DNA of 57,925 nucleotides, from IMG/VR virus record IMGVR_UViG_3300048922_000444, positions 1 to 57,925 of that record. One strand, written 5' to 3'. The notes under the pieces are model-generated. The model saw nothing but the letters and a program-made list of their open reading frames with translations, did not search any database and was not told the DNA's origin. A program made the position numbers and the translations under genes. Positions within the stretch are counted from its first letter, which is position 1; each line of letters opens with the position of its first letter. This DNA is from a virus. Shown piece by piece: positions 1-57,925 of the stretch.

Positions 1-1188
1 TCAGCGCCTGCGAGGTGGTTTCACGACCGGTACGCTGTGGTCGTACCGGCCTGTCGTCGTCGGCGACTTGTGCCCGGCCGCGTCCTGCTTGTCGCCTCGG
101 TTGCCGGCAGTGTCGGTGACGCCACGGTGCTTGAGGCCATGCATGGAGAAGCGTTCGCTTTCCTCGATCACACCCTCGCGCATCGCCATGTGGATGAAGC
201 GTTGCCACGCGCTGGACACGGATGATCGGGCAATCGGGTTGCCGGTCTGCTCGACCAGCAGAAAGCGCTGCTCCGGCCGTATCGGGATGGCGAAGTTGCG
301 GCCCTCGCGGTTCCAGATGGCATTGCGCCGGGCCACCAGCGCCTCCCACGCTTCGGTCATTTCGTCGTTCCACTCGGTGATCGACGCGCGCGAGCCTTTC
401 CGCCGGTCGCCATGCACGCCCTGGTCAAGTCGGTGGGCGTCGGTCAGCGTGCATACCTCGATCCCGCGCAGGCGTGCGCTGAAAGCCAGCACCATGGCTG
501 GTGCAAGGTATCCGGGGCAGCTGCCCTTGGTGTGGGGCGCCCTGGCGCCGCGCTCGTGTGCAAAGGCCAACACCTTGGCGAACGCGTCGGGCGTGGGCAT
601 CTTGTGTTCGCTCGCTTCTTTGGCCTGGCGCACGCCGGTTGCAGGGTTGTGCTTGCAGTAGCCGTGGCGCACGCCCCACGCGAGCGTGCGGCGTAGGTAG
701 CGGAACTGGTGATTTGCCTTGCTCGGAAACGGTGGCAGAGCGGGCTGGTTCCGCGTAGCCGGCCGGCCATTGGCGAACACCTCGACCAGGCGCTGCACGA
801 CCGGGGTGGTGATGCGGTCGACCGGCATGCTGCCGAACGGCGTGCCGTCCTTGCGGATGTAGTTGGCCAAGCTGTCGGCGTAGCGCCTGTAGTCGGCCTG
901 GGACTCTAGGCTCAGTTCCTTGAACTCGCTGGATTCATGGAAGCGGTCGAACAGGTAGCGCACCGTTCCGCGCTGCTGGCCTGTGGTCAGTGATTCCACG
1001 ATGGCATGCAGGTCGGACAAGCGCGCGCTCGCGTGGGCGACCGTGCGCTTCACGCGCCGGCCGCCCTCCGCGTGATCTTCATACACGAACCAGCGGTCGT
1101 CGTGCCAGTAGATCCCCTTCGGCAAGGCATCCTGCTCGATGTGCCCCGGTATCGCCGGGTTGAACTTCCTTTTTCTGCCGCGTGTCAT
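1..1188 (-). CDS. int: Tyrosine recombinase (prophage integrase)
   Basis: Site-specific recombinase that would integrate and excise the P2-like prophage; 395 aa from the ATG at 1188. The C-terminal half carries the tyrosine recombinase signature: an Arg in ARLRGIEVCTL, a Lys in RRKGS, the HGLKHRG box (HxxK instead of the usual HxxR, seen in some phage integrases), an AGH histidine, and the nucleophile Tyr in GRYDHS near the end. The frame stays open upstream of 1188, but that extension is the out-of-frame shadow of the next gene; the MTRGRKRK start overlaps the upstream stop as TGATG, implying translational coupling. The stop codon is the first base triplet of the window, so the left attachment site must lie just outside. 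Confidence 0.95.
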   Translation of the reverse strand: MTRGRKRKFNPAIPGHIEQDALPKGIYWHDDRWFVYEDHAEGGRRVKRTVAHASARLSDLHAIVESLTTGQQRGTVRYLFDRFHESSEFKELSLESQADYRRYADSLANYIRKDGTPFGSMPVDRITTPVVQRLVEVFANGRPATRNQPALPPFPSKANHQFRYLRRTLAWGVRHGYCKHNPATGVRQAKEASEHKMPTPDAFAKVLAFAHERGARAPHTKGSCPGYLAPAMVLAFSARLRGIEVCTLTDAHRLDQGVHGDRRKGSRASITEWNDEMTEAWEALVARRNAIWNREGRNFAIPIRPEQRFLLVEQTGNPIARSSVSSAWQRFIHMAMREGVIEESERFSMHGLKHRGVTDTAGNRGDKQDAAGHKSPTTTGRYDHSVPVVKPPRRR

Positions 1189-1409
1189 CAGATGTTGTCC
1201 TCTTCCCGTTCTTCGTGCTGGTGCGGATCGACCAGGCCCAGCGCCGCGTTCAGGGCGTCGAGCGTGGTCCAGATCCCGCCGTGGCGGTCGTACTTGTACC
1301 GGATACCCTGCCGGTCTGCCCACCGCCGCACGGTCGCCGCTCGGGGTGGCGGGCCGTGGGGAGTGCACAGTTCCTGCAGGACGTTGAATTGCACAATGCG
1401 GCTGCTCAA
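1188..1409 (-). CDS. DUF4224-like small DNA-binding protein, putative recombination directionality factor
   Basis: 73 aa protein directly upstream of the integrase. The segment with RRWADRQGIRYKYDRHGG resembles the core of DUF4224 proteins, compact wHTH-type proteins usually encoded just before integrases and suspected to act as excisionases. I chose the TTG start at 1409 because it overlaps the stop of the upstream gene (CTTTGA, sharing bases) and matches the compact packing of this operon; a longer frame from 1532 would overlap the upstream gene by more than 100 bases. Related in pattern to the two DUF4224 proteins at 57493-57925. Function is inferred from position and fold-like pattern. 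Confidence 0.7.
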   Translation of the reverse strand: MSSRIVQFNVLQELCTPHGPPPRAATVRRWADRQGIRYKYDRHGGIWTTLDALNAALGLVDPHQHEEREEDNI

Positions 1410-1612
1410 AGCTCGGACGCCTCCATCCACTCGCGCCGGCATACCCACTGCCGGCGCATTTCTTCCCGCAGGACTTCGGCGGCAGCGGGACCACGTTTCC
1501 CCGCGATGCGTGCTATCAGTTCGTCCACCCACCTGCCGCTGTTGTATCCCTGCCTGATCCAGTGGCGGGCCTCGCAGACCCGCCGCCGTTCCTCCATTGC
1601 GTCATCCATCAC
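1406..1612 (-). CDS. Small conserved phage protein (DUF7696-like)
   Basis: 68 aa, rich in Arg and Glu, with WIRQGY and KRGPAAAEVLREEM motifs that I recognise from a family of short prophage proteins near integrases in Xanthomonadaceae and Pseudomonas (DUF7696 style). No catalytic motif is visible. It overlaps the upstream gene by 4 bases (ATGA) and the downstream start by 4 bases, so it is part of the coupled leftward early operon. Role unknown. Confidence 0.75.
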   Translation of the reverse strand: MMDDAMEERRRVCEARHWIRQGYNSGRWVDELIARIAGKRGPAAAEVLREEMRRQWVCRREWMEASEL

Positions 1613-1887
1613 CCGGTACTTCTATCGCCCAGGCCCAGCCCGAGCTGGATCACATTCTTGGCATCGGCCGGAATCGGCACCGCTCGACCGTACAGGCGCG
1701 TCCACTCCTGCAGGGCCAGGTGGGGGCCGGGGTGTTTCTTCGTGCGGCCGCACTGGCATTCGATGAAGTGGCCGCCGCCGGCAGCTGCGCAGCGGCGGTC
1801 TTCCATCAATCGGGCACTGTGCCCCGCCTTGCACGGCGGGAGTGGCCAAGGGGCAGTTACCTGCCGCTGGGTCGTGGCGTATTTCAT
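1609..1887 (-). CDS. Hypothetical early phage protein with Cys/His pairs
   Basis: 92 aa from the ATG at 1887, which overlaps the methyltransferase stop as ATGA. It holds Cys at about 19, 33, 44 and 46 and His at 23, 40, 52 and 56, with a CQCGRTKKHPGPH stretch that could bind a metal ion. No family is recognised with confidence. The longer open frame upstream lies inside the methyltransferase gene and is rejected. Its place in a run of 4-base overlaps argues that it is genuinely translated. Confidence 0.75.
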   Translation of the reverse strand: MKYATTQRQVTAPWPLPPCKAGHSARLMEDRRCAAAGGGHFIECQCGRTKKHPGPHLALQEWTRLYGRAVPIPADAKNVIQLGLGLGDRSTG

Positions 1888-3620
1888 TGGCGAACCTCCC
1901 CTGGCATTGCCATCGCTACCGCGACATCGCGGACCCAAATAGGCGTGCTTGATAGCGCGAACGTCTGCCCCGTCCAGGCGAGCAATAGCGTGCGGCCGAT
2001 CTCTTCGGCGATAGCGCGTGCAGCTGCCGGGGGCACAGCGTTGCCTATGCGCTCGCGCCACGCCTGGTCGCTCATGCCATCAAGCTCCAGCTTTTCCTCG
2101 GGATCGATCAGCGACTGGAGTGCTGCAAGCTCCAGTGTCGTGAATGGACGATGCCAAGTCCCGTCCAGGCTACGGATGACGCACACCAGGTTCTCGCGAG
2201 GGTTCGGCAGGCGCGGATCGGCCACCGACCAACGACCGTTGTCATGCCCTGCGGAAGCGCTCACGGCGCCGCTGGGCGCGTCCCAGCGCACAACGCCGTA
2301 ATGCCCATTGGTGAGGTATGCGTCGCCCTGCTTTCGCTGATTGGCGGGCCTTGGGTCGGCGACTGCGAAAGCACCATGACCGGTGTCGCTGCGTGCGATC
2401 ACGGTGCGAGAGGGTGCGTCGAACGGGGTAACGGGGTACTTTCCAGCCCCTTTGAATACGCCGAGCGCACGAGGATCTTGCACGCATTGACCGCTCCCAT
2501 GGGCGCTAGTCACCGCGCCCGCCTCGGCCTGCCACGGCACGATCCGGTACTCGTTGTTGTGCTTTGCCGGCCCGCCGTGGCGCGGATCTGCGACCGAGAA
2601 CGTGCCCTGCCCAGGTGACTTCACGCCGATAATTGCTCCGGCGGTGTCGCCCATCCGCATTACGCCGAACTGTTGATACTGCGCGGCGCCGGCAGCTGCC
2701 CGAGGGTCATTTACGCGACAGCGATTGAGGCCAGATGCGGAGGCCAGATTCTCCGGAACCACCCGGTAGTCACGCAGGACGCCATCTTCAACCGCGAGCC
2801 GATTGAGGCTGCGCCAGTCGCTTCCCGCTTCCACGAAGGCCAGTCGCACCCACGTCTTCCACTGTAATGCAGGGACGCGATGCATCGGTCCTGCGCGGTC
2901 CACGTCGCCGGCATGTGCCATCCGCGACAGGACGGTGCCCACGGCCTGCAGCGGACGTGTCACCGGCTCGTACAGGAACGGCGGAACCTTCTCGGCATGG
3001 CGCGCCACCAGCAGGAATCGCTTGCGGCTCTGTGCCAGCCCGCCAAGTTCGCCGCAGTCGTGGGTCGTCTCGGCCACCACGTAGCCGTAGGAGCGCAGGA
3101 GCGCGGTGATCTGATCCAACAGCTGCCGGCCGCGTGAAGCAATGCGCGGCACGTTCTCGAACAGCAGCATCTCGATTGGGTCGTCCTTGTACGCCTCGCA
3201 CATGAGAAAGATGCCGCGCAGGGTGAGCCGATTGAGGGCCTGGTACTTGTCCGTGCGGCTCTTGCTCTCGGCCATCAGGCCCGAGAACCCTTTGCATGGC
3301 GCCGACAGGAACATGACGTGCGGGCGCTCGCCGCCGAACGCGCGGTGGATGTCTACCACGGTCGCCTCCCGCCATCCCTTCGGCGGCTCGCAACCCCAGA
3401 ATGCCCGGTACTGATCGCGGTCGAAGAGGTCCATCACCGTGCCGGGAACACCAGCGATTCGGTTGAAGTCTGCAATCGCAGCCGGGTCCACATCGATGCC
3501 GCCCAGGCACCGATAGTGGCCGTGTGCGGTTCCGATGTCGGGGCGAGCGTCGTTGAAGCCCTTGGCGCCGGCACCGAGTCCGGAAAACATGCCGGCGTGC
3601 AGGATCTCAAAATCAGCCAT
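1884..3620 (-). CDS. dcm: DNA cytosine-5 methyltransferase
   Basis: 578 aa enzyme that would transfer a methyl group from S-adenosylmethionine to C5 of cytosine. Visible motifs in order: motif I GMFSGLGAGAKGF (residues 10-22), motif IV SAPCKGFS with the catalytic Cys109, motif VI FENV (about 154-157), motif VIII QSRKRFLLV, a long target-recognition region of about 250 residues rich in repeated ADPR and DAPS segments, and the final GNAVPPAAARAI motif. No cognate restriction enzyme is seen nearby, so it is probably an orphan phage methylase protecting phage DNA from host restriction. Its start overlaps the upstream gene by 8 bases and its end overlaps the next gene by 4. Confidence 0.93.
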   Translation of the reverse strand: MADFEILHAGMFSGLGAGAKGFNDARPDIGTAHGHYRCLGGIDVDPAAIADFNRIAGVPGTVMDLFDRDQYRAFWGCEPPKGWREATVVDIHRAFGGERPHVMFLSAPCKGFSGLMAESKSRTDKYQALNRLTLRGIFLMCEAYKDDPIEMLLFENVPRIASRGRQLLDQITALLRSYGYVVAETTHDCGELGGLAQSRKRFLLVARHAEKVPPFLYEPVTRPLQAVGTVLSRMAHAGDVDRAGPMHRVPALQWKTWVRLAFVEAGSDWRSLNRLAVEDGVLRDYRVVPENLASASGLNRCRVNDPRAAAGAAQYQQFGVMRMGDTAGAIIGVKSPGQGTFSVADPRHGGPAKHNNEYRIVPWQAEAGAVTSAHGSGQCVQDPRALGVFKGAGKYPVTPFDAPSRTVIARSDTGHGAFAVADPRPANQRKQGDAYLTNGHYGVVRWDAPSGAVSASAGHDNGRWSVADPRLPNPRENLVCVIRSLDGTWHRPFTTLELAALQSLIDPEEKLELDGMSDQAWRERIGNAVPPAAARAIAEEIGRTLLLAWTGQTFALSSTPIWVRDVAVAMAMPGEVRQ

Positions 3621-4029
3621 TGGTCACCGCCAGGGCTGCCGCAGCGATAGCCGCGGCTGCTGCCTCACTTGCAGGCCGGGGGAGCATGTTGGCGACGGCC
3701 ATGGGGACGCCGATCCGGTCGAGGAAGTCGGCCAGGTCAGGGCTGATGGCGTCTTTTTCGTATTCGAAGATGGGTGGGCCCCCGTCCAGCACCCAACTGT
3801 TGCGGCTGCGGCGATGCCAGCGTTGCTCGACCGTGCGGACGGTGCCCATGGTCAGAGTAGCGATGACGACGATTGCATCGTGGCTGACCTTGATCAGCAC
3901 CTCGGCAGTGCTGTCGGGGTGCTGTGCAAGGTCGAAACCCTGGTGCGTGATAGCCTGCGCACCGGGTCCGGTGTCGGCCCCCTGCGAACATGCGGCGGTG
4001 GCTGGGTGCAACTCAGTCTGCTGGTTCAT
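3613..4029 (-). CDS. Hypothetical early phage protein
   Basis: 138 aa protein in the leftward early operon, ending in an Ala-rich tail (about residues 115-134). No catalytic or DNA-binding motif is recognised; the middle has a VLIKVSHDAIVVIATL hydrophobic stretch typical of a buried beta sheet rather than a membrane segment. It overlaps the methyltransferase start by 8 bases, which suggests a joint role or simple coupling with DNA modification. A 71-base gap separates it from the upstream gene. Confidence 0.75.
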   Translation of the reverse strand: MNQQTELHPATAACSQGADTGPGAQAITHQGFDLAQHPDSTAEVLIKVSHDAIVVIATLTMGTVRTVEQRWHRRSRNSWVLDGGPPIFEYEKDAISPDLADFLDRIGVPMAVANMLPRPASEAAAAAIAAAALAVTNG

Positions 4030-4100
4030 GGCTCTTCTCCGAGCTTCGTGGTGGGAAGGCCCAGCGGTGGCGTTGGCGCGCCACCGGCCGGACCCACTTG

Positions 4101-4373
4101 TTACAGGGTGTCGGCCAGGTCTTCGTCTGGCGTGCCGCCGGCGCGGTGGGCGTTGCCCAGCACCTGGCGCAGATCGTCTGCGACGTATGCGGCGACTGCG
4201 GCGACGTGATCGAGGGTGAAAGGAGAGGGCTGGCTGGTATCCAGCAGCGCGAGCAGATCCACTGCCTGCTGTGCCTGCCAGAGCCGGTCGATATCCAGTT
4301 CATGCACGCGGTAGTGGAGGCTGTTCAGCACCTCGGCCGGCGTGCGCGATGCGGCGCGGATGTAGGCACTCAT
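4101..4373 (-). CDS. Hypothetical early phage protein
   Basis: 90 aa from the ATG at 4373, which overlaps the upstream stop by 4 bases (ATGA). The protein is mostly helical in pattern, with paired Leu and Ala heptads (LWQAQQAVDLLALLDT, DHVAAVAAYVADDLRQVL). The same reading frame stays open far upstream through the structured leader, but that extension has no supported start. No family recognised. It belongs to the operon controlled by the 4627-4895 leader. Confidence 0.75.
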   Translation of the reverse strand: MSAYIRAASRTPAEVLNSLHYRVHELDIDRLWQAQQAVDLLALLDTSQPSPFTLDHVAAVAAYVADDLRQVLGNAHRAGGTPDEDLADTL

Positions 4374-4621
4374 GACCGCGCCCTCGGGCTGGTCAGCGGA
4401 TGTGGCGCGCACGCGTCGCCCCAGGCGACATGCACCTGGTCGATGGCGATCTGTATTTCGCCCAGCGTCAGCGCCTCCGGCGCCTTTCCTGCGCCGATCA
4501 GACGCGAGAAAAGGGCCTGCCAACAGGCGTGATTCCATTCGGTGGTGTCGGCGATCTGGCCGAAATAGTGTGCGATCTGGCGCGCGGCTTGGGCGGGCGC
4601 AACTTGGGTGTCGTGCGACAT
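4370..4621 (-). CDS. Hypothetical phage protein, first gene after the structured leader
   Basis: 83 aa protein, first coding gene of the leftward early operon. Its ribosome binding site (GGAG within TCAGGAGACG on the minus strand) lies inside an 8-bp perfect inverted repeat (4627-4634 with 4657-4664), so its translation, and through ATGA overlaps that of its downstream neighbours, is probably controlled by RNA folding. The sequence has no motif I recognise; it is helix-rich with several His and Trp residues. Confidence 0.75.
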   Translation of the reverse strand: MSHDTQVAPAQAARQIAHYFGQIADTTEWNHACWQALFSRLIGAGKAPEALTLGEIQIAIDQVHVAWGDACAPHPLTSPRARS

Positions 4622-4626
4622 AGGGG

Positions 4627-4664
4627 ACGTCTCCTGACTTGAGATTGAATCCTCGGGGAGACGT
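4627..4664 (-). promoter_or_regulatory. RNA hairpin sequestering the ribosome binding site of the early operon; seqC-like site
   Basis: ACGTCTCC (4627-4634) and GGAGACGT (4657-4664) form a perfect 8-bp inverted repeat. On the transcribed minus strand the 3' arm holds the GGAG ribosome binding site of the gene starting at 4621. The 5' side carries GTAGAAACGTCTCC, whose GTAGAAAC matches 7 of 8 bases of the complement of the seqB segment at 4691-4704. By analogy with phage P4 this would be seqC. Confidence 0.6.
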
Positions 4665-4683
4665 TTCTACGCGCCGCACCGAG

Positions 4684-4767
4684 GGTGTCGGGAGGTTAGA
4701 AACCGGAGTCAGACCGGCGGGCAGTGTTCCCCTTTCGGGTGTTGTATTACTGCCGCCCTCCCGACGC
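4684..4767 (-). ncRNA. Candidate CI/C4-like antisense immunity RNA
   Basis: On the minus strand this segment folds into a long stem: GTCGGGAGG (plus-strand complement at 4757-4765) pairs perfectly with CCTCCCGAC (4687-4695). Inside lies a second stem GGCGGCAGT / ACTGCCCGCC (one bulge) capped by CCC-GAAA-GGG. The 3' arm holds GGTTTCTAACCTCC, complementary at 12 of 13 positions to GGAGATTAGAAAC near the predicted transcript start (4842-4857). This matches the known P4 CI RNA design, where seqB of a small processed RNA pairs with seqA and seqC to cause termination. No RNA data support it here; it is an inference from pairing and layout. Confidence 0.55.
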
Positions 4768-4800
4768 AGAAGAGCGTCGGTGCGCTTGAATTGCAGGCGC

Positions 4801-4830
4801 AAAAAAACCGCGATGCTTACGGGCGCGGTT
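4801..4830 (-). terminator. Intrinsic terminator inside the early leader
   Basis: On the minus strand AACCGCG and CGCGGTT form a 7-bp stem around an 11-base loop, followed by a run of T (plus-strand A4801-A4807). It lies between the seqA-like segment and the candidate antisense RNA, so it would cut transcription before the early genes unless read through. It would also stop antisense transcription coming from the primase gene. Confidence 0.75.
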
Positions 4831-4841
4831 GCCGCTGACTT

Positions 4842-4895
4842 GGAGTTTCTAATCTCCTTGCGGCGGACTTTGCCCTCGTTTTTTGCGGCTGTCAA
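4842..4895 (-). promoter_or_regulatory. Leftward early promoter and seqA-like segment
   Basis: On the minus strand a consensus -35 TTGACA (4890-4895) and a weak -10 CAAAGT (4867-4872) are separated by exactly 17 bases. Transcription would start near 4860, immediately before GGAGATTAGAAACTCC (4857-4842), which is itself a small hairpin and is complementary to the seqB segment at 4691-4704. This is the position of seqA relative to PLE in phage P4. Confidence 0.6.
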
Positions 4896-4956
4896 GGCAT
4901 TTCTGCGATGAGCGAGTGGCAGTTGGCCGGATGCACGGGCCTGCTGGCGACGCCTC

Positions 4957-4991
4957 TTGTCATCTGCAAAAGTGTCTAATATAATGGACAC
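4957..4991 (+). promoter_or_regulatory. Promoter and operator of the toxin-antitoxin operon
   Basis: -35 TTGTCA (4957-4962), a 17-base spacer and a perfect -10 TATAAT (4980-4985). The toxin ATG at 4992 falls where transcription would start, so the mRNA is probably leaderless. GTGTC (4972-4976) and GACAC (4987-4991) form an inverted repeat around the -10 box, a natural operator for autorepression by the antitoxin. Confidence 0.7.
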
Positions 4992-5282
4992 ATGGCGACG
5001 ATCAAGACCACCACCGAATTCAACGAATGGTTCAAGGGACTGCGCGACAGGCAGGGCCGGCAGCGCATCGCCATCCGCATCGAGCGGCTGGCGCAGGGCA
5101 ACCCCGGCAAGCACCGCGTGCTGACCGGCGGGGTGGCCGAGTTGAAGATCGATTTCGGCCCCGGTTACCGCGTGTACTACACCGAGCGCGCGGGCATCAC
5201 CTACATCCTGCTGTGCGGCGGCGACAAGGATTCCCAGCCTCGCGACATTGAGCAGGCACGCAAGCTGGCCGGTCACCTCTGA
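4992..5282 (+). CDS. higB: HigB-type toxin of the RelE/ParE superfamily (Gp49/PF05973 family)
   Basis: 96 aa. The pattern FNEWFKGLRDRQGRQRIAIRIERL, then GNPGKHRVLTGGVAELKIDFGPGYRVYY and a closing LLCGGDKDSQPRDIEQARKL, is that of phage-derived 'addiction module killer' proteins, usually ribosome-dependent mRNA interferases. Toxin-first order with the antitoxin downstream is the normal layout for HigBA modules. The start is fixed by the promoter just upstream, which leaves no room for a leader or ribosome binding site. It stabilises the prophage or acts as abortive defence; neither can be told from sequence. Confidence 0.9.
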   Translation: MATIKTTTEFNEWFKGLRDRQGRQRIAIRIERLAQGNPGKHRVLTGGVAELKIDFGPGYRVYYTERAGITYILLCGGDKDSQPRDIEQARKLAGHL

Positions 5283-5336
5283 CCGGTCGGCCCGCCAGAA
5301 GACCCACATAACAGACAACACACAAGGCAGGACACC

Positions 5337-5699
5337 ATGAACAACAAAGTGCAGCTGCACGACTGGGACGCCGCCGAACACCTGGTCGATGACCAGGACA
5401 TCGCGTTCTTCATCGAAGCGGCTCTGGAAGAAGCCCCCGACGATGCGGCCTTTATCGCTTCTGTGCTGGGCATCGTGGCCCGCGCCCGCAACATTGCGGA
5501 CCTGGCACGTACCACCGGCATTGCCCGCGAAACGCTCTACAAGATGCTGCGCGGTGAGGGCAACCCGACCATGGGCAACCTGAGCAAGCTGGCGAATTCG
5601 CTGGGGTTCCGCCTGAGCCTGGTCCCTATCGACAGCAACGGCAAGCCGGTCAAGCGCAAGCCAAAGGCGCGGAAGACGGCCACCAAAAAGGTCGCGTGA
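5337..5699 (+). CDS. higA: HigA-type antitoxin (addiction module antidote, HI1420 family)
   Basis: 120 aa. A putative antidote protein with an Xre-type helix-turn-helix at about residues 57-95 (LARTTGIARETLYKMLRGEGNPTMGNL). The first 50 residues, LHDWDAAEHLVDDQDIAFFIEAALEEA, match the dimerisation part of this family. The tail is Lys/Arg-rich. It lies 54 bases after the toxin on the same strand. It should neutralise the toxin and repress the shared promoter at the GTGTC/GACAC operator. Confidence 0.9.
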   Translation: MNNKVQLHDWDAAEHLVDDQDIAFFIEAALEEAPDDAAFIASVLGIVARARNIADLARTTGIARETLYKMLRGEGNPTMGNLSKLANSLGFRLSLVPIDSNGKPVKRKPKARKTATKKVA

Positions 5700-5710
5700 G
5701 GTGAGGGTGT

Positions 5711-8413
5711 TCATGCCTTGAACACCCAGCACTTCACCGTCGCCGGCGTACCCATCTGCCCCATGCGAAACGAGCTGTTCACGGCCACGTTCGTGTCCAG
5801 GCACTTGTGCCGGCGGGAATCGCGCAGCAGCGAGCGCAGCACCTTTAGGTCGGCCAGCTGCTGGGAATGATGCGCCGCCTTGGCGGCGAATTCATTTAGG
5901 TTGATAGCGATCCTGTTGGGATCGCGGGAGTGGTTGACCCCCGGCCCGCCGTCGTTCAACGATTCCAAGTAGTCGTACACCTCCCAGAATTCGTTGACCA
6001 GGGCGTTATCAGCACTGACCGCGCTCTGGCGCTCTATCGCCGCGGCCACCAGCGCCTCGCGGGTGGCGACCACAATCTCCTCGGGAATTTCCATCACCAC
6101 GCGCAGGGCGTCGAACAGCGCCAGCATCTGCGCGTGGTTTTTGATGACGCGCTCCATGCGCAGCTCGCCGCGATCACGCAGCTTGGCCTCATAGAAGCGG
6201 GCGCGCTCCTTGAACGTTTCCAGCACCTGGCCTTCGGCACGCACAGCCTTGATCAGGAAGTGGCTCAATTCCTCGACGCTCAGCCCGTTGAGGTTGTCGG
6301 CCGCGATCCGGCTTTCAGTCGTCACCTGCGGTTTGCGGAAATGCAGCTTGACGATACGGGTCAGGATTGCCTCGCTGCCATCCACAGCAGCGTTCTGGCT
6401 GATGCAGATGGTGCCCAGGAACGGCGGCTCGTAGGTGTCGTTGCCGCCGTTGCGCACGCCGCGCGTTGCCAGCGTGCCGCCGCCGAAGTAGTCCTTCAGT
6501 TCGTCCCATTCAAACGACTTTGCATGTGCCCGCTCGGCGTCGCTGCGGTCGGCCTCCAGCAGCACAACCGGCATGCCGGAGATTTGGCCCATGGCGCGGG
6601 CGCGGCCGGCTTTCGATGACTTGGCCGGGTCGAAGCCCTCATAGTCACTGCGGCCCAACAGCTTCCACAGGAAGGTCAGCAGGGTGGTCTTGCCGGCGCC
6701 GGCCTCACCGGTCGCTTCCAAGAAGGGGAACGACTTTGTGCTGCTGCGGATCTGGTTGGCGAACAGCGAACCGAACCAGAATGTCAGGGCGACCATGCCG
6801 TGGGTGCCAAAGCACGTCCACAACCAGGGCAGCCAGTCGGTGCGGAACTGCTCGGGATCGCGCTGAATATCCAGACGGATGGACTTCTGCGTTGATTTCA
6901 CGCGCAGGTTCTTGAATTCGAAATAATCCTCGGCATTGGCAATGCTCAGTTCGCCGTCGCGCACCGCAACGTCGCCCAGGATGTAGGAAGAGTGCTCGGC
7001 GCTGTAGCCGACAAAGTCGATGGTCTGCACCTTGGTGATGTTGTAGAGCACGTCCCGAATGATGCAGTCGAGCTGGTGCCCGCTGCCGGTGAAGACGGCG
7101 CCCTGCGCCATGCTGATCAGGCGCTTCTTGAACTCGCTGGCGCTGGCAACCTGGGCACCGGTAAAGGTGCCCTTTACCGGCGGCGCGTCATGGGGAAAGC
7201 TGACCCGGAAGAAGTACCAGCTTTCGTCGGTCTTCTCATGGCTCTGGAAGTACAGGGCCTCGGGGTAGCAGTTGGCGATTTCTTCCACGCTGCAGCAGGC
7301 GCGGCGGATCTTGTCGGCCTCGCCTTCATCCAGCTCTTCATCTGGATCTTCCTTCGACTTCGACCGCTCGGTGCAGAGCTTGTCGAACTTGGTGCTGTCG
7401 AAATGGAACCAGTACAGGCGCGAGCGGTGTTCTAGGTGGAACTCTCTGCGCTGGCTGCGGGCGTACATCAGCACGCCCTTATCGATGGCCGTTCTGGCCA
7501 GCAGCACGTCCCCGTGATAGCGGGCATCGGCAATGTCAGCGTCCCACTGCGCTTGCTGCTCTGCGGTCCCGCTCGCGGCCAGGGCGCGCAGGTGCAGGTC
7601 GTTCCAGTCGGTCTTCTTTCCGGCCTGCTGGGGGATCAGCGCCGCGCGGCACTTGAAGCCCATGACCTCGGCCCGCCGAACGTGCTTGCGCATGTATTCA
7701 CACGCCGCCGGCTCGTTGTCATAGGCCCATACCAGCGTCGGCAGGTCGTTTCGGCGCAGATCGAGCAAAGCGCGCAGGGACTGCTCGGGGAAAGCATTGC
7801 TCGACATGCCCGACGCGGCGGCGTTTCCGTGCAGCATCAGGGCGATGGCGTCGAAGATGCCCTCGGTGATCCAGACCTCACGCGCGGTCGCCAGCAGCGC
7901 TTCGGCGGCAGGTGCAATCCACCACACGCCGGCATAGCTCTGGCCGGGCATGAAGCGCGCCTTCTGCTTACCGAATCGGTGAGCGCGGTCGATCAGGCGC
8001 TCCCAGTACCCGCCTTTGGCGAGCGGGAAACGCACAGTCGCGGTGCCCTGGTTGATCTTGCGATCGTGGTAGCTCTCCTGCGTATACAGGCCGCGCAGGG
8101 GGGCCAGGTCGAAGCCGCGCGAATACTGCAGGTAGGCGTCAGCGGCGGCATTGGGCGCCGTCTCCGTGCGCTCGTGGCGCTTGGACCAGTCATCGAACAG
8201 ATCCTCATAGACATCCTTGACGCTGACCTCGCGTGCGCACTTGGCCTGCCGGCCACAGCGCAGCACCCACGGCTTGAGGTGGCTGGTGTACAGCTCCTTC
8301 TTGCCGCAGGAGGGGCATTTGCCCCCGCGCATGTAGCCCGTACTGGCACGATGCTTGAGGCCGTAATCCCGCTCGATGCGCTGCAGGACTTGCTGGCGGA
8401 TGTCTTCTTGCAT
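5711..8413 (-). CDS. Phage DNA primase/helicase with zinc finger, TOPRIM and ATPase domains
   Basis: 900 aa replication protein. Residues 33-59 form a zinc finger (C33, C36, C53, C59). A TOPRIM primase domain follows with VWITEGIFDAIAL around residues 178-190 and later acidic residues (AYDNE, KTDWND). An ATPase/helicase domain has Walker A GEAGAGKTT near residues 567-575 and VVLLEADRSD near 615. This domain order is that of P4-alpha-like replication proteins and replaces the rolling-circle A protein of P2 itself. It ends 11 bases from the convergent antitoxin gene; it would be transcribed from the leftward promoter at about 9550. Confidence 0.92.
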   Translation of the reverse strand: MQEDIRQQVLQRIERDYGLKHRASTGYMRGGKCPSCGKKELYTSHLKPWVLRCGRQAKCAREVSVKDVYEDLFDDWSKRHERTETAPNAAADAYLQYSRGFDLAPLRGLYTQESYHDRKINQGTATVRFPLAKGGYWERLIDRAHRFGKQKARFMPGQSYAGVWWIAPAAEALLATAREVWITEGIFDAIALMLHGNAAASGMSSNAFPEQSLRALLDLRRNDLPTLVWAYDNEPAACEYMRKHVRRAEVMGFKCRAALIPQQAGKKTDWNDLHLRALAASGTAEQQAQWDADIADARYHGDVLLARTAIDKGVLMYARSQRREFHLEHRSRLYWFHFDSTKFDKLCTERSKSKEDPDEELDEGEADKIRRACCSVEEIANCYPEALYFQSHEKTDESWYFFRVSFPHDAPPVKGTFTGAQVASASEFKKRLISMAQGAVFTGSGHQLDCIIRDVLYNITKVQTIDFVGYSAEHSSYILGDVAVRDGELSIANAEDYFEFKNLRVKSTQKSIRLDIQRDPEQFRTDWLPWLWTCFGTHGMVALTFWFGSLFANQIRSSTKSFPFLEATGEAGAGKTTLLTFLWKLLGRSDYEGFDPAKSSKAGRARAMGQISGMPVVLLEADRSDAERAHAKSFEWDELKDYFGGGTLATRGVRNGGNDTYEPPFLGTICISQNAAVDGSEAILTRIVKLHFRKPQVTTESRIAADNLNGLSVEELSHFLIKAVRAEGQVLETFKERARFYEAKLRDRGELRMERVIKNHAQMLALFDALRVVMEIPEEIVVATREALVAAAIERQSAVSADNALVNEFWEVYDYLESLNDGGPGVNHSRDPNRIAINLNEFAAKAAHHSQQLADLKVLRSLLRDSRRHKCLDTNVAVNSSFRMGQMGTPATVKCWVFKA

Positions 8414-8420
8414 GATGGGT

Positions 8421-8648
8421 TCAGGCCTTGGCGGTGCGGCGGGTGCGGCTGCTGGTGTTCGTCTGGGTGCGGCGGCTCGGCGTGGTCACCACCTCGACCT
8501 TGCCGCCTGCCTTGCGGAACGCGGCGACCTGCGCGGCCAGCGTTGCTGCGTCCTCGGCCTTCTTGGCTGGATCGCTGGGGACGTGGCCGGCAGGGCCGGG
8601 AACGAAGTAGGGCACCTGTGCGGTGGACCACGCGTCGCGGTGGTTCAT
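8421..8648 (-). CDS. Hypothetical small basic phage protein
   Basis: 75 aa from the ATG at 8648, overlapping the upstream stop by 4 bases (ATGA). An Ala/Lys helix (DPAKKAEDAATLAAQVAAFRK) is followed by a Thr/Arg-rich disordered tail. The basic tail could bind nucleic acid. It lies 7 bases upstream of the primase gene, so it is probably an accessory early protein. No family recognised. Confidence 0.7.
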   Translation of the reverse strand: MNHRDAWSTAQVPYFVPGPAGHVPSDPAKKAEDAATLAAQVAAFRKAGGKVEVVTTPSRRTQTNTSSRTRRTAKA

Positions 8649-8926
8649 GGCTGCGTCTCCGTCTCTACGCGCCCGCAGTCGTTCAGTTCGATGCCTAGGT
8701 CGGTTGCTTCGACCAGGCCTTCGTCGGCTGGACTGGAGCGAACAAGGCGCAGCGCCATCAGCTGCCACACCGTGCTGGTTGCGTAGGCTTGGCCGTGTTC
8801 GGCAGCGTGCGTGGTGTCTCTGCCGACGTAGCCGGCGGCGGTCACGGTCAAGCCGTTGCAGCGGATCGTGGATTGCAGGCAAAGCTTCGCCATTGGCGGC
8901 AGAGCCGCCATTTCAAGAACGGGCAT
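8645..8926 (-). CDS. Hypothetical early phage protein
   Basis: 93 aa, overlapping the next gene by 4 bases. It begins MPVLEMAALPPMAK and has no signal peptide or known motif. It sits between the Ogr-like activator (11 bases upstream) and the primase gene, in the same leftward operon. Function unknown. Confidence 0.7.
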   Translation of the reverse strand: MPVLEMAALPPMAKLCLQSTIRCNGLTVTAAGYVGRDTTHAAEHGQAYATSTVWQLMALRLVRSSPADEGLVEATDLGIELNDCGRVETETQP

Positions 8927-8937
8927 GGTTTGTTACC

Positions 8938-9264
8938 TCAGTGGTCGGTGGTGATCGGCAACGCGTCCAGCAGGTCTGGCTGGTTGCCGCTGTGCTGCAT
9001 TCGGTGTGCCCGCAGTGCAATCTCGCGAGCGTATGCCGGGCTGGGGGGCAGGTCGGACGATGGGGCTTGTGGCAGGCCGCTGGGGCTGGCAATGCCGGTC
9101 AGCTCGGTATGCCCGGTGTAAGCAGCCGAGCACACCGGGTTGGAGCAGACGAACGAATCGTGCCGCAGGTGATCGTGGCTCAGGTGGCTGGTGCGCTTGA
9201 CCAGCGGTGACTTGCAGAAGTCGCACCTGAAAACAACTTTCCGACGTGGGCCGTGTACGGACAT
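8938..9264 (-). CDS. ogr: Ogr/Delta-type zinc-finger activator of late transcription
   Basis: 108 aa. Residues 13-46 hold the Ogr/Delta zinc-binding pattern: CDFC, then RTSHLSHDHLRHDSFVCSNPVC ending in SAAYTGHTEL. In P2 and P4 such proteins bind TGT-N12-ACA sites upstream of late promoters and contact the RNA polymerase alpha subunit. Here it is encoded in the early operon rather than after gene D as in P2. It should switch on the tail, head and lysis operons to its right. The C-terminal 50 residues are longer than in P2 Ogr and Pro/Ser-rich. Confidence 0.93.
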   Translation of the reverse strand: MSVHGPRRKVVFRCDFCKSPLVKRTSHLSHDHLRHDSFVCSNPVCSAAYTGHTELTGIASPSGLPQAPSSDLPPSPAYAREIALRAHRMQHSGNQPDLLDALPITTDH

Positions 9265-9273
9265 GCGTGCCCC

Positions 9274-9489
9274 TCAGTTCGCCGTGGCGTCGATGGTGCC
9301 GGCCTTGATACCCATGACCACCGCAGCCTTGTGCGCGTCGCCTCGGCGCCCCTTGTTCCGTCCGGACAGCACCAAGTACACCGCGCGCAGATCCAGATGG
9401 TGGACGCGCGCGAACTCGGCGATGGACATGCCCTTCTCGTCAAGTTCCTTGCGGACTTCCTTAACGGTCTTTAGGACAGGTTTGGACAT
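9274..9489 (-). CDS. Cro-like DNA-binding protein (BcepMu gp16 family)
   Basis: 71 aa. The pattern VRKELDEKGMSIAEFARVHHLD followed by VYLVLSGRNKGRRGDAHKAAVVMG is that of the BcepMu gp16 family of short lambda-repressor-like HTH proteins. It is the first gene of the leftward early operon, facing the divergent repressor gene, the place of Cro or Cox in other temperate phages. It probably represses the lysogenic promoter and may also help excision. The ATG at 9489 is about 30 bases downstream of the predicted transcription start. Confidence 0.88.
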   Translation of the reverse strand: MSKPVLKTVKEVRKELDEKGMSIAEFARVHHLDLRAVYLVLSGRNKGRRGDAHKAAVVMGIKAGTIDATAN

Positions 9490-9526
9490 ATCGGGCACCA
9501 AAGTGTGATTATTGTGTACGGCCGCC

Positions 9527-9568
9527 ACGATAGTTCGAAAAAACGAACAGGTCAACAGGGAGTGTTCG
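9527..9568 (-). promoter_or_regulatory. Early leftward promoter with repressor operator
   Basis: On the minus strand -35 TTGACC (9550-9555) and -10 TATCGT (9527-9532) are 17 bases apart. The spacer holds an inverted repeat GTTCG (9533-9537) / CGAAC (9544-9548), so a bound repressor would cover the core promoter. A further GTTCG half-site (9564-9568) lies just before the repressor ATG at 9573, suited for autoregulation. Confidence 0.7.
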
Positions 9569-9572
9569 AAAA

Positions 9573-10025
9573 ATGATACTGATTGATGATCCGCAAGCCG
9601 GTGTAGGCCAGCGCCTTCGGTTGGAACGGGAGCGCCTAGAGATGAGCGTGACCGAGATGGGGACGCGCGCGGGCAAGAACCGCCAGACGCAGATGCGCTA
9701 CGAAAACGGCATGAACTCGCCCACTGCGGCGTATCTGCATCAGCTGGAGCCGCTGGGGGTCGATATCGGCTACGTGCTGACGGGGTTCCCCTCCGAGCTG
9801 CACGACGACGAAGCGTCGATCTTGGCCCAGTTCCGTGCGGCCTCGCCGGAGCTGCGCCGAGCAGCGCTTTCGGTGTTGGGGTCGGCGGCGGCCGCAGTCG
9901 CGGCGAGCGGCTCAATAGTCGGTGGAGACAACTCTGGACAGGTCAACGCCGGGCCAGTGACACAGGGCGACGTGTCGTTTCAAGTTGGGTCTAAGAACCG
10001 TCGCGGTAGCAAACCGTCGAGCTAA
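9573..10025 (+). CDS. Phage repressor, Xre-family HTH (CI-like)
   Basis: 150 aa, the only rightward gene of the early switch region. Residues 10-60 form an Xre HTH (GQRLRLERERLEMSVTEMGTRAG, RQTQMRYENGMNSPTAAYLHQL). The C-terminal half lacks the Ala-Gly cleavage site and Ser/Lys pair of SOS-cleavable repressors, and ends in a Gly/Asn/Ser-rich segment (GGDNSGQVNAGPVTQGD). So it is a short, non-LexA-like repressor, probably not induced by RecA-driven self-cleavage. It faces the Cro-like gene with operator half-sites between them. Confidence 0.88.
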   Translation: MILIDDPQAGVGQRLRLERERLEMSVTEMGTRAGKNRQTQMRYENGMNSPTAAYLHQLEPLGVDIGYVLTGFPSELHDDEASILAQFRAASPELRRAALSVLGSAAAAVAASGSIVGGDNSGQVNAGPVTQGDVSFQVGSKNRRGSKPSS

Positions 10026-10074
10026 ATATTGGGCAGCTGATCGTTGCCATCGGCCACCGTATCGAAAAAGGCAA

Positions 10075-10105
10075 GGTGCCTGTAGAGGCAAATCCGACAG
10101 GCGCC
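10075..10105 (-). terminator. Hairpin at the end of the tail operon
   Basis: GGTGCCTGT (10075-10083) and ACAGGCGCC (10097-10105) form a 9-bp stem with one G-T pair. On the minus strand it is followed after 7 bases by TTTTT. It overlaps the stop codon of gene D and lies between the convergent repressor and D genes, so a terminator role is likely, though the T run is displaced. Confidence 0.45.
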
Positions 10106-11103
10106 TACGCCGTTGCCCCGCGCTCAAGTTCAAGCGCCGTGGTAAATCCCGAGCCACCGTCAATGGTGTGCGTTGACTTCACCACCAGCCAGTCGGTCCC
10201 ATCGATTTCAGGCTTGATGCCAGATACGTTCAGCGCCTGCCCGGGATAGAGATCGGCACGCCCTAACGCCAGCTTGAAGGACAGCGTGGCGGTGCCGCGC
10301 TGCAGCCGTTGGAACTCGGCCTGGGCATGCTGCCGGGCTTCTGCTGCCGTGGGATACGTGGCCTGTAGCCTCTTCTCGTTCTTGTCGCTGCCCACCAGCA
10401 CGGCCTTGCGCCGCGCGGCGCCGCGATCTCCCCAGTACGCACGCACGCCTGTGACCGCGTCGCGATCCACCACGGCGTAGCGGTGCGAGTCGCCCGAGGC
10501 GCGGGTGAGCCGCTGCACCGGCAGGCTCAGCCCGTCCGCCGTGGTGGTGCCGTCGATGGGTTTGAAGATCAGCGTGCCGGCCTTGATCGTGGCGACCGCA
10601 TCGAAGCGCTTGCCCAACCGCGTGAGCAGGTTCACATCGCTCTCGTTGGCTTGGTCCAGATGGTCCAGCGGCATGGCCGCGAGCGCGGGCGCCACCGCCG
10701 CTTTCAGCGAGTGGTCCCCGGCCAGGGTGCGCAGCACCGCGCCGAGCGTGGTGTCGTGCCAGCTGCGCTCGCGGCGGGTGCGGGTGGAGTGGGTCAGATC
10801 CGCACTGCGGGCACGGATGGTGATGATGTCGGGCGGGCCGCTGTGTTCGGCTTCATCGACCACGAAGGTGCCCTTGTTGACCATGCCGGTGTCGGCCCAG
10901 CCGAACGCCAGCGCCAGAGTGACGCCGCGCCGTGGCAATGCGAGCCGGCCGTCATGGTCGTGCAGGCGCAGATCCACCTGGTCGGCTTCATCGCCCCGGC
11001 TCTCGGTCAGGGTCAGGTCCAGTAAGCGCGGCGCCAGGCGTTCGGTGATATCCACACCGTCCAGCGTGGCGCGCCAGACCGGGACGGGGTAGGGCGCGTT
11101 CAT
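10105..11103 (-). CDS. D: Baseplate hub protein, P2 gpD (late control protein D)
   Basis: 332 aa. It is the equivalent of T4 gp27, forming the hub that links tail tube and spike. Typical gpD features: start VPVWRATLDGVDITERLAPRLLDLTLTESRGDEADQVDL, a GVTLALAFGW segment, and the closing DWLVVKSTHTIDGGSGFTTALELE. Last gene of the leftward tail operon, overlapping gene U by 4 bases. Length matches the family. Confidence 0.95.
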   Translation of the reverse strand: MNAPYPVPVWRATLDGVDITERLAPRLLDLTLTESRGDEADQVDLRLHDHDGRLALPRRGVTLALAFGWADTGMVNKGTFVVDEAEHSGPPDIITIRARSADLTHSTRTRRERSWHDTTLGAVLRTLAGDHSLKAAVAPALAAMPLDHLDQANESDVNLLTRLGKRFDAVATIKAGTLIFKPIDGTTTADGLSLPVQRLTRASGDSHRYAVVDRDAVTGVRAYWGDRGAARRKAVLVGSDKNEKRLQATYPTAAEARQHAQAEFQRLQRGTATLSFKLALGRADLYPGQALNVSGIKPEIDGTDWLVVKSTHTIDGGSGFTTALELERGATA

Positions 11104-11498
11104 GCGGCCCCGGCCTGCGCGTCATCTTCGGCGCGGCCCAGTTGCAGCTGGAAGTCGATACGCCGGGGCACGCCATCAGAGAAGAACTCGGTGCGCGTCT
11201 CGTTGATCGACAGGATCACATAGCCGCCGTAGACGATGCCGCTGCCCTCGACCAGCGCCAGCGGCCGGCCTTCGTCGGCCAGCTCGCGCAGCACGTCCAG
11301 TGACAGCAAATCTTCGGTCAGCTCGGCATGGATGACGCCGGACAGATCGATGGTGTCTTCACCGGGGCCGACATACTGGCGCGCTGCGCGCGCGCCGACG
11401 CGCTCACTGGTGGGGTGGCGCCAGGACGTTTGCCGCTGCAGCTGCTGGTAGGCGGCGGTGGACAGGGAAAACACGAACGTGCCAAGGGACATCATCAT
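11100..11498 (-). CDS. U: Tail protein, P2 gpU
   Basis: 132 aa tail completion/terminator protein. The N-terminal FVFSLSTAAYQQLQRQTSWRHP, the GPGEDTIDLSGVIHAE core and the closing RRIDFQLQLGR are typical of gpU. It lies between the tape measure gene T (10 bases upstream) and D, as in P2. Two Met codons open the frame; either could be the start. Confidence 0.95.
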   Translation of the reverse strand: MMMSLGTFVFSLSTAAYQQLQRQTSWRHPTSERVGARAARQYVGPGEDTIDLSGVIHAELTEDLLSLDVLRELADEGRPLALVEGSGIVYGGYVILSINETRTEFFSDGVPRRIDFQLQLGRAEDDAQAGAA

Positions 11499-11508
11499 TG
11501 CGGGGGCC

Positions 11509-14376
11509 TCAGTCGGTCAGGCGGCTGTGGTGGCGCGAGGCGCTCTCGCGGTCGCGGCGGTCCAGCTCGGCGCGCACGGCCTGGGCAATGGCCTGCGCAT
11601 CGGCGCCAGCGCCGGCATGGATGGTGATCTGGTAAGTGTTGCCAGCGGCTCCGCCGCTACCGGCGCTGCCGGCGGACGGAGCCATGAGCGGGGCAGAACT
11701 CATGGGCACCACCGGCGCCGTAGCGGCCGCCATGGCGATACCTGCACCAACACGCTTCATGCGCTCGCCAAGGCCCGCCACGGACTGCAGGGCGCGATCC
11801 TGGCCGCCGTCGAGGCCGCCGGCCAGGCCCTGCATGGTGAAGTGGCCGAGCTGGGCGAACACCCGCGACGGGCTGTGGATGCCCAGCATCGCCTTGAACG
11901 AATCGATAGCGCCGCCGGCCACGCCGGCAATGGAATCACGGACGCTGCCGGCCATCGAGCCGATGCCGCTGATCAGGCCGCGCACCATATCCACGCCGGC
12001 CTGCATCATCTTTGCCGGCCAGCCGCCGAGCAGGGTGCTGATGCCTTCCCAGGTCTGCGCGAAGCCCTCGCGCAGCTTGTCGCCGTTGAGGGTGAAGATG
12101 CCCACGATCATCGCCCAAGCGCCCTGCAGGAATGTCCACGCACCGCTCATCGTGGCTTTGATCGCGGGCAGCAGGAACATGAAGGCCTCCACCAGCCAGC
12201 CGATGGCCTTCACCGCCATGCGCAGGTTCACCGTCAGCACGGTGGCCAGGATCTGCCCGAATCCGCGGCCGGCATCGGTGGCGCCGGCCAGCTGCTCGGT
12301 GGTGGCCTGGAACGGGGCGAACAGCTGCTTGACCCACGCCCACGCCTTGCCCATCGCATCGGCCACCTGATCCCACACCGGGCCGAGCGGGGCCAGTGCT
12401 GCGCTCAGTTCATCAAGGATCGGGCCGACCACATCGCCGATGCCTTGCCACATGCCCACCATGAAGGCCTTGATCGGCCCCCAGTACTTCCAGACCAGCA
12501 CCGCCACCATCGCAACGGCCGCGCCGATGGCCAGCACCGGCGCGCTGATGCCGCCCAGCAGTGGCAGCAGCATGCGGCCGACGTTGAGCAGCATCGGGAA
12601 CGCGCGGCCGCCCAGCGACACCACGCGCGTGACCAGCCCGCCGATGCCGCCGCCGGAACTGAGCAGGGCAACAGCGCCATGGATCTGGGAGAAGGCCATG
12701 GCGACCACACCGGCGCCCACCAGCAGGCCACCCAGCACGGTCACCAGGGTGGTGCCGACGATGGCGGCCTTGGCCAGTGACTTGACCAGCTCGGGGTTGG
12801 CGCGGACCCAGTCGATGACCCGCTTGACCACCGTGGCGGTGCGCTCGGCCAGCACTTTGAAGTCGGGCAGCAGGGTTTCGCCGATGGCCTGGGCGGTGAC
12901 GCCGACCGAATTTTTCAGCAGCTGCAGGGCGTTTTCGGAGGTGGCAACGCGGGAGGCATATTCGGCGTTCATCGAGCCGCCGTACTTCGTCGCGTCGGTC
13001 ACCTTGTCGAAGTTGGTCTTCAACAGATCCAGGTTGGTCAGCAGTGGCGCGATCGCGCCCACAGACTCACGGCCAAACAGGGTGGCCAGGGTGGCGGCCT
13101 GCTCGTGCTTGGGCAGCTGTTTCAGCTTCTCCAGCACCGAGATGATCGCGCCTCCCGCATCGGTCTGCATGGACTGGGCCATGGTGGTGGCGCTGATGCC
13201 GAGCGCGTCGAAGGCAGCGCGCTGGCGCTTGGTCGCCGCCGAGCCGGAGCCGAGGGTGAGCAGCATGTTCTTGATGCCGGTGGCCGACACCTCCGACTCG
13301 ATGCCCATGCCGGCTACCGTGGCGCCTAGCGCCGCCAGCGGCCCGCTGCCGAGGCCGGCCACTTCGCCCAGCGCACCGATCCGGTTCACCACTTCGCTGA
13401 TTTTCTGCACGCTGGCCGGGCCGGTATTGCCCAGGTAGTTGATCTTGTCGGCCAGCACGACCACGTCATCCTGGCCCATGCGGAACGCGGTGCGCCACGT
13501 TGCCATGGTCTGGCCGGCGTCCTCGGCGGTGGAATCGAAGGCCACGCCCATCTTGCTGGCGTCCTGCGCAAAGCGCACCAGCTCTTCCTTGGCGATGCCC
13601 GCCTGGCCGGCAGCAGCCACGATCTTGGCAATGTCGGTCGCGGCCATGGGCAGCGCCAGCGACAGGTTCTGCACGTCCAGGCCCATCTGCTTGAACTGCT
13701 CGGGCGTATCGAAGTCGACCACCTTCTTCACGTCGGCCATCACCGACTCGAAGCTCATCGCCTCGGTGAGCGGCAGTGCCTGCGCCATCAGCGCCCGCTG
13801 ACCGCCGAAGGCCATCCCCATGCCAGTGGCGGCCATGCCGATACCGGCGCTCTGCAGCTTGCCTGCGCGCTCCTTCGCCTTGGCGGCCAGCTTCATGTGG
13901 CGTTCCTGCTTGCGGATGGCTTCAGTGGTGCGCGCGATATCGGCGCGCAGCTTGCGCTCGCCATTGGACAGGTCGCGGGTACTGACCCCGGCGCTCATCA
14001 GGCCGTTGCGCAGGCGTTGTAGTTCTGCCGCCTGCTGTTGGTGCTTGGATTTCATCAGCCCGGCAACGCGGGTGGCGTCCTTGAATTCCTTGGTGAGTGC
14101 GCGCGATGGCCCAGCGGCCGCCCGAATGCGCGCGGCCAGCTCGCTTACGCGTGCCTGCTGTTCGGTGTAGGCCACGGCCGATTGCCGCAGCGCGGCGGAC
14201 TGCTGGCGGAACGCGCCCAGGTCTCGCTGGGTGGCGTTGAGCTTGCGCAGCGCATCGCGCGACTGCAGCAGCTGATCGGTCACGCCCTTGCCGGCGCGCT
14301 GGATCTTGCGGAAGGGCGCGGTGACCTTGTCCATCGCGGACAAGATGACCTGCATGCGGAGATTGTCGGCGGCCAT
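11509..14376 (-). CDS. T: Tail tape measure protein, P2 gpT
   Basis: 955 aa protein that sets tail length and is ejected ahead of DNA. The N-terminal half is predicted coiled coil (residues 20-190, rich in Gln, Arg and Ala), followed by the conserved tape-measure core (EAMSFESVMADVKKVVDFDTPEQF, then DIAKIVAAAGQAGIAKEEL and the GPLAALGATVAGMGIE segment). Hydrophobic segments near residues 545-575 and 590-640 are the usual membrane-interacting part. The C-terminus is Gly/Ala-rich. Its length would fit a tail somewhat longer than that of P2 (815 aa gpT). Confidence 0.95.
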   Translation of the reverse strand: MAADNLRMQVILSAMDKVTAPFRKIQRAGKGVTDQLLQSRDALRKLNATQRDLGAFRQQSAALRQSAVAYTEQQARVSELAARIRAAAGPSRALTKEFKDATRVAGLMKSKHQQQAAELQRLRNGLMSAGVSTRDLSNGERKLRADIARTTEAIRKQERHMKLAAKAKERAGKLQSAGIGMAATGMGMAFGGQRALMAQALPLTEAMSFESVMADVKKVVDFDTPEQFKQMGLDVQNLSLALPMAATDIAKIVAAAGQAGIAKEELVRFAQDASKMGVAFDSTAEDAGQTMATWRTAFRMGQDDVVVLADKINYLGNTGPASVQKISEVVNRIGALGEVAGLGSGPLAALGATVAGMGIESEVSATGIKNMLLTLGSGSAATKRQRAAFDALGISATTMAQSMQTDAGGAIISVLEKLKQLPKHEQAATLATLFGRESVGAIAPLLTNLDLLKTNFDKVTDATKYGGSMNAEYASRVATSENALQLLKNSVGVTAQAIGETLLPDFKVLAERTATVVKRVIDWVRANPELVKSLAKAAIVGTTLVTVLGGLLVGAGVVAMAFSQIHGAVALLSSGGGIGGLVTRVVSLGGRAFPMLLNVGRMLLPLLGGISAPVLAIGAAVAMVAVLVWKYWGPIKAFMVGMWQGIGDVVGPILDELSAALAPLGPVWDQVADAMGKAWAWVKQLFAPFQATTEQLAGATDAGRGFGQILATVLTVNLRMAVKAIGWLVEAFMFLLPAIKATMSGAWTFLQGAWAMIVGIFTLNGDKLREGFAQTWEGISTLLGGWPAKMMQAGVDMVRGLISGIGSMAGSVRDSIAGVAGGAIDSFKAMLGIHSPSRVFAQLGHFTMQGLAGGLDGGQDRALQSVAGLGERMKRVGAGIAMAAATAPVVPMSSAPLMAPSAGSAGSGGAAGNTYQITIHAGAGADAQAIAQAVRAELDRRDRESASRHHSRLTD

Positions 14377-14453
14377 CAGCGCCGGCCCTTGGCACGGGTC
14401 GCTGCAGCATCACGGCGGATCAACGGGGAAGGGCTGGCGCTGCTGGGGGTCAT
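14376..14453 (-). CDS. Possible 25-residue coupling peptide between E' and T
   Basis: An ORF with ATG at 14453 exactly fills the gap between the E' frame (start overlaps the E' stop as ATGA) and the tape measure gene (its TGA overlaps the T start as TGATG). The product, MTPSSASPSPLIRRDAAA..., is Ser/Pro- then Arg-rich with no known family. It may act only to carry ribosomes to the T start. The overlaps at both ends are the sole support. Confidence 0.35.
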   Translation of the reverse strand: MTPSSASPSPLIRRDAAATRAKGRR

Positions 14454-14566
14454 GTCTGGCTTCCGCTACGTTCGACGGCTCGCTCCCGCCATTGCATCAG
14501 TTCGGTCAAGCTCCATCCCTCCATTTCGGAGGGCTGGAAGTGGAAGATGACGGCCACATCGGCCAT
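14450..14566 (-). CDS. E': Tail protein gpE' (GpE family), reached by frameshift from E
   Basis: 38 aa ORF, too short for most gene callers, starting MADVAVIFHFQPSEMEGW and continuing with LTELMQWRERA, the exact signature of the P2 GpE/E' family. In P2 it is made mainly as the C-terminal part of an E-E' fusion through a -1 ribosomal frameshift. Here the frame is open without stops from the slippery site in E (14611-14617) through this ORF, which supports the same mechanism. It may also start independently at the ATG at 14566. Confidence 0.88.
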   Translation of the reverse strand: MADVAVIFHFQPSEMEGWSLTELMQWRERAVERSGSQT

Positions 14567-14574
14567 CGCATCCT

Positions 14575-14928
14575 CTACGCGGTGAGGGATGCACGGTCCG
14601 CCTTCTTCATGAAAAAACTGGCGATCTCGGTGCCCAGGCTGACCAGGTCGGCCGGGTCCAGCTTGTCCACATCTGCGGTGGTCAGGGTCGGGAAGGTGAT
14701 GCGCGGGGCCAGTGTGCGGATGGCGGTGACATCCATCTGCAGCAGGTCCAGCAACTTCACCCCGCGCAGCGAGCCGGCGTCGGGTTTGCGGATCTGCAGC
14801 TTGTCGATGACTTGGTCACCGCGCGTGATGGGCGAATCCAGTTCAAGGGTGGCGAAGTCGGGCGCGCTGACCTGGCCGGTGGTGGTGTCCAGTACGGCGC
14901 CGGTTTCCGGGGCGGTGGTCTTCTTCAT
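14575..14928 (-). CDS. E: Tail assembly chaperone, P2 gpE
   Basis: 117 aa tail assembly protein. Features of the family: LELDSPITRGDQVIDKLQIRKPDAG, LRGVKLLDLLQMDVTAIRTLAPRI and a late ADLVSLGTEIASFF. The slippery heptamer for the -1 shift into E' lies at codons for Ser-Phe-Phe near the C-terminus. As in lambda G/GT, the short form and the shifted form would act as chaperones on the tape measure protein encoded next. Confidence 0.93.
   Translation of the reverse strand: MKKTTAPETGAVLDTTTGQVSAPDFATLELDSPITRGDQVIDKLQIRKPDAGSLRGVKLLDLLQMDVTAIRTLAPRITFPTLTTADVDKLDPADLVSLGTEIASFFMKKADRASLTA
14611..14617 (-). promoter_or_regulatory. Programmed -1 frameshift slippery site (T TTT TTC)
   Basis: On the minus strand the zero frame reads AGT TTT TTC ATG. 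The heptamer T TTT TTC allows both tRNAs to re-pair after a one-base backward slip. The shifted frame continues through CAT GAA GAA without stops and enters the E' ORF in phase at its ATG (14566). Equivalent sites are established for P2-like phages. Confidence 0.8.
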
Positions 14929-14978
14929 GGGGTTGTCCTGATGGTGCGGCCCGGCAGTGCCGGGCCGAGGATGGGAAG

Positions 14979-15488
14979 TCAGACGCCGATGGCGCGGCGC
15001 TGTGCTTTCAGCAGATCCACGCCGTTGACGATGAAGATCATGGCGAGCATGTCGATCTCGATTTCGGTGCGGCCGTTGATGCTCAGCTTGTAGTAGCTGG
15101 CCGAGGTTTTCACGCTGAACTCCGTGTCGTCGCCGACCTTACCGGTGCCGGGGTCGAGTTCGCTGTGTCGGCCGCGGATGACGATCTCCACCGCATCAAC
15201 ATCACCGGTGTCATCGCGCTGGTAGGCGCCGGCAAAGCGCAGCTGCACGCCGTTGTGGCGAATCGCGCCGTACTGACGCAACACCTCGCGCATCAGGCCG
15301 CCGCACTTCCATTCGGCCTCGATCTTCTCCTGGCCCATATCGATATCGACGGGACCGGCCATGCCACCGGCGCGGTATTCCTCCATCTTGCGGGTCAGGG
15401 TCGGCAGCTTGAACTCGGTTACCAGGCCGAGATAGCTGACGCCGTCGTTGAACAGGTTGAGATTCTTGAGCTTGCTGGGCAGTGCCAT
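14979..15488 (-). CDS. FII: Major tail tube protein, P2 gpFII
   Basis: 169 aa protein that stacks into the inner tube of the contractile tail. It shows the family opening LPSKLKNLNLFNDGVSYLGLVTEFKLPTLTRKMEEYRAGGM and the internal GPVDIDMGQEKIEAEWKCGG. Length is that of P2 FII (172 aa). It sits between sheath gene FI and chaperone gene E as expected. Confidence 0.96.
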   Translation of the reverse strand: MALPSKLKNLNLFNDGVSYLGLVTEFKLPTLTRKMEEYRAGGMAGPVDIDMGQEKIEAEWKCGGLMREVLRQYGAIRHNGVQLRFAGAYQRDDTGDVDAVEIVIRGRHSELDPGTGKVGDDTEFSVKTSASYYKLSINGRTEIEIDMLAMIFIVNGVDLLKAQRRAIGV

Positions 15489-15513
15489 ATCGGGGATTCC
15501 TCAGTGGTGCCGC

Positions 15514-16680
15514 TCAACCGCTGATGCGGCTGGGGAAGTCGGCGAAGTAGCGGTCGGTGATGCGCTGGTTCAGCTGCAGGCTCTCCAGCGGCGGCACGGG
15601 GGTGTAGTCGTAGTCGATCACCAGCTTGCCGGCCGACAGCGTGGTCGGCAGGTTGGCCGCTTCGTCGTACCAGGCGTTGGCGTCGATGATGTAGCCGCCG
15701 GCTTTCAGCTCGCGGAATTTGGCGTTGATGCTCTCCAGAATGTCCTTGACCTGGCTGGGGTGCAGCGGCTTGTCCATGTAGGTCATCATCGCGTCGGCGA
15801 TGGTGTCGGCCAGGATCTGCGCGGTGCGGGTGGCCGGCTCGAAGGCGAACAGCACATCGTCGCTGAGCGTGCGCGATCCCCAGAAGCGGTAGCCGTTGGC
15901 GTTGACCAGCGTGGTCACGTCGGCCGCATTGAGCAGGCCGGCGTCGGTGGCCGGGTTCTGCAGATCCCAGTGCACGTCGCGGCTGATGCCGGTGACGCCG
16001 GCGACGGTGACGTTGGAGAGCGACTTGTGCCAGCCCTGTTCCTGATCGATCTTGGCGCGCAGGCCGACCGCCCGCGCGGTGGCGTAGGCCAGGTCGGCGG
16101 TGTTGGTGGTGGTGTTCCACGCGACGAAGTCGGGCCAGATCATCATCAGCTCGCGCTCGCTGAACTCGGCGCGGTAGGTCAGCACTTCGGCCACCTTGCC
16201 GTTGGCCGAGGCGCTGATGTAGGCCATGGCGCGCAGGCTCTTGGCGACGATGGCCAGGGCGGTCACCACCTCCTGATTGTCCAGGCCGGGCACGGCCAGG
16301 ATGCGCGGCTTCACGCCCAGCTGGGCCTCGGCCACCAGCAGCGCCTGCATGCCGGTGTAACTGCCCGTCTCGGTGCCGCCGATCACGTTGCTGGTGGTTG
16401 CCGGCTCGGCCTCGCCCTCGGCCACGCGGACCACGACCGTGATCGGGTTGGCCTGGTCGGCAATGGCGCGCAGGCTGCCGGCCAGGGTGCCCTTGATGCC
16501 GGCCTTGGCGATGGCGCCGCGCACGTCGGTCAGCAGCACCGCCTTGTTGAGCGGGAAGGCGGTGGCATCGGCGTCCTCGGCGGTGCAGACGATGCCGATG
16601 ATGGCGGTGGCGACGGTGCGGATGGGGCGGATGCCGCCATTGACTTCAACGACGCGTACGCCGTGGTGGTACTGGTCCAT
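15514..16680 (-). CDS. FI: Tail sheath protein, P2 gpFI
   Basis: 388 aa contractile sheath subunit. Features include the N-terminal YHHGVRVVEVNGGIRPIRTV, PVGIVCTAEDAD-like segment at about residue 28, a GSYTGMQALL motif, and the C-terminal RFWGSRTLSDD and PVPPLESLQLNQRITDRYF typical for P2 FI (396 aa). It lies upstream of the tube gene with a 25-base gap. Confidence 0.96.
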   Translation of the reverse strand: MDQYHHGVRVVEVNGGIRPIRTVATAIIGIVCTAEDADATAFPLNKAVLLTDVRGAIAKAGIKGTLAGSLRAIADQANPITVVVRVAEGEAEPATTSNVIGGTETGSYTGMQALLVAEAQLGVKPRILAVPGLDNQEVVTALAIVAKSLRAMAYISASANGKVAEVLTYRAEFSERELMMIWPDFVAWNTTTNTADLAYATARAVGLRAKIDQEQGWHKSLSNVTVAGVTGISRDVHWDLQNPATDAGLLNAADVTTLVNANGYRFWGSRTLSDDVLFAFEPATRTAQILADTIADAMMTYMDKPLHPSQVKDILESINAKFRELKAGGYIIDANAWYDEAANLPTTLSAGKLVIDYDYTPVPPLESLQLNQRITDRYFADFPSRISG

Positions 16681-16695
16681 TGCTGGCTCCTTGGG

Positions 16696-17055
16696 TCAGG
16701 TTTCGCGGTAGCGGAGGGGTACGGTCAGGCGGGTGAATTCGTTGGACCGTTGGGTGCGGACGCGGCGGCAGGTTACGTCGAGCACGAATGCGCCCGGCCG
16801 CTCCCCTTTGGCCAAGGCCAGCTGGGTGATCTGGATACGGGGTTCCCAGCGCATCAGCGCGGTGGCCGCTGCACCGTAGAGGCGCAGCTGGGTGGTGCTG
16901 TTGAATGGCTGGTCGACCAGCTCGGGCAGCAGCGAGCCAAAGTCGCGGCGCTGCAGGCGCGTGCCAAGTGGTGTGGTCAGAATGCGGGCGATGGATTGCG
17001 CAAGGTGCGCGTCTTCATCGAGCCAGCGGCCGGTGGCCTGGTCCATGCCCCTCAT
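16696..17055 (-). CDS. W: Baseplate wedge protein, P2 gpW (gp25-like)
   Basis: 119 aa. The core LAQSIARILTTPLGTRLQRRDFGSLLPELVDQPFN and ATALMRWEPRI are the T4 gp25/P2 gpW signature of the baseplate wedge protein that nucleates the sheath. Two starts are possible (17055 or 17046). In P2 the order is V-W-J-I; here W is separated from J by the fibre and spike genes, the order common in Xanthomonadales relatives. Confidence 0.94.
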   Translation of the reverse strand: MRGMDQATGRWLDEDAHLAQSIARILTTPLGTRLQRRDFGSLLPELVDQPFNSTTQLRLYGAAATALMRWEPRIQITQLALAKGERPGAFVLDVTCRRVRTQRSNEFTRLTVPLRYRET

Positions 17056-17103
17056 CGCGCCGCGCTCCAGTGGAGAGCGCAGCGCGGGTGGCGGTAGAGT
17101 TTT

Positions 17104-17147
17104 GCCGGGGTCGAGGCCATGCCCTCATTGTTATGAGGTGCCCCGGC
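17104..17147. other. Nested inverted repeat between gene W and the next tail gene
   Basis: GCCGGGG (17104-17110) pairs with CCCCGGC (17141-17147), and inside CCTCAT (17123-17128) pairs with ATGAGG (17133-17138). No T run follows on either strand, so this is probably an mRNA processing or stability structure upstream of W rather than a terminator. The rest of the 138-base gap shows nothing clear. Confidence 0.5.
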
Positions 17148-17193
17148 GAAGGCTCTTCGCGCCGCGTGTAGCGGCTATGAAAACAGCAGGGCT

Positions 17194-17652
17194 TTAGCGG
17201 TGGCCGGGCAGATCCGGCAGTTCAACGGCCGGTGGCTCCGGCGGTTTGGGTAGCTCGGGCACTTCAATTTCCGGCAGTTCGATGCTGCACGATCCGATCC
17301 GCGCTGAGGCGGCATCGATCGCGCTCTGCAGCTTGGCGATGGCGGCGGTGATCTGCGCGATCTGCACCGGCAGCACCAGCATAGGCTTCACGTAGGGTTG
17401 CAGGAAGGCCGAAACGAAGTCGGTGATCCAGGTGACGATCTGCGCGGGGTTGGCGCTGGGCGGGGTGAGTAGCGCCATGATCGGCTGCAGCGCCGCCATC
17501 TGCGCCCCGATGCCGGCCAGCAGTGCGTTGGCCGACTGCATCGCCTCGGTGGTCAGCGCCTGCAATTCGTCGCAGCTCTGCACCGCGTTGATCTGATCGA
17601 CCAGGCGCTCGAAGGTCTGTGCGTTGAAGGGGAGGGAGCCTTGCGGGTTCAT
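17194..17652 (-). CDS. Hypothetical tail-operon protein
   Basis: 152 aa protein between spike gene V and wedge gene W. Helical N-terminal two thirds with a long hydrophobic stretch (about residues 42-100, Ala/Leu/Pro-rich), then a Pro/Glu-rich tail with repeated PE/VELP units ending in PDLPGHR. I do not recognise a family, but its place within the late operon, 7 bases from V, marks it as a virion or assembly protein. Confidence 0.75.
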   Translation of the reverse strand: MNPQGSLPFNAQTFERLVDQINAVQSCDELQALTTEAMQSANALLAGIGAQMAALQPIMALLTPPSANPAQIVTWITDFVSAFLQPYVKPMLVLPVQIAQITAAIAKLQSAIDAASARIGSCSIELPEIEVPELPKPPEPPAVELPDLPGHR

Positions 17653-17659
17653 GGGTGCC

Positions 17660-18229
17660 TCAGAAGATGTTGGTGACGATGCCGCGCTCGACGGTGATGA
17701 CCTGGCCGGTGGTGCTGGTGAAGGTGCCCGACGCTCCGGTACCGGCGGCGAGATTGCCGTCGGCCGAGGCGCTGCCGGTAGCGTGGGTGGTGGGCGTGTC
17801 CAGCACCACGGCGGCGCTGGCGTGCACCTCGGCCTGCTGGCAGTTCACCACCACCTTGCCCGTACCGACGTTGACCGCCAGCGTGGAGGTAGCGTGGTTG
17901 AACTCGACCACGCTGCCATCTGGGTAGGTGGTGCGATCCACGTCCTCGCTGCTGGCCGGCTGCGGGAAGTTGTCCTGCGGCACGCTGCCCAGGATCACGG
18001 CCTGACCGATCTGGCCGTCAGGGCAGGCCAGCAGCACCTGCTCCCCTATGCCAGGCACATGCCAGGTCCGGCCATTCGGCCCAGCGCGGCGTTCCAGCCA
18101 GCTGATCCAGTCGCTCTGAATCTCCCCGGTCTGAACGCGCACGCGCGCGGGCGCAGCGGCGCGAACGGCGATCACCGTGCCCCAACGCAGCATGTTGCTG
18201 ACCTCTGCAGGAATGTCGCCGCGCGCCAT
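17660..18229 (-). CDS. V: Baseplate spike protein, P2 gpV
   Basis: 189 aa from the ATG at 18229 (MARGDIPAEVSNMLRWG). The OB-fold part RVRVQTGEIQSDWISWLERRAGPNGRTWHVPGIGEQVLLACPDG is diagnostic for gpV, the membrane-piercing spike trimer. The C-terminal part with alternating Thr/Val/Gly residues is the expected beta-helix. The larger open frame upstream of 18229 is the shadow of the neighbouring gene. Five bases separate it from that gene. Confidence 0.93.
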   Translation of the reverse strand: MARGDIPAEVSNMLRWGTVIAVRAAAPARVRVQTGEIQSDWISWLERRAGPNGRTWHVPGIGEQVLLACPDGQIGQAVILGSVPQDNFPQPASSEDVDRTTYPDGSVVEFNHATSTLAVNVGTGKVVVNCQQAEVHASAAVVLDTPTTHATGSASADGNLAAGTGASGTFTSTTGQVITVERGIVTNIF

Positions 18230-18234
18230 GGCGT

Positions 18235-18843
18235 TCAAGCCCCTGCCACATCGGTAGTGGATTGTGGCGGCGCCGGCAGGGTTTCGACAGGCGGGGGCAT
18301 ACTCTCCCATCGGCTCTGCGCGTCGCTGTACTGCCACGGGCCGGTGCTGTCGCGCGGTGGTGCCAGATCCGTAGCCGTCGCCGGCAGCGGCTCGCCCACG
18401 GCCAGCGGCGGCAGGTTGAGGCCGGTAGCCTTCTCCCAGATCGCGGTCTGGCTGAAGTCGGGCACCAGCTCCCACGTCTCCAGTGCCACGTTCCACCGGT
18501 TGGCGGCAGGTTGTCCGGCGGCGATTGCGAGCGGTGCCTGTGCGGTGAGGGACGGTGACGGCAGATCGCCCAGGGCAAGCATGTTGGGAGCGGCCAGGCC
18601 GGTGGCCTTGTCCCACAACATCACGCCCCGGAAGTCGGCCACCGTCTCCCACGCAGTGCGATCTGCGTTGATGCGCCACGCCTGTCGGGCGCCTGCGTTG
18701 TCCATCGGTGGGAAGTCGACGGTGTTGTCGGGCAGCGGGCAACTGCCATCGGCTTCCGGGTAGATCCGGATCGGCAAGAGGTAAAGGCCGGTCACCTCAT
18801 CGAACGAGTGGCCGTAGGTCTCATGGGATTCTTTCAGCTGCAT
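18235..18843 (-). CDS. Tail fibre-associated protein, probable fibre assembly factor
   Basis: 202 aa encoded directly after the tail fibre gene, the usual place for a tail-fibre assembly chaperone. It contains two or three copies of a Trp-rich repeat of about 45 residues built on W-E-x-V-x-D-F, L-W-D/E-K-A-T-G-L and LG-D/E-LP (about residues 62-92 and 115-150). Similar repeats occur in proteins accompanying fibres of Xanthomonadales P2-like phages. A structural role is also possible. Confidence 0.7.
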   Translation of the reverse strand: MQLKESHETYGHSFDEVTGLYLLPIRIYPEADGSCPLPDNTVDFPPMDNAGARQAWRINADRTAWETVADFRGVMLWDKATGLAAPNMLALGDLPSPSLTAQAPLAIAAGQPAANRWNVALETWELVPDFSQTAIWEKATGLNLPPLAVGEPLPATATDLAPPRDSTGPWQYSDAQSRWESMPPPVETLPAPPQSTTDVAGA

Positions 18844-18852
18844 GGTTCGATC

Positions 18853-20289
18853 TCAGTAGGCGATGCAGTACAGCATCCGGATGCCGGCCGGCAGGTTGCG
18901 GGCCGAGCCGGTGCTTCCAACGGTGATGGCGTGCGCGTGGTCGCCTACGGCTGCCACGGAGATGGTGTGGCTGTGACTGCCAGCGCCGTTCATGCCGATG
19001 TTATGTGTGTGGTTGCCGGTGGCGTCAGTACTGAAGCTGTGTGCGTGGCCGCCGGCCCCTGCAGTGCCGCCATCGCTCGGTAGTGCGTCGTTGTCGCGCT
19101 CTCGGTACACCCCATAGCCATTTATGGCCGGGGCCGATGGAACCACGCCCCCGTGGGCGTGGTCACCCTGCCACGACGTGCCGCCCGTGTGTGCGTGGTA
19201 ACCCTGACCATCGGTCCACGCGCTGTGGGCGTGGTCGCCCACGGCGCCCGCGCTGGCAGAGTGGGCATGCCCGCCGCCGGCCGAAGCGCTGGCGCTGTGG
19301 GTATGCGAGATCACGGCACCGGCGCTGGTCTGCCCGACTTTCGCCGGATCACCCGTGTGGATGATGCCGCTGTCTTCATCAACCTTGGGCAGCATGAACT
19401 TGGCTGGATCAGTCGCCGCGCCGTAGGTCTCCCCGATGGCAGCAAACAAACGGGGATAGTCCGCGCGCAGCACTTCACTGCCGTCGCACAACAGTGTGCC
19501 GGTCGGAGCGGCCGTGCCGGCGAACGTGATGACCTGGCCGGGGATGTGCGTGCTGGCCGGCACGCCGATCAGGTTCTCCCACTTCAAGTAGTGCTCGCCG
19601 TGATTGCCATCCAGCAGGTCGGCGTCCAACCCGTTGTTGGCGCCGTCATCCTTGAGCGCGGCGCCCTTGAGCTTCAGCACTTCGTGAACCGCCTGCTCGG
19701 TGGCCGCAGCAATCAGGCGACGGGTGAAGTCGGTCGGTGCCCCCGCGCCCAGTCGCTGATCCAACAGGGCGCGCAGGCCCTTTGGATGCACCGCCCGGGC
19801 GGCATCCTCGCCGTCGATAGTCTCTGCCGGCGTCGCCAGCTCCAGCACCCCCGGCGTCTCTTCGGTACCGACGTTGAGGTCGAAGTTCGTGTCGCCGAAG
19901 GTGATGTCGGTGGCTGCGATGTCCGCGAACTGGAGATCGGCTGCCAGCAGCAGTACCGCCTGCGACGACTTCTCGGCCAGCACCGGTTGCTGGCCGTACA
20001 CGGCAAACAGGGTGCCATCATCCAAGTAGAGGCCAAGCCCACGCACGGCATAGGTGGCATCGGTGTCGTCGCGGGCGGTGACGTGGATGGTGTCGGGGGA
20101 GGTGGCGCCGCCCTTGATCGAGGTGAGGCGGGTATGTTCGCCCGGCAGTACCTGCATCTCCGGGTCGGCCGCAAACACCTGATCGGTAAGCCCCAGCGAG
20201 TGGGCGAGCACCGGCGCGGTGCCGTTGCGCTCGGCATTGACGATGGCCTCGCGGCCACGGCGGGTAACGGTGAATCTCAGGCCGGTCAT
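18853..20289 (-). CDS. H: Tail fibre protein with collar domain, P2 gpH-like
   Basis: 478 aa from the ATG at 20289, which overlaps the stop of gene I as ATGA. Residues 1-150 match the N-terminal virion-attachment domain of phage tail fibres (MTGLRFTVTRRGREAIVNAERNGT, VTARDDTDATYAVRGLGLYLDDGTLFAVYGQ). About residues 245-310 are a tail collar domain (GTAAPTGTLLCDGSEVLRADYPRLFAAIG). The C-terminal 150 residues carry at least eight HxH units (HTH, HAH, HSH), a metal-coordinating fibre motif, and end in RMLYCIAY, the standard collar-domain terminus. It determines host receptor binding. Confidence 0.92.
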   Translation of the reverse strand: MTGLRFTVTRRGREAIVNAERNGTAPVLAHSLGLTDQVFAADPEMQVLPGEHTRLTSIKGGATSPDTIHVTARDDTDATYAVRGLGLYLDDGTLFAVYGQQPVLAEKSSQAVLLLAADLQFADIAATDITFGDTNFDLNVGTEETPGVLELATPAETIDGEDAARAVHPKGLRALLDQRLGAGAPTDFTRRLIAAATEQAVHEVLKLKGAALKDDGANNGLDADLLDGNHGEHYLKWENLIGVPASTHIPGQVITFAGTAAPTGTLLCDGSEVLRADYPRLFAAIGETYGAATDPAKFMLPKVDEDSGIIHTGDPAKVGQTSAGAVISHTHSASASAGGGHAHSASAGAVGDHAHSAWTDGQGYHAHTGGTSWQGDHAHGGVVPSAPAINGYGVYRERDNDALPSDGGTAGAGGHAHSFSTDATGNHTHNIGMNGAGSHSHTISVAAVGDHAHAITVGSTGSARNLPAGIRMLYCIAY

Positions 20290-21695
20290 GGGGTGGTTTC
20301 CGTAGCTTGGACACGAACGAACACAGCGGCCCGCGCGGCGGCGATGACGCCGACGCGGCCGGCCAGGTTGATGCCCTGGGTGAAGGTGAAATGGCTGCGC
20401 ACCGGCTTGGTCAGGTTCACCTCGGCGATCACGTCGTCCACGTACTGGGCGGTGGTGGTTTCGCCGCTCTGGCCGGCAAGGGTGAGTGTCAGGTTGAAGG
20501 TGTACGGGGCGCCGCGTGGCGTGGTCTGCCACCACTCGGTGATCTCAACGATGCCGCCGAAGCTGTCCACAACGTCTTCGATGCTGCGGGCGGTGCCCTT
20601 GCGGCGCTGGACAATCAGCGAGTTGGCAACGCGGGCGCGTTTAACCTGCAGCGGCCAGGTGCTGCGCCACGTATCGACGGACATGGTCCACGCAAGCCAC
20701 GGCAGCAGCTCTTCCGGACAGGTCGCCGGGTTCCACAGCTGGCCGATCACAGAGTCGATCTGCGTGGTGCGCGCGATGACCGTTTCGCCGACGCGCTCCA
20801 GCGCGGTGGCATTGGGCGGCAGCAGGCTGTCGGCCAGGTCAACGCCCACGCAGCCATCCCAGGTCAGCACAGCGCCGCGCGGCGCGGGGTCGGTCAGCTG
20901 GATTCGGTTGCGCTTGTCGAGCACGTAGTCGGTGATCGAGCGTCCGCCGCCACGGGTGGGGATGTAGGCGCTGGCCAGGCCACCCGGTTCTAGCTGGGGC
21001 TGGGACACGCGCAGGGTCACATCGATGGCGCCGCCGGGCACCACCGCCATGCCGATGTAGCACTTGATCCCGGCGGTGTCGGGGTGGGTCAGCTTGCGGC
21101 TGATGGAGCGCCGCTCCAGCGTGATCGGGTTGGGCTGGGTGCTGGTGCTGCTGACCAGGTACTGGCCGGCCGCATCGCATTCGGCCAGCACCAACTGCCG
21201 CAGCGGCTCGCGGAAGCCGGTGACCGGATCGCCGGCCAGGATCTGCATGCCCACGCTCGCCGTCCAGGTGCTCCCGCGCGTGGCCGGTACCGGTGCTGAC
21301 TGGAACACCAGGTCGACGAAGCGGACAGCCTGACCGGTGTTCCTCCCCGCGATCCGATAGTCCATGTACGGCGTGCCGTCCTCCAGCACGCCGGATGCAA
21401 CCGTGCGGACCCATCCGCCGAAACCACCGGTCAGGCTGGTCCAGCCCGGCGGCAGCTTGCCGCCGCCGGGAATCGGGCCAGGGATGCAGGCCAGCACATC
21501 AGAGTCGGGTAGAAGGTTGTGGCGCAACTGGCGAGACAGACGCACCCGGCCGCGCCAGTCGGTGCGGTGGACAGCGGCGACCTCACAGGCCAGTCGCGTC
21601 GGCTTGCCCAGGAAGGTGGGCATGAACTCGGTGCGCACGCCATCGCCGATCCCCATCGGCTCATCGACCAGGCGCTGGGTGATGCGCTTACTCAT
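20286..21695 (-). CDS. I: Baseplate protein P2 gpI with an extra N-terminal domain
   Basis: 469 aa, far longer than P2 gpI (176 aa). The C-terminal part from about residue 275 is gpI: SLLPPNATALERVGETVIART, then GQLWNPATCPEELLPWLAWTMSVDTW and KGTARSIEDVVDSFGG. The first 270 residues form an extra module starting ITQRLVDEPMGIGDGVRT with HNLLPDSD, a beta-rich middle and LEPGGLASAYIPT, the layout of carbohydrate-binding or fibre-type domains. Start at 21695 overlaps gene J by 8 bases. The frame runs uninterrupted through the junction, so this is a real fusion. Confidence 0.88.
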   Translation of the reverse strand: MSKRITQRLVDEPMGIGDGVRTEFMPTFLGKPTRLACEVAAVHRTDWRGRVRLSRQLRHNLLPDSDVLACIPGPIPGGGKLPPGWTSLTGGFGGWVRTVASGVLEDGTPYMDYRIAGRNTGQAVRFVDLVFQSAPVPATRGSTWTASVGMQILAGDPVTGFREPLRQLVLAECDAAGQYLVSSTSTQPNPITLERRSISRKLTHPDTAGIKCYIGMAVVPGGAIDVTLRVSQPQLEPGGLASAYIPTRGGGRSITDYVLDKRNRIQLTDPAPRGAVLTWDGCVGVDLADSLLPPNATALERVGETVIARTTQIDSVIGQLWNPATCPEELLPWLAWTMSVDTWRSTWPLQVKRARVANSLIVQRRKGTARSIEDVVDSFGGIVEITEWWQTTPRGAPYTFNLTLTLAGQSGETTTAQYVDDVIAEVNLTKPVRSHFTFTQGINLAGRVGVIAAARAAVFVRVQATETTP

Positions 21696-22575
21696 GGGTG
21701 CCCAGATGGACGATGTTCGTGCCGGTGCAGTAGGCAGCCTGGTGGTGCTCAATGGTCAGGTCGGTGGTCGGTGCGAGCAGGTTCACCCGCTGCACGCCGT
21801 CCACATGCAGGGCGGCATACAAGCCCGAGCGCGGCAGGTCACGGCCAAGCCGGTGGGATTCTTCGATGTAGGCCTGCAGGCGACGGTCGGCCTCTTCCAG
21901 CACCACAGCGGCATCCGGTCCGGCGTAGGTGACGATCTCCGCATCGACGATGTACCCGATGATCTGCGCGGCGCGGGCCGTCACAAGGTCGGTGAGCGGG
22001 CGCACGTTGCCGTCCATCAAGGCGTCGGTGACGCGCTGCAGGACCTCGGGCGGGGGCACGCCGTCGCCGCTGCGCGACAGAACCGTGACCAGTACCTCAC
22101 CGGGGGCCGGACTCATGGCGCTGGCATCGAGCACGTCGGTGTCGGCCGAGAGCGCATGGAACAGGTAGGCGCCCTCGGGGCCGGCAACGCTATACCCTTC
22201 CGGGGCCAGCTGGATGCGGCGCCGGAAATCAGCATCGCCCTCCATCACCGCCGGGAGGTTGTTCTCCGGATCGGCCGGGGTCAGGGTCTGGCGGGTAACG
22301 CCAAAGAACGCGGCCAGGTTGTCCAGATCCGCGCTGCGCGCGTAGGCCAGCAGGTTGCCCTTGGCGCGGACGTTGAACGACTCGCGCTGGTGAATCTCGC
22401 GGTAGGCGCACACCTGCAGCATCACCGCCATCGGGTCGGACTCAAGCAGGACGTAGTCCGGCGCCAGCAGGCGCAGGATTGCCAGAAGATCGGCGTAGGC
22501 CTGCTCGAAATCGACCTGTTCGGTCAGATCGGGGACGGGCAGCTTGGACAGTTCGACGGCAGTAAACGTGGACAT
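21688..22575 (-). CDS. J: Baseplate assembly protein, P2 gpJ
   Basis: 295 aa, the gp6-like baseplate wedge protein. Family features: an N-terminal acidic VDFEQAYADLLAILRLLAPDY, the QVCAYREIHQRESFNVRAKGNLLAYARSADLDNLAAFFGVTR core, and a C-terminal SGLYAALHVDGVQRVNLLAP. Length agrees with P2 gpJ (302 aa). It is followed by I and H in standard order. Confidence 0.95.
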   Translation of the reverse strand: MSTFTAVELSKLPVPDLTEQVDFEQAYADLLAILRLLAPDYVLLESDPMAVMLQVCAYREIHQRESFNVRAKGNLLAYARSADLDNLAAFFGVTRQTLTPADPENNLPAVMEGDADFRRRIQLAPEGYSVAGPEGAYLFHALSADTDVLDASAMSPAPGEVLVTVLSRSGDGVPPPEVLQRVTDALMDGNVRPLTDLVTARAAQIIGYIVDAEIVTYAGPDAAVVLEEADRRLQAYIEESHRLGRDLPRSGLYAALHVDGVQRVNLLAPTTDLTIEHHQAAYCTGTNIVHLGTHE

Positions 22576-22656
22576 GACAGCACCGGGCGCAGGGGCGCAT
22601 CAAGGGTGTCATCGGCACGCTGCTGTCAGTAGTTGCGGGGCGTGTAGGCGCAGCGC

Positions 22657-23124
22657 TTACGGCAATCCGGCGGTGAGCTGGTCCATGATCGTGTCGCGGA
22701 TCAGGGCTTGATTGGCCTCGGAGAATCCGAGCAGCCGGCGCTGCTGATAGCGCACGCGCGGACCGCCGCGGCTGACGCTGTCCGAACGGCCTTCCTGATG
22801 CACCTGGGCGATGCGCGACACCCGGCCCACAAAGCCGACCGATACCTGCTGCGCGTCGGCACGCACGCGCAGGTGCTTCGCCTGGCGGATCTTGGCGAAC
22901 ATGGCCACCCGCTTGATGCGGCCGACCTTCTTGCGCGCGGCATCGGGCTTGCGGCGCGGGGCGAAGGCGCTACCGTCTGGATTGCGCTGTGCGGCGATGC
23001 GGCGTTGCTCGGAGCGGCGCAGCACCATACCCACCCGGCGGCTCAGCCGCGCCCGCTCCTGCGGCTGCAGGCGCGCCAGCAGCGGCTCGACCCACTGCTC
23101 CAGCGAGCGCAGGTCTTCAGTCAA
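22657..23124 (-). CDS. S: Tail completion protein, P2 gpS
   Basis: 155 aa. RRVGMVLRRSEQRRIAAQRNPDGSAFAPRR and the late RRLLGFSEANQALIRDTIMDQL are typical for gpS virion morphogenesis proteins needed to finish and join the tail. Overlaps gene R by 8 bases. The 81-base gap to J contains nothing recognisable. Confidence 0.94.
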   Translation of the reverse strand: MTEDLRSLEQWVEPLLARLQPQERARLSRRVGMVLRRSEQRRIAAQRNPDGSAFAPRRKPDAARKKVGRIKRVAMFAKIRQAKHLRVRADAQQVSVGFVGRVSRIAQVHQEGRSDSVSRGGPRVRYQQRRLLGFSEANQALIRDTIMDQLTAGLP

Positions 23125-23608
23125 GCGGGATGGCCGGCAGTGAGGCCACCAGGGCGCCCGAGGCGTCCGCTACCTTGCCGCCGGCCAGTGAGCGGGCATG
23201 GTCCTCTTCTGCCGGCGGCTCCGGCCGGTGCTCGATCAGCAAGGTGCCATCGGGCTGCGGGGTAACAACCACCCGCTCGCTCAGCGGCAGCTTGATATCC
23301 ACGTCCACCACGTCGTTGGCAAGCACATCGATCTCGAAGGCAATGCCGTCGCGCTTGGTCGGGTTTGCCAGCACCTCGGGCTGGTGGCGGGTGAGCCACT
23401 GCAGCAGGGGCAGCATTACCGAGTTGGGGCTGCCGGCGTAGTCGGTCAGGATCAGGTTGAGCGTGTAGCGGTAGACGAAGGACAGGCCCGGGACGTAGGT
23501 GCTTTCCAGCGTGCCGCTGTCGATGAACACCAGCAGCCGGTCCGGGTTTGTCTGCAGGCCAGGCACCGCCGCCAACAGGTGATCGCGCAGCAGCCCGGGC
23601 TTCTTCAT
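23117..23608 (-). CDS. R: Tail completion protein, P2 gpR
   Basis: 163 aa. MKKPGLLRDHLLAAVPGLQTNPDRLLVFIDSG followed by SFVYRYTLNLILTDYAG and LLQWLTRHQPE is the gpR pattern. It overlaps the spanin gene upstream by 4 bases and S downstream by 8 bases, so tail completion and lysis genes are translationally linked. Confidence 0.94.
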   Translation of the reverse strand: MKKPGLLRDHLLAAVPGLQTNPDRLLVFIDSGTLESTYVPGLSFVYRYTLNLILTDYAGSPNSVMLPLLQWLTRHQPEVLANPTKRDGIAFEIDVLANDVVDVDIKLPLSERVVVTPQPDGTLLIEHRPEPPAEEDHARSLAGGKVADASGALVASLPAIPLD

Positions 23609-24108
23609 TGCGCCAGCGCCTGGCGCTGCCGGACGAACTGCTGCAGGCCGATCAGCTGCTGGGCGGTTGCATGGCAGGCGGTGTAGTTGCCGGCAACGGT
23701 GCCGGCGACGGCAGAGAGCGCAAGGCCGGGGGCGGGCGCATCAAAATCTCCGGCACTTCCGACCATGGGTTGGTTCGCTGCTGCGGCGTCGTGCAGGCGG
23801 ACAAAGCCAACAGGGATAGTGCAAGCGCGATCAGCTTGGGGCGTGACATAGACAGGAACCTCTTTGACGATGGTGGCGCCGACCTCGCGCACGACCTGCA
23901 CGCGGTCCACGTACTCGGTGACGATCTTGGTAGCGCCTCGGGCGGCGTCGCGTTCGGTCATCGCCTTGTCGCGCTGTGACCTTGCCTGGTCCCGCTGCTG
24001 CACGGCGCCGTCGATGCGCCGTTGTTGCACCAGGGCGATGACGGCCGCCAGCAGCAGCACGATCAGCAGCAGCGCGGCGAGCAACACTGCCACCTTCCGC
24101 GAGATCAC
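23605..24108 (-). CDS. Rz: Inner-membrane spanin, Rz-like
   Basis: 167 aa from a GTG start at 24108 that overlaps the endolysin stop as GTGA. One N-terminal membrane anchor (KVAVLLAALLLIVLLLAAVIAL) is followed by a periplasmic coiled coil (residues 28-65, Gln/Arg/Asp-rich). With the lipoprotein encoded in its own second frame it would bridge inner and outer membrane and disrupt the outer membrane in the last lysis step. Confidence 0.85.
   Translation of the reverse strand: MISRKVAVLLAALLLIVLLLAAVIALVQQRRIDGAVQQRDQARSQRDKAMTERDAARGATKIVTEYVDRVQVVREVGATIVKEVPVYVTPQADRACTIPVGFVRLHDAAAANQPMVGSAGDFDAPAPGLALSAVAGTVAGNYTACHATAQQLIGLQQFVRQRQALAQ
23652..23849 (-). CDS. Rz1: Outer-membrane spanin lipoprotein, Rz1-like, nested in Rz
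   Basis: 65 aa in another frame inside the Rz gene. A type II signal peptide (MSRPKLIALALSLLALSAC) with lipobox LSAC predicts acylation at Cys19; the mature protein is short and Pro-rich (PPPALRSLPSPAPLPATTPP), as in classic Rz1. Full nesting within Rz is a known arrangement (lambda, P2 LysC). Confidence 0.88.
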   Translation of the reverse strand: MSRPKLIALALSLLALSACTTPQQRTNPWSEVPEILMRPPPALRSLPSPAPLPATTPPAMQPPSS

Positions 24109-24743
24109 GCCGCCCCCAGCACGCGCAGCGCACGATTGGTGCGGCTGATGCGGTCGGCCATGCCCTCGGGGGTAGCGCGGGAGCTGGCCGAGCCGAGGTT
24201 GATGCGGCGGCTGACCGCCAACACGTCGCCGCCATCGGCCAGCACGTTCAGGCCGGCATCTTTCCAGTAGGCGGCCGCAGCCGCTGCGCCGATATCCACG
24301 TCCAGCAGCAGTTGCGGCTGCTGTTCCAGCGGCTCGCCGATCAGCTGGCCCAGGTGGGCATAGTTGCCGCGCCCGGTGAGTTGAATCGGACAGCGGCCCC
24401 GGTATCGGTAGCCGTCGCCGCTGGCCTCGTTGCCATTGCCATTGCGGCTGGCATAGACGCGGTTGCCCAGCTTCTCGGGCTGGTGGACGAAGGCGGCAAC
24501 CTCCGAGGGCGCGATACGCTTGCCGAACACCTCCAGCAGGCGTTTGCTGCTGTAGCTGAGATTCTCTTCCTGCTTGGACAGGCTCAGGCTTTCGTGACCA
24601 ACCTGGGCCAGGAAGTGCGCGGCGCGGCGCTTGGTGGTGATCCCGAAACGGACCATGGCGGTGGACAGGGCAGGTGCCCAGCGCTGCGCACGCGGTAGCG
24701 GGCACTGCATGATCAAGCTCAACTGTTCGGCGGTGACCATCAT
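24105..24743 (-). CDS. Endolysin, glycoside hydrolase family 19
   Basis: 212 aa from the first of two ATGs at 24743. The GH19 chitinase-type lysozyme pattern is clear: RRAAHFLAQVGHESLSLSKQEENLSYSSKRLLEVFGKR with the catalytic Glu in GHES, then YRYRGRCPIQLTGRGNYAHLG. It should cleave peptidoglycan at lysis. No signal peptide or membrane anchor, so it needs a holin for release. Flanked by holin-like genes upstream and spanins downstream with 4-base overlaps. Confidence 0.93.
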   Translation of the reverse strand: MMVTAEQLSLIMQCPLPRAQRWAPALSTAMVRFGITTKRRAAHFLAQVGHESLSLSKQEENLSYSSKRLLEVFGKRIAPSEVAAFVHQPEKLGNRVYASRNGNGNEASGDGYRYRGRCPIQLTGRGNYAHLGQLIGEPLEQQPQLLLDVDIGAAAAAAYWKDAGLNVLADGGDVLAVSRRINLGSASSRATPEGMADRISRTNRALRVLGAA

Positions 24744-25015
24744 TCGATCCTCAGAATCTGCGCCACGTTGCCTCGGGCACGGTAGGTCACCAACAGTAGG
24801 ACAACAAGCAGCCCCAACTGCCACACGCTGACGTGTGCCGAGGCTCCCAACAGGGCGACGTGGATGGCAAGGCCACCGGTGCAGGCGATCAGCAGCCAGG
24901 CGCAGCAGGAAACGCCGAGCCGGTGACGGGCATCTGGGCCCGGCCGGTAGGTGATCAGGCGCACGCAGATGGCGATGCTGGCAATCAACGTGGCGACGAT
25001 AAGCAGGTTATGCAC
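24740..25015 (-). CDS. Holin-like membrane protein
   Basis: 91 aa with three hydrophobic segments (LLIVATLIASIAICVRL, CCAWLLIACTGGLAIHVALL, WQLGLLVVLLLVTY). The GTG at 25015 is chosen because it follows a GGAGGG ribosome binding site by 8 bases; an ATG at 25030 overlaps that site. Three membrane spans directly upstream of the endolysin fit a class I holin or 3TM holin. Which of the two holin-like proteins is the holin and which an antiholin cannot be told. Confidence 0.78.
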   Translation of the reverse strand: MHNLLIVATLIASIAICVRLITYRPGPDARHRLGVSCCAWLLIACTGGLAIHVALLGASAHVSVWQLGLLVVLLLVTYRARGNVAQILRIE

Positions 25016-25364
25016 TGGGTGGCCCTCCACGGCGAATACGGGACAGGTCGAAGGTGCGGCCGCGCTCGATCAGGCCGAGCGTCACGGTGATGGCGCAGGC
25101 CGCTGCCGCGAACGCGGCCACGCCAGTGGACTGGATCGGTACCCACCGCAGCACGTCGGACGCAGCGTAGTAGCCAGCCACCACGCTGATGCCCAGGTAG
25201 ATCAGTCGCTTCCAGATCGGCAGGTTCTTGGCCGATACGACAAACAGCGTGCCGCCGGCAAAGGCGCCGACCAGGGCGTCGCCGTCGATGCCGGGCAGCA
25301 GCGAGGCCAGGCCCACGCCAGTGGCGAGCATGGCGGTGCCGGTGAGGGAGGTGGGTTCGGTCAT
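25008..25364 (-). CDS. Holin-like membrane protein
   Basis: 118 aa with predicted spans at about residues 9-24, 28-45, 53-70 and 80-100, and a basic tail (RGRTFDLSRIRRGG). It begins MTEPTSLTGTAMLATGVGLASLLPGIDGDALVGAFAGG, a pattern of phage-encoded putative holins of Xanthomonadales and Pseudomonas P2-like phages. It overlaps the second holin-like gene. Together they likely form the timing pair for lysis. Confidence 0.78.
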   Translation of the reverse strand: MTEPTSLTGTAMLATGVGLASLLPGIDGDALVGAFAGGTLFVVSAKNLPIWKRLIYLGISVVAGYYAASDVLRWVPIQSTGVAAFAAAACAITVTLGLIERGRTFDLSRIRRGGPPSA

Positions 25365-25368
25365 CAGG

Positions 25369-25584
25369 TCAGTCCCAGAGCTGGATCAGCGGTCGCTCGG
25401 TGGCGATCGATTGGGAGGGGGGCAGGGCCGGCAGGTCTACCGCCGTCCCCATGGGGAGAATCGGGCCGTGCAACGACAGCCCTTGGTTGAGCGTGAACAC
25501 CTGCTCGGTGAGGCCGGCGGTTGCGCCCAGGTGGCGCCAGCACAGCTGGTCGACGGTGTCGCCTTGCCGGGCATATACGCGCAT
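25369..25584 (-). CDS. X: Tail protein, P2 gpX (LysM-like)
   Basis: 71 aa: YARQGDTVDQLCWRHLGATAGLTEQVFTLN and GPILPMGTAVDLPAL match P2 gpX, a LysM-type small tail protein. It shares a base with the stop of the upstream head completion gene L (25584) and precedes the lysis cassette, as in P2. Confidence 0.94.
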   Translation of the reverse strand: MRVYARQGDTVDQLCWRHLGATAGLTEQVFTLNQGLSLHGPILPMGTAVDLPALPPSQSIATERPLIQLWD

Positions 25585-26051
25585 CAGATCAGCGCCACGG
25601 TGACGCGGCGACGGCCGAGGAAGTCGCTGACCGCATAGCGCAGGTCGCGGCGCAGTTCATCAATGGTCGGGGTGAGGTCTTCGGCACGCTGGTTGCCCTG
25701 CGCGGTCGCATCGTAGGAGCGGTAGCGCTCGGACAGTTCGACCGCGGCGGCGCATTGGATCGCACGTTGAAACAGCTGCAGGTGGCGGGTGGAGCCGTCG
25801 ATTTCATCGGAGGGAACATCGGCCAGGGCCGCGTACCCCTGCGCCTGCTGCTCGGCGCGCCATTGGGCCAGCTCGTCACCCACGGTGAGCACAGCGGCCA
25901 CCACGGCGCCGCGCAGGCGGGCTGGGGTGACGCTGCCGTCCAGCCGCATGGCTTCGCGCAGCGGGCGCAGCTTGACCGCTGGCCAGAAGCTACCGGCGGC
26001 CACGTCCGGCTCGGGCGCAACTGCAGGTGCGTTGGCGGTGAATCCGCTCAT
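25584..26051 (-). CDS. L: Head completion protein, P2 gpL
   Basis: 155 aa from the ATG at 26051 (MSGFTANAP). The family pattern is present: FWPAVKLRPLREAMRLDGSVTPARLRGAVVAAVLTVGDEL, then LYQRAI-like LFQRAIQCAAAVELSERYRSYDAT. gpL closes the filled head and forms the tail joint. The frame extends 13 codons further up, but homologues start near this Met. Confidence 0.93.
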   Translation of the reverse strand: MSGFTANAPAVAPEPDVAAGSFWPAVKLRPLREAMRLDGSVTPARLRGAVVAAVLTVGDELAQWRAEQQAQGYAALADVPSDEIDGSTRHLQLFQRAIQCAAAVELSERYRSYDATAQGNQRAEDLTPTIDELRRDLRYAVSDFLGRRRVTVALI

Positions 26052-26149
26052 GGTGGCCTCAAGAAAAGAAGCCGGTGGTCGGGGCGTCACACCACGGGAT
26101 GGATACCTAGTGATCTGCCCCGAGCCGGCTGGGTCGCGGGGACGCTCTA

Positions 26150-26866
26150 TCAGCCGTTGCTATCGCCAGTGGCGGCAGCGGTGGCCTGTTTCTTCTGGAC
26201 ACGCAGGGCGCGTTCCAGATCCTTCTTCCCGCCGCAGCTGCCGTGCAACTGCAGGGCGGTGTGCAGATGCTCCACGGCGCGGTTCACCGCCTCACCTGGC
26301 ACCTGCTCGGGGTCGTTCACCCCAAGGATGTTGCGGGCCTGCGCCAGATGCAGCTTGGCGCGCACTTCGTCGGGCATGTCCTGATCGGTGGTCAGCAGCT
26401 GCGCCCGGTCCAGGATCGCCCCGTCGAACGTCCCGCCGACCTTCTGCAGGTTCAGCGCGCCCTCGGCCACTTCCTCGGCGACCAGGCACCCGGTGGTGCG
26501 CTGGAAGCGGTCGGGCATTTTCATCCCGTGGGCGAGGACGTACTCGGCCAGCTGCAGACCATCGGCATACCGGCCTGCGTCCATGTTCCAGAGCATCAGT
26601 GTGGTGATGACCTCATCGGTCGCGCCCTTCCCCTCGGCCAGTACGCCTTCGACGTAAGGATCATAGGCGGGCAGCAGCTGGGCCTTCAGCTGTGCCTTGC
26701 CTTCATTGGACTGGATCTGCTTGAGCCGCAGCCGGTCCTGATGCAACTGCATCATGGTCAGTTCAAACTGGCCGGCGCCATCCATGGGCTGGTCGGCGTG
26801 GCGGGTGGAGGCCTCCTGCGCGGCGAGGACGCGGCGCAGGTGACGCTTGGCGGGACTGTCGGCCAT
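26150..26866 (-). CDS. M: Terminase small subunit, P2 gpM
   Basis: 238 aa endonuclease subunit of the terminase. SPAKRHLRRVLAAQEA at the N-terminus, YEGMLAQLHQD-like MMQLHQDRLRLKQIQSNEGKAQLKAQLLPAYDPYVEGVL, and TTLMLWNMDAGRYADGLQLAEYVLAHGM are hallmark gpM segments. Lies 3 bases from capsid gene N. It cuts cos sites together with gpP. Confidence 0.95.
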   Translation of the reverse strand: MADSPAKRHLRRVLAAQEASTRHADQPMDGAGQFELTMMQLHQDRLRLKQIQSNEGKAQLKAQLLPAYDPYVEGVLAEGKGATDEVITTLMLWNMDAGRYADGLQLAEYVLAHGMKMPDRFQRTTGCLVAEEVAEGALNLQKVGGTFDGAILDRAQLLTTDQDMPDEVRAKLHLAQARNILGVNDPEQVPGEAVNRAVEHLHTALQLHGSCGGKKDLERALRVQKKQATAAATGDSNG

Positions 26867-26869
26867 GGC

Positions 26870-27910
26870 TTAACCCTCGGGCTTTTCAACCGGCTCTTCA
26901 GCGGGCAGTTCGATGTTCTCGATCAGCACGCCAAGGCCGTAATCCTCGACCGCGTAGGCGTCGTTGGACTGCTCGAAGTTGGCTACCCGGTTCTTCTGCG
27001 GCTGCTCCTGAATGAAGCGGCGCCGGCCGCCGATCTGCCAGTACAGCGACAGGTTGGCCAGGCTGGTGATCAGGATGGCGTTGTCAGGCATGTACGGCAC
27101 GTCGACCGGCTGCAGGCCGCCGATGCGCTTGGTGGCCAGCAGCAGGTCGGTGGCGATCTTCTCGGTGGCCGGCTGGTCCTGATTGACCATCGGGAAGTAC
27201 TTGTCGTGGATCAGATCGCGGCCCAGGATCACCACCAGGCCCGGATCGTGACGGTGCCACGGGTCGATCAGGCTGCTGACCGCGTCCATCACCAGGGCGT
27301 CGAGGTTGGCATAGTCCGCGTCGGCGCCGCCGACCTTGATCACGCCCTCGGTCTTGCCGCTGGCCATTACGCGCTCCGGCGCGTTGTTGCGGTACTGCTG
27401 CAGCCACCCGATGTTGACATCTTGCAGCAGCGGGTTGGCAGTGCGGTCGGTGGTCGGCGCTGCGGTGGTGCCGTGGAAACCGATCAGCATCCGGTCCAGC
27501 GCCTGCCGCTGCACGATGCTGTCGCGGATCAGGGTCTGGAAGTTGGGCTGACGCGCCCAGGCATCGAGCGTGGCGTACCGCAGAGCGGTGTCGAAGTCGG
27601 TCTGCACCGCTCGGTAGCCCTTCTTATCCAGCGCGGTCACGTCGCGCGGCTGGCGCTCGGCGTTGCCCGTGGTGTCGGTGCGGCCGGCGATGGTGCCCGA
27701 GACGCCGACACCGACCTTTTCGCCTTCCAGATCCGGCACGCCGACGATGTTGATGGAGCGCAGGAACGCGCTGGATTCCTGAATCCGCTGTTCCATGATC
27801 TGCTGCACCGCCGGCACGACGGTGAAGGTGTGCGCGGTGGAGCCGACATTGTTCAGCTCGCCCTGGCGGCGGGTGTAGGCGTCAAACGCTACGCGGGTGT
27901 TGGGATGCAT
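26870..27910 (-). CDS. N: Major capsid protein, P2 gpN
   Basis: 346 aa HK97-fold capsid subunit. MHPNTRVAFDAYTRRQGELN, VPAVQQIMEQRIQESSAFLRSINIVGVPDLEGEKVGVG, RDSIVQRQALDRMLIGFHGTTAA and PWHRHDPGLVVILGRDLIHDKYFP are all typical of P2 gpN (357 aa). The first residues would be removed by gpO protease during maturation. Confidence 0.97.
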   Translation of the reverse strand: MHPNTRVAFDAYTRRQGELNNVGSTAHTFTVVPAVQQIMEQRIQESSAFLRSINIVGVPDLEGEKVGVGVSGTIAGRTDTTGNAERQPRDVTALDKKGYRAVQTDFDTALRYATLDAWARQPNFQTLIRDSIVQRQALDRMLIGFHGTTAAPTTDRTANPLLQDVNIGWLQQYRNNAPERVMASGKTEGVIKVGGADADYANLDALVMDAVSSLIDPWHRHDPGLVVILGRDLIHDKYFPMVNQDQPATEKIATDLLLATKRIGGLQPVDVPYMPDNAILITSLANLSLYWQIGGRRRFIQEQPQKNRVANFEQSNDAYAVEDYGLGVLIENIELPAEEPVEKPEG

Positions 27911-27949
27911 CGTGGTGTCCTTGGTTATCGGGGTGTGCGCTGCAGGCGA

Positions 27950-28810
27950 TCAGCAGTCGGTGAGTTCAGCGCCGGCCGGGCCGGTGACGGGCGGGCGCTG
28001 GGTGCTGAACTCGGGGGTCTTCTCGACGGTGGATTTGAGCGAGGCGAACTCAGCGCGCAGACCCTGATTGGCGCGCTCGCTCTCGGCCAGGCGTGCGGTC
28101 AGCGCCACCAGCTCGCCCTGCTGGCTGACCATCTGCTCATCCATGTCGGTGAGCAGACTGGCGAAGCGCTGCAGGCTTTCATCGTCCTCATCGGCCGGGG
28201 GCGGCGCCGGGGTGGCCGGCTTGAACATGCCCTTGATGCGGTCGGAGAAGGAGCGGGCCGGCGGCGCGGCCGGGGCGACCTCATCCAGCTCGATATCGAC
28301 CAGCTCGGCGGCGCTGAACAACGTGTCCGGGTTGGTCTTGCGCGCCTTGAGCGGGCTGGCGTCCGGATTCTGCGCGGCGAAGGCCAGCATCTCGGTGCCC
28401 AGGCTGGCAGGGGTGTCGGTCACGGCCACGCCCATCAGGTAGGCCTTGCCGGTGCCGGCGAAGTTCTCCTGCACCTCGACCGAGGTATAGAGCTTCTGTT
28501 TCTGCACGTTGACCATGTTGACCAGGTCATCGGTCGGATCGATCTGCACGAACAGCGCCAGCTTCTTCTCGCCGTTGACCGTGACCTCTTCGGCCTTGGC
28601 CGCAAGCACACTGCCATAGGCGCGGAATGGGGAGTCAGGCAGCAGGCTGCGGATGTGCTCCACCCAGACGCGCGAGCCATAGGTGTCGGCGTTGTACGTT
28701 GCCGCCATCTGTTCGATCCAGCTGCGCTCGATCTTGCGGCCATCGGTGGTCGCGCCCTCGACCGCCACGCGGAAGAACTTGGAACGGAACTTCTTGGACT
28801 TATTGGACAT
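27950..28810 (-). CDS. O: Capsid scaffolding protein and protease, P2 gpO
   Basis: 286 aa. N-terminal protease half: KFFRVAVEGATTDGRKIERSWIEQMAATYNADTYGSRVWVEHIRS (catalytic His in VEHIR) and KLALFVQIDPTDDLVNMVNVQKQKLYTSVEVQENFAGTGKAYLMGVAVTDTPASLGTEML. The C-terminal half is a coiled coil with an Ala/Pro-rich linker, acting as scaffold. First gene of the leftward head operon. Confidence 0.96.
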   Translation of the reverse strand: MSNKSKKFRSKFFRVAVEGATTDGRKIERSWIEQMAATYNADTYGSRVWVEHIRSLLPDSPFRAYGSVLAAKAEEVTVNGEKKLALFVQIDPTDDLVNMVNVQKQKLYTSVEVQENFAGTGKAYLMGVAVTDTPASLGTEMLAFAAQNPDASPLKARKTNPDTLFSAAELVDIELDEVAPAAPPARSFSDRIKGMFKPATPAPPPADEDDESLQRFASLLTDMDEQMVSQQGELVALTARLAESERANQGLRAEFASLKSTVEKTPEFSTQRPPVTGPAGAELTDC

Positions 28811-28939
28811 GGTGCCCTCTGCTGGGTGGTCGAAAACATCGGCTGGCGATGCGATGACCCATGTTCGGCAGAGGGCAATTTCCCAGCAACGAAGTTGCCG
28901 TGTAACTGACTGAGCTACGCGGCACCTGGCTGTGCGGTG
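28811..28939. promoter_or_regulatory. Divergent O-P intergenic region with hairpins
   Basis: This 129-base spacer separates the leftward head operon (O) and rightward P-Q operon, where P2 has two Ogr-dependent late promoters. On the minus strand it shows GCAA-CTTCG-TTGC and GGGAAATTGCCC hairpin-like repeats and a TAGCTCAGT string. I did not find a perfect TGT-N12-ACA Ogr box; TGT-N12-TAC occurs from 28893. Confidence 0.5.
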
Positions 28940-30724
28940 ATGCGTGCGGTAGGCACCCTAGTTCATGTGAATACAGTTGTCGACCAGATACCGATCGATG
29001 TGCGCAGGCAAGCCAAGTTCCTGTACTGGATGGGCTGGCGTGTCTGCGATATTGCCGAGGCGACAGGGGAAAAAGAGAAGACCATCCACAGCTGGAAGGC
29101 GCGCGACGAATGGGACCGTGCCGACAACGTGGAGAGGATCGGCGGGGCGTTGGAAGCGCGGCTGATCATGCTGATCATGAAGCCGGAAAAGACCGGTGGC
29201 GACTTCAAAGAGATTGACCTGTTGCACCGCCAGCTTGAGCGGCAGGCGCGGATTCAGCGCTACCAGGGCGGCGGCACCGAGACCGATCTGTCCCCGGAGA
29301 TTGCCAAGCGCAACGCCGGCCCAAAGAAGAAGGCCCGCAAGAACGAGTTCACCGAGGACCAGGTCACGCTGCTGGTCGATGCGTTCCTTGAAACGTGTTT
29401 CGGCTACCAGCGTGATTGGTACAAGGCGCGCGACCAGCGCACCCGCGCGGTGCTCAAGTCACGCCAGATCGGCGCCACCTTCTACTTTGCACGCGAGGCA
29501 CTGATCGATGCGCTGACCACCGGGCGCAACCAGATCTTCCTGAGCGCATCCAAGGCGCAGGCTGACCTGTTCCGTCGCTACATGCAGTCCTTCGTGCGCG
29601 AAGTGCTGGACGTAGACCTGACCGGCAACCCCATCGTGCTGGCCAATGGCGCCGAGCTGTTCTTCCTGGGCACCAATGCACGCACCGCGCAGGGCTACCA
29701 CGGCAACTTCTACTTTGACGAATTCTTCTGGACCCACAAGTTCAACGAGCTGAACAAGGTGGCCAGCGGCATGGCGATGCACAAGAAGTGGCGAAAGACC
29801 TACTTCAGTACGCCGTCATCGATGGCGCACGAGGCCTACGACTTCTGGACCGGCGAGCGCTTCAACAAGGGCAAGCCGGCCGCGCAGCGGCACCATCTCG
29901 ACGTTTCCCACGATGCCCTGCAGGGCGGTGCGCTCTGCGAGGACCGCATCTGGCGCCACATCGTCACCATCCTTGACGCCCAGCGCGGTGGCTGCGACCT
30001 GTTCGATATCGAGGAGCTTCGCCGCGAGTACAGCCCGGATGCCTTCGCAAACCTGCTCATGTGCGACTTCGTGGACGACAGCGCCAGCGTGTTCCCGCTG
30101 GCCCTCATCCAGCCGTGCATGGTCGATAGCTGGGAGGAATGGGGCGGCGATTACAAGCCCTTCGCGCAGCGGCCCTTCGGCGACAGGGCGGTGTGGATCG
30201 GCTATGACCCGGCCGAAACCGGCGACAGCGCCGGCCTGGTGGTGCTGGCGCCGCCGGCGACCGAGGGCGGCGCCTTCCGGGTGCTGGAGAAGCATCAGTT
30301 CCGAGGGATGGACTTCGCCGGCCAGGCCGCGTTTATCCAGAAGATATGCCAGCGGTACTGGGTGACCTACATCGGCATCGACACCACCGGCATGGGCACC
30401 GGCGTGGCGCAGCTGGTCCGGGTGTTCTTCCCCAACGTCACCACCTTCCACTACTCGCCCGAGGTCAAGTCGCGCCTGGTCCTCAAGGCCTACGACGTGA
30501 TCAAGAACGAACGCCTGCAGTTCGACGCGGGCTGGACCGACCTGGCCCAGTCGATCATGGCGATCCAGAAGACCATGACGGCCAGCGGGCGCCACATGAC
30601 CTACACGGCGGGCCGTTCCAACGAAACAGGCCACGCAGATCTGGCGTGGGCACTGTTCCACGCCCTGCACAACGAGCCGCTGGAAGGCACCGCAGCGCGT
30701 ACCAGCACCATGGAGATCTACTAA
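28940..30724 (+). CDS. P: Terminase large subunit (ATPase), P2 gpP
   Basis: 594 aa motor that packages DNA. N-terminal HTH region RRQAKFLYWMGWRVCDIAEATGEKEKTIHSWKARDEWD, EARLIMLIMKPEKTGGDFKEIDLLHRQLERQARI, then the ATPase with an adenine-binding/Walker A-like SRQIGATFYFAREAL and Walker B FYFDEFFWT. Nuclease part includes IGYDPAETGDSAGLVVLAPP and IDTTGMG. The ATG at 28940 or the GTG at 28937 are both possible. TAATG overlap couples it to Q. Confidence 0.96.
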   Translation: MRAVGTLVHVNTVVDQIPIDVRRQAKFLYWMGWRVCDIAEATGEKEKTIHSWKARDEWDRADNVERIGGALEARLIMLIMKPEKTGGDFKEIDLLHRQLERQARIQRYQGGGTETDLSPEIAKRNAGPKKKARKNEFTEDQVTLLVDAFLETCFGYQRDWYKARDQRTRAVLKSRQIGATFYFAREALIDALTTGRNQIFLSASKAQADLFRRYMQSFVREVLDVDLTGNPIVLANGAELFFLGTNARTAQGYHGNFYFDEFFWTHKFNELNKVASGMAMHKKWRKTYFSTPSSMAHEAYDFWTGERFNKGKPAAQRHHLDVSHDALQGGALCEDRIWRHIVTILDAQRGGCDLFDIEELRREYSPDAFANLLMCDFVDDSASVFPLALIQPCMVDSWEEWGGDYKPFAQRPFGDRAVWIGYDPAETGDSAGLVVLAPPATEGGAFRVLEKHQFRGMDFAGQAAFIQKICQRYWVTYIGIDTTGMGTGVAQLVRVFFPNVTTFHYSPEVKSRLVLKAYDVIKNERLQFDAGWTDLAQSIMAIQKTMTASGRHMTYTAGRSNETGHADLAWALFHALHNEPLEGTAARTSTMEIY

Positions 30725-31731
30725 TGTCCGACCCCGCCGATCAGGCACCCGCACCGGCGGGCACGCATGCGTTCACCTTCGGTGAGCCAACCCCCGTGCT
30801 GGACTCGCGCGGCATCCTCGACTACGCCGAGTGCTGGCAGAACGGCCGCTATTACGAGCCGCCGGTCTCGCTGTCCGGCCTGGCACGCACCACTCGGTCG
30901 AATCCGACGCTGCAGAGCGGCCTGCTGTTCAAGCGCAACATGCTGTCGCTGACCTTCAAGCCGCACCCACTGCTGTCGCGTGAGCGCTTCAACCAGCTGG
31001 CGCTGGACTGGATCACCTTCGGCACGGCGTATGTCGAGCGCCGGAACTCGGTGATGGGTGCGCCGCTGGAGCTACTGGTGCCGCTGGCGCAGTACGTCCG
31101 CCGAGGGGTGGTGCCTGGGGAGTTCTTCCAGGTCCGCGGCCATCGCGAAGAGCATGAGTTCAAGGCCGGCAGCGTCTATCAGCTGCGCGACGCTGACGTT
31201 GACCAGGAGATTTACGGCATGCCCGAATGGCTGTCGGCCGTGCAGTCGGCGCTGCTCAACGAATCGGCCACGCTGTTCCGACGCCGCTACTACAACAACG
31301 GCTCGCACGCCGGCTTCATCCTGTACCTGTCCGATTCCAACGTGAACGATGCCGACGTAACCGCGATGCGCCAGGCGCTGAAGGATTCCAAGGGCGTGGG
31401 TAACTTCCGCAACCTGTTCCTGCATTCACCCGGCGGGCAGAAGGACGGCATCAAGCTGATCCCGATCAGCGAGGTGGCGGCGAAGGATGAGTTCAGCGGG
31501 ATCAAGAATGTCACCCGCGACGACATGCTGACTGCCCTACGGGTACAGCCCCAGCTGCTAGGGATCGTCGCGCAGAATTCCGGTGGCTTCGGCGACATCG
31601 GCAAGGCTGCCCAGGTCTGGGCGGCGATGGAACTGGCCCCGCTGCAGGCACGCATGACCGCGATCAACGACTGGCTGGGCACCGAGGTGATCCGCTTCAA
31701 CCCGTTCACCGTAGGGACCACCAGCGCATGA
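30724..31731 (+). CDS. Q: Portal protein, P2 gpQ
   Basis: 335 aa portal vertex subunit. AFTFGEPTPVLDSRGILDYAECWQNGRYYEPPVSLSGLART, FIT FGTAYVERR-type segment near residue 100, EIYGMPEWLSAVQSALLNESATLFRRRYYNNGSHAGFILYLSD and DEFSGIKNVTRDDMLTALRVQPQLLGIV mark it as gpQ. The ATG uses the last base of the terminase stop codon. Confidence 0.97.
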   Translation: MSDPADQAPAPAGTHAFTFGEPTPVLDSRGILDYAECWQNGRYYEPPVSLSGLARTTRSNPTLQSGLLFKRNMLSLTFKPHPLLSRERFNQLALDWITFGTAYVERRNSVMGAPLELLVPLAQYVRRGVVPGEFFQVRGHREEHEFKAGSVYQLRDADVDQEIYGMPEWLSAVQSALLNESATLFRRRYYNNGSHAGFILYLSDSNVNDADVTAMRQALKDSKGVGNFRNLFLHSPGGQKDGIKLIPISEVAAKDEFSGIKNVTRDDMLTALRVQPQLLGIVAQNSGGFGDIGKAAQVWAAMELAPLQARMTAINDWLGTEVIRFNPFTVGTTSA

Positions 31732-31970
31732 AGAACCTACGCTGTGGCGACTGCGCCAAGCTGCTGGCCAAGGCCGGCGGCAGCTATGAAATCCAGATCA
31801 AATGCCCCCGCTGCGGGGTGCTGAACCACATGAAGGCCGAGAGCCTCCCCTCGGATCGCCGCGAGCGACACCAAGAAGGCTCTACCCATGAAGAACGAAC
31901 TGATCCACGGCGATGCGCTGACCGTCCTGCCGACCCTGCCGGCCGCCAGCTTCGACGCCCTCATCACTGA
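31728..31970 (+). CDS. com: Com-like zinc-finger protein, putative translational regulator
   Basis: 80 aa. Residues 1-40 match phage Mu Com: MKNLRCGDCAKLL with C6/C9 and IQIKCPRCGVLNHMKAESL with C26/C29, a CxxC...CxxC zinc finger. In Mu, Com binds the com-mom mRNA and opens a hairpin that hides the mom start. The tail beyond residue 42 is basic and low complexity because it is dual-coded with the start of the methyltransferase gene (83-base overlap), as com overlaps mom in Mu. ATGA overlap with the portal gene. Confidence 0.88.
   Translation: MKNLRCGDCAKLLAKAGGSYEIQIKCPRCGVLNHMKAESLPSDRRERHQEGSTHEERTDPRRCADRPADPAGRQLRRPHH
31840..31883 (+). promoter_or_regulatory. Hairpin over the methyltransferase ribosome binding site
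   Basis: AGAGCCT (31840-31846) and AGGCTCT (31877-31883) are a perfect 7-bp inverted repeat in the mRNA. The 3' arm overlaps the AAGAAGG ribosome binding site (31873-31879) of the ATG at 31888. This is the arrangement that Com relieves in phage Mu. Confidence 0.6.
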
Positions 31971-32598
31971 TCCGCCGTATGCCAGTGGCGGCGTGCATGC
32001 GTCGTCGCGGCAGCAGTCCCCCCAGACGAAGTACATGCAGGGCGGCACCTCCCAGCTGCATGCCGACTTCGTCGGCGATGAACGCGATCAGCGGTCGCAC
32101 CTTGCGTGGATGCGTCTGTGGCTGGCCGAATGCAGCCGCGTGCTTAAAGACGGTGCCCCGGTCCTGCTGTTCACCGATTGGCGGCAGTTGCCGCTGACCA
32201 CCGACGCGCTGCAGTGCGCCGGCTTCACCTGGCGCGGTGTGGCGGTGTGGGACAAGACCGAAGGCGTCCGCCCGCAGTTGGGCCGGTTCCGGAACCAAGC
32301 CGAGTACGTGGTGTGGGGCAGCAAGGGCAACATGCCACTCGGCCGCCGTGCCCCGGTTCTGCCGGGCGTGATCCGCGAGAGCGTGCGTAAGGCCGATAAG
32401 CACCACATGACCGGCAAGCCCACGGACCTCATGCGACAGCTGGTGCGGATCTGTGAGGAAGGTGGCCGCGTCCTCGACCCGTTCGCGGGCTCAGGCACCA
32501 CGTTGGTCGCCGCCGATCTTGAGGGCTACAGCTGGACTGGGATCGAGATGACCGACCACTACCATGATGTCGCACGGTCGCGTCTACACGCTAAATGA
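31888..32598 (+). CDS. Site-specific DNA methyltransferase, DPPY type (N6-adenine or N4-cytosine)
   Basis: 236 aa. Motif IV DPPY at residues 31-34 (ALITDPPYASGG) precedes the SAM-binding motif I LDPFAGSGTTLVAA near residue 196, so it has the permuted order of beta-class amino-methyltransferases. DPPY favours N6-adenine methylation. KPTDLMRQLVRICEEGG before motif I fits the family. No restriction partner is present. It is the last gene of the P-Q-com operon, followed by a terminator; translation probably depends on the Com-like protein. Confidence 0.93.
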   Translation: MKNELIHGDALTVLPTLPAASFDALITDPPYASGGVHASSRQQSPQTKYMQGGTSQLHADFVGDERDQRSHLAWMRLWLAECSRVLKDGAPVLLFTDWRQLPLTTDALQCAGFTWRGVAVWDKTEGVRPQLGRFRNQAEYVVWGSKGNMPLGRRAPVLPGVIRESVRKADKHHMTGKPTDLMRQLVRICEEGGRVLDPFAGSGTTLVAADLEGYSWTGIEMTDHYHDVARSRLHAK

Positions 32599-32621
32599 AC
32601 CGCCCATTGGCCTAGTCGAAA

Positions 32622-32645
32622 GAAAGCCGCCTTCGGGCGGCTTTC
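32622..32645. terminator. Strong hairpin terminator after the methyltransferase gene
   Basis: GAAAGCCGCC and GGCGGCTTTC form a perfect 10-bp stem with a TTCG tetraloop. The A- and T-rich stem ends let it work from either side: it closes the rightward P-Q-com operon and the convergent leftward TIR gene. Confidence 0.85.
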
Positions 32646-32684
32646 CTAAGGAGTCGCGCTACGGTTTGATAATACTGCGCACCA

Positions 32685-34220
32685 CTAGTTTTCGGAAGCT
32701 GCAGGCTGAGAGTTCTCTTCGGTGCGTCGATTACGAACTTCAACGATCTTGGAGGCCAAGAGCGCCGCAACGCGCTGGGCCTGAGGCTCGATAGGCTCAG
32801 AAGTGTCCCAAGGGATATAGCCTACCGAGGCGGCGCGATCGAACTGGCCCAGCTGGGTGGTGTCAGGCACCACTGGCACCACCTCGCCGTTCTTAAAACG
32901 ACCCTTGAATTGCTCACCCTCAAACTTCGTCCAAATCTTGCTGGGATAGTCATTGCCGAGAACGCAAACGATCATCAGTGCATCCGATCTGTAGATTGGT
33001 CCGAGATACTCTTCAACATCTTGGGCGATGATTCGATGCTGTTCATTAAGGTCATAGAAGACCTCCAGTTCGAGATCCGACAGCGACTGGAACAATGCAG
33101 CTGCGATGGGACGGTCCGCACCTGCGAACGAAAGCGCGAAGTCATAGCGGCCAGGAAAGTCAGAACTAACGTAGCCGGCTTCTTCCGCCAGCCTGGGCCA
33201 AGAGAGGTTGCGGAGATAGAAGACGAACTGAGGATCTTGAGCAACAAGCGTTTTGTTCGATTTGTCGAAGTGCAGGGCACTCTCAAACAGCGTGTTTCCC
33301 TTCAGTAGCGACGCTAGATAGCCCTTGCTTACGACCTGAGAAACGGAGCCGCGTTGCGTGGGATGTTTGTCGATCTCTCGGTCAAGATTGATTGACCAGT
33401 TGGGACTCTGGCTCAGCCAGCTGAGAATGTGGAGGTAGGGCGCGCGACCCTCTCTGCGCAGCTTGGTGCCTCGGCAGAACATCACCGCCACATCATGGAA
33501 CTTACCGTGGAGTTCCTTCATAACTTTGTCTTTGACGCTCTCGAAGCTCTCGGTTGTACGCACAAGAGATGCCTGCCGGCGCAACACTCCACTCTTCAAG
33601 CAGGTCACGTGCGCCAATATCTGGGCGATGTAGAAGCTGCCCTGCGCAGCGCTGACAATATCGTCGCGAATGTTAAGGCTAACGTTGAGCGTGTCTTCTC
33701 CCTTCTCAAGAAGTTCCAGAACCTTGAACTCTGGGTTTGCCTCAAACTGGATGACTTCAATTCGGTTCGCCAGATCTCGCCCAAATGCGATCAGAGTTTG
33801 ACCAACATTTGGAATGCCGATGACGATCAGCTTGCTGTGAGTCGCGCCCTCATCAGCAAGCGCCTTCATAAGATCCGCGATGTCGCGCTTGATGTCATCG
33901 TTCAGCCGATGGAAGTCATCGATCACGACGGTTCCGATAGGCAGGTTTCGGGAAAGCTGCTCGATGATCTTGACATCCGGGGGCACGCGACCCGAGAGGC
34001 GCTTTACTCCGGTATCCATCGAAAGAGTGACGAGTGCGCGATCTATCGACGTCGTTTTGCCGATCCCTGACGGGCCCTCAATCACGATGCTCCTTCCGGG
34101 CGTATCAAGCGCTACCTTGAGCTCGTCAAACTCCACTGGCTCCACAAACGTATAGGTGACCGGTCCAGAGCGTACAAACACCTCCTGCAGCTTCGGTAGA
34201 GCAGCCGGTTGAATATCCAT
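32685..34220 (-). CDS. AAA/STAND-type ATPase with C-terminal TIR domain, candidate anti-phage effector
   Basis: 511 aa from the ATG at 34220. Residues 35-230 form a P-loop ATPase: Walker A GPSGIGKTT (49-57), Walker B VVIDDFH (98-104), and a lid region to about 240. Residues 358-495 are a TIR domain (YDFALSFAGADRPIAAALF, FYDLNEQHRI, DALMIVCVLGNDYPSKIW), with Glu434 or Glu436 after Trp430 in the place of the NADase catalytic Glu. Bacterial TIR proteins usually deplete NAD+ or make cyclic ADP-ribose signals on infection. Lower GC than its neighbours and a position between the late operon terminator and the prophage end mark it as cargo. The exact family is not known to me. Confidence 0.85.
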   Translation of the reverse strand: MDIQPAALPKLQEVFVRSGPVTYTFVEPVEFDELKVALDTPGRSIVIEGPSGIGKTTSIDRALVTLSMDTGVKRLSGRVPPDVKIIEQLSRNLPIGTVVIDDFHRLNDDIKRDIADLMKALADEGATHSKLIVIGIPNVGQTLIAFGRDLANRIEVIQFEANPEFKVLELLEKGEDTLNVSLNIRDDIVSAAQGSFYIAQILAHVTCLKSGVLRRQASLVRTTESFESVKDKVMKELHGKFHDVAVMFCRGTKLRREGRAPYLHILSWLSQSPNWSINLDREIDKHPTQRGSVSQVVSKGYLASLLKGNTLFESALHFDKSNKTLVAQDPQFVFYLRNLSWPRLAEEAGYVSSDFPGRYDFALSFAGADRPIAAALFQSLSDLELEVFYDLNEQHRIIAQDVEEYLGPIYRSDALMIVCVLGNDYPSKIWTKFEGEQFKGRFKNGEVVPVVPDTTQLGQFDRAASVGYIPWDTSEPIEPQAQRVAALLASKIVEVRNRRTEENSQPAASEN

Positions 34221-34387
34221 CTCAGCGTCGTCCTTGCAATGTTGTTGGCTGTAGTGTGATTCCTTAACCGTGCGGCGCCAAGGGGGGGGGCTGGATAGTT
34301 GTCGGTCGGAATGACCGACCACTACACGCGGACGGCTCGCAGGCGCTTGGTGGAACTTCCGCAAGAATCAACGAAAGGAGCGGGCCG

Positions 34388-35458
34388 TCATGCGGCCCGC
34401 TTGTCGTAGGTCCCACGAACGCGATGTGGCAACCTCAACAGTGGACGCTCAAGCCACACGTGGACCAGGCGACCGACTACGCAGCAAGCGGCTGTGGTGA
34501 TTACCACAAACGCCACGTGGCCGACCCAGCCCGGCGCAGGCGCCAACGTCGCCCAGATGCGCCCCATGGCCGAAATAACGAACACATGGGTCAGGTACAG
34601 CGAGTAGGAGTAGTCGCCCATCCTTAACAGCAGCGCGGGCACATGCAGTCGGTCCACAGCCTCCCGCGTCACTGCCCCCCCGACCAACAGAACGGCGGCT
34701 GTGCCAAAAAGCGCCACGCGGGTCCAGACGCTCATGCTGGCCGGCCCATCGGTCGGCAGCAGCGCAGCTGCGACTATCGCCAACACGGCGCCGGACGCCA
34801 TCAGCGGCACCGCCATCTGTGCAGGTATGCGCCGCCAATACAGGCCCAGCAACGCGCCCCCGATGAACTCGCACGTGAGCGGGTTTGTAACGAGGTAGTG
34901 CGCAGGTGTGGCTTCGCCGCTTGGCATCCAGCCCGCCGCGCCGATCAGACCTGCCCAGGCAAGAAGGACGCCGGGCACAAAACGCTCAGGTACGACGCCG
35001 AGCAGTGCAGCGAACACCAGGTAGAAGTAAGCCTCGTGCACCAGCGTCCAGCCGACTGTGAGAAGAGGTAGCTGGCCGTGCGGAATCAAGAGGTACGACG
35101 CCAGCGCGCTCTGATCGGCATATGAGGTGTTGACCATAGATGGCACAGCCGCAATCAACACCACGACGATGGTGGTGAAGAACCAGTAAAGCGGCAGGAC
35201 GCGCCATGCCCGCTTGACCAAGAACCGCACTCCCTCGCCTGGTCGGGTGTATCGACCGGCGCAGATGGTGGTCATCACGAAGCCGGACAGCACGAAGAAC
35301 AGGTCGACTCCCGCGTCCGCGTACCGGCCGATGGCATCCAGCACCGAAGGGCCGTCGAGGTACTTCAGTTCAACTCCGCGGAGGTGAAATACGACCACCG
35401 CAAGCGCGGCGATACCGCGTAGGGCCTGCAGTGAGGCAAGCCGTCGTGATTGGGGCAT
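34388..35458 (-). CDS. Membrane acyltransferase (OafA/YrhL, acyltransferase 3 family)
   Basis: 356 aa integral membrane protein with about ten predicted spans. SLQALRGIAALAVVVFHLRG carries the conserved catalytic His near residue 25, and DLFFVLSGFVMTT and a C-terminal MGDYSYSLYLTHVF are standard for the family. Such enzymes O-acetylate lipopolysaccharide or other surface glycans; as a prophage cargo gene it probably changes O-antigen and blocks superinfection. It lies 167 bases upstream of the TIR gene, on the same strand. Confidence 0.9.
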   Translation of the reverse strand: MPQSRRLASLQALRGIAALAVVVFHLRGVELKYLDGPSVLDAIGRYADAGVDLFFVLSGFVMTTICAGRYTRPGEGVRFLVKRAWRVLPLYWFFTTIVVVLIAAVPSMVNTSYADQSALASYLLIPHGQLPLLTVGWTLVHEAYFYLVFAALLGVVPERFVPGVLLAWAGLIGAAGWMPSGEATPAHYLVTNPLTCEFIGGALLGLYWRRIPAQMAVPLMASGAVLAIVAAALLPTDGPASMSVWTRVALFGTAAVLLVGGAVTREAVDRLHVPALLLRMGDYSYSLYLTHVFVISAMGRIWATLAPAPGWVGHVAFVVITTAACCVVGRLVHVWLERPLLRLPHRVRGTYDKRAA

Positions 35459-36447
35459 CTACTTAGCTCGTGGCGAGGGGGCACGATCGTGGCGCGCGAG
35501 CAGGTTGGTGGGAACGACAGGTGACGCATTTGCCCGCGTTGCATTTCAAAAAGAGGCTGGCAGGCATTGACCATGTTGCTGCTTTTCGGCGACTGCACAG
35601 TGCCGGCGAGGCGTTGCTCGTACGCCCCGGAGGTGAGCTGCCTAGGGCACTCAGGTCCGGCATCGCTATCGTGCCTCGGCCGGTATGTCAGGGATATCGG
35701 AGTAGTCCGAACACGGGCGTGGGGGGACAGATTTGTGCGGAGTGGGGCTTTGACGCATCGGACCCGGAACCCATTCCAACGTGCGGACGATAGGTCACCG
35801 ACACCCCGGCGCGCGCACTCGTCTCCCCCCCACGCCTGCCCGCTTAATTGACCTGTTTTTCTGCACCCCTTCGGGGTCGCCGGCACCGCCCCCGCCCTGG
35901 CCTGCTGTCACGTTCACCGACATGGGCGCTACCTGCGGAACCCTGCAGGGAAGCGCCATTCTGAGTGCCGCACAGAGCGTCTAGCGCGATGGTGGGGCGA
36001 TGCCGAATTCTTGGGATGACCACGGGAAACGGGTAATCGGGTAACGGCATCGGTTGGCGCTGGCTCTGCGCCTAGTGCCGCAAAGGTTTCGGGCGTTACC
36101 TTGGCTGGTAATTCGAGGTAATTCCATTAGCCAAAAAAGGTTAGGTGGTTGATTTGTAACGACAATTTTCCTCACTCAAATTACCTTCTTGAAAGGTAAC
36201 GTGATTACTCTGGCGTTACCCTATTATTACCTTATAGAAAAATTACTAACATGTTGAAAGATAAGGGGATATCTCCCTAATTTTGATGGTGATTACCTTT
36301 GTTACCTGTTCGCCGTGGTCGCATCGAAAATTGCCTTTTAAGAGGGAGGGATCTACCCAAACCCTTGCGCCGCCGCTCTCCCGCTGCACGCTCGCCCACT
36401 TGGCTGGCGTCGCAGCGGCCGAGACGCTGAGCGGTATCCTGCTGCCC
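35459..36447. other. Gene-poor region, probable right end of the P2-like prophage
   Basis: About 990 bases without a credible gene; the short frames here have atypical composition and no ribosome binding sites. The left part is GC-rich with no clear signal. From about 36,090 it becomes AT-rich and carries the TTACC/GGTAA repeats listed separately. The prophage attachment site may lie here or at the tRNA fragment at 38081; without the left junction it cannot be placed. Confidence 0.5.
36032..36306. repeat. Cluster of 11 TTACC/GGTAA repeats
   Basis: GGTAA starts at 36032, 36040, 36107, 36117 and 36195; TTACC starts at 36096, 36181, 36216, 36227, 36293 and 36302. Several extend to GTTACC or GGTAAC. 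Eleven copies in 275 bases, in both orientations and largely in AT-rich DNA, look like binding sites for a recombinase, nucleoid protein or replication factor. Confidence 0.7.
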
Positions 36448-36792
36448 ATGGCACTCCCTGACGGATTCGAATGGACCACCCGCTCGGCGAGCGAGGTAGG
36501 CGCGCCGCTGACGGTGATCGCATGCGGCGGCGTGTGGGTGGTGTCTATGACGCAGCGTGTCGATGATCACCAATGGCTCGCCGCGCTCGACAGGCACCGC
36601 CATGGGCCGGGTGGCCCTGTCCGTATGTGCAGCAGCTACGAACAGGGGCGCATCGGCGCAGAGCTATGGGTGAATCGTCATGAGGGCAGGCTGCGCGAGG
36701 ACGTGGCGTTGATCAACGGCCGCCGGCAGGCGATCAGGGGGAATCGGTTGGCCAAGGCGAATTCCGATGATCCGTTCGATTGGCTGGGTTGA
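36448..36792 (+). CDS. Conserved hypothetical protein
   Basis: 114 aa from the ATG at 36448 (MALPDGFEWTTRSASEVG). It has a compact alpha/beta pattern (IACGGVWVVSMTQRVDDHQWLAALDRHRHG, GRIGAELWVNRHEGRLREDVA) and no known catalytic motif. It lies tail to tail with the SRAP gene, a pairing I associate with Stenotrophomonas and Xanthomonas chromosomes, so it may be core or cargo DNA. Function unknown. Confidence 0.75.
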   Translation: MALPDGFEWTTRSASEVGAPLTVIACGGVWVVSMTQRVDDHQWLAALDRHRHGPGGPVRMCSSYEQGRIGAELWVNRHEGRLREDVALINGRRQAIRGNRLAKANSDDPFDWLG

Positions 36793-36808
36793 GCTGGCCA
36801 GGAGGCGC

Positions 36809-37474
36809 TCAGGCAGTCGGCTCCAGCAGCTGCTCGGTGTCGTTCCGAGGCGTGTTGACCGCCCGGCTCACCCGATAGGCCTGCATTGCAGGCGGCTCGG
36901 AGGCCAGTAGCATCGCCATCGCCTGGTCGGTACCGGCGCGTAGCCAGTCATCAAGCTGCGCCGGCGCGAGCCACACCGGCATCCGGTCGTGAATGTCGGC
37001 GGAAACGCCGCTGCTGTCGCCAGTGATGACCGTGAACGTGCCCAGGTTCCCCTCGGGCAGCAGTGGGCTGGCGTCCTCCCACAGCCCTGCAGCCCATAGC
37101 GGGCTGCTGTCATGGATGAACCACGGGTCTTTCTTGCCATCCACGTCGCTCACAGACCACTCGTAGTATCCGGCCATCGGCACGATGCAGCGTCGGGCCT
37201 TGAAGGCTGCGCGGAACGCCGGCTTGGTTGCCACTGTCTCGATACGGGCGTTGATCGTGGACCCCTGCAGCCCCTTTGCCTTCGCCCAGAAGGGGAGCAA
37301 CCCCCATGCCAAGGCCGAAAGCTCCGCCCCGTCGCCTCGATCGAGGATCACCGAGGCGCGTTGCGTCGGAGCCAGGTTGTAGCTCGCCGGCATCGACAGC
37401 AGGTCGCCGACCAGCTGGGGAAAGCCGATGGCACTGGCGTCTCGGATAGGGGTCTGGACGAATCGGCCGCACAT
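36809..37474 (-). CDS. yedK: SRAP/YedK abasic-site processing protein (HMCES family)
   Basis: 221 aa. Starts MCGRF, giving the catalytic Cys2 after Met removal. The conserved NARIET (Asn), CIVPMAGYYEW (Glu) and DIHDRMPVWL (His) motifs are all present, so it should form the covalent thiazolidine link to abasic sites in single-stranded DNA and protect them. This is a widespread SOS-associated housekeeping protein but is also carried by phages. Confidence 0.95.
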   Translation of the reverse strand: MCGRFVQTPIRDASAIGFPQLVGDLLSMPASYNLAPTQRASVILDRGDGAELSALAWGLLPFWAKAKGLQGSTINARIETVATKPAFRAAFKARRCIVPMAGYYEWSVSDVDGKKDPWFIHDSSPLWAAGLWEDASPLLPEGNLGTFTVITGDSSGVSADIHDRMPVWLAPAQLDDWLRAGTDQAMAMLLASEPPAMQAYRVSRAVNTPRNDTEQLLEPTA

Positions 37475-37536
37475 GCGTGCAGAGTAGGGCGGCGAAGCGT
37501 CGTGGTGGTGTGTAGGGCCGCAACGACCTCGCGGGT

Positions 37537-37848
37537 CTACAGCTCTACGGTTCGCTGAAACTCGTGGTTCGGCAGCGCCTCGTTGAGCCAGTCGACCGTC
37601 GACCCGTTGGCCCTCCAGCTCGTGTCCTGAACGCCTTTCGCTTCAATTACCACTAGGTCGGTCACGTCACCCCGAGTGGCGGCATTGAGCGCATCGAAGA
37701 AGTCGCGCGTGCTGCCTTCATGGGTGGCGAAGATGACGTTGTCTGCGAAGCGGTGGTGGCTCTGGGACCTAGATTCCAACGCGTCCTGGAACGCTGCCAA
37801 CTTGTCATCGTTCTTGAAAGGCTCGAAAACAATCACGGAAACGGTCAT
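37537..37848 (-). CDS. Hypothetical protein
   Basis: 103 aa from the ATG at 37848 (MTVSVIVFEPFKNDDKLAAFQDALE). Alpha/beta pattern with alternating strands (VIFATHEGSTRDFFDALN, VTDLVVIEAKG). A longer start at 37899 is possible. No family is recognised. It lies 63 bases before the SRAP gene on the same strand. Confidence 0.6.
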   Translation of the reverse strand: MTVSVIVFEPFKNDDKLAAFQDALESRSQSHHRFADNVIFATHEGSTRDFFDALNAATRGDVTDLVVIEAKGVQDTSWRANGSTVDWLNEALPNHEFQRTVEL

Positions 37849-38080
37849 TGGGATGGTTCGCTCGTTGGGTGAAGCTGAATCATGGTGGTCGCCCACCAAC
37901 TACGCAAGCTACCGAGCGCTTTGGCAATTCCGCCTGCGCCCGGCGCGCATTGCTGCCTTCCCGCAATCGTGATTGCCGGAAAAAAAGCGCTTACGCCCCA
38001 GCACGGATAGGCGTTCCACGGGGGAGGGCCGGAAAAATTGAAGGCTCTATGTCTTTGATTACAAAGCATGAACGTGGTGC

Positions 38081-38125
38081 CTCATAATCCTTTGGTTCCA
38101 GGTTCGAATCCTGGTGGGCCCACCA
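38081..38125 (+). pseudogene. 3' half of a tRNA-Met gene: attachment-site remnant
   Basis: The sequence from CTCATAA (anticodon loop, anticodon CAT at 38083-38085) through TCCTT, the T arm (CCAGG-TTCGAAT-CCTGG, 38098-38114), acceptor strand TGGGCCC and ACCA (ending 38125) is a perfect tRNA 3' half including CCA. The preceding bases cannot form the 5' anticodon arm, D arm or acceptor strand, so the gene is cut exactly at the anticodon loop. It is followed 177 bases later by a P4-type integrase. This is the crossover core of an integration event. Confidence 0.85.
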
Positions 38126-38238
38126 CATTGACGTCTGCTGGCGTCCCGAGATGTCCGATAGCCTTTGGAAGTAGCTGTAAAAGTGGCGGTTGACCGTCCA
38201 TCGGCGTCCTAGGGTGTCCCCTTGCATCCAAGAAAAAA

Positions 38239-38301
38239 GTGAGTCAGGCTGTGAGTCGTGGACGGGAAGCTGTCCATCAGACTCACAAACGGGTGACTCA
38301 C
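38239..38301 (+). promoter_or_regulatory. Four GTGAGTC motifs before the integrase gene
   Basis: GTGAGTC occurs at 38239 and 38251, and its complement GACTCAC at 38280 and 38295, ending at the integrase ATG. Two direct and two inverted copies between the att core and int suggest integrase arm sites or autoregulatory operators, as known for P4 int. Confidence 0.55.
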
Positions 38302-39516
38302 ATGCTGACCGACACCAAGCTGCGCTCGCTAAAGCCCAAGCCCGCGGTGTACCGCGTGGCCGACGCTAACGGCTTGTGCATTGAGGTACGTCCGACCGGC
38401 ACCAAGGTGTGGCGATATCGCTATCGCTACCTAGGTAAGGCCAGCATCATCACGATCGACGAGTATCCTGCTACGTCGCTCCAGGTGGCACGCGCGGAGC
38501 GGGATAGGCTCCGGGCTCTGCTCCGTGGCGGGGCTAACCCCTCGCAAGTTGCCAAGGCCGAGCGCGCGGCGCATGGCGAGCGTGTTGCCACCACCTTTTC
38601 CGCAGTGGCACTCGAGCTGCTGGCGAAACGCGCAAAGGAAGGTCTTACGCCCGGCTCAGTGGTGCGCGAGCGTCGCTTGATCCAAAAGGATCTGGCACCT
38701 CTGGCTGACATGCCTCTGAGCGAGATCACCGCCCCCATACTGCTTGCCGCACTTCGCAAGCTAGAGCAGCGCGGGGTGATCGAAACTGCGCACCGCGCTA
38801 GATCTCATGCCGGCCGAGTTTTCCGATACGCCGTGGCCACGGGCAGGGCAGAGCGCAACCCGGCTCAGGACTTGGCTGGTGCCCTCGAGCAACCAAAGAC
38901 GAAGCACTTTGCGAGCATGACTGAGCCCTCGCAGATCGGCGCACTTCTACGCGCGCTGTGGGGCTACCAAGGCTCGCTTGTTACGCAGGCAGCGCTCAAG
39001 CTCGCACCAATGCTGTTCGTGCGTCCCGGCGAGCTGCGCCATGCCAAATGGGCCGATATTGACCTCGATGCTGGCGAATGGCGGTATGTGACCAGCAAGA
39101 CAAACACGCCTCACATCGTCCCGCTATCCGCGCAGGCCATCGAAGTGTTCCAGGACCTGTACCCGTACACCAAACGAAGCGAGTTCGTATTCCCGGGCGT
39201 GCGAAGTGTCCTCAAGCCGATGAGTGAGAACACGCTCAATGCTGCACTTAGGAACTTGGGCTTCGACGGTTCGATGATGGTTGGTCACGGCTTCCGGGCG
39301 ATGGCCCGAACCGTGCTGGACGAAGTGCTGGGCTTCCGGCCGGACTACATCGAGCACCAACTTGCGCACGCGGTTAAGGATCCACTTGGGCGCGCCTACA
39401 ACCGCGCTACGCATCTGCCAGAACGCAGGAAGATGATGCAGGCCTGGTCGGACTATCTGGACCGTCTGCGCGAAGAGCAGCCCAAAGTTGTCGAGTTCCG
39501 CGCTAAGCGCGCATAA
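38302..39516 (+). CDS. int: P4-type tyrosine integrase (DUF4102 N-terminal domain)
   Basis: 404 aa from the ATG at 38302. N-terminal DUF4102 arm-binding domain (MLTDTKLRSLKPKPAVYRVAD, YRYLGKASIITIDEYP), core-binding domain, then the catalytic domain: Arg in VRPGELRHAKW, Lys in TSKTNTPH, HGFR in VGHGFRAMART, His in HQLAHAV and the nucleophile Tyr in RAYNRATH. A frame opening at 38239 lies in the repeat region and is less likely. It lies 176 bases after the tRNA-Met fragment and is the integrase of the second element. Confidence 0.95.
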   Translation: MLTDTKLRSLKPKPAVYRVADANGLCIEVRPTGTKVWRYRYRYLGKASIITIDEYPATSLQVARAERDRLRALLRGGANPSQVAKAERAAHGERVATTFSAVALELLAKRAKEGLTPGSVVRERRLIQKDLAPLADMPLSEITAPILLAALRKLEQRGVIETAHRARSHAGRVFRYAVATGRAERNPAQDLAGALEQPKTKHFASMTEPSQIGALLRALWGYQGSLVTQAALKLAPMLFVRPGELRHAKWADIDLDAGEWRYVTSKTNTPHIVPLSAQAIEVFQDLYPYTKRSEFVFPGVRSVLKPMSENTLNAALRNLGFDGSMMVGHGFRAMARTVLDEVLGFRPDYIEHQLAHAVKDPLGRAYNRATHLPERRKMMQAWSDYLDRLREEQPKVVEFRAKRA

Positions 39517-39572
39517 CCCTTTCACTGCTGACAGGAGGATTCGAAGAGGTCTACCGGCGTCATAAACAAAGC

Positions 39573-39606
39573 GGCCGAGATAGGGGTTGGCGCCCCTAGC
39601 TCGGCC
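39573..39606. other. Long hairpin downstream of the integrase
   Basis: GGCCGAG-A-TAGGGG (39573-39586) pairs with CCCCTA-G-CTCGGCC (39593-39606): 13 pairs with one internal mismatch around a six-base loop. No T run follows, so it is not a normal intrinsic terminator. It could protect the int mRNA end or act as a DNA site. Confidence 0.65.
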
Positions 39607-39635
39607 TACCACAACCGACTATTGGAGAGTCGATC

Positions 39636-39881
39636 ATGGATTGCAGCATTATAGATGTTGCGCCTGAACGGGCGCGTTCGGCCGCGAAGCGGCACATTTC
39701 ATCAGTCCGAGGGGCGCACCGTACTACCCGCGGCTTCGCCGCCCGCCGCTGGCTCACCGCCCGCGACGATCTCAATACCTACCGCCTCTGTGGCGTGCTT
39801 TTCCTGATCGGCACAATTTTGGGTGTCTCCGATATGACCGTCATTGAACTTGTCATGGAGGTGACCTGTGCCCGTATCTGA
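39636..39881 (+). CDS. Small protein with a hydrophobic C-terminal segment
   Basis: 81 aa. ATG follows a GGAGAG ribosome binding site. Basic N-terminal half (RARSAAKRHISSVRGAHRTTRGFAARRW) and one possible membrane span (LCGVLFLIGTILGV). It overlaps the next gene by 14 bases. No family recognised; first gene of the second element's rightward operon. Confidence 0.6.
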   Translation: MDCSIIDVAPERARSAAKRHISSVRGAHRTTRGFAARRWLTARDDLNTYRLCGVLFLIGTILGVSDMTVIELVMEVTCARI

Positions 39882-40125
39882 CCTTACCGAAGAAACCCCG
39901 TACGGCGCGATCCCGGTCCAGGATGACGCTCCGACCTACAAGATCTGTGCAGGCATCGACACGATGCACGCGCTGGGTGACGCAAGCCTCTACGTGAGCT
40001 TTGTCCGATCGTTCTTCCGAACCTGTATGGACAATTGCACCTCCCCGACATTTGATGAAATTGCCGTACTGGATCATCTTCTGGAAGAGGCTCAAGCACT
40101 GCGGCGCGCATCGAGGGTGGACTGA
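39868..40125 (+). CDS. Hypothetical protein
   Basis: 85 aa, GTG start at 39868 preceded by GGAGG. Acidic N-terminus, then a helical region (YVSFVRSFFRTCMDNC, FDEIAVLDHLLEEAQALRR). Two Cys in the middle. The stop overlaps the next start as TGATG. Unknown function; part of the coupled small-gene chain. Confidence 0.65.
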   Translation: MPVSDLTEETPYGAIPVQDDAPTYKICAGIDTMHALGDASLYVSFVRSFFRTCMDNCTSPTFDEIAVLDHLLEEAQALRRASRVD

Positions 40126-40340
40126 TGGCCGCGCTCGCTAGCCAAGAGAGAATCACCGAGCTGAGGCAAGTCCTAAACGAAGCAGCGCAAGCCATCTGGG
40201 ATATCCAGGGCATCACTCAGCTACTACTCAGCTCAGGGGAAATGGATGCGGCCAGCTTTTCCCCCGAGGTCCGAGCCGTCGTCAGCATGGTCCACGAGAG
40301 GGCTGCCCATATGGGTAAGGGCATTGAGGAGGTCCTATGA
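40125..40340 (+). CDS. Hypothetical helical protein
   Basis: 71 aa, helical throughout (ERITELRQVLNEAAQAIWDIQGITQLLL, VRAVVSMVHERAAHMGKGIEEV). Coupled to its neighbours by overlaps at both ends (TGATG and ATGA). The layout and length recall small regulatory proteins of satellites, but no family is recognised. Confidence 0.65.
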   Translation: MAALASQERITELRQVLNEAAQAIWDIQGITQLLLSSGEMDAASFSPEVRAVVSMVHERAAHMGKGIEEVL

Positions 40341-40876
40341 GCCAGGCTAAGCCTCCAAGACATAAGCGGCCGGTGCGCTTCAATAGGACCCGCGCCAATC
40401 CAATGCAGCGATTGCCCTTCTATCGTCGAAGTCATGCCGGTGGCGGCGACTACTGGAGGATGCCGCCCGCCGAGGGCTATGCCATAGGTAGAGAAATCGG
40501 TACGTTGTGCGCGGGTGCATTCCTAATGGCGGTAGTCGAGTCCCTAAGGGGCGAGTTGTACCGTCATGAAGCAAACTTGGCAGAGTTTGTGGCATCTGCC
40601 ATTCAGGTGAGTGGTGGTGTGCTCTCCCCATCAGAGCGAGGAATCATCGACGGGTTCTTTGGGACACGTTCGCCGTTGACTGAGATCCTGCATGCAGGCG
40701 TTCGGCAAAAATCCGATGATCTTGGATGGACCAAGGAGCAGATCGAGGCGGCATTGGCAGATGCCAGTGCGATGAGCCCGGAGGAGTACCTACTTCAGCT
40801 GGCTCCCCAGCGTAAGGCAATTGGTAAAACGGGCGGGGATGGTATTCAGTTCAAGCTCCAACCGAATTCAGAGTAA
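40337..40876 (+). CDS. Hypothetical protein
   Basis: 179 aa. Basic N-terminus (RHKRPVRFNRTRANPMQRLPFYRR), then a helical core (EGYAIGREIGTLCAGAFLMAVVESLRGELYRHEANLAEFVASAI) and a C-terminal segment with KSDDLGWTKEQIEAALADASAMSPEEY. A DNA-associated role is possible but unproven. Starts in the stop of the previous gene (ATGA). Confidence 0.7.
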   Translation: MSQAKPPRHKRPVRFNRTRANPMQRLPFYRRSHAGGGDYWRMPPAEGYAIGREIGTLCAGAFLMAVVESLRGELYRHEANLAEFVASAIQVSGGVLSPSERGIIDGFFGTRSPLTEILHAGVRQKSDDLGWTKEQIEAALADASAMSPEEYLLQLAPQRKAIGKTGGDGIQFKLQPNSE

Positions 40877-40914
40877 GAATACGGGTGCTATGCATCCAAC
40901 AGAAGGATCGGGAC

Positions 40915-41862
40915 ATGAATAGCAGAATTTACAACCTGAAAAAGTGGCTGACGCTGGAGGACGCGGCCGCCTATGTGTCCCGGTCCCTGGGGGAAGCTTG
41001 CTCAGTGGCAGACCTTTTGCAGCTGTCGCTAGACGGCCACGTAGTTATCTCTGTCAACTTTGTCAATCACGCCAAGGCAAACCTTGGAGATATGGTAAAG
41101 GCGCCGCTAGCGAAGATGCGTCTGTACGCCTCGACGTCTAAGAGCGAGCACTCTTCTGAAATCCAAGCGTTGGCTGGCGATCTGGAGGCGAAGATCGATC
41201 CTGCCGAAAGAACTGTGTGGTTCCGTGACAATCTCGAGCGGGTGAACCAGATTGGCGGGATCTTCGCCTATGTTGGTGACCAAGTCGATCGTGATCGGAT
41301 TCTGGAATGGAAATCAGGCCTAGAGACAATTGACGGAATTTGGGATATTCCAAATTTCGGTAGCGCGCGGCTTGACGTTGAACATGCTCTTCAAGCTCTC
41401 ATCGACGGCCCCGAGGTGACGCTGAGTTGCCTTGGCGGCACTGTCGTCGTTGATGAGACAGGTACTCGATTCGCGCGCTTGATGGAGCCTTTTGAGCATC
41501 CGACCAAGGGTGATACGGATGAGGGCGCCGCGAATCTATCCCGGCGTAGTGCGAGGGACTATTTTCCATGCGGAGGGCTTCCAGACGACGCGGTGATGGT
41601 GGTGCGTCCCTCGGCCCTAGATAAGTTCATTGCTGACAGCAACGCCACGGTCGCATCTGTTCAGAAAGATGTAGGGACGCGTGAGAAGGCGGGGTTATTG
41701 AAGTTGATTGCTGGATTGGCAGACCTCGCCAAGATCGATCTGCGTAGTGACAAGGCGGCGGTCCAATTGGAGGCTGCTGCCGCTCCCTATGACGGCCCAG
41801 GTGCAAAGACCCTGCGGAAGCACATCGAAACAATTCGGGAGGAAATACTGCCGCAGGGGTAG
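40915..41862 (+). CDS. Hypothetical protein, possibly phage replication or regulation
   Basis: 315 aa from the ATG at 40915, preceded by AGAAGG; the in-frame start at 40885 lacks this. The N-terminal KKWLTLEDAAAYVSRSLGEACSVADLLQLSLDGHVVISV resembles the winged-helix DNA-binding segments used in phage regulators that begin with WLTLEDAA. The C-terminal 100 residues are helical and charged. No catalytic motif; similar long proteins with this start occur in Pseudomonas and Xanthomonas prophages. Confidence 0.75.
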   Translation: MNSRIYNLKKWLTLEDAAAYVSRSLGEACSVADLLQLSLDGHVVISVNFVNHAKANLGDMVKAPLAKMRLYASTSKSEHSSEIQALAGDLEAKIDPAERTVWFRDNLERVNQIGGIFAYVGDQVDRDRILEWKSGLETIDGIWDIPNFGSARLDVEHALQALIDGPEVTLSCLGGTVVVDETGTRFARLMEPFEHPTKGDTDEGAANLSRRSARDYFPCGGLPDDAVMVVRPSALDKFIADSNATVASVQKDVGTREKAGLLKLIAGLADLAKIDLRSDKAAVQLEAAAAPYDGPGAKTLRKHIETIREEILPQG

Positions 41863-41962
41863 CGTGGTAACTACCTAAGTTCGCAGGGAAATTGCCACTC
41901 GTTTTGCTTGTTCAGTCCTAACTTTGCTGCACCCGCCGCTCAGCGGCTAAACGGTGCTGTCA

Positions 41963-42166
41963 ATGGATACACGCGGACAACGGGACTTCCGGCCCTTCAT
42001 TCCGGAATGTGCAAAGGTTGGCATAGGTAGATCCAAAGCCTACGAACTCGCCAATGCCGGCCTCCTCGAAACGGTGAGCATCGGTCGCCGTCGCTTCGTC
42101 TATCTGGACAGCCTCTACACCTTGCCGGCTCGTCTGGCGAAGGGGGTCCAGTGGACTGCCCAATGA
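41963..42166 (+). CDS. Small excisionase/AlpA-like DNA-binding protein
   Basis: 67 aa from the ATG at 41963. The core FRPFIPECAKVGIGRSKAYELANAGLLETVSIGRRRFVYLDSLYTLP is the wHTH pattern of MerR-like excisionases (HTH_17): helix-turn-helix, wing, then a specificity segment. In P4-type elements such proteins control integrase and excision. ATGA overlap with the next gene. Confidence 0.8.
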   Translation: MDTRGQRDFRPFIPECAKVGIGRSKAYELANAGLLETVSIGRRRFVYLDSLYTLPARLAKGVQWTAQ

Positions 42167-42417
42167 CTGGTTTCGACTTCTCCGCCCTTAACTCTGCCCA
42201 AGAGCGGATCCTCGACTTCGGGGGATGGACGTCCGACTTCCCTCATGGCGAATCCAAGCCAACCCGCAAGGACACCCAGGGCCTGATTGAGCGCGGCCTC
42301 CTGATCTCAGTCAACGTCCGGCGCCGGGACAGCTATGGCTCCTATTCACTCACGGAGTACCGAGTTCCGGAGCCGGCGGGGCGCGCGTGGAAGCAGCAGA
42401 AGGAGAGCCATCGATGA
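42163..42417 (+). CDS. Hypothetical small protein
   Basis: 84 aa from the ATG at 42163. Segment RKDTQGLIERGLLISVNVRRRDSYGSYSLTEYRVPEPAG looks like a winged-helix module (helix, then a beta hairpin wing). Located between two AlpA-like genes with ATGA overlaps at both ends, so probably a further regulator. Confidence 0.7.
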   Translation: MTGFDFSALNSAQERILDFGGWTSDFPHGESKPTRKDTQGLIERGLLISVNVRRRDSYGSYSLTEYRVPEPAGRAWKQQKESHR

Positions 42418-42644
42418 CCAGCGAAGCAATTCAGGCGGGCCGCATAGCCTCGAAGGGCCGCGTGCTGATGCGTCTCCCTGACGTCATGGCGGCGTGCGGA
42501 ATGTCCAGGTCCCTCATCTACAAGTTGGCAAAGGATCACCGATTCCCGCGCCCGATCCGGGTGGCAGCCAGAGTGTCCGCCTGGAACTCTGAAGAGGTCC
42601 AAGCGTGGATTGACGCGCGCTGCGACGAAAGGAGGGGCGCCTGA
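42414..42644 (+). CDS. AlpA-family transcriptional regulator
   Basis: 76 aa from the ATG at 42414. The pattern VLMRLPDVMAACGMSRSLIYKLAKDHRFPRPIRVAARVSAWNSEEVQAWI is the AlpA/Vis family (PF05930). P4 Vis is both excisionase and regulator of int. It shares its last base with the antirepressor start. Confidence 0.9.
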   Translation: MTSEAIQAGRIASKGRVLMRLPDVMAACGMSRSLIYKLAKDHRFPRPIRVAARVSAWNSEEVQAWIDARCDERRGA

Positions 42645-43339
42645 TGGCAACTGGAATTGTCCAAGTCGACTTCAATGGCGCCCTGCTTGTGGGTCGGCTC
42701 CACCAAGGCCAGCCCTACGTGGCCATGCGTCCGATCGTGGAGGGAATGGGGCTGGACTGGAACAAGCAGCTAGACAAGCTTAAGACGCACCCAGTGCTGT
42801 CGCGACAACTGTCCACCTTAAGGGGGATGGTTGCCGGCGATGGCAAGGGTAGGCAGATGCAGTCCCTTCCTCTATCGCGCGTCCCGTTCTGGCTGGCGAC
42901 CGTCAACCCGAACAAGGTGAGAGAGTCCATCCGGGCGCGTGTCATTCTGTTTCAAGAGCAGGCCGCGGACGTCTTGGCTGAGGCATTCTTGGCCAGCAGC
43001 GCTCGCCTGGACACCTGCCGTGCGAAACGAGTGGCGAGTACGGTCATGTGCCGGATTCTGCACGACACCCTGATCTCCCTTGGGAAGGATCCGAAAGGAT
43101 TCGATTACGCCACAGAGCACCGTTTGGTGAACCACTGCATCACTGGTGTCTTCGGGCCAATCGCAGAAACGGAGTTGTCGACAGAACAGCTGAAGCTGCA
43201 GGAGGAACTGCGGATGCAGAACGCTGTCTGGATCGGCCAAGGAATTGCCTACCGAGAGCGTAAGCCCCGTCTTGAGCGGCATGCCTCCCAATGGATTCCC
43301 CCGGCCCAACAGAAGCTGGGGGGCTCCCATGCAGCGTGA
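42644..43339 (+). CDS. Phage antirepressor, P22_AR_N domain
   Basis: 231 aa. VQVDFNGALLVGRLHQGQPYVAMRPIVEGMGLDWNKQLDKLKTHPVLS is the P22 antirepressor N-terminal domain, and the C-terminal half (residues 120-200) has the helical pattern following it in related proteins. Antirepressors bind and disable phage repressors. In a satellite-like element this could induce a resident prophage, such as the P2-like one here, or its own. Confidence 0.88.
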   Translation: MATGIVQVDFNGALLVGRLHQGQPYVAMRPIVEGMGLDWNKQLDKLKTHPVLSRQLSTLRGMVAGDGKGRQMQSLPLSRVPFWLATVNPNKVRESIRARVILFQEQAADVLAEAFLASSARLDTCRAKRVASTVMCRILHDTLISLGKDPKGFDYATEHRLVNHCITGVFGPIAETELSTEQLKLQEELRMQNAVWIGQGIAYRERKPRLERHASQWIPPAQQKLGGSHAA

Positions 43340-43862
43340 CTCCAAATCGATCCTATTGCATAGAGCCTCCGGCTTTCTCGTCGACCCCGCCTCTGGCTTG
43401 GTGTGGGGCGAGTCGGGGAGAAAGTTGGGGGCGCAGTACCGCGACGGATACGTGCGGATCATTCAGAGACTGGGACGGGCTTCCTGCCGAACCTGGTACG
43501 CCCATCGGTTGGTGTGGGAGGCCGCCAATGGCTCGATACCAGACGGAATGGAGATAGATCACCTGGATGGGGACAAGTCCAACAACCGGGTGAGCAATCT
43601 GCAGGCGGTGAGCGGTCCTGAGAACCGTCGCCGCCAGCGTGAGAGGTGCTTGCGGAAGTACGGCAGCCAATCCCCTACGTGCAAGCTGACGCCTGCTGAA
43701 GTCCTGGCGGTGATGGGCACCCAAGGGATCGTTCCCACGAAGGCCTGGGCCAGGCGGCTATCGGTCACTCCGTCGCTGATCCGGTCTATTCGGAAGGGCC
43801 GCACGTGGAAGCACCTGACCGAAGGCACCAAGTTGCCACGTAGTCGCCCTAAGCGCGCCTGA
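43329..43862 (+). CDS. HNH homing-type endonuclease
   Basis: 177 aa from the ATG at 43329. Central HNH motif: WYAHRLVWEAANGSIPDGMEIDHLDGDKSNNRVSNLQAVSGPENRRR (His in AHR and DHLDGDKSNNR). C-terminal KAWARRLSVTPSLIRSIRKGRTWKHL is the DNA-binding segment typical of free-standing phage HNH enzymes. It overlaps the antirepressor end by 11 bases. It may be a selfish insertion or aid recombination. Confidence 0.88.
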   Translation: MQRDSKSILLHRASGFLVDPASGLVWGESGRKLGAQYRDGYVRIIQRLGRASCRTWYAHRLVWEAANGSIPDGMEIDHLDGDKSNNRVSNLQAVSGPENRRRQRERCLRKYGSQSPTCKLTPAEVLAVMGTQGIVPTKAWARRLSVTPSLIRSIRKGRTWKHLTEGTKLPRSRPKRA

Positions 43863-43892
43863 GGGCTGCGCTCACTTGCCCTTGGGGGGCGT

Positions 43893-44369
43893 ATGCACAG
43901 TACAAGCCAGGACCGCGCTAAGCGGCCTGTAGCAGGCAATGCCGGTCATGCACCGGCTTACGCTCGGGGAAACCCCGACAAGCGTCGACAGAAGCTCACG
44001 GGGCGCGCCAAGGGTGCGCCGTTCTTGATGCTCGAACACCGTATATCCGACTCTGAGGAGTTCGGCCGCCTCTCCGGCAATGCCGTGAAGCTGCTTCTGG
44101 AGCTTGCCCGACAGTACCGTCCGGGAAAGAACGGTGACCTGAGCATTGCTTGGTCGATGCTCTCTACGCGTGGGTGGAGGAGCAAGGCGACGGTCCACGG
44201 TGCCAAGTTGGAGCTACTGGCGGGCGGCTGGATCATCGAAACCCGCAAGGGTGGCAAGAATATGTGCAGCCTGTACGCGCTGACGTACTACGCGATTGAC
44301 GAATCCGAAAAGCATCTGGAACCGTCGACTGTCACTCCACCGAATCTGTGGAGAAATCGCGATGGCTAG
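43893..44369 (+). CDS. Winged-helix replication-initiator-like protein
   Basis: 158 aa. GAPFLMLEHRISDSEEFGRLSGNAVKLLLELARQYRPGKNGDLSIAWSMLSTRGWRSKATVHGAKLELLAGGWIIETRKGGKN is a winged-helix unit of the kind found in RepA-like initiators and phage replication proteins. Its stop codon falls at the first of a set of iteron-like repeats (44369-44502), the normal position of an initiator's binding sites. No polymerase or primase motif. Role inferred from this pairing. Confidence 0.7.
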   Translation: MHSTSQDRAKRPVAGNAGHAPAYARGNPDKRRQKLTGRAKGAPFLMLEHRISDSEEFGRLSGNAVKLLLELARQYRPGKNGDLSIAWSMLSTRGWRSKATVHGAKLELLAGGWIIETRKGGKNMCSLYALTYYAIDESEKHLEPSTVTPPNLWRNRDG

Positions 44370-44502
44370 TCGCTATGTGGGCCAACGTGGTCGCTATGCA
44401 GGCCAACTCCTCGATAGGTTGGCCCACATACAGACCTATGAGGTCGCTATGCAGGCCAGTCAGGCGGTTATCCACAACCCATCGAGGTCGCTATGTGTAC
44501 AC
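44369..44502 (+). repeat. Iteron-like direct repeats, possible replication origin
   Basis: GTCGCTATGTGGGCCAA at 44369, GTCGCTATGCAGGCCAA at 44390, GTCGCTATGCAGGCCAG at 44443 and GTCGCTATGTGTACA at 44488. An inverted copy, TTGGCCCACATA, lies at 44419-44430 and matches 12 bases of the first repeat exactly. GGTTATCCACAAC at 44466-44478 resembles a DnaA box (TTATCCACA). The rest of the 293-base gap to the next gene has no credible ORF. Confidence 0.78.
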
Positions 44503-44662
44503 CCTTCTAGATATATACCAAGCGGAGCGTGCTTCACCTGCTTCCCTGTCTTGGATCTAAGCCCTCTGATCTGGGCGGCCCGAACGGAACCCGTTCGTCT
44601 CCCGAACCGGTTCGCCACACGGTCCGCAAGCGGGGCAATCCAGGGCCCGCTGGAGGTGGTGT

Positions 44663-45409
44663 ATGGGCCAGGTTGAGCAGGGGACGGAGAACTACGACTG
44701 GGAAAGATCCCTGACTGTACTGCAGGACGAACAGGCGATCGACGTTGCGGCCAAAGCACTTGCCTGTGCTTTCGGTGTATCCAGCTCGATGAGCGTTCCC
44801 CTGATCCGCTGGTCGGGTGCAGACGGAGAACCAAATCCAGATAGGGGGGCGACTCTGTCCCTATGCCGCCGCGGCAGAGTGCAGCAGTCGGCTAGTGGCT
44901 ATCTGCCCGAAGGGCTTCAGGCTCGGGAGAAGGCACTTCAGTTGTTCAAGCCAGCCGATAGGGATGCAATCGTAGAGTTCGATGGGTCTGCGCTGATGCG
45001 CGTGCCAGGTTCCGCGAGACGTACCCGGCAGATGCGAGCATGGAACGCCTCCAAGGTGCTTGTAGCCACGCCAGCTACCCGACCCTCGAGATTCGCGCTG
45101 CATGCGTTGGTGGATGCTCATCTGGACGGACCGCTGGAGGCATGGTTGCTTCTGTACAGCACCGGCAAGCGGAACTGTTGGGAAACCGTCTCGCTGCATA
45201 TGGCGGCTTGTGGCCACCCTGACTGGGCTGCCCGAGAGGCAGCGACCAGGCTGATGGGCAATCGCCGCCCGTTCCGGGAGGTGGCGAAGGAGGTTGCCAA
45301 GCGCGAAGCATACTGCCGCTCCCAGGTGATGGCTGCTGAGCGGCGATTGATGGACTGGCTGAGCCGGGCAAGTCGTCGCGTCGTCAGAGCGATGGGCACC
45401 ACTCTCTAA
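44663..45409 (+). CDS. Hypothetical protein downstream of the putative origin
   Basis: 248 aa, ATG preceded by GGAGG. Contains AIVEFDGSALMRVPGSARRTRQMRAW and an Arg-rich helical C-terminus (REVAKEVAKREAYCRSQVMAAERRLMDWLSRASRRVV). The C-terminal half (ETVSLHMAACGHPDWAAREAATRLMG) looks like an HTH-containing module. No known family. Terminated by the strong hairpin at 45508. Confidence 0.75.
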   Translation: MGQVEQGTENYDWERSLTVLQDEQAIDVAAKALACAFGVSSSMSVPLIRWSGADGEPNPDRGATLSLCRRGRVQQSASGYLPEGLQAREKALQLFKPADRDAIVEFDGSALMRVPGSARRTRQMRAWNASKVLVATPATRPSRFALHALVDAHLDGPLEAWLLLYSTGKRNCWETVSLHMAACGHPDWAAREAATRLMGNRRPFREVAKEVAKREAYCRSQVMAAERRLMDWLSRASRRVVRAMGTTL

Positions 45410-45507
45410 GTGCCGCAGACATCCATGGACTGCCATGGACGCGGGAGGCGAGAACGCCCAAATCCCGTCCTAAGTAGTAGGGCCCCACGTCCCCCAAGGG
45501 CGGGCCC

Positions 45508-45544
45508 GGGTGGCGAGTGAAGTGCTCGCCACCCTTCTTTTTTT
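45508..45544 (+). terminator. Strong intrinsic terminator
   Basis: GGGTGGCGAG and CTCGCCACCC form a perfect 10-bp stem with a 7-base loop, followed by TTC and eight T. It separates the regulatory/replication genes from the ejection protein genes. Upstream at 45423 and 45433 lies a tandem CCATGGAC repeat. Confidence 0.9.
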
Positions 45545-45603
45545 GCTGCGGCATCACTCGTGCACCTGTGCCGTTAGCCATCCCAGAACAGGAGAGCCCC
45601 GAC

Positions 45604-47064
45604 GTGGCAGATTTCCAAGAGAAGTTCATGAATAGCCTGGCTGGCGGCTTCCAGTTCGGCCAGCAGATCAAGGCACAGCGAGACACGAACCAGCTCAACC
45701 AGCTTGCGTCGCTGGCCTATCGGGCCCCGCAGGAGCAGCGACAGGAGATTCTGGGACAGGCGGCCGCGGTGGATGCTGGATCGGCGGGGGCGCTCGATAA
45801 GCAGCTCGGCAACAGCGACGATCGCCGGAACAAGACCATGATCAACATGGCCAAGCTGCTGACCTCGGTGCCGGAACAGGCTCGGCCCGGTCTGTACCAG
45901 CAGTTCATCCCGACCCTGTCCAAGTTCGGCCTGTCCGATCTTCCCACTGAGTACAACACACAGACCGCGCCGGTGATCGATCAGGCCGCGCAGTCGCTGG
46001 TGCAGGCTTACGGAGGCGGGACAAAGCAGCCCGAGCAGTTCACGCTCGGTCCTGGAGCGAAGCGCTTTGATGCTTCGGGCAACGTTGTGGCGGAAGTACC
46101 GTTCGCGCCGGCCAATGGCAACCTCGTTGACGTTCCAGATGGCATGGGCGGCAGAGTGAAGATGGTTTGGGATCCACGCACTCGTCAGCTCAGTGATCTT
46201 CCTACGACCAGCGCGGCCACTGGGCAGCTAATGACCGCTAGCGACGGTCAGCCGTACAGGTTCGACCCCGGGATGGACCCGGCAGATATTGAGGCGGCGC
46301 ACGCTGACGCTGAGGCCGGCGGACAGCTCACCAGCGTCCAGCTCCCTGACCGCAATGTGGCTCAGTTCTCCCAGACATCTCCGAGACTCGGTTACACACC
46401 GCCAAAGCAGGCGGCCACCTTTACCAACCTGACACCCGAGGAGGTTGCTGCGATGGGACTGCCAGTCGGCACTATCGCCCAGCGCAGCCCCACAGGGCAG
46501 GTGAGCATCGTCAACAAGCCGAAGGACCTCCCGACTGGTGGTCAGGTCATCGACAACGGCGATGGGACCACCACCTACATCCCAGCTGGCAAGATCAGCG
46601 AGGGTGAGCGCAACGCCAGTGGCTTCTACCAGCGCATGGTGTCAGCCAATGAAGAGATGCGGCGCTTAGAAGAATCTGGGTACGACCCTACCAACAGGCG
46701 TGACTACTACACCGCCGGCGGAGATTTCCTCAATCCTCTGGCGACGCCGGAAGGCCAGCAGTATCGGCAGGCCCAGGACAACTGGTTGCGAGCAAATCTC
46801 CGCAAAGAATCCGGCGCAGCCATCGGCGTGGCCGAAATGGACCAAGAGCGGAAAAACTACTTCCCCATTCCTGGGGACTCTTCGCAGGTCATCCAGCAGA
46901 AGATGCGAAACCGGACCGTCACGGAGCGCGCTATGCGGTCTGCTGCAGGTGGCGGGCTGGCGCCTATGGAGGCGAAGCAAGGCCCGCAGCCTGGCTCTAT
47001 TGAAGACGGCTACCGCTTCCGCGGCGGAGACGCTGCCGATCCGAAAAACTGGGAGCGCATCTGA
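45604..47064 (+). CDS. Virion protein, probable DNA ejection protein
   Basis: 486 aa from the GTG at 45604, preceded by GGAGAG. N-terminal FQEKFMNSLAGGFQFGQQIKAQRDTNQLNQLASLAY and the C-terminal pattern (ASGFYQRMVSANEEMRRLE, NWLRANLRKESGAAIGVAEMDQERKNYFPIPGDSSQVIQQKMRNR) are characteristic of internal virion proteins of podophages that help eject DNA. Gln/Ala-rich composition fits. It overlaps the next gene start (ATG at 47064). No head or tail gene lies upstream, which is unusual. Confidence 0.78.
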   Translation: MADFQEKFMNSLAGGFQFGQQIKAQRDTNQLNQLASLAYRAPQEQRQEILGQAAAVDAGSAGALDKQLGNSDDRRNKTMINMAKLLTSVPEQARPGLYQQFIPTLSKFGLSDLPTEYNTQTAPVIDQAAQSLVQAYGGGTKQPEQFTLGPGAKRFDASGNVVAEVPFAPANGNLVDVPDGMGGRVKMVWDPRTRQLSDLPTTSAATGQLMTASDGQPYRFDPGMDPADIEAAHADAEAGGQLTSVQLPDRNVAQFSQTSPRLGYTPPKQAATFTNLTPEEVAAMGLPVGTIAQRSPTGQVSIVNKPKDLPTGGQVIDNGDGTTTYIPAGKISEGERNASGFYQRMVSANEEMRRLEESGYDPTNRRDYYTAGGDFLNPLATPEGQQYRQAQDNWLRANLRKESGAAIGVAEMDQERKNYFPIPGDSSQVIQQKMRNRTVTERAMRSAAGGGLAPMEAKQGPQPGSIEDGYRFRGGDAADPKNWERI

Positions 47065-49517
47065 TGGCAGCGCCATGGGAAAAGTACCAGCAGGCAGCGG
47101 CGGCTCCGCCGACTCCTCCGAGTGGACCATGGGCTAAGTACGGCGCCCAGACAGATGGATCTGACGGCGCGTCCGCCATCACCGATCTGCCGACTGTCCA
47201 CGCTGAGCGGCCAGATTTCAGTGGTGTCACTTCGGCAGTTGACTCGACAGCCTTCCGCAATGCTCCTGATGGCTGGGAATATGGTGCCGGCCGTGATGCT
47301 GCCTTCGGCGCTCGTTCGGGAATCCAGGCAGTTGGCAGCCTGATTGGCGCGGTCGGCGGCGATGCCTTCAACAATTACGTTGCCAACCCGATTGCCCGCC
47401 AGTTGGGCATGCAGGAGGCTCGCCCGTACCGAGAGGAGGCCGCGGCGCTTGCCGACCACATCGGGTTGCCGAAGGCGCAGACCTCCGGGGATCGCACCCT
47501 GGGTGACGTGGGCGAGGCCTTGACCGGAACCGGCCTGACGCTGGGTATCGGTGGCGGCATCAATGCGCTGGCCGGGCTGGCTCCGCGTGCCGCACAGGCC
47601 GGCGTTTCACCGGGCCTGCGCAGCGCTGCCCCGCTGGCCGAGAACCGCTTGGCTCAACTGTTAACGGCGCAGCCGGGCTTGCAGACCGTCTCGTCCGCCG
47701 CAGGTGCCGGCGCTGCCAGTTTCACTCGAGAGGCCGGTGGATCGCCCAGTGCGCAGTTGGGGGCGGGACTTGTCGGTGGCTTTGCCCCGGGCGTAGCAAG
47801 CGGAGTCGCGAATCTGCTCACTGGAGGGCGAGTTGCCGCCACGGGCACCGTTCCTGCCTTGACCGCAGGAGCCGCCCGGAGAGGTCTTCGCGGCGCGGAT
47901 ACGTCCGCCATCCAACAGCGTGTGGACGAGTTCGCGGCCGCTGGGACCACCCCGAGTGTCGGACAGGCGACCGGTAGCAGGTCGGCGCAGGCGCTCGAAA
48001 CTTACCTGGGCAATTCGCCAGGTGGGTCGGGACGAATTGCCGCGCTGGGTGGAGAGCAGGCCGATGCTGCGAAAGCCACGACAGATCGCCTCTCCAATCA
48101 AATCACCCCCGGTGGCGCTGACCTGACACCAACCCAGGTGGGGACGACGGTGCAACAGGGGATCTACGGGCCGAGCGGCTTCGTTGATCGCACCAAGGCC
48201 GTCTCGGACCGTCTATACGCCGAGTTGGACAAGCACCTTCCGGCAGAAACCTTGATTCCGGTATCAAACACGGCAAAGGCAATGCGTCAGGTCAACGGCA
48301 GCATCCGCGGGGCGCCTGAGATCTCCCGAATCTTCGATCAGCCAAGGCTCAAAGCCATGGAGGGGGCGCTGTTGAGCGACTCGACTGGAGGTGCGGCTGT
48401 TCTTACACAGCCTGGCATGAGGGAAAACGCTGGGGCCTACAGGCAGTACCTCCAGCAGCAGGCACAAACCATTGCGGCCAACAACGCGCGGCGTCGCTCA
48501 CTCGGCATGACGGTAATGGAGCCTGTACCTAGCGCAGCCGACATCGAAGAGAACGTGAGGCGCACCGTGGGAAACATGGCCGACGGAACCTTGCCGTACC
48601 AAGCCATCAAGGAACTCCGCTCGAAGGTCGGCCACGAGGTGGGAGCGACGTTCCTCACGAGGGATGCCGCGCATGGAGAATGGAAGAAGGTCTATGCCGC
48701 CCTCACTGCAGATATGGAATCGGCGGCTACCTCCCCTGAGGCCAAGCGCGCGCTGTCGCGTGCCAACAACTATTACAAGCTTCGCCAGATGAAGCTCGAG
48801 CAGATCGGCAAGATCGTGCAGAAAGAAGGCGGGCCGGAGGTCGCCTATCAGGCGATGTTCGCCGGTGCGAAGAACGGAGCGACTCCACTCAAACGTGTGA
48901 TGGACGCCCTTCCGCCGTCTGCCCGTGAGGATGTGACAGCTTCCTTCCTGCAGCGCATGGGGCGCGCGACCAAGGCAAACCAGAATGCGGCCGGAGACGC
49001 CTTCTCGATGGAGACCTTCTTGAGCAACTGGGCGGACCTGAGTCCTGAGGCTCGGAAGCAGCTGTTCAGCAACGCTCGTTTCGGCTCGGACTACGTCCAG
49101 AACGTCAGCAAGCTCGCGAACGTGGCTGAAGCGATTCGGACTGGCGGGAAGGTGTTCGCTAATCCCCCGGGGACCTCCCGCCAAGCCGCGCTCGGGGTGA
49201 CACTGGGTGGCACCGCTCTCATCGCTGGTCAGCAGGCTCTCCAAGGCAACCTGGGACAAGCTGCGATCGTCCTGGCCTCGTCCCTGGCCCTAGCAGGCAG
49301 TAACAACTTGTTGGCCCGGATGATGACCAATCCCCAGACAGTTCGCTGGCTGGCGAAGAACACGGAGAGGAACACGGGCGACATCCAAGCCCAGCTCAAC
49401 GGGCTTAGGCAGATCGGCGAGAAAGAAGACGACGATGAGGTTGTGGAATTGGCGAACCGGCTCGAGTCGGAGGTGGGGCAGGCCCGTCAACCGCCGAAGA
49501 ACTTCAGGACGGAATAG
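47064..49517 (+). CDS. Large virion ejection protein
   Basis: 817 aa. It opens with a repeat MAAPWEKYQQAAAAPPTPPSGPWAKY, the PW-x-KY motif that marks ejected virion proteins of podophages. Hydrophobic Gly/Ala-rich segments (TGLTLGIGGGINALAGLA, GAGLVGGFAPGVASGVANLL, LGGTALIAGQQAL, AAIVLASSLALAGS) alternate with helical stretches, suited to membrane passage. Coupled to the previous gene; together they look like the last part of a podophage structural operon. Confidence 0.78.
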   Translation: MAAPWEKYQQAAAAPPTPPSGPWAKYGAQTDGSDGASAITDLPTVHAERPDFSGVTSAVDSTAFRNAPDGWEYGAGRDAAFGARSGIQAVGSLIGAVGGDAFNNYVANPIARQLGMQEARPYREEAAALADHIGLPKAQTSGDRTLGDVGEALTGTGLTLGIGGGINALAGLAPRAAQAGVSPGLRSAAPLAENRLAQLLTAQPGLQTVSSAAGAGAASFTREAGGSPSAQLGAGLVGGFAPGVASGVANLLTGGRVAATGTVPALTAGAARRGLRGADTSAIQQRVDEFAAAGTTPSVGQATGSRSAQALETYLGNSPGGSGRIAALGGEQADAAKATTDRLSNQITPGGADLTPTQVGTTVQQGIYGPSGFVDRTKAVSDRLYAELDKHLPAETLIPVSNTAKAMRQVNGSIRGAPEISRIFDQPRLKAMEGALLSDSTGGAAVLTQPGMRENAGAYRQYLQQQAQTIAANNARRRSLGMTVMEPVPSAADIEENVRRTVGNMADGTLPYQAIKELRSKVGHEVGATFLTRDAAHGEWKKVYAALTADMESAATSPEAKRALSRANNYYKLRQMKLEQIGKIVQKEGGPEVAYQAMFAGAKNGATPLKRVMDALPPSAREDVTASFLQRMGRATKANQNAAGDAFSMETFLSNWADLSPEARKQLFSNARFGSDYVQNVSKLANVAEAIRTGGKVFANPPGTSRQAALGVTLGGTALIAGQQALQGNLGQAAIVLASSLALAGSNNLLARMMTNPQTVRWLAKNTERNTGDIQAQLNGLRQIGEKEDDDEVVELANRLESEVGQARQPPKNFRTE

Positions 49518-49690
49518 ACCAGTCCGACAATCGCTACCAAGGCCAGAGGGATGGCCACGACTGCCAATGCGATCGACCTGGAACCGCCCTTGCCATTCGG
49601 ATATCTCTTGCTGAAAGCCTCGCTCTGGAACGACCGCCAGCTTTGCTGAGGCGCGTACTTGTTGGCTTTCCAGTTCACGTGCTTCCCCAA
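49487..49690 (-). CDS. Small membrane protein, antisense to the end of the ejection gene
   Basis: 67 aa: a hydrophilic basic N-terminal part (KHVNWKANKYAPQQSWRSFQSEAFSKRYP) and one membrane span (IALAVVAIPLALVAIVGLVYSVL). It converges with and overlaps the ejection gene by 31 bases. Composition is natural for a single-span protein, but no homologue is recognised; it may be a superinfection exclusion peptide. Confidence 0.5.
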   Translation of the reverse strand: MGKHVNWKANKYAPQQSWRSFQSEAFSKRYPNGKGGSRSIALAVVAIPLALVAIVGLVYSVLKFFGG

Positions 49691-49860
49691 GTCCAGATCC
49701 TTGGCCGGAATCGTAGCACCCCCGCTGGGGGGCCACCTCTTGGGCCGCAGCCTTGCTAAACGGAGTCATAGACCAGATGAAAAAGGGCCTCAGGGAAAGC
49801 CAAGAGGGACCCGGCCACCGCGCAGCAACCTTGGAGGTGCCTGTGGATGGCGGGGAGACC

Positions 49861-50571
49861 ATGGCTGGGAAGTCCGCCCGCCTGATTACCGAGGGGGTGG
49901 CCAGCAACGCCTTCGTAAGCATGATGTTCTGCCAATACTCCGGGGTCAGTGGGGGCGACGAGCTTTCAGCACTCGTGAAGTCCACCCGGCAGACTGTGGA
50001 GGCCAACGCCAAGGGCGGCACCGAGCAGGCGGAGGCACTGCTGACTAGCCAGGCAATTGCCCTCAACTCCGTCTTTCTAGAGATGAGCCGGCGAGCTGCG
50101 CTCAACATGGGCTCACACCTTGGTGCGATGGAGACCTACATGCGGCTGGCCTTGAAGGCGCAGTCCCAATGTCGGACCACGCTGGAGTCACTGGCGGAGA
50201 TCAAGAACCCACGGGCGGTGGCGTTCGTGAAGCAGGCCAACATTGCCGGCGGCCATCAGCAGGTGAACAACCATGCCCCGGAAAGTCCCGGACAGGCACC
50301 GGAAAGGGCGGGGCGCGCGGGAAGAAAAAGACAGCAGAACAAACTATTGGAGGACGTCCAAGATGCGCAGTGGTTGGACCCCAGAGCGGCGCCGGCGGCA
50401 AGCGCTGGCGATCCAGAGATGGCGGCCGTGGGAGCGGTCGACGGGGCCTCGCACCAGCGAGGGCAAGGCAAAGGTCGCCCTGAACGCCTGGAAGGGAGGG
50501 GAGCGCCCCGCGCTTCGCGAGCTAGCTCAGGTGCTGGCAGGGCTGCGGCAATAGGCGGGGGCCAAGAATGA
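49861..50571 (+). CDS. Conserved prophage/chromosomal protein, overlaps the next gene
   Basis: 236 aa from the ATG at 49861, preceded by GGGGAG. The core ALLTSQAIALNSVFLEMSRRAALNMGSHLGAMETYMRLALKAQSQCRTTLESLAEIKNPRAVAFVKQANIAGGHQQVNN belongs to a family I recall from many proteobacterial prophages, function unknown. The C-terminal third (NKLLEDVQDAQWLDPRAAPAASAGDPEMAAVGAVD) is low complexity and is read in a second frame as the next gene. Upstream in-frame starts (49753, 49787) are less well supported. Confidence 0.8.
   Translation: MAGKSARLITEGVASNAFVSMMFCQYSGVSGGDELSALVKSTRQTVEANAKGGTEQAEALLTSQAIALNSVFLEMSRRAALNMGSHLGAMETYMRLALKAQSQCRTTLESLAEIKNPRAVAFVKQANIAGGHQQVNNHAPESPGQAPERAGRAGRKRQQNKLLEDVQDAQWLDPRAAPAASAGDPEMAAVGAVDGASHQRGQGKGRPERLEGRGAPRASRASSGAGRAAAIGGGQE
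50363..50554 (+). CDS. Small conserved protein nested in the preceding gene
   Basis: 63 aa from the ATG at 50363, preceded by TTGGAGGACG. MRSGWTPERRRRQALAIQRWRPWERSTGPRTSEGKAKVALNAWKGG is a very characteristic Trp/Arg-rich pattern that I recall as a family regularly encoded after, and overlapping, the previous gene. The whole gene lies inside the upstream frame. Basic, possibly nucleic-acid binding; function unknown. Confidence 0.8.
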   Translation: MRSGWTPERRRRQALAIQRWRPWERSTGPRTSEGKAKVALNAWKGGERPALRELAQVLAGLRQ

Positions 50572-50822
50572 GTTCTCTAGCGGATATCCCAGCCCTCCCC
50601 GCGGCAGCAGAAGCCTTGGATTCCTGGGACTGGATGGAGCGGATCTTAGCCGCCCATGAGCGGCAGCCCACGGTCTACGAGCACTTCGTCTACCACGAGG
50701 GGGGCTGCGGTGCGCCGGAAGGGGAGCACTGTACCTGCGGTCTAATGGCCGCCTTCTACGACGGGCGACACCTTGTAGTCGTGAATCCCGAGCTGCAGTG
50801 CTGGACGTACTTCGTCCACTAG
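50568..50822 (+). CDS. Hypothetical protein with Cys/His cluster
   Basis: 84 aa, ATGA overlap with the upstream stop. HFVYHEGGCGAPEGEHCTCGLMAAFYDGRHLVVV holds three Cys and several His that could bind metal. The product ends QCWTYFVH. No family recognised. Confidence 0.7.
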   Translation: MSSLADIPALPAAAEALDSWDWMERILAAHERQPTVYEHFVYHEGGCGAPEGEHCTCGLMAAFYDGRHLVVVNPELQCWTYFVH

Positions 50823-50984
50823 CCGCGGCGGGATGGATGAGCCAGTAAGCGGGGGGGGCACTAATGGGGCGGTGTCAGGCCCTAAAGGCATTAGGCGTGA
50901 GGTGGCGTAAGAGTCTGTCCTTCGCAATCTGGTCACAATCGGCGCCGCTAAGCTAAGCTTCAGCTAATTCTCATGGAGAGATTT

Positions 50985-51425
50985 ATGCAAGAACAGGAAG
51001 CAGAACCCAATATCCCGCCGACAGATATTCAAGGTTCGGATGAACTCGGTAATGGTCACTCTGGAGGCGACACGCCTCCCCCCGCGGCAACCATTGAAGA
51101 GCGCCCGTTGGCGCACGTTGACACGAGCCCGTCAGACAACTCGGCACCAGAGAAGCCGGGACTGTCGGCGATTACATTCATGTTTCTCTTGGCTCTAGCA
51201 ACGTTTGCACTCGTTTCGTCTGCTTTCTCTGCCAGTCGCCTCACTACAGTGGCGATCCTTTTTCTTATGGGCGCTGTCGTAGTATTCGGCCAATGCTGTA
51301 TCGACCTTTGGCCGTGGAAGAGTCCGACAAGGAAGGCACATTGGTCGGCAGGATATCGAGTTCTAGCTCTCTTGCTAGTCGCGGGCGGGCTACTTGTGAA
51401 GGGAGAGAAGTGGCTATTGCCGTAG
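50985..51425 (+). CDS. Hypothetical membrane protein
   Basis: 146 aa from the ATG at 50985, chosen because GGAGAG lies 4 bases upstream (the earlier ATG at 50973 overlaps that site). A 70-residue acidic, Pro-rich N-terminal region is followed by three predicted spans (ITFMFLLALATFALVSSAF, LTTVAILFLMGAVVVFGQ, VLALLLVAGGLLV). Lower GC than nearby genes suggests recent arrival. Confidence 0.7.
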   Translation: MQEQEAEPNIPPTDIQGSDELGNGHSGGDTPPPAATIEERPLAHVDTSPSDNSAPEKPGLSAITFMFLLALATFALVSSAFSASRLTTVAILFLMGAVVVFGQCCIDLWPWKSPTRKAHWSAGYRVLALLLVAGGLLVKGEKWLLP

Positions 51426-51592
51426 CTGTCGCTTGACTGACTTGCACCATCTGCTTCGCCCGGTAACCCACTATAGGCCGGCTTGGACAGCTCTGCGGAA
51501 GTAGATGGTCTGTGGCAGCAGTTGAATAGCCGTTGATTGCCGGGCTAGCTCTTCCTGTCTGGCCGGGCTCGCGTCACCTAGCGGTGGACCGA

Positions 51593-51880
51593 CTACGGGC
51601 TGCTGCGATTAGTATCTCCCGGCGCCGAGCGTGGCGCGCTGCCCACGCGGGTGATGAACTCGGAGAACCTAGCCAGGCTAACGGCCTGGCGATTCTCGCA
51701 GTGCGGGCAAGCAAGCACCGCGCCGCCTGGAACAGTGATTAAGCCTTGGCCGGGCGAGGCCGTGAACGTCCAGCCGCACGGCAGGCAGCTGCACTCGACA
51801 GCCGTCACCTCGAGGAGCCTTTCGGCCTCATCGGCTTGACCATCGACGCGCAGGAGATAGAACTGTCCGGTGTTGGGCAT
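51593..51880 (-). CDS. Hypothetical zinc-ribbon-like protein
   Basis: 95 aa with CSCLPCGW (about residues 30-37) and CPHCENRQAV (about residues 59-68), a CxxC...CxxC pair typical of a zinc ribbon, embedded in a beta-rich context. Stands alone on the minus strand. Role unknown. Confidence 0.65.
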   Translation of the reverse strand: MPNTGQFYLLRVDGQADEAERLLEVTAVECSCLPCGWTFTASPGQGLITVPGGAVLACPHCENRQAVSLARFSEFITRVGSAPRSAPGDTNRSSP

Positions 51881-52003
51881 GGGCCTCTGTTGTTCGCGAC
51901 GGGGCCGGGATGCCTCGGAGGTGAATCATAGCCGTCCGCTTGTTGAGTTTCGGCGTGCTTCGTCGCTCACGGGGCCTTGAGCTGGCCGTGGTGTAATCCG
52001 GCC

Positions 52004-52936
52004 ATGTGCTACTCCGCTCAAATCAAGGCCGACTACCACAAGCTCGTGCGCGAGTTCGGCGCGGTCGTGTCTATGGAGGAATTCGCGGCGCTGTACGCCC
52101 ACGATCCGGGCAAGAAGCGGCCGAAGACGCCAAAGGCCATGGACGATGCGTTCGCTGCGGGCAAGACACCTGCCGAGCGTTCGGTCTGGGCGGAGATCCA
52201 GGACTGGAACGCCGGCGATGCCACTGCCTTCGAGCAGGAGCTGTTCACCCAGAAAACCCGCCTGGTCAACGCCGAGCGCGCGCTGCAAACCAAGGTCACG
52301 AAGAAGGCCGAGAACGACGTGCGGGTGGCCACCAACAAGATCGCCCGAGCCCAGGGCAAGCTGGCCGACCTCCGGCGCACTGAGCACGTGGCACGGGACT
52401 CGCGCATCTTCCCCGGCGTGTACGGCACCGTGATCGTGTCGGAGGGCGGCAAGCGAGTGGTGAAGCCGATGCGCTACCAGTGCCGGCTTGCCGGCAAGCC
52501 GGCCAGCTATGACCAGCGCTACCCCGGCACCTACAACGCCCGGCGGGACAGCCTGGAGGGCTTCTGGCGGCCGGCTTTCGGGCACACGCACGCGCTCATG
52601 GTGGTGGACACCTTCTATGAGAACGTGGAGGGGCCGGATGGCGGCAACCAGGTGGTGCAGTTCACGCCCCGCACGGGCGATCCGATGCTGGTGGCCTGCC
52701 TGTGGTCGCACTGGGTGGATCCGGCCGGTAAGGAACCCGATTTGCTGTCCTTCGCCGCGATCACCGATGACCCCGAGCCCGAGGTCGCCGAGGCTGGCCA
52801 TGACCGGACGATCATCAACATCAAGCCCGAGCACGTGCATGCCTGGCTCAACCCCAATCCGGCCGACCTGGCCGCGCTCTACGCGATCTTCGACGACAAG
52901 CGGCATCCGTTCTACGAGCATCGGCTGGCAGCGTAG
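52004..52936 (+). CDS. Divergent SRAP-domain protein
   Basis: 310 aa from the ATG at 52004. It begins MCYSAQ, so a catalytic Cys2 would be exposed. TYNARRDSL (Asn), ALMVVDTFYENVEGP (Glu in the YEW-equivalent position) and AGHDRTIINIKPEHVHAWL (His) match the SRAP order. An inserted helical region (about residues 40-130) makes it longer than YedK-type proteins. It would sense or shield abasic sites; phage copies may counter base-excision defences. Second SRAP protein in the window. Confidence 0.82.
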   Translation: MCYSAQIKADYHKLVREFGAVVSMEEFAALYAHDPGKKRPKTPKAMDDAFAAGKTPAERSVWAEIQDWNAGDATAFEQELFTQKTRLVNAERALQTKVTKKAENDVRVATNKIARAQGKLADLRRTEHVARDSRIFPGVYGTVIVSEGGKRVVKPMRYQCRLAGKPASYDQRYPGTYNARRDSLEGFWRPAFGHTHALMVVDTFYENVEGPDGGNQVVQFTPRTGDPMLVACLWSHWVDPAGKEPDLLSFAAITDDPEPEVAEAGHDRTIINIKPEHVHAWLNPNPADLAALYAIFDDKRHPFYEHRLAA

Positions 52937-53048
52937 GGAAGGACGCTGGCCGAACCAGCTGGGTAGCTGGCCGAATCGGCCGCACCCTGATTGGACATGC
53001 GCGCGCGCTGCGGGAGATAGTTCGGCAACCTAGTCCTCAGAACGACCC

Positions 53049-53666
53049 ATGAGCATCCTGAATGTACTGCTGACGCCGGAACGGGCGGTCGTGGCTGTCG
53101 ACACGCTTGCTCAAGACGCCGTCACTGACGAGACGTCCGAGGGTGCCAAGCTGTTGCTGATCCCTCAGCACAACATCGTCGTTGCCGCGCGTGGGTCTGG
53201 GCAGTTCTTCCTTCGGGTGTATCAGCTGTGCCTTCAGGCCAGCTTCCGGAAGGCCTTCAGCATTGAGCAGATCATGCAGGAGGTCGGCCCCGTCATGGAC
53301 CAGCTGTGGCCCAAGTACGTCCTAGCGGTGCGGGATGCCAAAATGGAACTGGATCAACTGCAGTCCGAGATCGTGGTAGTGGGTTGGTCCAAGGCCCAAG
53401 ACCGGATCGTCGGCACCGCCTACGCTAAGTCAGGGGTCGAGCAGCCTGCTCGCGTCGCCGAGCTCGTGGGGGGTATTGCCGCGCCAGGTCAGCCGCTGCG
53501 CGATCTGCCCGATAGCTTCCACCCTGAGGCGATGCTCGCTGCTGGGCGCTTGCAAGCCGAGTACGTCAACGCTGAAGAGGGACGGCAGGTAGCGGGTGGA
53601 CGGCTCATCGCCGCGTTCGTACAGCGTGGAGAAACAGTTGTTCGCGATCTCGGCACCATCTATTAG
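53049..53666 (+). CDS. Hypothetical protein with Ntn-hydrolase-like pattern
   Basis: 205 aa. The opening MSILNVLLTPERAVVAVDTLAQDA followed by KLLLIPQHNIVVAARGSGQFFLRVYQLC recalls the strand pattern of proteasome-like Ntn hydrolases, but no exposed Thr/Ser/Cys nucleophile is obvious without processing. Family assignment is weak. It stands between accessory genes with 100-base gaps. Confidence 0.6.
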   Translation: MSILNVLLTPERAVVAVDTLAQDAVTDETSEGAKLLLIPQHNIVVAARGSGQFFLRVYQLCLQASFRKAFSIEQIMQEVGPVMDQLWPKYVLAVRDAKMELDQLQSEIVVVGWSKAQDRIVGTAYAKSGVEQPARVAELVGGIAAPGQPLRDLPDSFHPEAMLAAGRLQAEYVNAEEGRQVAGGRLIAAFVQRGETVVRDLGTIY

Positions 53667-53739
53667 CCCCGGCGAGCGCTTTTGTTTGGCGCTGACGCGC
53701 CGTCGCGGAATCTGAGACCCCGGTCCGTATCCTGCGCTC

Positions 53740-54108
53740 ATGCTCACGCCCCGCAACTTCACCGGCTTCACGACCGCACCTCGCCCCACGGGCTGGGTAC
53801 AGGACGGCGAGCGCTGGGGTTTGTGGCGGAACGGCCGGGAGATCGCCGCCGTACAACCAGATGCCAAGGGCGTTCGGGTCCGCCTCTCCTGCAGGAAGCT
53901 GTGGGAAGACAAGGAGGTCCGGGCTGCCAGCGTCGCCCAGGGGAAGTGCTATGCCGAGCGGTGGTGTGCCGTCCGGGTTCTGGAGGGTGTGCCGCTGAAG
54001 GAGGCTGTGGCGCGACTGGTGGCCAACGACGAACCGGCCCGCAAGCTCTCCCGCACGGAGATCCAGCAGCAGAGACGACTGGACGCGATCCCCAACCCGA
54101 AGCTGTAG
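53740..54108 (+). CDS. Hypothetical protein
   Basis: 122 aa. WVQDGERWGLWRNGREIAAVQPDAKGVRVRLSCRKLWEDKEVRAASVAQGKCYAERWCAVR is a compact beta-rich start with Trp and Cys residues; the end is basic and helical. No family recognised. The composition agrees with real coding. Confidence 0.65.
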   Translation: MLTPRNFTGFTTAPRPTGWVQDGERWGLWRNGREIAAVQPDAKGVRVRLSCRKLWEDKEVRAASVAQGKCYAERWCAVRVLEGVPLKEAVARLVANDEPARKLSRTEIQQQRRLDAIPNPKL

Positions 54109-54174
54109 CGGTCCCAGTCAGCCGGCGTTGCCTGCGTATCGGCGCGTGCGACCGTCGGCGGCGACAGTAGCTGC

Positions 54175-54387
54175 ATGGATCAGAAGAGCATCGGCAAGGC
54201 GCACTGGGCGCGCGCGAAGGCGGCCTCGCTATGGCAGCAGGCCGACGACTTGGACAGGAATCACAGCGGCGACTGGCGGGCGAGGGCAACTCGGAGGCGG
54301 GGCGCCGCTCGACTGCGGACTGCGGCTTATCGGTTCGAATCGATCGCCGTCAGGCTGGACCCCGAGTTGGCCGAGGAGGCAGCCTAG
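54175..54387 (+). CDS. Hypothetical small basic protein
   Basis: 70 aa, rich in Arg and Ala (AHWARAKAASLWQQADDLD, RARATRRRGAARLRTAAYRFESIAVRLD), probably helical. No clear ribosome binding site, so it is less certain than its neighbours. Confidence 0.5.
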   Translation: MDQKSIGKAHWARAKAASLWQQADDLDRNHSGDWRARATRRRGAARLRTAAYRFESIAVRLDPELAEEAA

Positions 54388-54550
54388 ACCCCCTCGATTG
54401 GCATTGGGATATCTCAGGGGTAGCATCCGGCCTAGGGCAGCCATGTCCAGGCTGAAGGAGTCTCCGGCTTGGACCTGGAGAGATGGGCAGGCGGTGAACG
54501 GGGTTGGTAGACATTCTCGCTGGTTGGACCATCGGCACAGAGGGACACGA

Positions 54551-55108
54551 ATGGACGCACTGGGGAATATTGTCGGCGGCGTAGTCATAGGTTGGCTGCT
54601 TGCGCAGCTTGCTGACATATGGAAGAGGAGGCGGGACAGAACGGCTGATGCCGCCTATCTAGGAGCGACTGTACTGATCGAACTCGAGCGCCTTATTCAT
54701 GGATGCGCCTCCGTAGCGGGCGATGACGGCACCGCGCAGGGTCATCCGGCGGGCCACACGAAGGACGGACAGGAATACTATCTTGAACAGACTCAGGCCC
54801 CAGAGCTCACTTGGGAGGCGGTGAAGGTCGAGTGGAAGTCCATTGATCCGAACCTGATGTACTCCATTCTCTCGTTGCCCCTTGAGATCGATGAGGCCAA
54901 GCAGTCCTTGGCGGGTGTTCATGAATACGACGGTTTTCCCTACGACACCTACATTGCTGCACGTCAGCTTCGTTTTGCGGAGATCGGTGTGATGGTGGTG
55001 GAGCTCGCGGGAAAGCTCAGGCTCGCTACCGGAGTACCTAGGCGGCCCGAAAAAGAATGGAACCCAGATGCCTTTTTGGTAGAGCGGCTTAACGCGCTCC
55101 GGCAATGA
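54551..55108 (+). CDS. Hypothetical membrane-anchored protein
   Basis: 185 aa from the ATG at 54551. One N-terminal span (LGNIVGGVVIGWLLAQLADIW) followed by basic residues (KRRRDR), then a soluble domain with acidic and aromatic residues in the cytoplasm. Single-span cytoplasmic proteins like this occur among accessory and defence genes, but nothing more specific is visible. Confidence 0.65.
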   Translation: MDALGNIVGGVVIGWLLAQLADIWKRRRDRTADAAYLGATVLIELERLIHGCASVAGDDGTAQGHPAGHTKDGQEYYLEQTQAPELTWEAVKVEWKSIDPNLMYSILSLPLEIDEAKQSLAGVHEYDGFPYDTYIAARQLRFAEIGVMVVELAGKLRLATGVPRRPEKEWNPDAFLVERLNALRQ

Positions 55109-55354
55109 CAAGATGAAGGTTGCTGCCGCGAACCAATGCCTAAGTTAGACCTGCCCATCAGAGAGCGTCCTTTGGATGATCCTTGAGCTAGTCTGGACGC
55201 CGAGGGACGGGGCGGGACAAGTGTGAACAAATATCCTCATTGGCGAGAGCCTTCCGCACAGGTAGCATCTGTCGCAGAGGGCATGGCGCCCGCGCGGTGA
55301 TTGGCCGTGTCCATTGGGTAGGTGGCTGGGCCGACTAGCAGTAAGGAATACATC

Positions 55355-55849
55355 ATGGATTGGATGGCAGAAGCACGCGAGATTTGTGCAAGTGCGAAAT
55401 ACGTTGGCGAGGAAATCGCCTGGATACCTCGGTCCGACCATGCCGGCGCGATAGCCGCGAAGAGTGCCGTACTTGATCTGAACCGCATAGTGATTCCCGG
55501 CCTGGAGTTCCGTGGTGAGGTGCAGTTCCGGGCCTATGGCCCGTACCAGAAGTACAGCCTCATGCAGGCATCTGGTGGGCGTCGGCTTCGCGTTTTCGCC
55601 TTGGAGGTTATGCCAGGACACAAGCGCTCCCACGTCGAGCCGGGATTGGAACTATATGGAAGCCACATCCAACTCGGGGACGAACGAGAATTCGGCTTGT
55701 CTCACAGAGCAAGAAGCGTGAAGACCGGCCTTGATGTGGGGTCAGTCATGGGGTGGATTGAGCGGTTTCAGCGGCACTCTCGGGTGTACGATAACGACGC
55801 TTACCCATTGACACCTCCGTTTGTAGACGACCTCTTCGGCAAGAACTGA
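55355..55849 (+). CDS. DUF6978-like protein, first gene of a two-gene accessory operon
   Basis: 164 aa from the ATG at 55355, preceded by TAAGGA. VLDLNRIVIPGLEFRGEVQFRAYGPYQKYSLMQASGGRRLRVFALEVMPGHKRSH, with ELYGSHIQLGDE further on, recalls the DUF6978 layout (HxHL-type end). It lies 2 bases from the next gene, on DNA of visibly lower GC. The pair looks like transferred cargo, either a toxin-antitoxin-like or defence unit; this is inference. Confidence 0.65.
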   Translation: MDWMAEAREICASAKYVGEEIAWIPRSDHAGAIAAKSAVLDLNRIVIPGLEFRGEVQFRAYGPYQKYSLMQASGGRRLRVFALEVMPGHKRSHVEPGLELYGSHIQLGDEREFGLSHRARSVKTGLDVGSVMGWIERFQRHSRVYDNDAYPLTPPFVDDLFGKN

Positions 55850-55851
55850 AT

Positions 55852-56604
55852 ATGCTTAACTGCCAAAACCTGCTACAGACGCTGGGATGGCGCTGTCAGT
55901 ATTTGGAGCAGCACGAAGCGCTGTACGTCAGCACGCCGATTCTGCTGCCTGGCGGTTCTCCCCTCGATTTCTATCTGACACAGTCGCGCGGATATACCTA
56001 CTTCACAGACGATGGCCTAACGCTCTTCCAGCTCCGGAGCCTAGGTTTCAAGCTGGACGACAGCCGCTCAAGCCGGGGTATAACGCAGATAGCTAAAGAC
56101 TGCTGCTTCGACATCGATTCAACCGGAGCTATCGTTGGTTCCGTGCCGATGGGTGACGAGCTGTACCTTGGCCGTTCAATCGTCACACTGTTCACAAGAA
56201 TCGTGTCTTGGCAGGAAGAACATTTCGAGACTCGCGACGCTGACCAAACATTGGCGGACGAAGTTGAACAACTAATGCGGAAAAAGGCGCCGGGTGTTGC
56301 TATAGAGAGAGATCCCATAGTTCGCCTATCTAATGGCGACACCGTCGATTTCATGTTCCGATGGGGTCTGCAGCTGGTGGATGCCATCCCTGCGGACGCG
56401 CGAGCTACTAGTTCTCGCATGAGGAAGGCGATTCTGGTACAGCGGGACCTGGATGAACCGCAAGATATCCTCTACATCGTGGATGACAGGCAGCAGCCGT
56501 TTAAGGCGTCCAAAGAGGCTGCCCTGCTCGGACAAATTGCGAAGGCCATGCGGCTCACAGACTTCCAAGAGCACTATCAGGTCCAAGCCCACTCATTGAA
56601 CTAG
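55852..56604 (+). CDS. DUF1828-domain protein
   Basis: 250 aa. The first 100 residues (LYVSTPILLPGGSPLDFYLTQSRGYTYFTDDGLTLFQLRSLGF) match DUF1828: an N-terminal domain with the F/L-TDDG-T motif. The C-terminal half has FMFRWGLQLVDAIPADARATSS and RKAILVQRDLDEPQDILYIVDD, a strand-helix pattern as in DUF1829-like regions, which may be nuclease-like. It is followed directly by a terminator, so it closes a two-gene operon. Confidence 0.75.
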   Translation: MLNCQNLLQTLGWRCQYLEQHEALYVSTPILLPGGSPLDFYLTQSRGYTYFTDDGLTLFQLRSLGFKLDDSRSSRGITQIAKDCCFDIDSTGAIVGSVPMGDELYLGRSIVTLFTRIVSWQEEHFETRDADQTLADEVEQLMRKKAPGVAIERDPIVRLSNGDTVDFMFRWGLQLVDAIPADARATSSRMRKAILVQRDLDEPQDILYIVDDRQQPFKASKEAALLGQIAKAMRLTDFQEHYQVQAHSLN

Positions 56605-56625
56605 CCCCGCTCCGGCGGGGTTTTT
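56605..56625 (+). terminator. Intrinsic terminator after the DUF1828 operon
   Basis: CCCCGC and GCGGGG form a 6-bp stem with a TCCG loop, followed by five T; it begins right after the stop codon. Confidence 0.85.
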
Positions 56626-56721
56626 GTTGGGGTAGCTGATTGGGAAGTGTCACTGTGACGTCACCATGCCCGTTGGAAAGGTCGGGACATCGCTGGCGGC
56701 GGAGTTGGGGCTATAGCCCTT

Positions 56722-57048
56722 TCAGCGTTTAGGTCGAGCCTTCTGCTTCGATACTGGTTTCTTTTTGCGTTGCGAGGGGCTGAGTAGCCGGTCCAGCCTT
56801 TCATCTACCGTGTCGAGCGGCGGTGCCAGGCGTGCGTATGGAAAGGCGGGGAACTGCAGGGGCTCGAGTCGAGATGCAGCCCACCACGCATCTAGATCGG
56901 CAGGGTGGATGCGATCTGACTTTGCGCCTTGGCCTAGACGGCAGGCCTTCAGGCGCCCTGCATCTATGGCTCGGCGTAGCGTCTTGGTCGAGCATGCAGA
57001 CAGCTCCGCTGCCTGGGCCAGGGTCATGAGTTTTCCGCTAACGTTCAA
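56722..57048 (-). CDS. Helix-turn-helix protein, excisionase-like
   Basis: 108 aa from a TTG at 57048, chosen because GGAGAGG lies 5 bases upstream. The MerR/excisionase-type wHTH LMTLAQAAELSACSTKTLRRAIDAGRLKACRLGQGAKSDRIHPADLDAWW occupies residues 7-57. The tail is Lys/Arg-rich. Runs in the same direction as the HTH gene just upstream. Confidence 0.78.
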   Translation of the reverse strand: MNVSGKLMTLAQAAELSACSTKTLRRAIDAGRLKACRLGQGAKSDRIHPADLDAWWAASRLEPLQFPAFPYARLAPPLDTVDERLDRLLSPSQRKKKPVSKQKARPKR

Positions 57049-57058
57049 ACGCCTCTCC

Positions 57059-57418
57059 TCAAGTCCGTCCGCGTCGTCTTTCGTAGCGAGCCAGCTTTGC
57101 AAGGGCCGCGGCTACGCCCGGGGACTGTGGTTCCACGGCATATCCCGTCAGCGACACCTGTCCCCACTGGCTAGCTCCATGAATGGCCCGGTGTAACGCT
57201 GCCTTCTCGTACAGCTTCTTACCCATGAAGTTCCGAGGGGCCAGCGAGTACCCCGCAGCTTTGGTGTTGAACTGGCTGATCGACACCCCGCAGTAGTGGG
57301 CCGCTTCCTCGACCGTTAGCCAGTCTTTGCCCGCCAAGTCGAATCGAAATGCTGCTAATTGTTGCCTTAAAGCGGCAATTTCTGCCTCCAGCTTGGGCAA
57401 AGGTGCTGGTGTGTCCAT
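57059..57418 (-). CDS. Coiled-coil and helix-turn-helix protein
   Basis: 119 aa. An N-terminal coiled coil (LPKLEAEIAALRQQLAAFRFDLAG) precedes a wHTH (DWLTVEEAAHYCGVSISQFNTKAAGYSLAPRNFMGKKLYEKAALHRAI). The layout is that of phage excisionases or element regulators with a dimerising helix. It lies upstream of the TTG gene and divergent from the DUF4224 genes, 74 bases apart. Confidence 0.75.
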   Translation of the reverse strand: MDTPAPLPKLEAEIAALRQQLAAFRFDLAGKDWLTVEEAAHYCGVSISQFNTKAAGYSLAPRNFMGKKLYEKAALHRAIHGASQWGQVSLTGYAVEPQSPGVAAALAKLARYERRRGRT

Positions 57419-57492
57419 CGGGCCTCCTTAATCGATCTGGCCGAGAGTACCTCCCTGCGGCATGATCAGCACTGGTCGCTTAGGGGTGTCCG

Positions 57493-57699
57493 ATGTCTGG
57501 GGAAGTGCTGTCGCGCGCTGAGGTTGAGGAAATCAGTAGAACTCCGATTAGGTCTAGACAGCTGGACTTCTTCCGCCAGAACGGCATCCAGCATCACGTT
57601 GACGAGTACAACAGGGTCATCGTCCTACGTAAGGCGGTTGGGGCACCATTGACGGCTGACTCGCCCAGGCTGGCATGGCGATCCAACAAGGCGGTATGA
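57493..57699 (+). CDS. DUF4224 protein
   Basis: 68 aa. VLSRAEVEEISRTPIRSRQLDFFRQNGIQHHVDEYNRVIVLRKAV is the DUF4224 pattern: short helix, RQLxFLRQNGI helix, then two strands. Such genes commonly sit directly before an integrase. It is a paralogue of the next gene. Confidence 0.85.
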   Translation: MSGEVLSRAEVEEISRTPIRSRQLDFFRQNGIQHHVDEYNRVIVLRKAVGAPLTADSPRLAWRSNKAV

Positions 57700-57700
57700 A

Positions 57701-57925
57701 ATGTCAGAAAAGCTCTGCCTGACCCGCGACGAGATCAAGGCGCTGACGCGCACGCCCCAGAAGGCTCGGCAACTGATGTTCCTGCGCCAGAACGGCATCC
57801 GGCACTACATCGATGGCCATGGGTGGCCCGTAGTCCTGCGGGCTGCGGTGGGCATCATTGAACCGGCTCCAGTGGCCAAGGTGCCTGAGTGGCGGTCTAA
57901 CAAGACTGTCTCAGACCTGGACTGA
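57701..57925 (+). CDS. DUF4224 protein, tandem paralogue
   Basis: 74 aa. LTRDEIKALTRTPQKARQLMFLRQNGIRHYIDGHGWPVVLRAAVG is a clearer DUF4224 match than its neighbour, from which it is separated by one base. Both end in a WRSNK-V/T segment, so this is a tandem duplication. It ends at the last base of the window; an integrase gene probably follows. Confidence 0.87.
   Translation: MSEKLCLTRDEIKALTRTPQKARQLMFLRQNGIRHYIDGHGWPVVLRAAVGIIEPAPVAKVPEWRSNKTVSDLD

What the first reader, a model, noticed from the sequence alone, without database searches (positions are those of the whole stretch)
4627..4895. P4/C4-like antisense RNA switch in front of a P2-type integration operon
Seen: on the minus strand a TTGACA-17-CAAAGT promoter, a seqA-like GGAGATTAGAAAC, an intrinsic terminator, a folded RNA (9-bp perfect stem plus capped inner stem) carrying GTTTCTAACCTCC that pairs with seqA at 12 of 13 bases, a seqC-like GTAGAAAC, and a hairpin hiding the first ribosome binding site. 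Known: this order is the P4 immunity region (PLE, seqA, cI RNA with seqB, seqC) and resembles P1/P7 C4. Inference: an antisense RNA controls the methyltransferase-integrase operon in addition to the protein repressor at 9573. Two-layer immunity in a P2-like prophage would be unusual.
Basis: partly seen in the sequence, partly recalled or inferred. Interest (0 to 1): 0.85.

Follow-up and report, generated by a model that had tools for sequence, protein, structure and literature searches.

The report
Two-armed antisense RNA phage switch
A P2-like prophage carries, at the head of an early gene block, a small RNA whose two short arms match two spots in its own transcript; the same self-targeting layout, with matching letters that change together, occurs across a large RNA family previously described only as a free-acting virulence RNA.

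Summary
Every element named is at the stated place, and the RNA (4679-4765, minus strand) matches Rfam RF02221 "sRNA-Xcc1" at 78.4 bits (cut-off 53). That family is published as an integron-encoded trans-acting virulence sRNA.

The P4/C4 reading is right in architecture and incomplete. Each arm has a complement upstream (b1, a1, then a terminator) and downstream (b2; a2 touching the Shine-Dalgarno). P1 and P4 C4 RNAs, run as positive controls, have the same b1-a1-RNA-b2-a2/SD-start order.

Across the family the arms and sites co-vary: b1:b' in 0 of 100,000 permutations (z 11.7), a1:a' and a2:a' in 0 of 5,000 (z 7-25). About 84 of 138 downstream ORFs fall in one antirepressor cluster; 10 are SymE toxins; xanthomonad chromosomal copies precede XAC0095-family genes.

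The window RNA is below the Rfam C4 cut-off: not a C4 member by that test, but it works like one. The "methyltransferase-integrase operon" target is inferred; the first gene is an 83-aa ORF of unknown function. Two layers are not unusual: P2-like phage Smp131 has the same RNA. No expression or function was tested.

The parts
4890..4895 (-). -35 element TTGACA
   Evidence: sequence; TTGAC kept in most aligned xanthomonad-type leaders; promoter-like site before b1 in 85 of 136 relatives vs 3.7% of shuffles
4867..4872 (-). -10 element CAAAGT (weak, spacing 17)
   Evidence: spacing kept in relatives
4845..4857 (-). b1 (seqA) target site GGAGATTAGAAAC; code letters lie in the loop of the GGAG-N8-CTCC hairpin 4842-4857
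   Evidence: 12 of 13 complementary to b'; covariation
4835..4841 (-). a1 target site AAGTCAG, followed by CGG
   Evidence: complementary to the a' loop; covariation
4801..4830 (-). intrinsic terminator between the target sites and the RNA
   Evidence: sequence; fold; stem covariation
4679..4765 (-). antisense RNA, Rfam RF02221 sRNA-Xcc1 (folded core 4687-4765)
   Evidence: 78.4 bits
4727..4747 (-). near-invariant core ATACAACACCCGAAAGGGGAA of hairpin 2, hallmark of RF02221 and absent from P1/P4 C4
4707..4713 (-). a' recognition arm, loop TCTGACT of the third stem
4691..4703 (-). b' recognition arm (seqB) GTTTCTAACCTCC
4663..4670 (-). b2 (seqC) GTAGAAAC
   Evidence: 7-8 bp to b' kept through code changes in L016, L048, L242
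4634..4640 (-). a2 AAGTCAG abutting the Shine-Dalgarno
4627..4664 (-). hairpin pairing the Shine-Dalgarno (4657-4664 with 4627-4634)
   Evidence: sequence; present in L016, L048, L074, L242, without covariation
4629..4634 (-). Shine-Dalgarno GGAGAC
4370..4621 (-). first ORF, 83 aa, conserved in the phage group, function unknown
   Evidence: AlphaFold pLDDT 60
4101..4373 (-). second ORF, 90 aa, unknown
3613..4029 (-). ORF 138 aa, unknown
1884..3620 (-). C-5 DNA methyltransferase
   Evidence: Pfam PF00145
1..1494 (-). tyrosine integrase reading frame (true start further inside)
   Evidence: phrog_1
9573..10025 (+). HTH protein, candidate protein repressor

Best explanation
A C4/P4-type self-targeting antisense RNA switch of the RF02221 (sRNA-Xcc1) family. 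A promoter at 4895-4867 makes a leader holding two target sites (b1, a1) followed by a terminator. Transcripts that pass the terminator contain an 80-90 nt three-stem RNA, which is trimmed out. Its two arms (b' and the a' loop) pair with b1+a1 of new transcripts, favouring termination at 4801-4830, and with b2+a2 downstream, masking the Shine-Dalgarno of the 83-aa ORF. This keeps that ORF and the genes after it low in the lysogen, and would silence an incoming phage with the same two-part code. Shown by computation: the parts, the RNA family, the co-variation of both arms with their sites, the same layout in P1 and P4, and the recurring position before antirepressor, SymE and XAC0095 genes. 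Inferred: processing, direction of the effect, operon extent, immunity.
For: RF02221 78.4 bits. Hairpin located without using complementarity, then tested against b': cognate 7.3 of 9 vs 5.3, 0 of 100,000 permutations. b1:b' covariation score 0.282 vs 0.096 shuffled and at most 0.084 slid, 53 two-sided changes. A second helix a1:a' found unprompted by RNAalifold, up to 24 of 41 two-sided changes at one pair; a' vs upstream z 19.3 and 24.7, vs downstream z 7.1 and 24.2, 0 of 5,000. Relatedness control: in 70 of 83 pairs with at least 90% identical RNA 5' parts and different a' arms, both own pairings beat both swapped ones. a2 touches an SD-like motif in 113 of 132, with a start codon within 20 nt in 122. 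P1 and P4 controls show the same order. Downstream ORFs are mostly antirepressors. sRNA-Xcc1 itself is a northern-proven, end-mapped 88-nt RNA (PMC2996969).
Against: No expression data for this prophage. The a' and b2/a2 pairings are not significant in the window alone. The window RNA is below the C4 cut-off (18.9 vs 45 bits). The xanthomonad chromosomal class shows no downstream b2 site, so the RBS arm is not universal. Loci were gathered by an exact core motif, and some site calls maximise matches (permutations use the same maximisation).
Confidence: 0.83

Rival explanations
1. A cis-only folding switch: the arms pair with b1/a1 and b2/a2 of the same molecule, and no free RNA acts in trans.
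For: All sites lie on one presumed transcript, and RNAalifold pairs them intramolecularly. Co-variation cannot tell cis from trans.
Against: P1/P7 C4 and P4 CI are described as trans-acting processed RNAs (PMC5320573, PMC4825925), and sRNA-Xcc1 is seen as a discrete RNA of about 88-100 nt. Targets are duplicated on both sides of the RNA, as in P1 and P4.
Confidence: 0.1
2. A trans-acting sRNA for unrelated host mRNAs, as published for sRNA-Xcc1 and the Xylella sXF RNAs.
For: Reported HrpG/HrpX control and predicted host or plant targets (PMC12189769, PMC2996969).
Against: The arms co-vary with sites in the RNA's own neighbourhood. Published targets are predictions made without these sites. Extra trans targets are not excluded.
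Confidence: 0.05
3. The RNA controls an antirepressor here, as in most relatives: the 83-aa ORF is a short antirepressor.
For: phrog_17048 'anti-repressor' E 3.4e-9; antirepressors are the commonest cargo.
Against: Smp131 gp37, the annotated 'anti-repressor' relative, is an ORF read straight through the RNA leader. No Pfam or NCBIfam domain. Only the part after the RNA matches.
Confidence: 0.08

Closest known systems
sRNA-Xcc1, Rfam RF02221
   Same: The window RNA is a full-length member above the cut-off.
   Different: Published as an integron-encoded, trans-acting virulence sRNA; no own-transcript target described in the papers found. The 2025 integron paper calls its place upstream of symE a divergent, unexplained arrangement.
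C4 antisense RNA of phages P1/P7 and target motif c4-a1b1 (Rfam RF01695, RF03163)
   Same: Three-stem fold, arms a' and b', sites b1-a1 upstream and b2-a2 at the SD, in the same order.
   Different: Below the RF01695 cut-off, no RF03163 match. Hairpin 2 has a long near-invariant internal loop in place of C4's plain tetraloop. Not a recognisable antirepressor gene here.
P4 immunity region (CI RNA, seqA/seqB/seqC)
   Same: Leader with terminator, antisense RNA, sites on both sides, head of an early operon; in Smp131 the operon includes the primase, as in P4.
   Different: P4 RNA is RF01695 and not RF02221. Sequence unrelated apart from layout.
Acinetobacter baumannii Group 1 C4-like sRNAs (PMC5320573)
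   Same: Multi-copy chromosomal C4-like RNAs with a variable a' loop, processed from longer transcripts.
   Different: Match the C4 motif; own-transcript target covariation is not shown in the section read.
Gifsy-1 IsrK / STnc1160 (PMC4825925)
   Same: Terminated leader RNA homologous to P4 SeqA, a processed RNA after it, antirepressor gene downstream.
   Different: Leader acts as an activator there; the window leader matches isrK only at 14.3 bits.

Membership tests
Rfam RF02221 sRNA-Xcc1 | covariance model score at or above 53 bits | tested here: met
   78.4 bits, positions 1-87 of 87
Rfam RF01695 C4 | covariance model score at or above 45 bits | tested here: not met
   18.9 bits; none in the whole record; P1 and P4 score 68.8 and 74.9
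Rfam RF03163 c4-a1b1 | model match in the leader | tested here: not met
   no match at E up to 10 in 4500-5000; P1 leader matches at 51 bits
C4/P4-type antisense switch (mechanistic class) | three-stem RNA with outer stem and two hairpins | tested here: met
C4/P4-type antisense switch (mechanistic class) | b' arm complementary to an upstream site, kept by co-variation | tested here: met
C4/P4-type antisense switch (mechanistic class) | a' loop complementary to an upstream site, kept by co-variation | tested here: met
C4/P4-type antisense switch (mechanistic class) | second pair of sites downstream, covering the RBS | tested here: met
   not seen in the XAC0095 class
C4/P4-type antisense switch (mechanistic class) | terminator between upstream sites and RNA | tested here: met
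C4/P4-type antisense switch (mechanistic class) | RNA cut from a longer transcript (RNase P in P1/P7) | not testable with these tools
   no transcript data for this prophage
C4/P4-type antisense switch (mechanistic class) | repression in trans and superinfection immunity | not testable with these tools
   needs experiment
P1-type ant operon | antirepressor gene under the RNA | tested here: not met
   83-aa ORF without antirepressor domain; met in about 84 of 138 relatives

The most novel reading that the evidence does not exclude
The whole RF02221 family is a second lineage of two-armed, code-bearing C4-type switches that mostly acts on its own transcript. It guards phage antirepressors, integron-borne symE toxins and, in up to about ten copies per xanthomonad genome with mutually different two-part codes, chromosomal XAC0095-family genes. 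The 'trans-acting virulence sRNA' label of sRNA-Xcc1 would then be wrong or secondary.
Probability: 0.75. Interest if true: 0.8.

Novelty: new variant of a known kind. Interest (0 to 1): 0.72.

Why it matters
It turns an orphan, widespread RNA family (58 of 398 sampled species genomes of the phylum) into one with a testable mechanism and readable specificity letters, predicts which prophages share an immunity code, supplies a likely own target for sRNA-Xcc1 (symE), and suggests that phage immunity switches have been reused for toxins and chromosomal genes. It also warns against whole-genome target predictions made for these RNAs without their own leader sites.

Tried and rejected
PHROG 'anti-repressor' label for the 83-aa ORF: rejected, because the Smp131 relative is a read-through ORF over the RNA. 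AlphaFold of that ORF: pLDDT 60, too poor for a fold search. Selection for b' codes to differ between copies in one genome: not seen (8 identical of 128 pairs, permutation mean 4.7). With both arms counted, own score is 14.6 against 10.7 for co-resident partners, the same as between genomes: orthogonal in practice, no sign of extra selection. Duplex energies from the window alone: only b':b1 significant. Membership in the C4 Rfam family: failed. The strict terminator test found only 70 of 183 (shuffles 1.75%), so terminator presence across all classes is not claimed.

Full report
What is there. The RNA is a full-length match to Rfam RF02221, sRNA-Xcc1, at 78.4 bits, and folds as an outer 9-bp stem with two hairpins (z -3.2). 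The C4 model (RF01695) gives the same outline but only 18.9 bits against a cut-off of 45. The leader gives a weak isrK match (14.3 bits), of interest because P4's leader matches isrK at 60.8 bits.

Relatives. An exact search for the conserved core ATACAANACCCGAAAGGG returned 120 viral and 120 genome stretches, both scans stopping at their limits. Of 179 distinct ones with enough flank, 153 have the outer stem. Forty further copies were taken from seven xanthomonad genomes, which hold 2 to 10 copies each. With Smp131 this makes 194 records, 183 distinct RNAs.

First arm. In 52 loci a GGAG-N7-9-CTCC hairpin was located upstream without using complementarity. Its loop matches the locus's own b' arm at 7.3 of 9 on average against 5.3 for other b' arms; none of 100,000 permutations reached the observed sum. 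On a 41-sequence alignment of contiguous leaders the b1:b' helix scores 0.282 against 0.096 +/- 0.010 in shuffles and at most 0.084 when slid, with 53 two-sided changes. Terminator stem and outer stem co-vary or hold as well.

Second arm. RNAalifold on the same alignment proposed, unprompted, a further helix between the leader just after b1 and the loop of the RNA's third stem, with up to 24 of 41 sequences changed on both sides at one pair. Tested on all loci, the loop (a') matches an upstream site (a1) with z 19.3 in the xanthomonad-type class and 24.7 in the others, and a downstream site (a2) with z 7.1 and 24.2; no permutation of 5,000 reached any of these. To control for relatedness, pairs of loci with at least 90% identical RNA 5' parts but different a' arms were compared: in 70 of 83 both own pairings beat both swapped ones.

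Layout. In 183 distinct RNAs, a1 is found in 163, b1 in 136, both in 128, with b1 upstream of a1 in 123; a2 in 132, touching an SD-like motif in 113, with a start codon within 20 nt in 122; b2 in 103. A promoter-like site precedes b1 in 85 of 136 against 3.7% of shuffles. The same complementary-run search on P1 and P4 recovers b1 TTGACAG, a1 GTTAGTG, b2 and a2 GTTAGTGA at the SD for P1, and b1 GTGAGAA, a1 TTCACAGG, b2 and a2 TTCACAGGA at the SD for P4. The window reads b1 4845-4857, a1 4835-4841, terminator 4801-4830, RNA 4679-4765, b2 4663-4670, a2 4634-4640, SD 4629-4634, ATG 4619-4621. It is therefore the P1/P4 plan. The code changes in the closest relatives: L016, L048 and Smp131 differ from the window in b' and a', and all four sites follow.

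What it controls. In 138 relatives the next ORF is mostly an antirepressor: one blast cluster of 84, with Bro-N 44, P22_AR_C 15, P22_AR_N 12, KilA-N 12, AntA 6, ORF6N 6, Rha 4, while 10 are SymE toxins. In xanthomonad chromosomes the tested examples are XAC0095-family proteins. Named phages agree: Aaphi23 and Rac-SA53 before ant, Acinetobacter 4316 before a KilA-N gene. In the window the first gene is an 83-aa ORF conserved in L016, L048, L074 and Smp131, without a known domain. Its PHROG 'anti-repressor' label probably comes from Smp131 gp37, an ORF read through the RNA itself, and is not relied on. Downstream on the same strand are two small ORFs, a C-5 methyltransferase and an integrase. 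In Smp131 the RNA precedes small ORFs, the primase and later the integrase. The window's tail and head genes match phage contractile-tail families, and its closest named relative for this region, Smp131, is a member of the Peduoviridae.

Mechanism. Most likely the processed RNA pairs with b1+a1 of nascent transcripts to favour termination and with b2+a2 to mask the RBS, an autoregulated off-switch that also gives code-specific immunity. The anatomy and the co-variation are computed here; trans action, processing and immunity are taken over from P1/P7 and P4 (PMC5320573; PMC4825925; further detail from own knowledge) and not shown for this RNA. A cis-only folding switch is the main rival, because co-variation does not separate cis from trans.

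Known or new. C4-type RNAs, their multi-copy chromosomal relatives in A. baumannii, and the P4/IsrK connection are known. No held paper found joins sRNA-Xcc1 to this mechanism: the only paper with both terms lists them side by side in a table, and the 2025 integron paper leaves the symE arrangement unexplained. Chen 2011, the paper that named it trans-acting, could not be read, so prior recognition cannot be excluded. The window element is a new member of RF02221; the reassignment of RF02221 as a second C4-type lineage, with its own near-invariant internal loop, is the new part.

Limits. Loci were chosen by an exact 18-base core, downstream ORFs by a simple rule, and the xanthomonad class lacks visible b2 sites. 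Prevalence of 58 in 398 genomes is for one phylum sample with strict filters.

Noticed in passing
window 4957-5699 (+): A RelE/HigB-like toxin (4992-5282) and HTH antitoxin (5337-5699) with a near-consensus promoter (TTGTCA-17-TATAAT, 4957-4985) sit back to back with the leader, between it and the primase.
   Followed up: partly
L263-L302 (xanthomonad genomes G001-G007): Up to 10 RF02221 copies per genome, many before small XAC0095-family genes; nearly every copy has its own leader with matching b1 and a1, but no visible b2.
   Followed up: partly
L145, L206, L223, L227 and others: The symE class of RF02221 (the original sRNA-Xcc1 setting) has a' sites upstream and at the symE Shine-Dalgarno, so symE is a likely own target.
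   Followed up: partly
L242 5922-6494 (Smp131 CH36_gp37): Annotated 'anti-repressor' is an ORF running through the antisense RNA leader; probably a misannotation that spread into PHROG labels.
   Followed up: yes
Aaphi23 NC_004827 6280-6364 and 16602-16686: One phage carries both a C4 RNA (RF01695) and an sRNA-Xcc1-type RNA (RF02221), the latter before ant.
   Followed up: no
window 4727-4747 and family-wide: The internal loop ATACAAnA-CCCGAAAGGG-GAA is nearly invariant across distant hosts although it is not a pairing arm; its role (protein or RNase contact, tertiary fold) is unexplained.
   Followed up: no
alignment A2 columns 5:197: One position inside the b1:b' helix is a mismatch in 40 of 41 sequences, as if kept unpaired on purpose.
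   Followed up: no
L148, L171, L172, L193: Marine Synechococcus single-cell genomes hold several look-alikes with the same core but a different outer stem.
   Followed up: no
family-wide, after a1: a1 is followed by CGG in most loci (113 of 163), and the P1 a1 is too.
   Followed up: no
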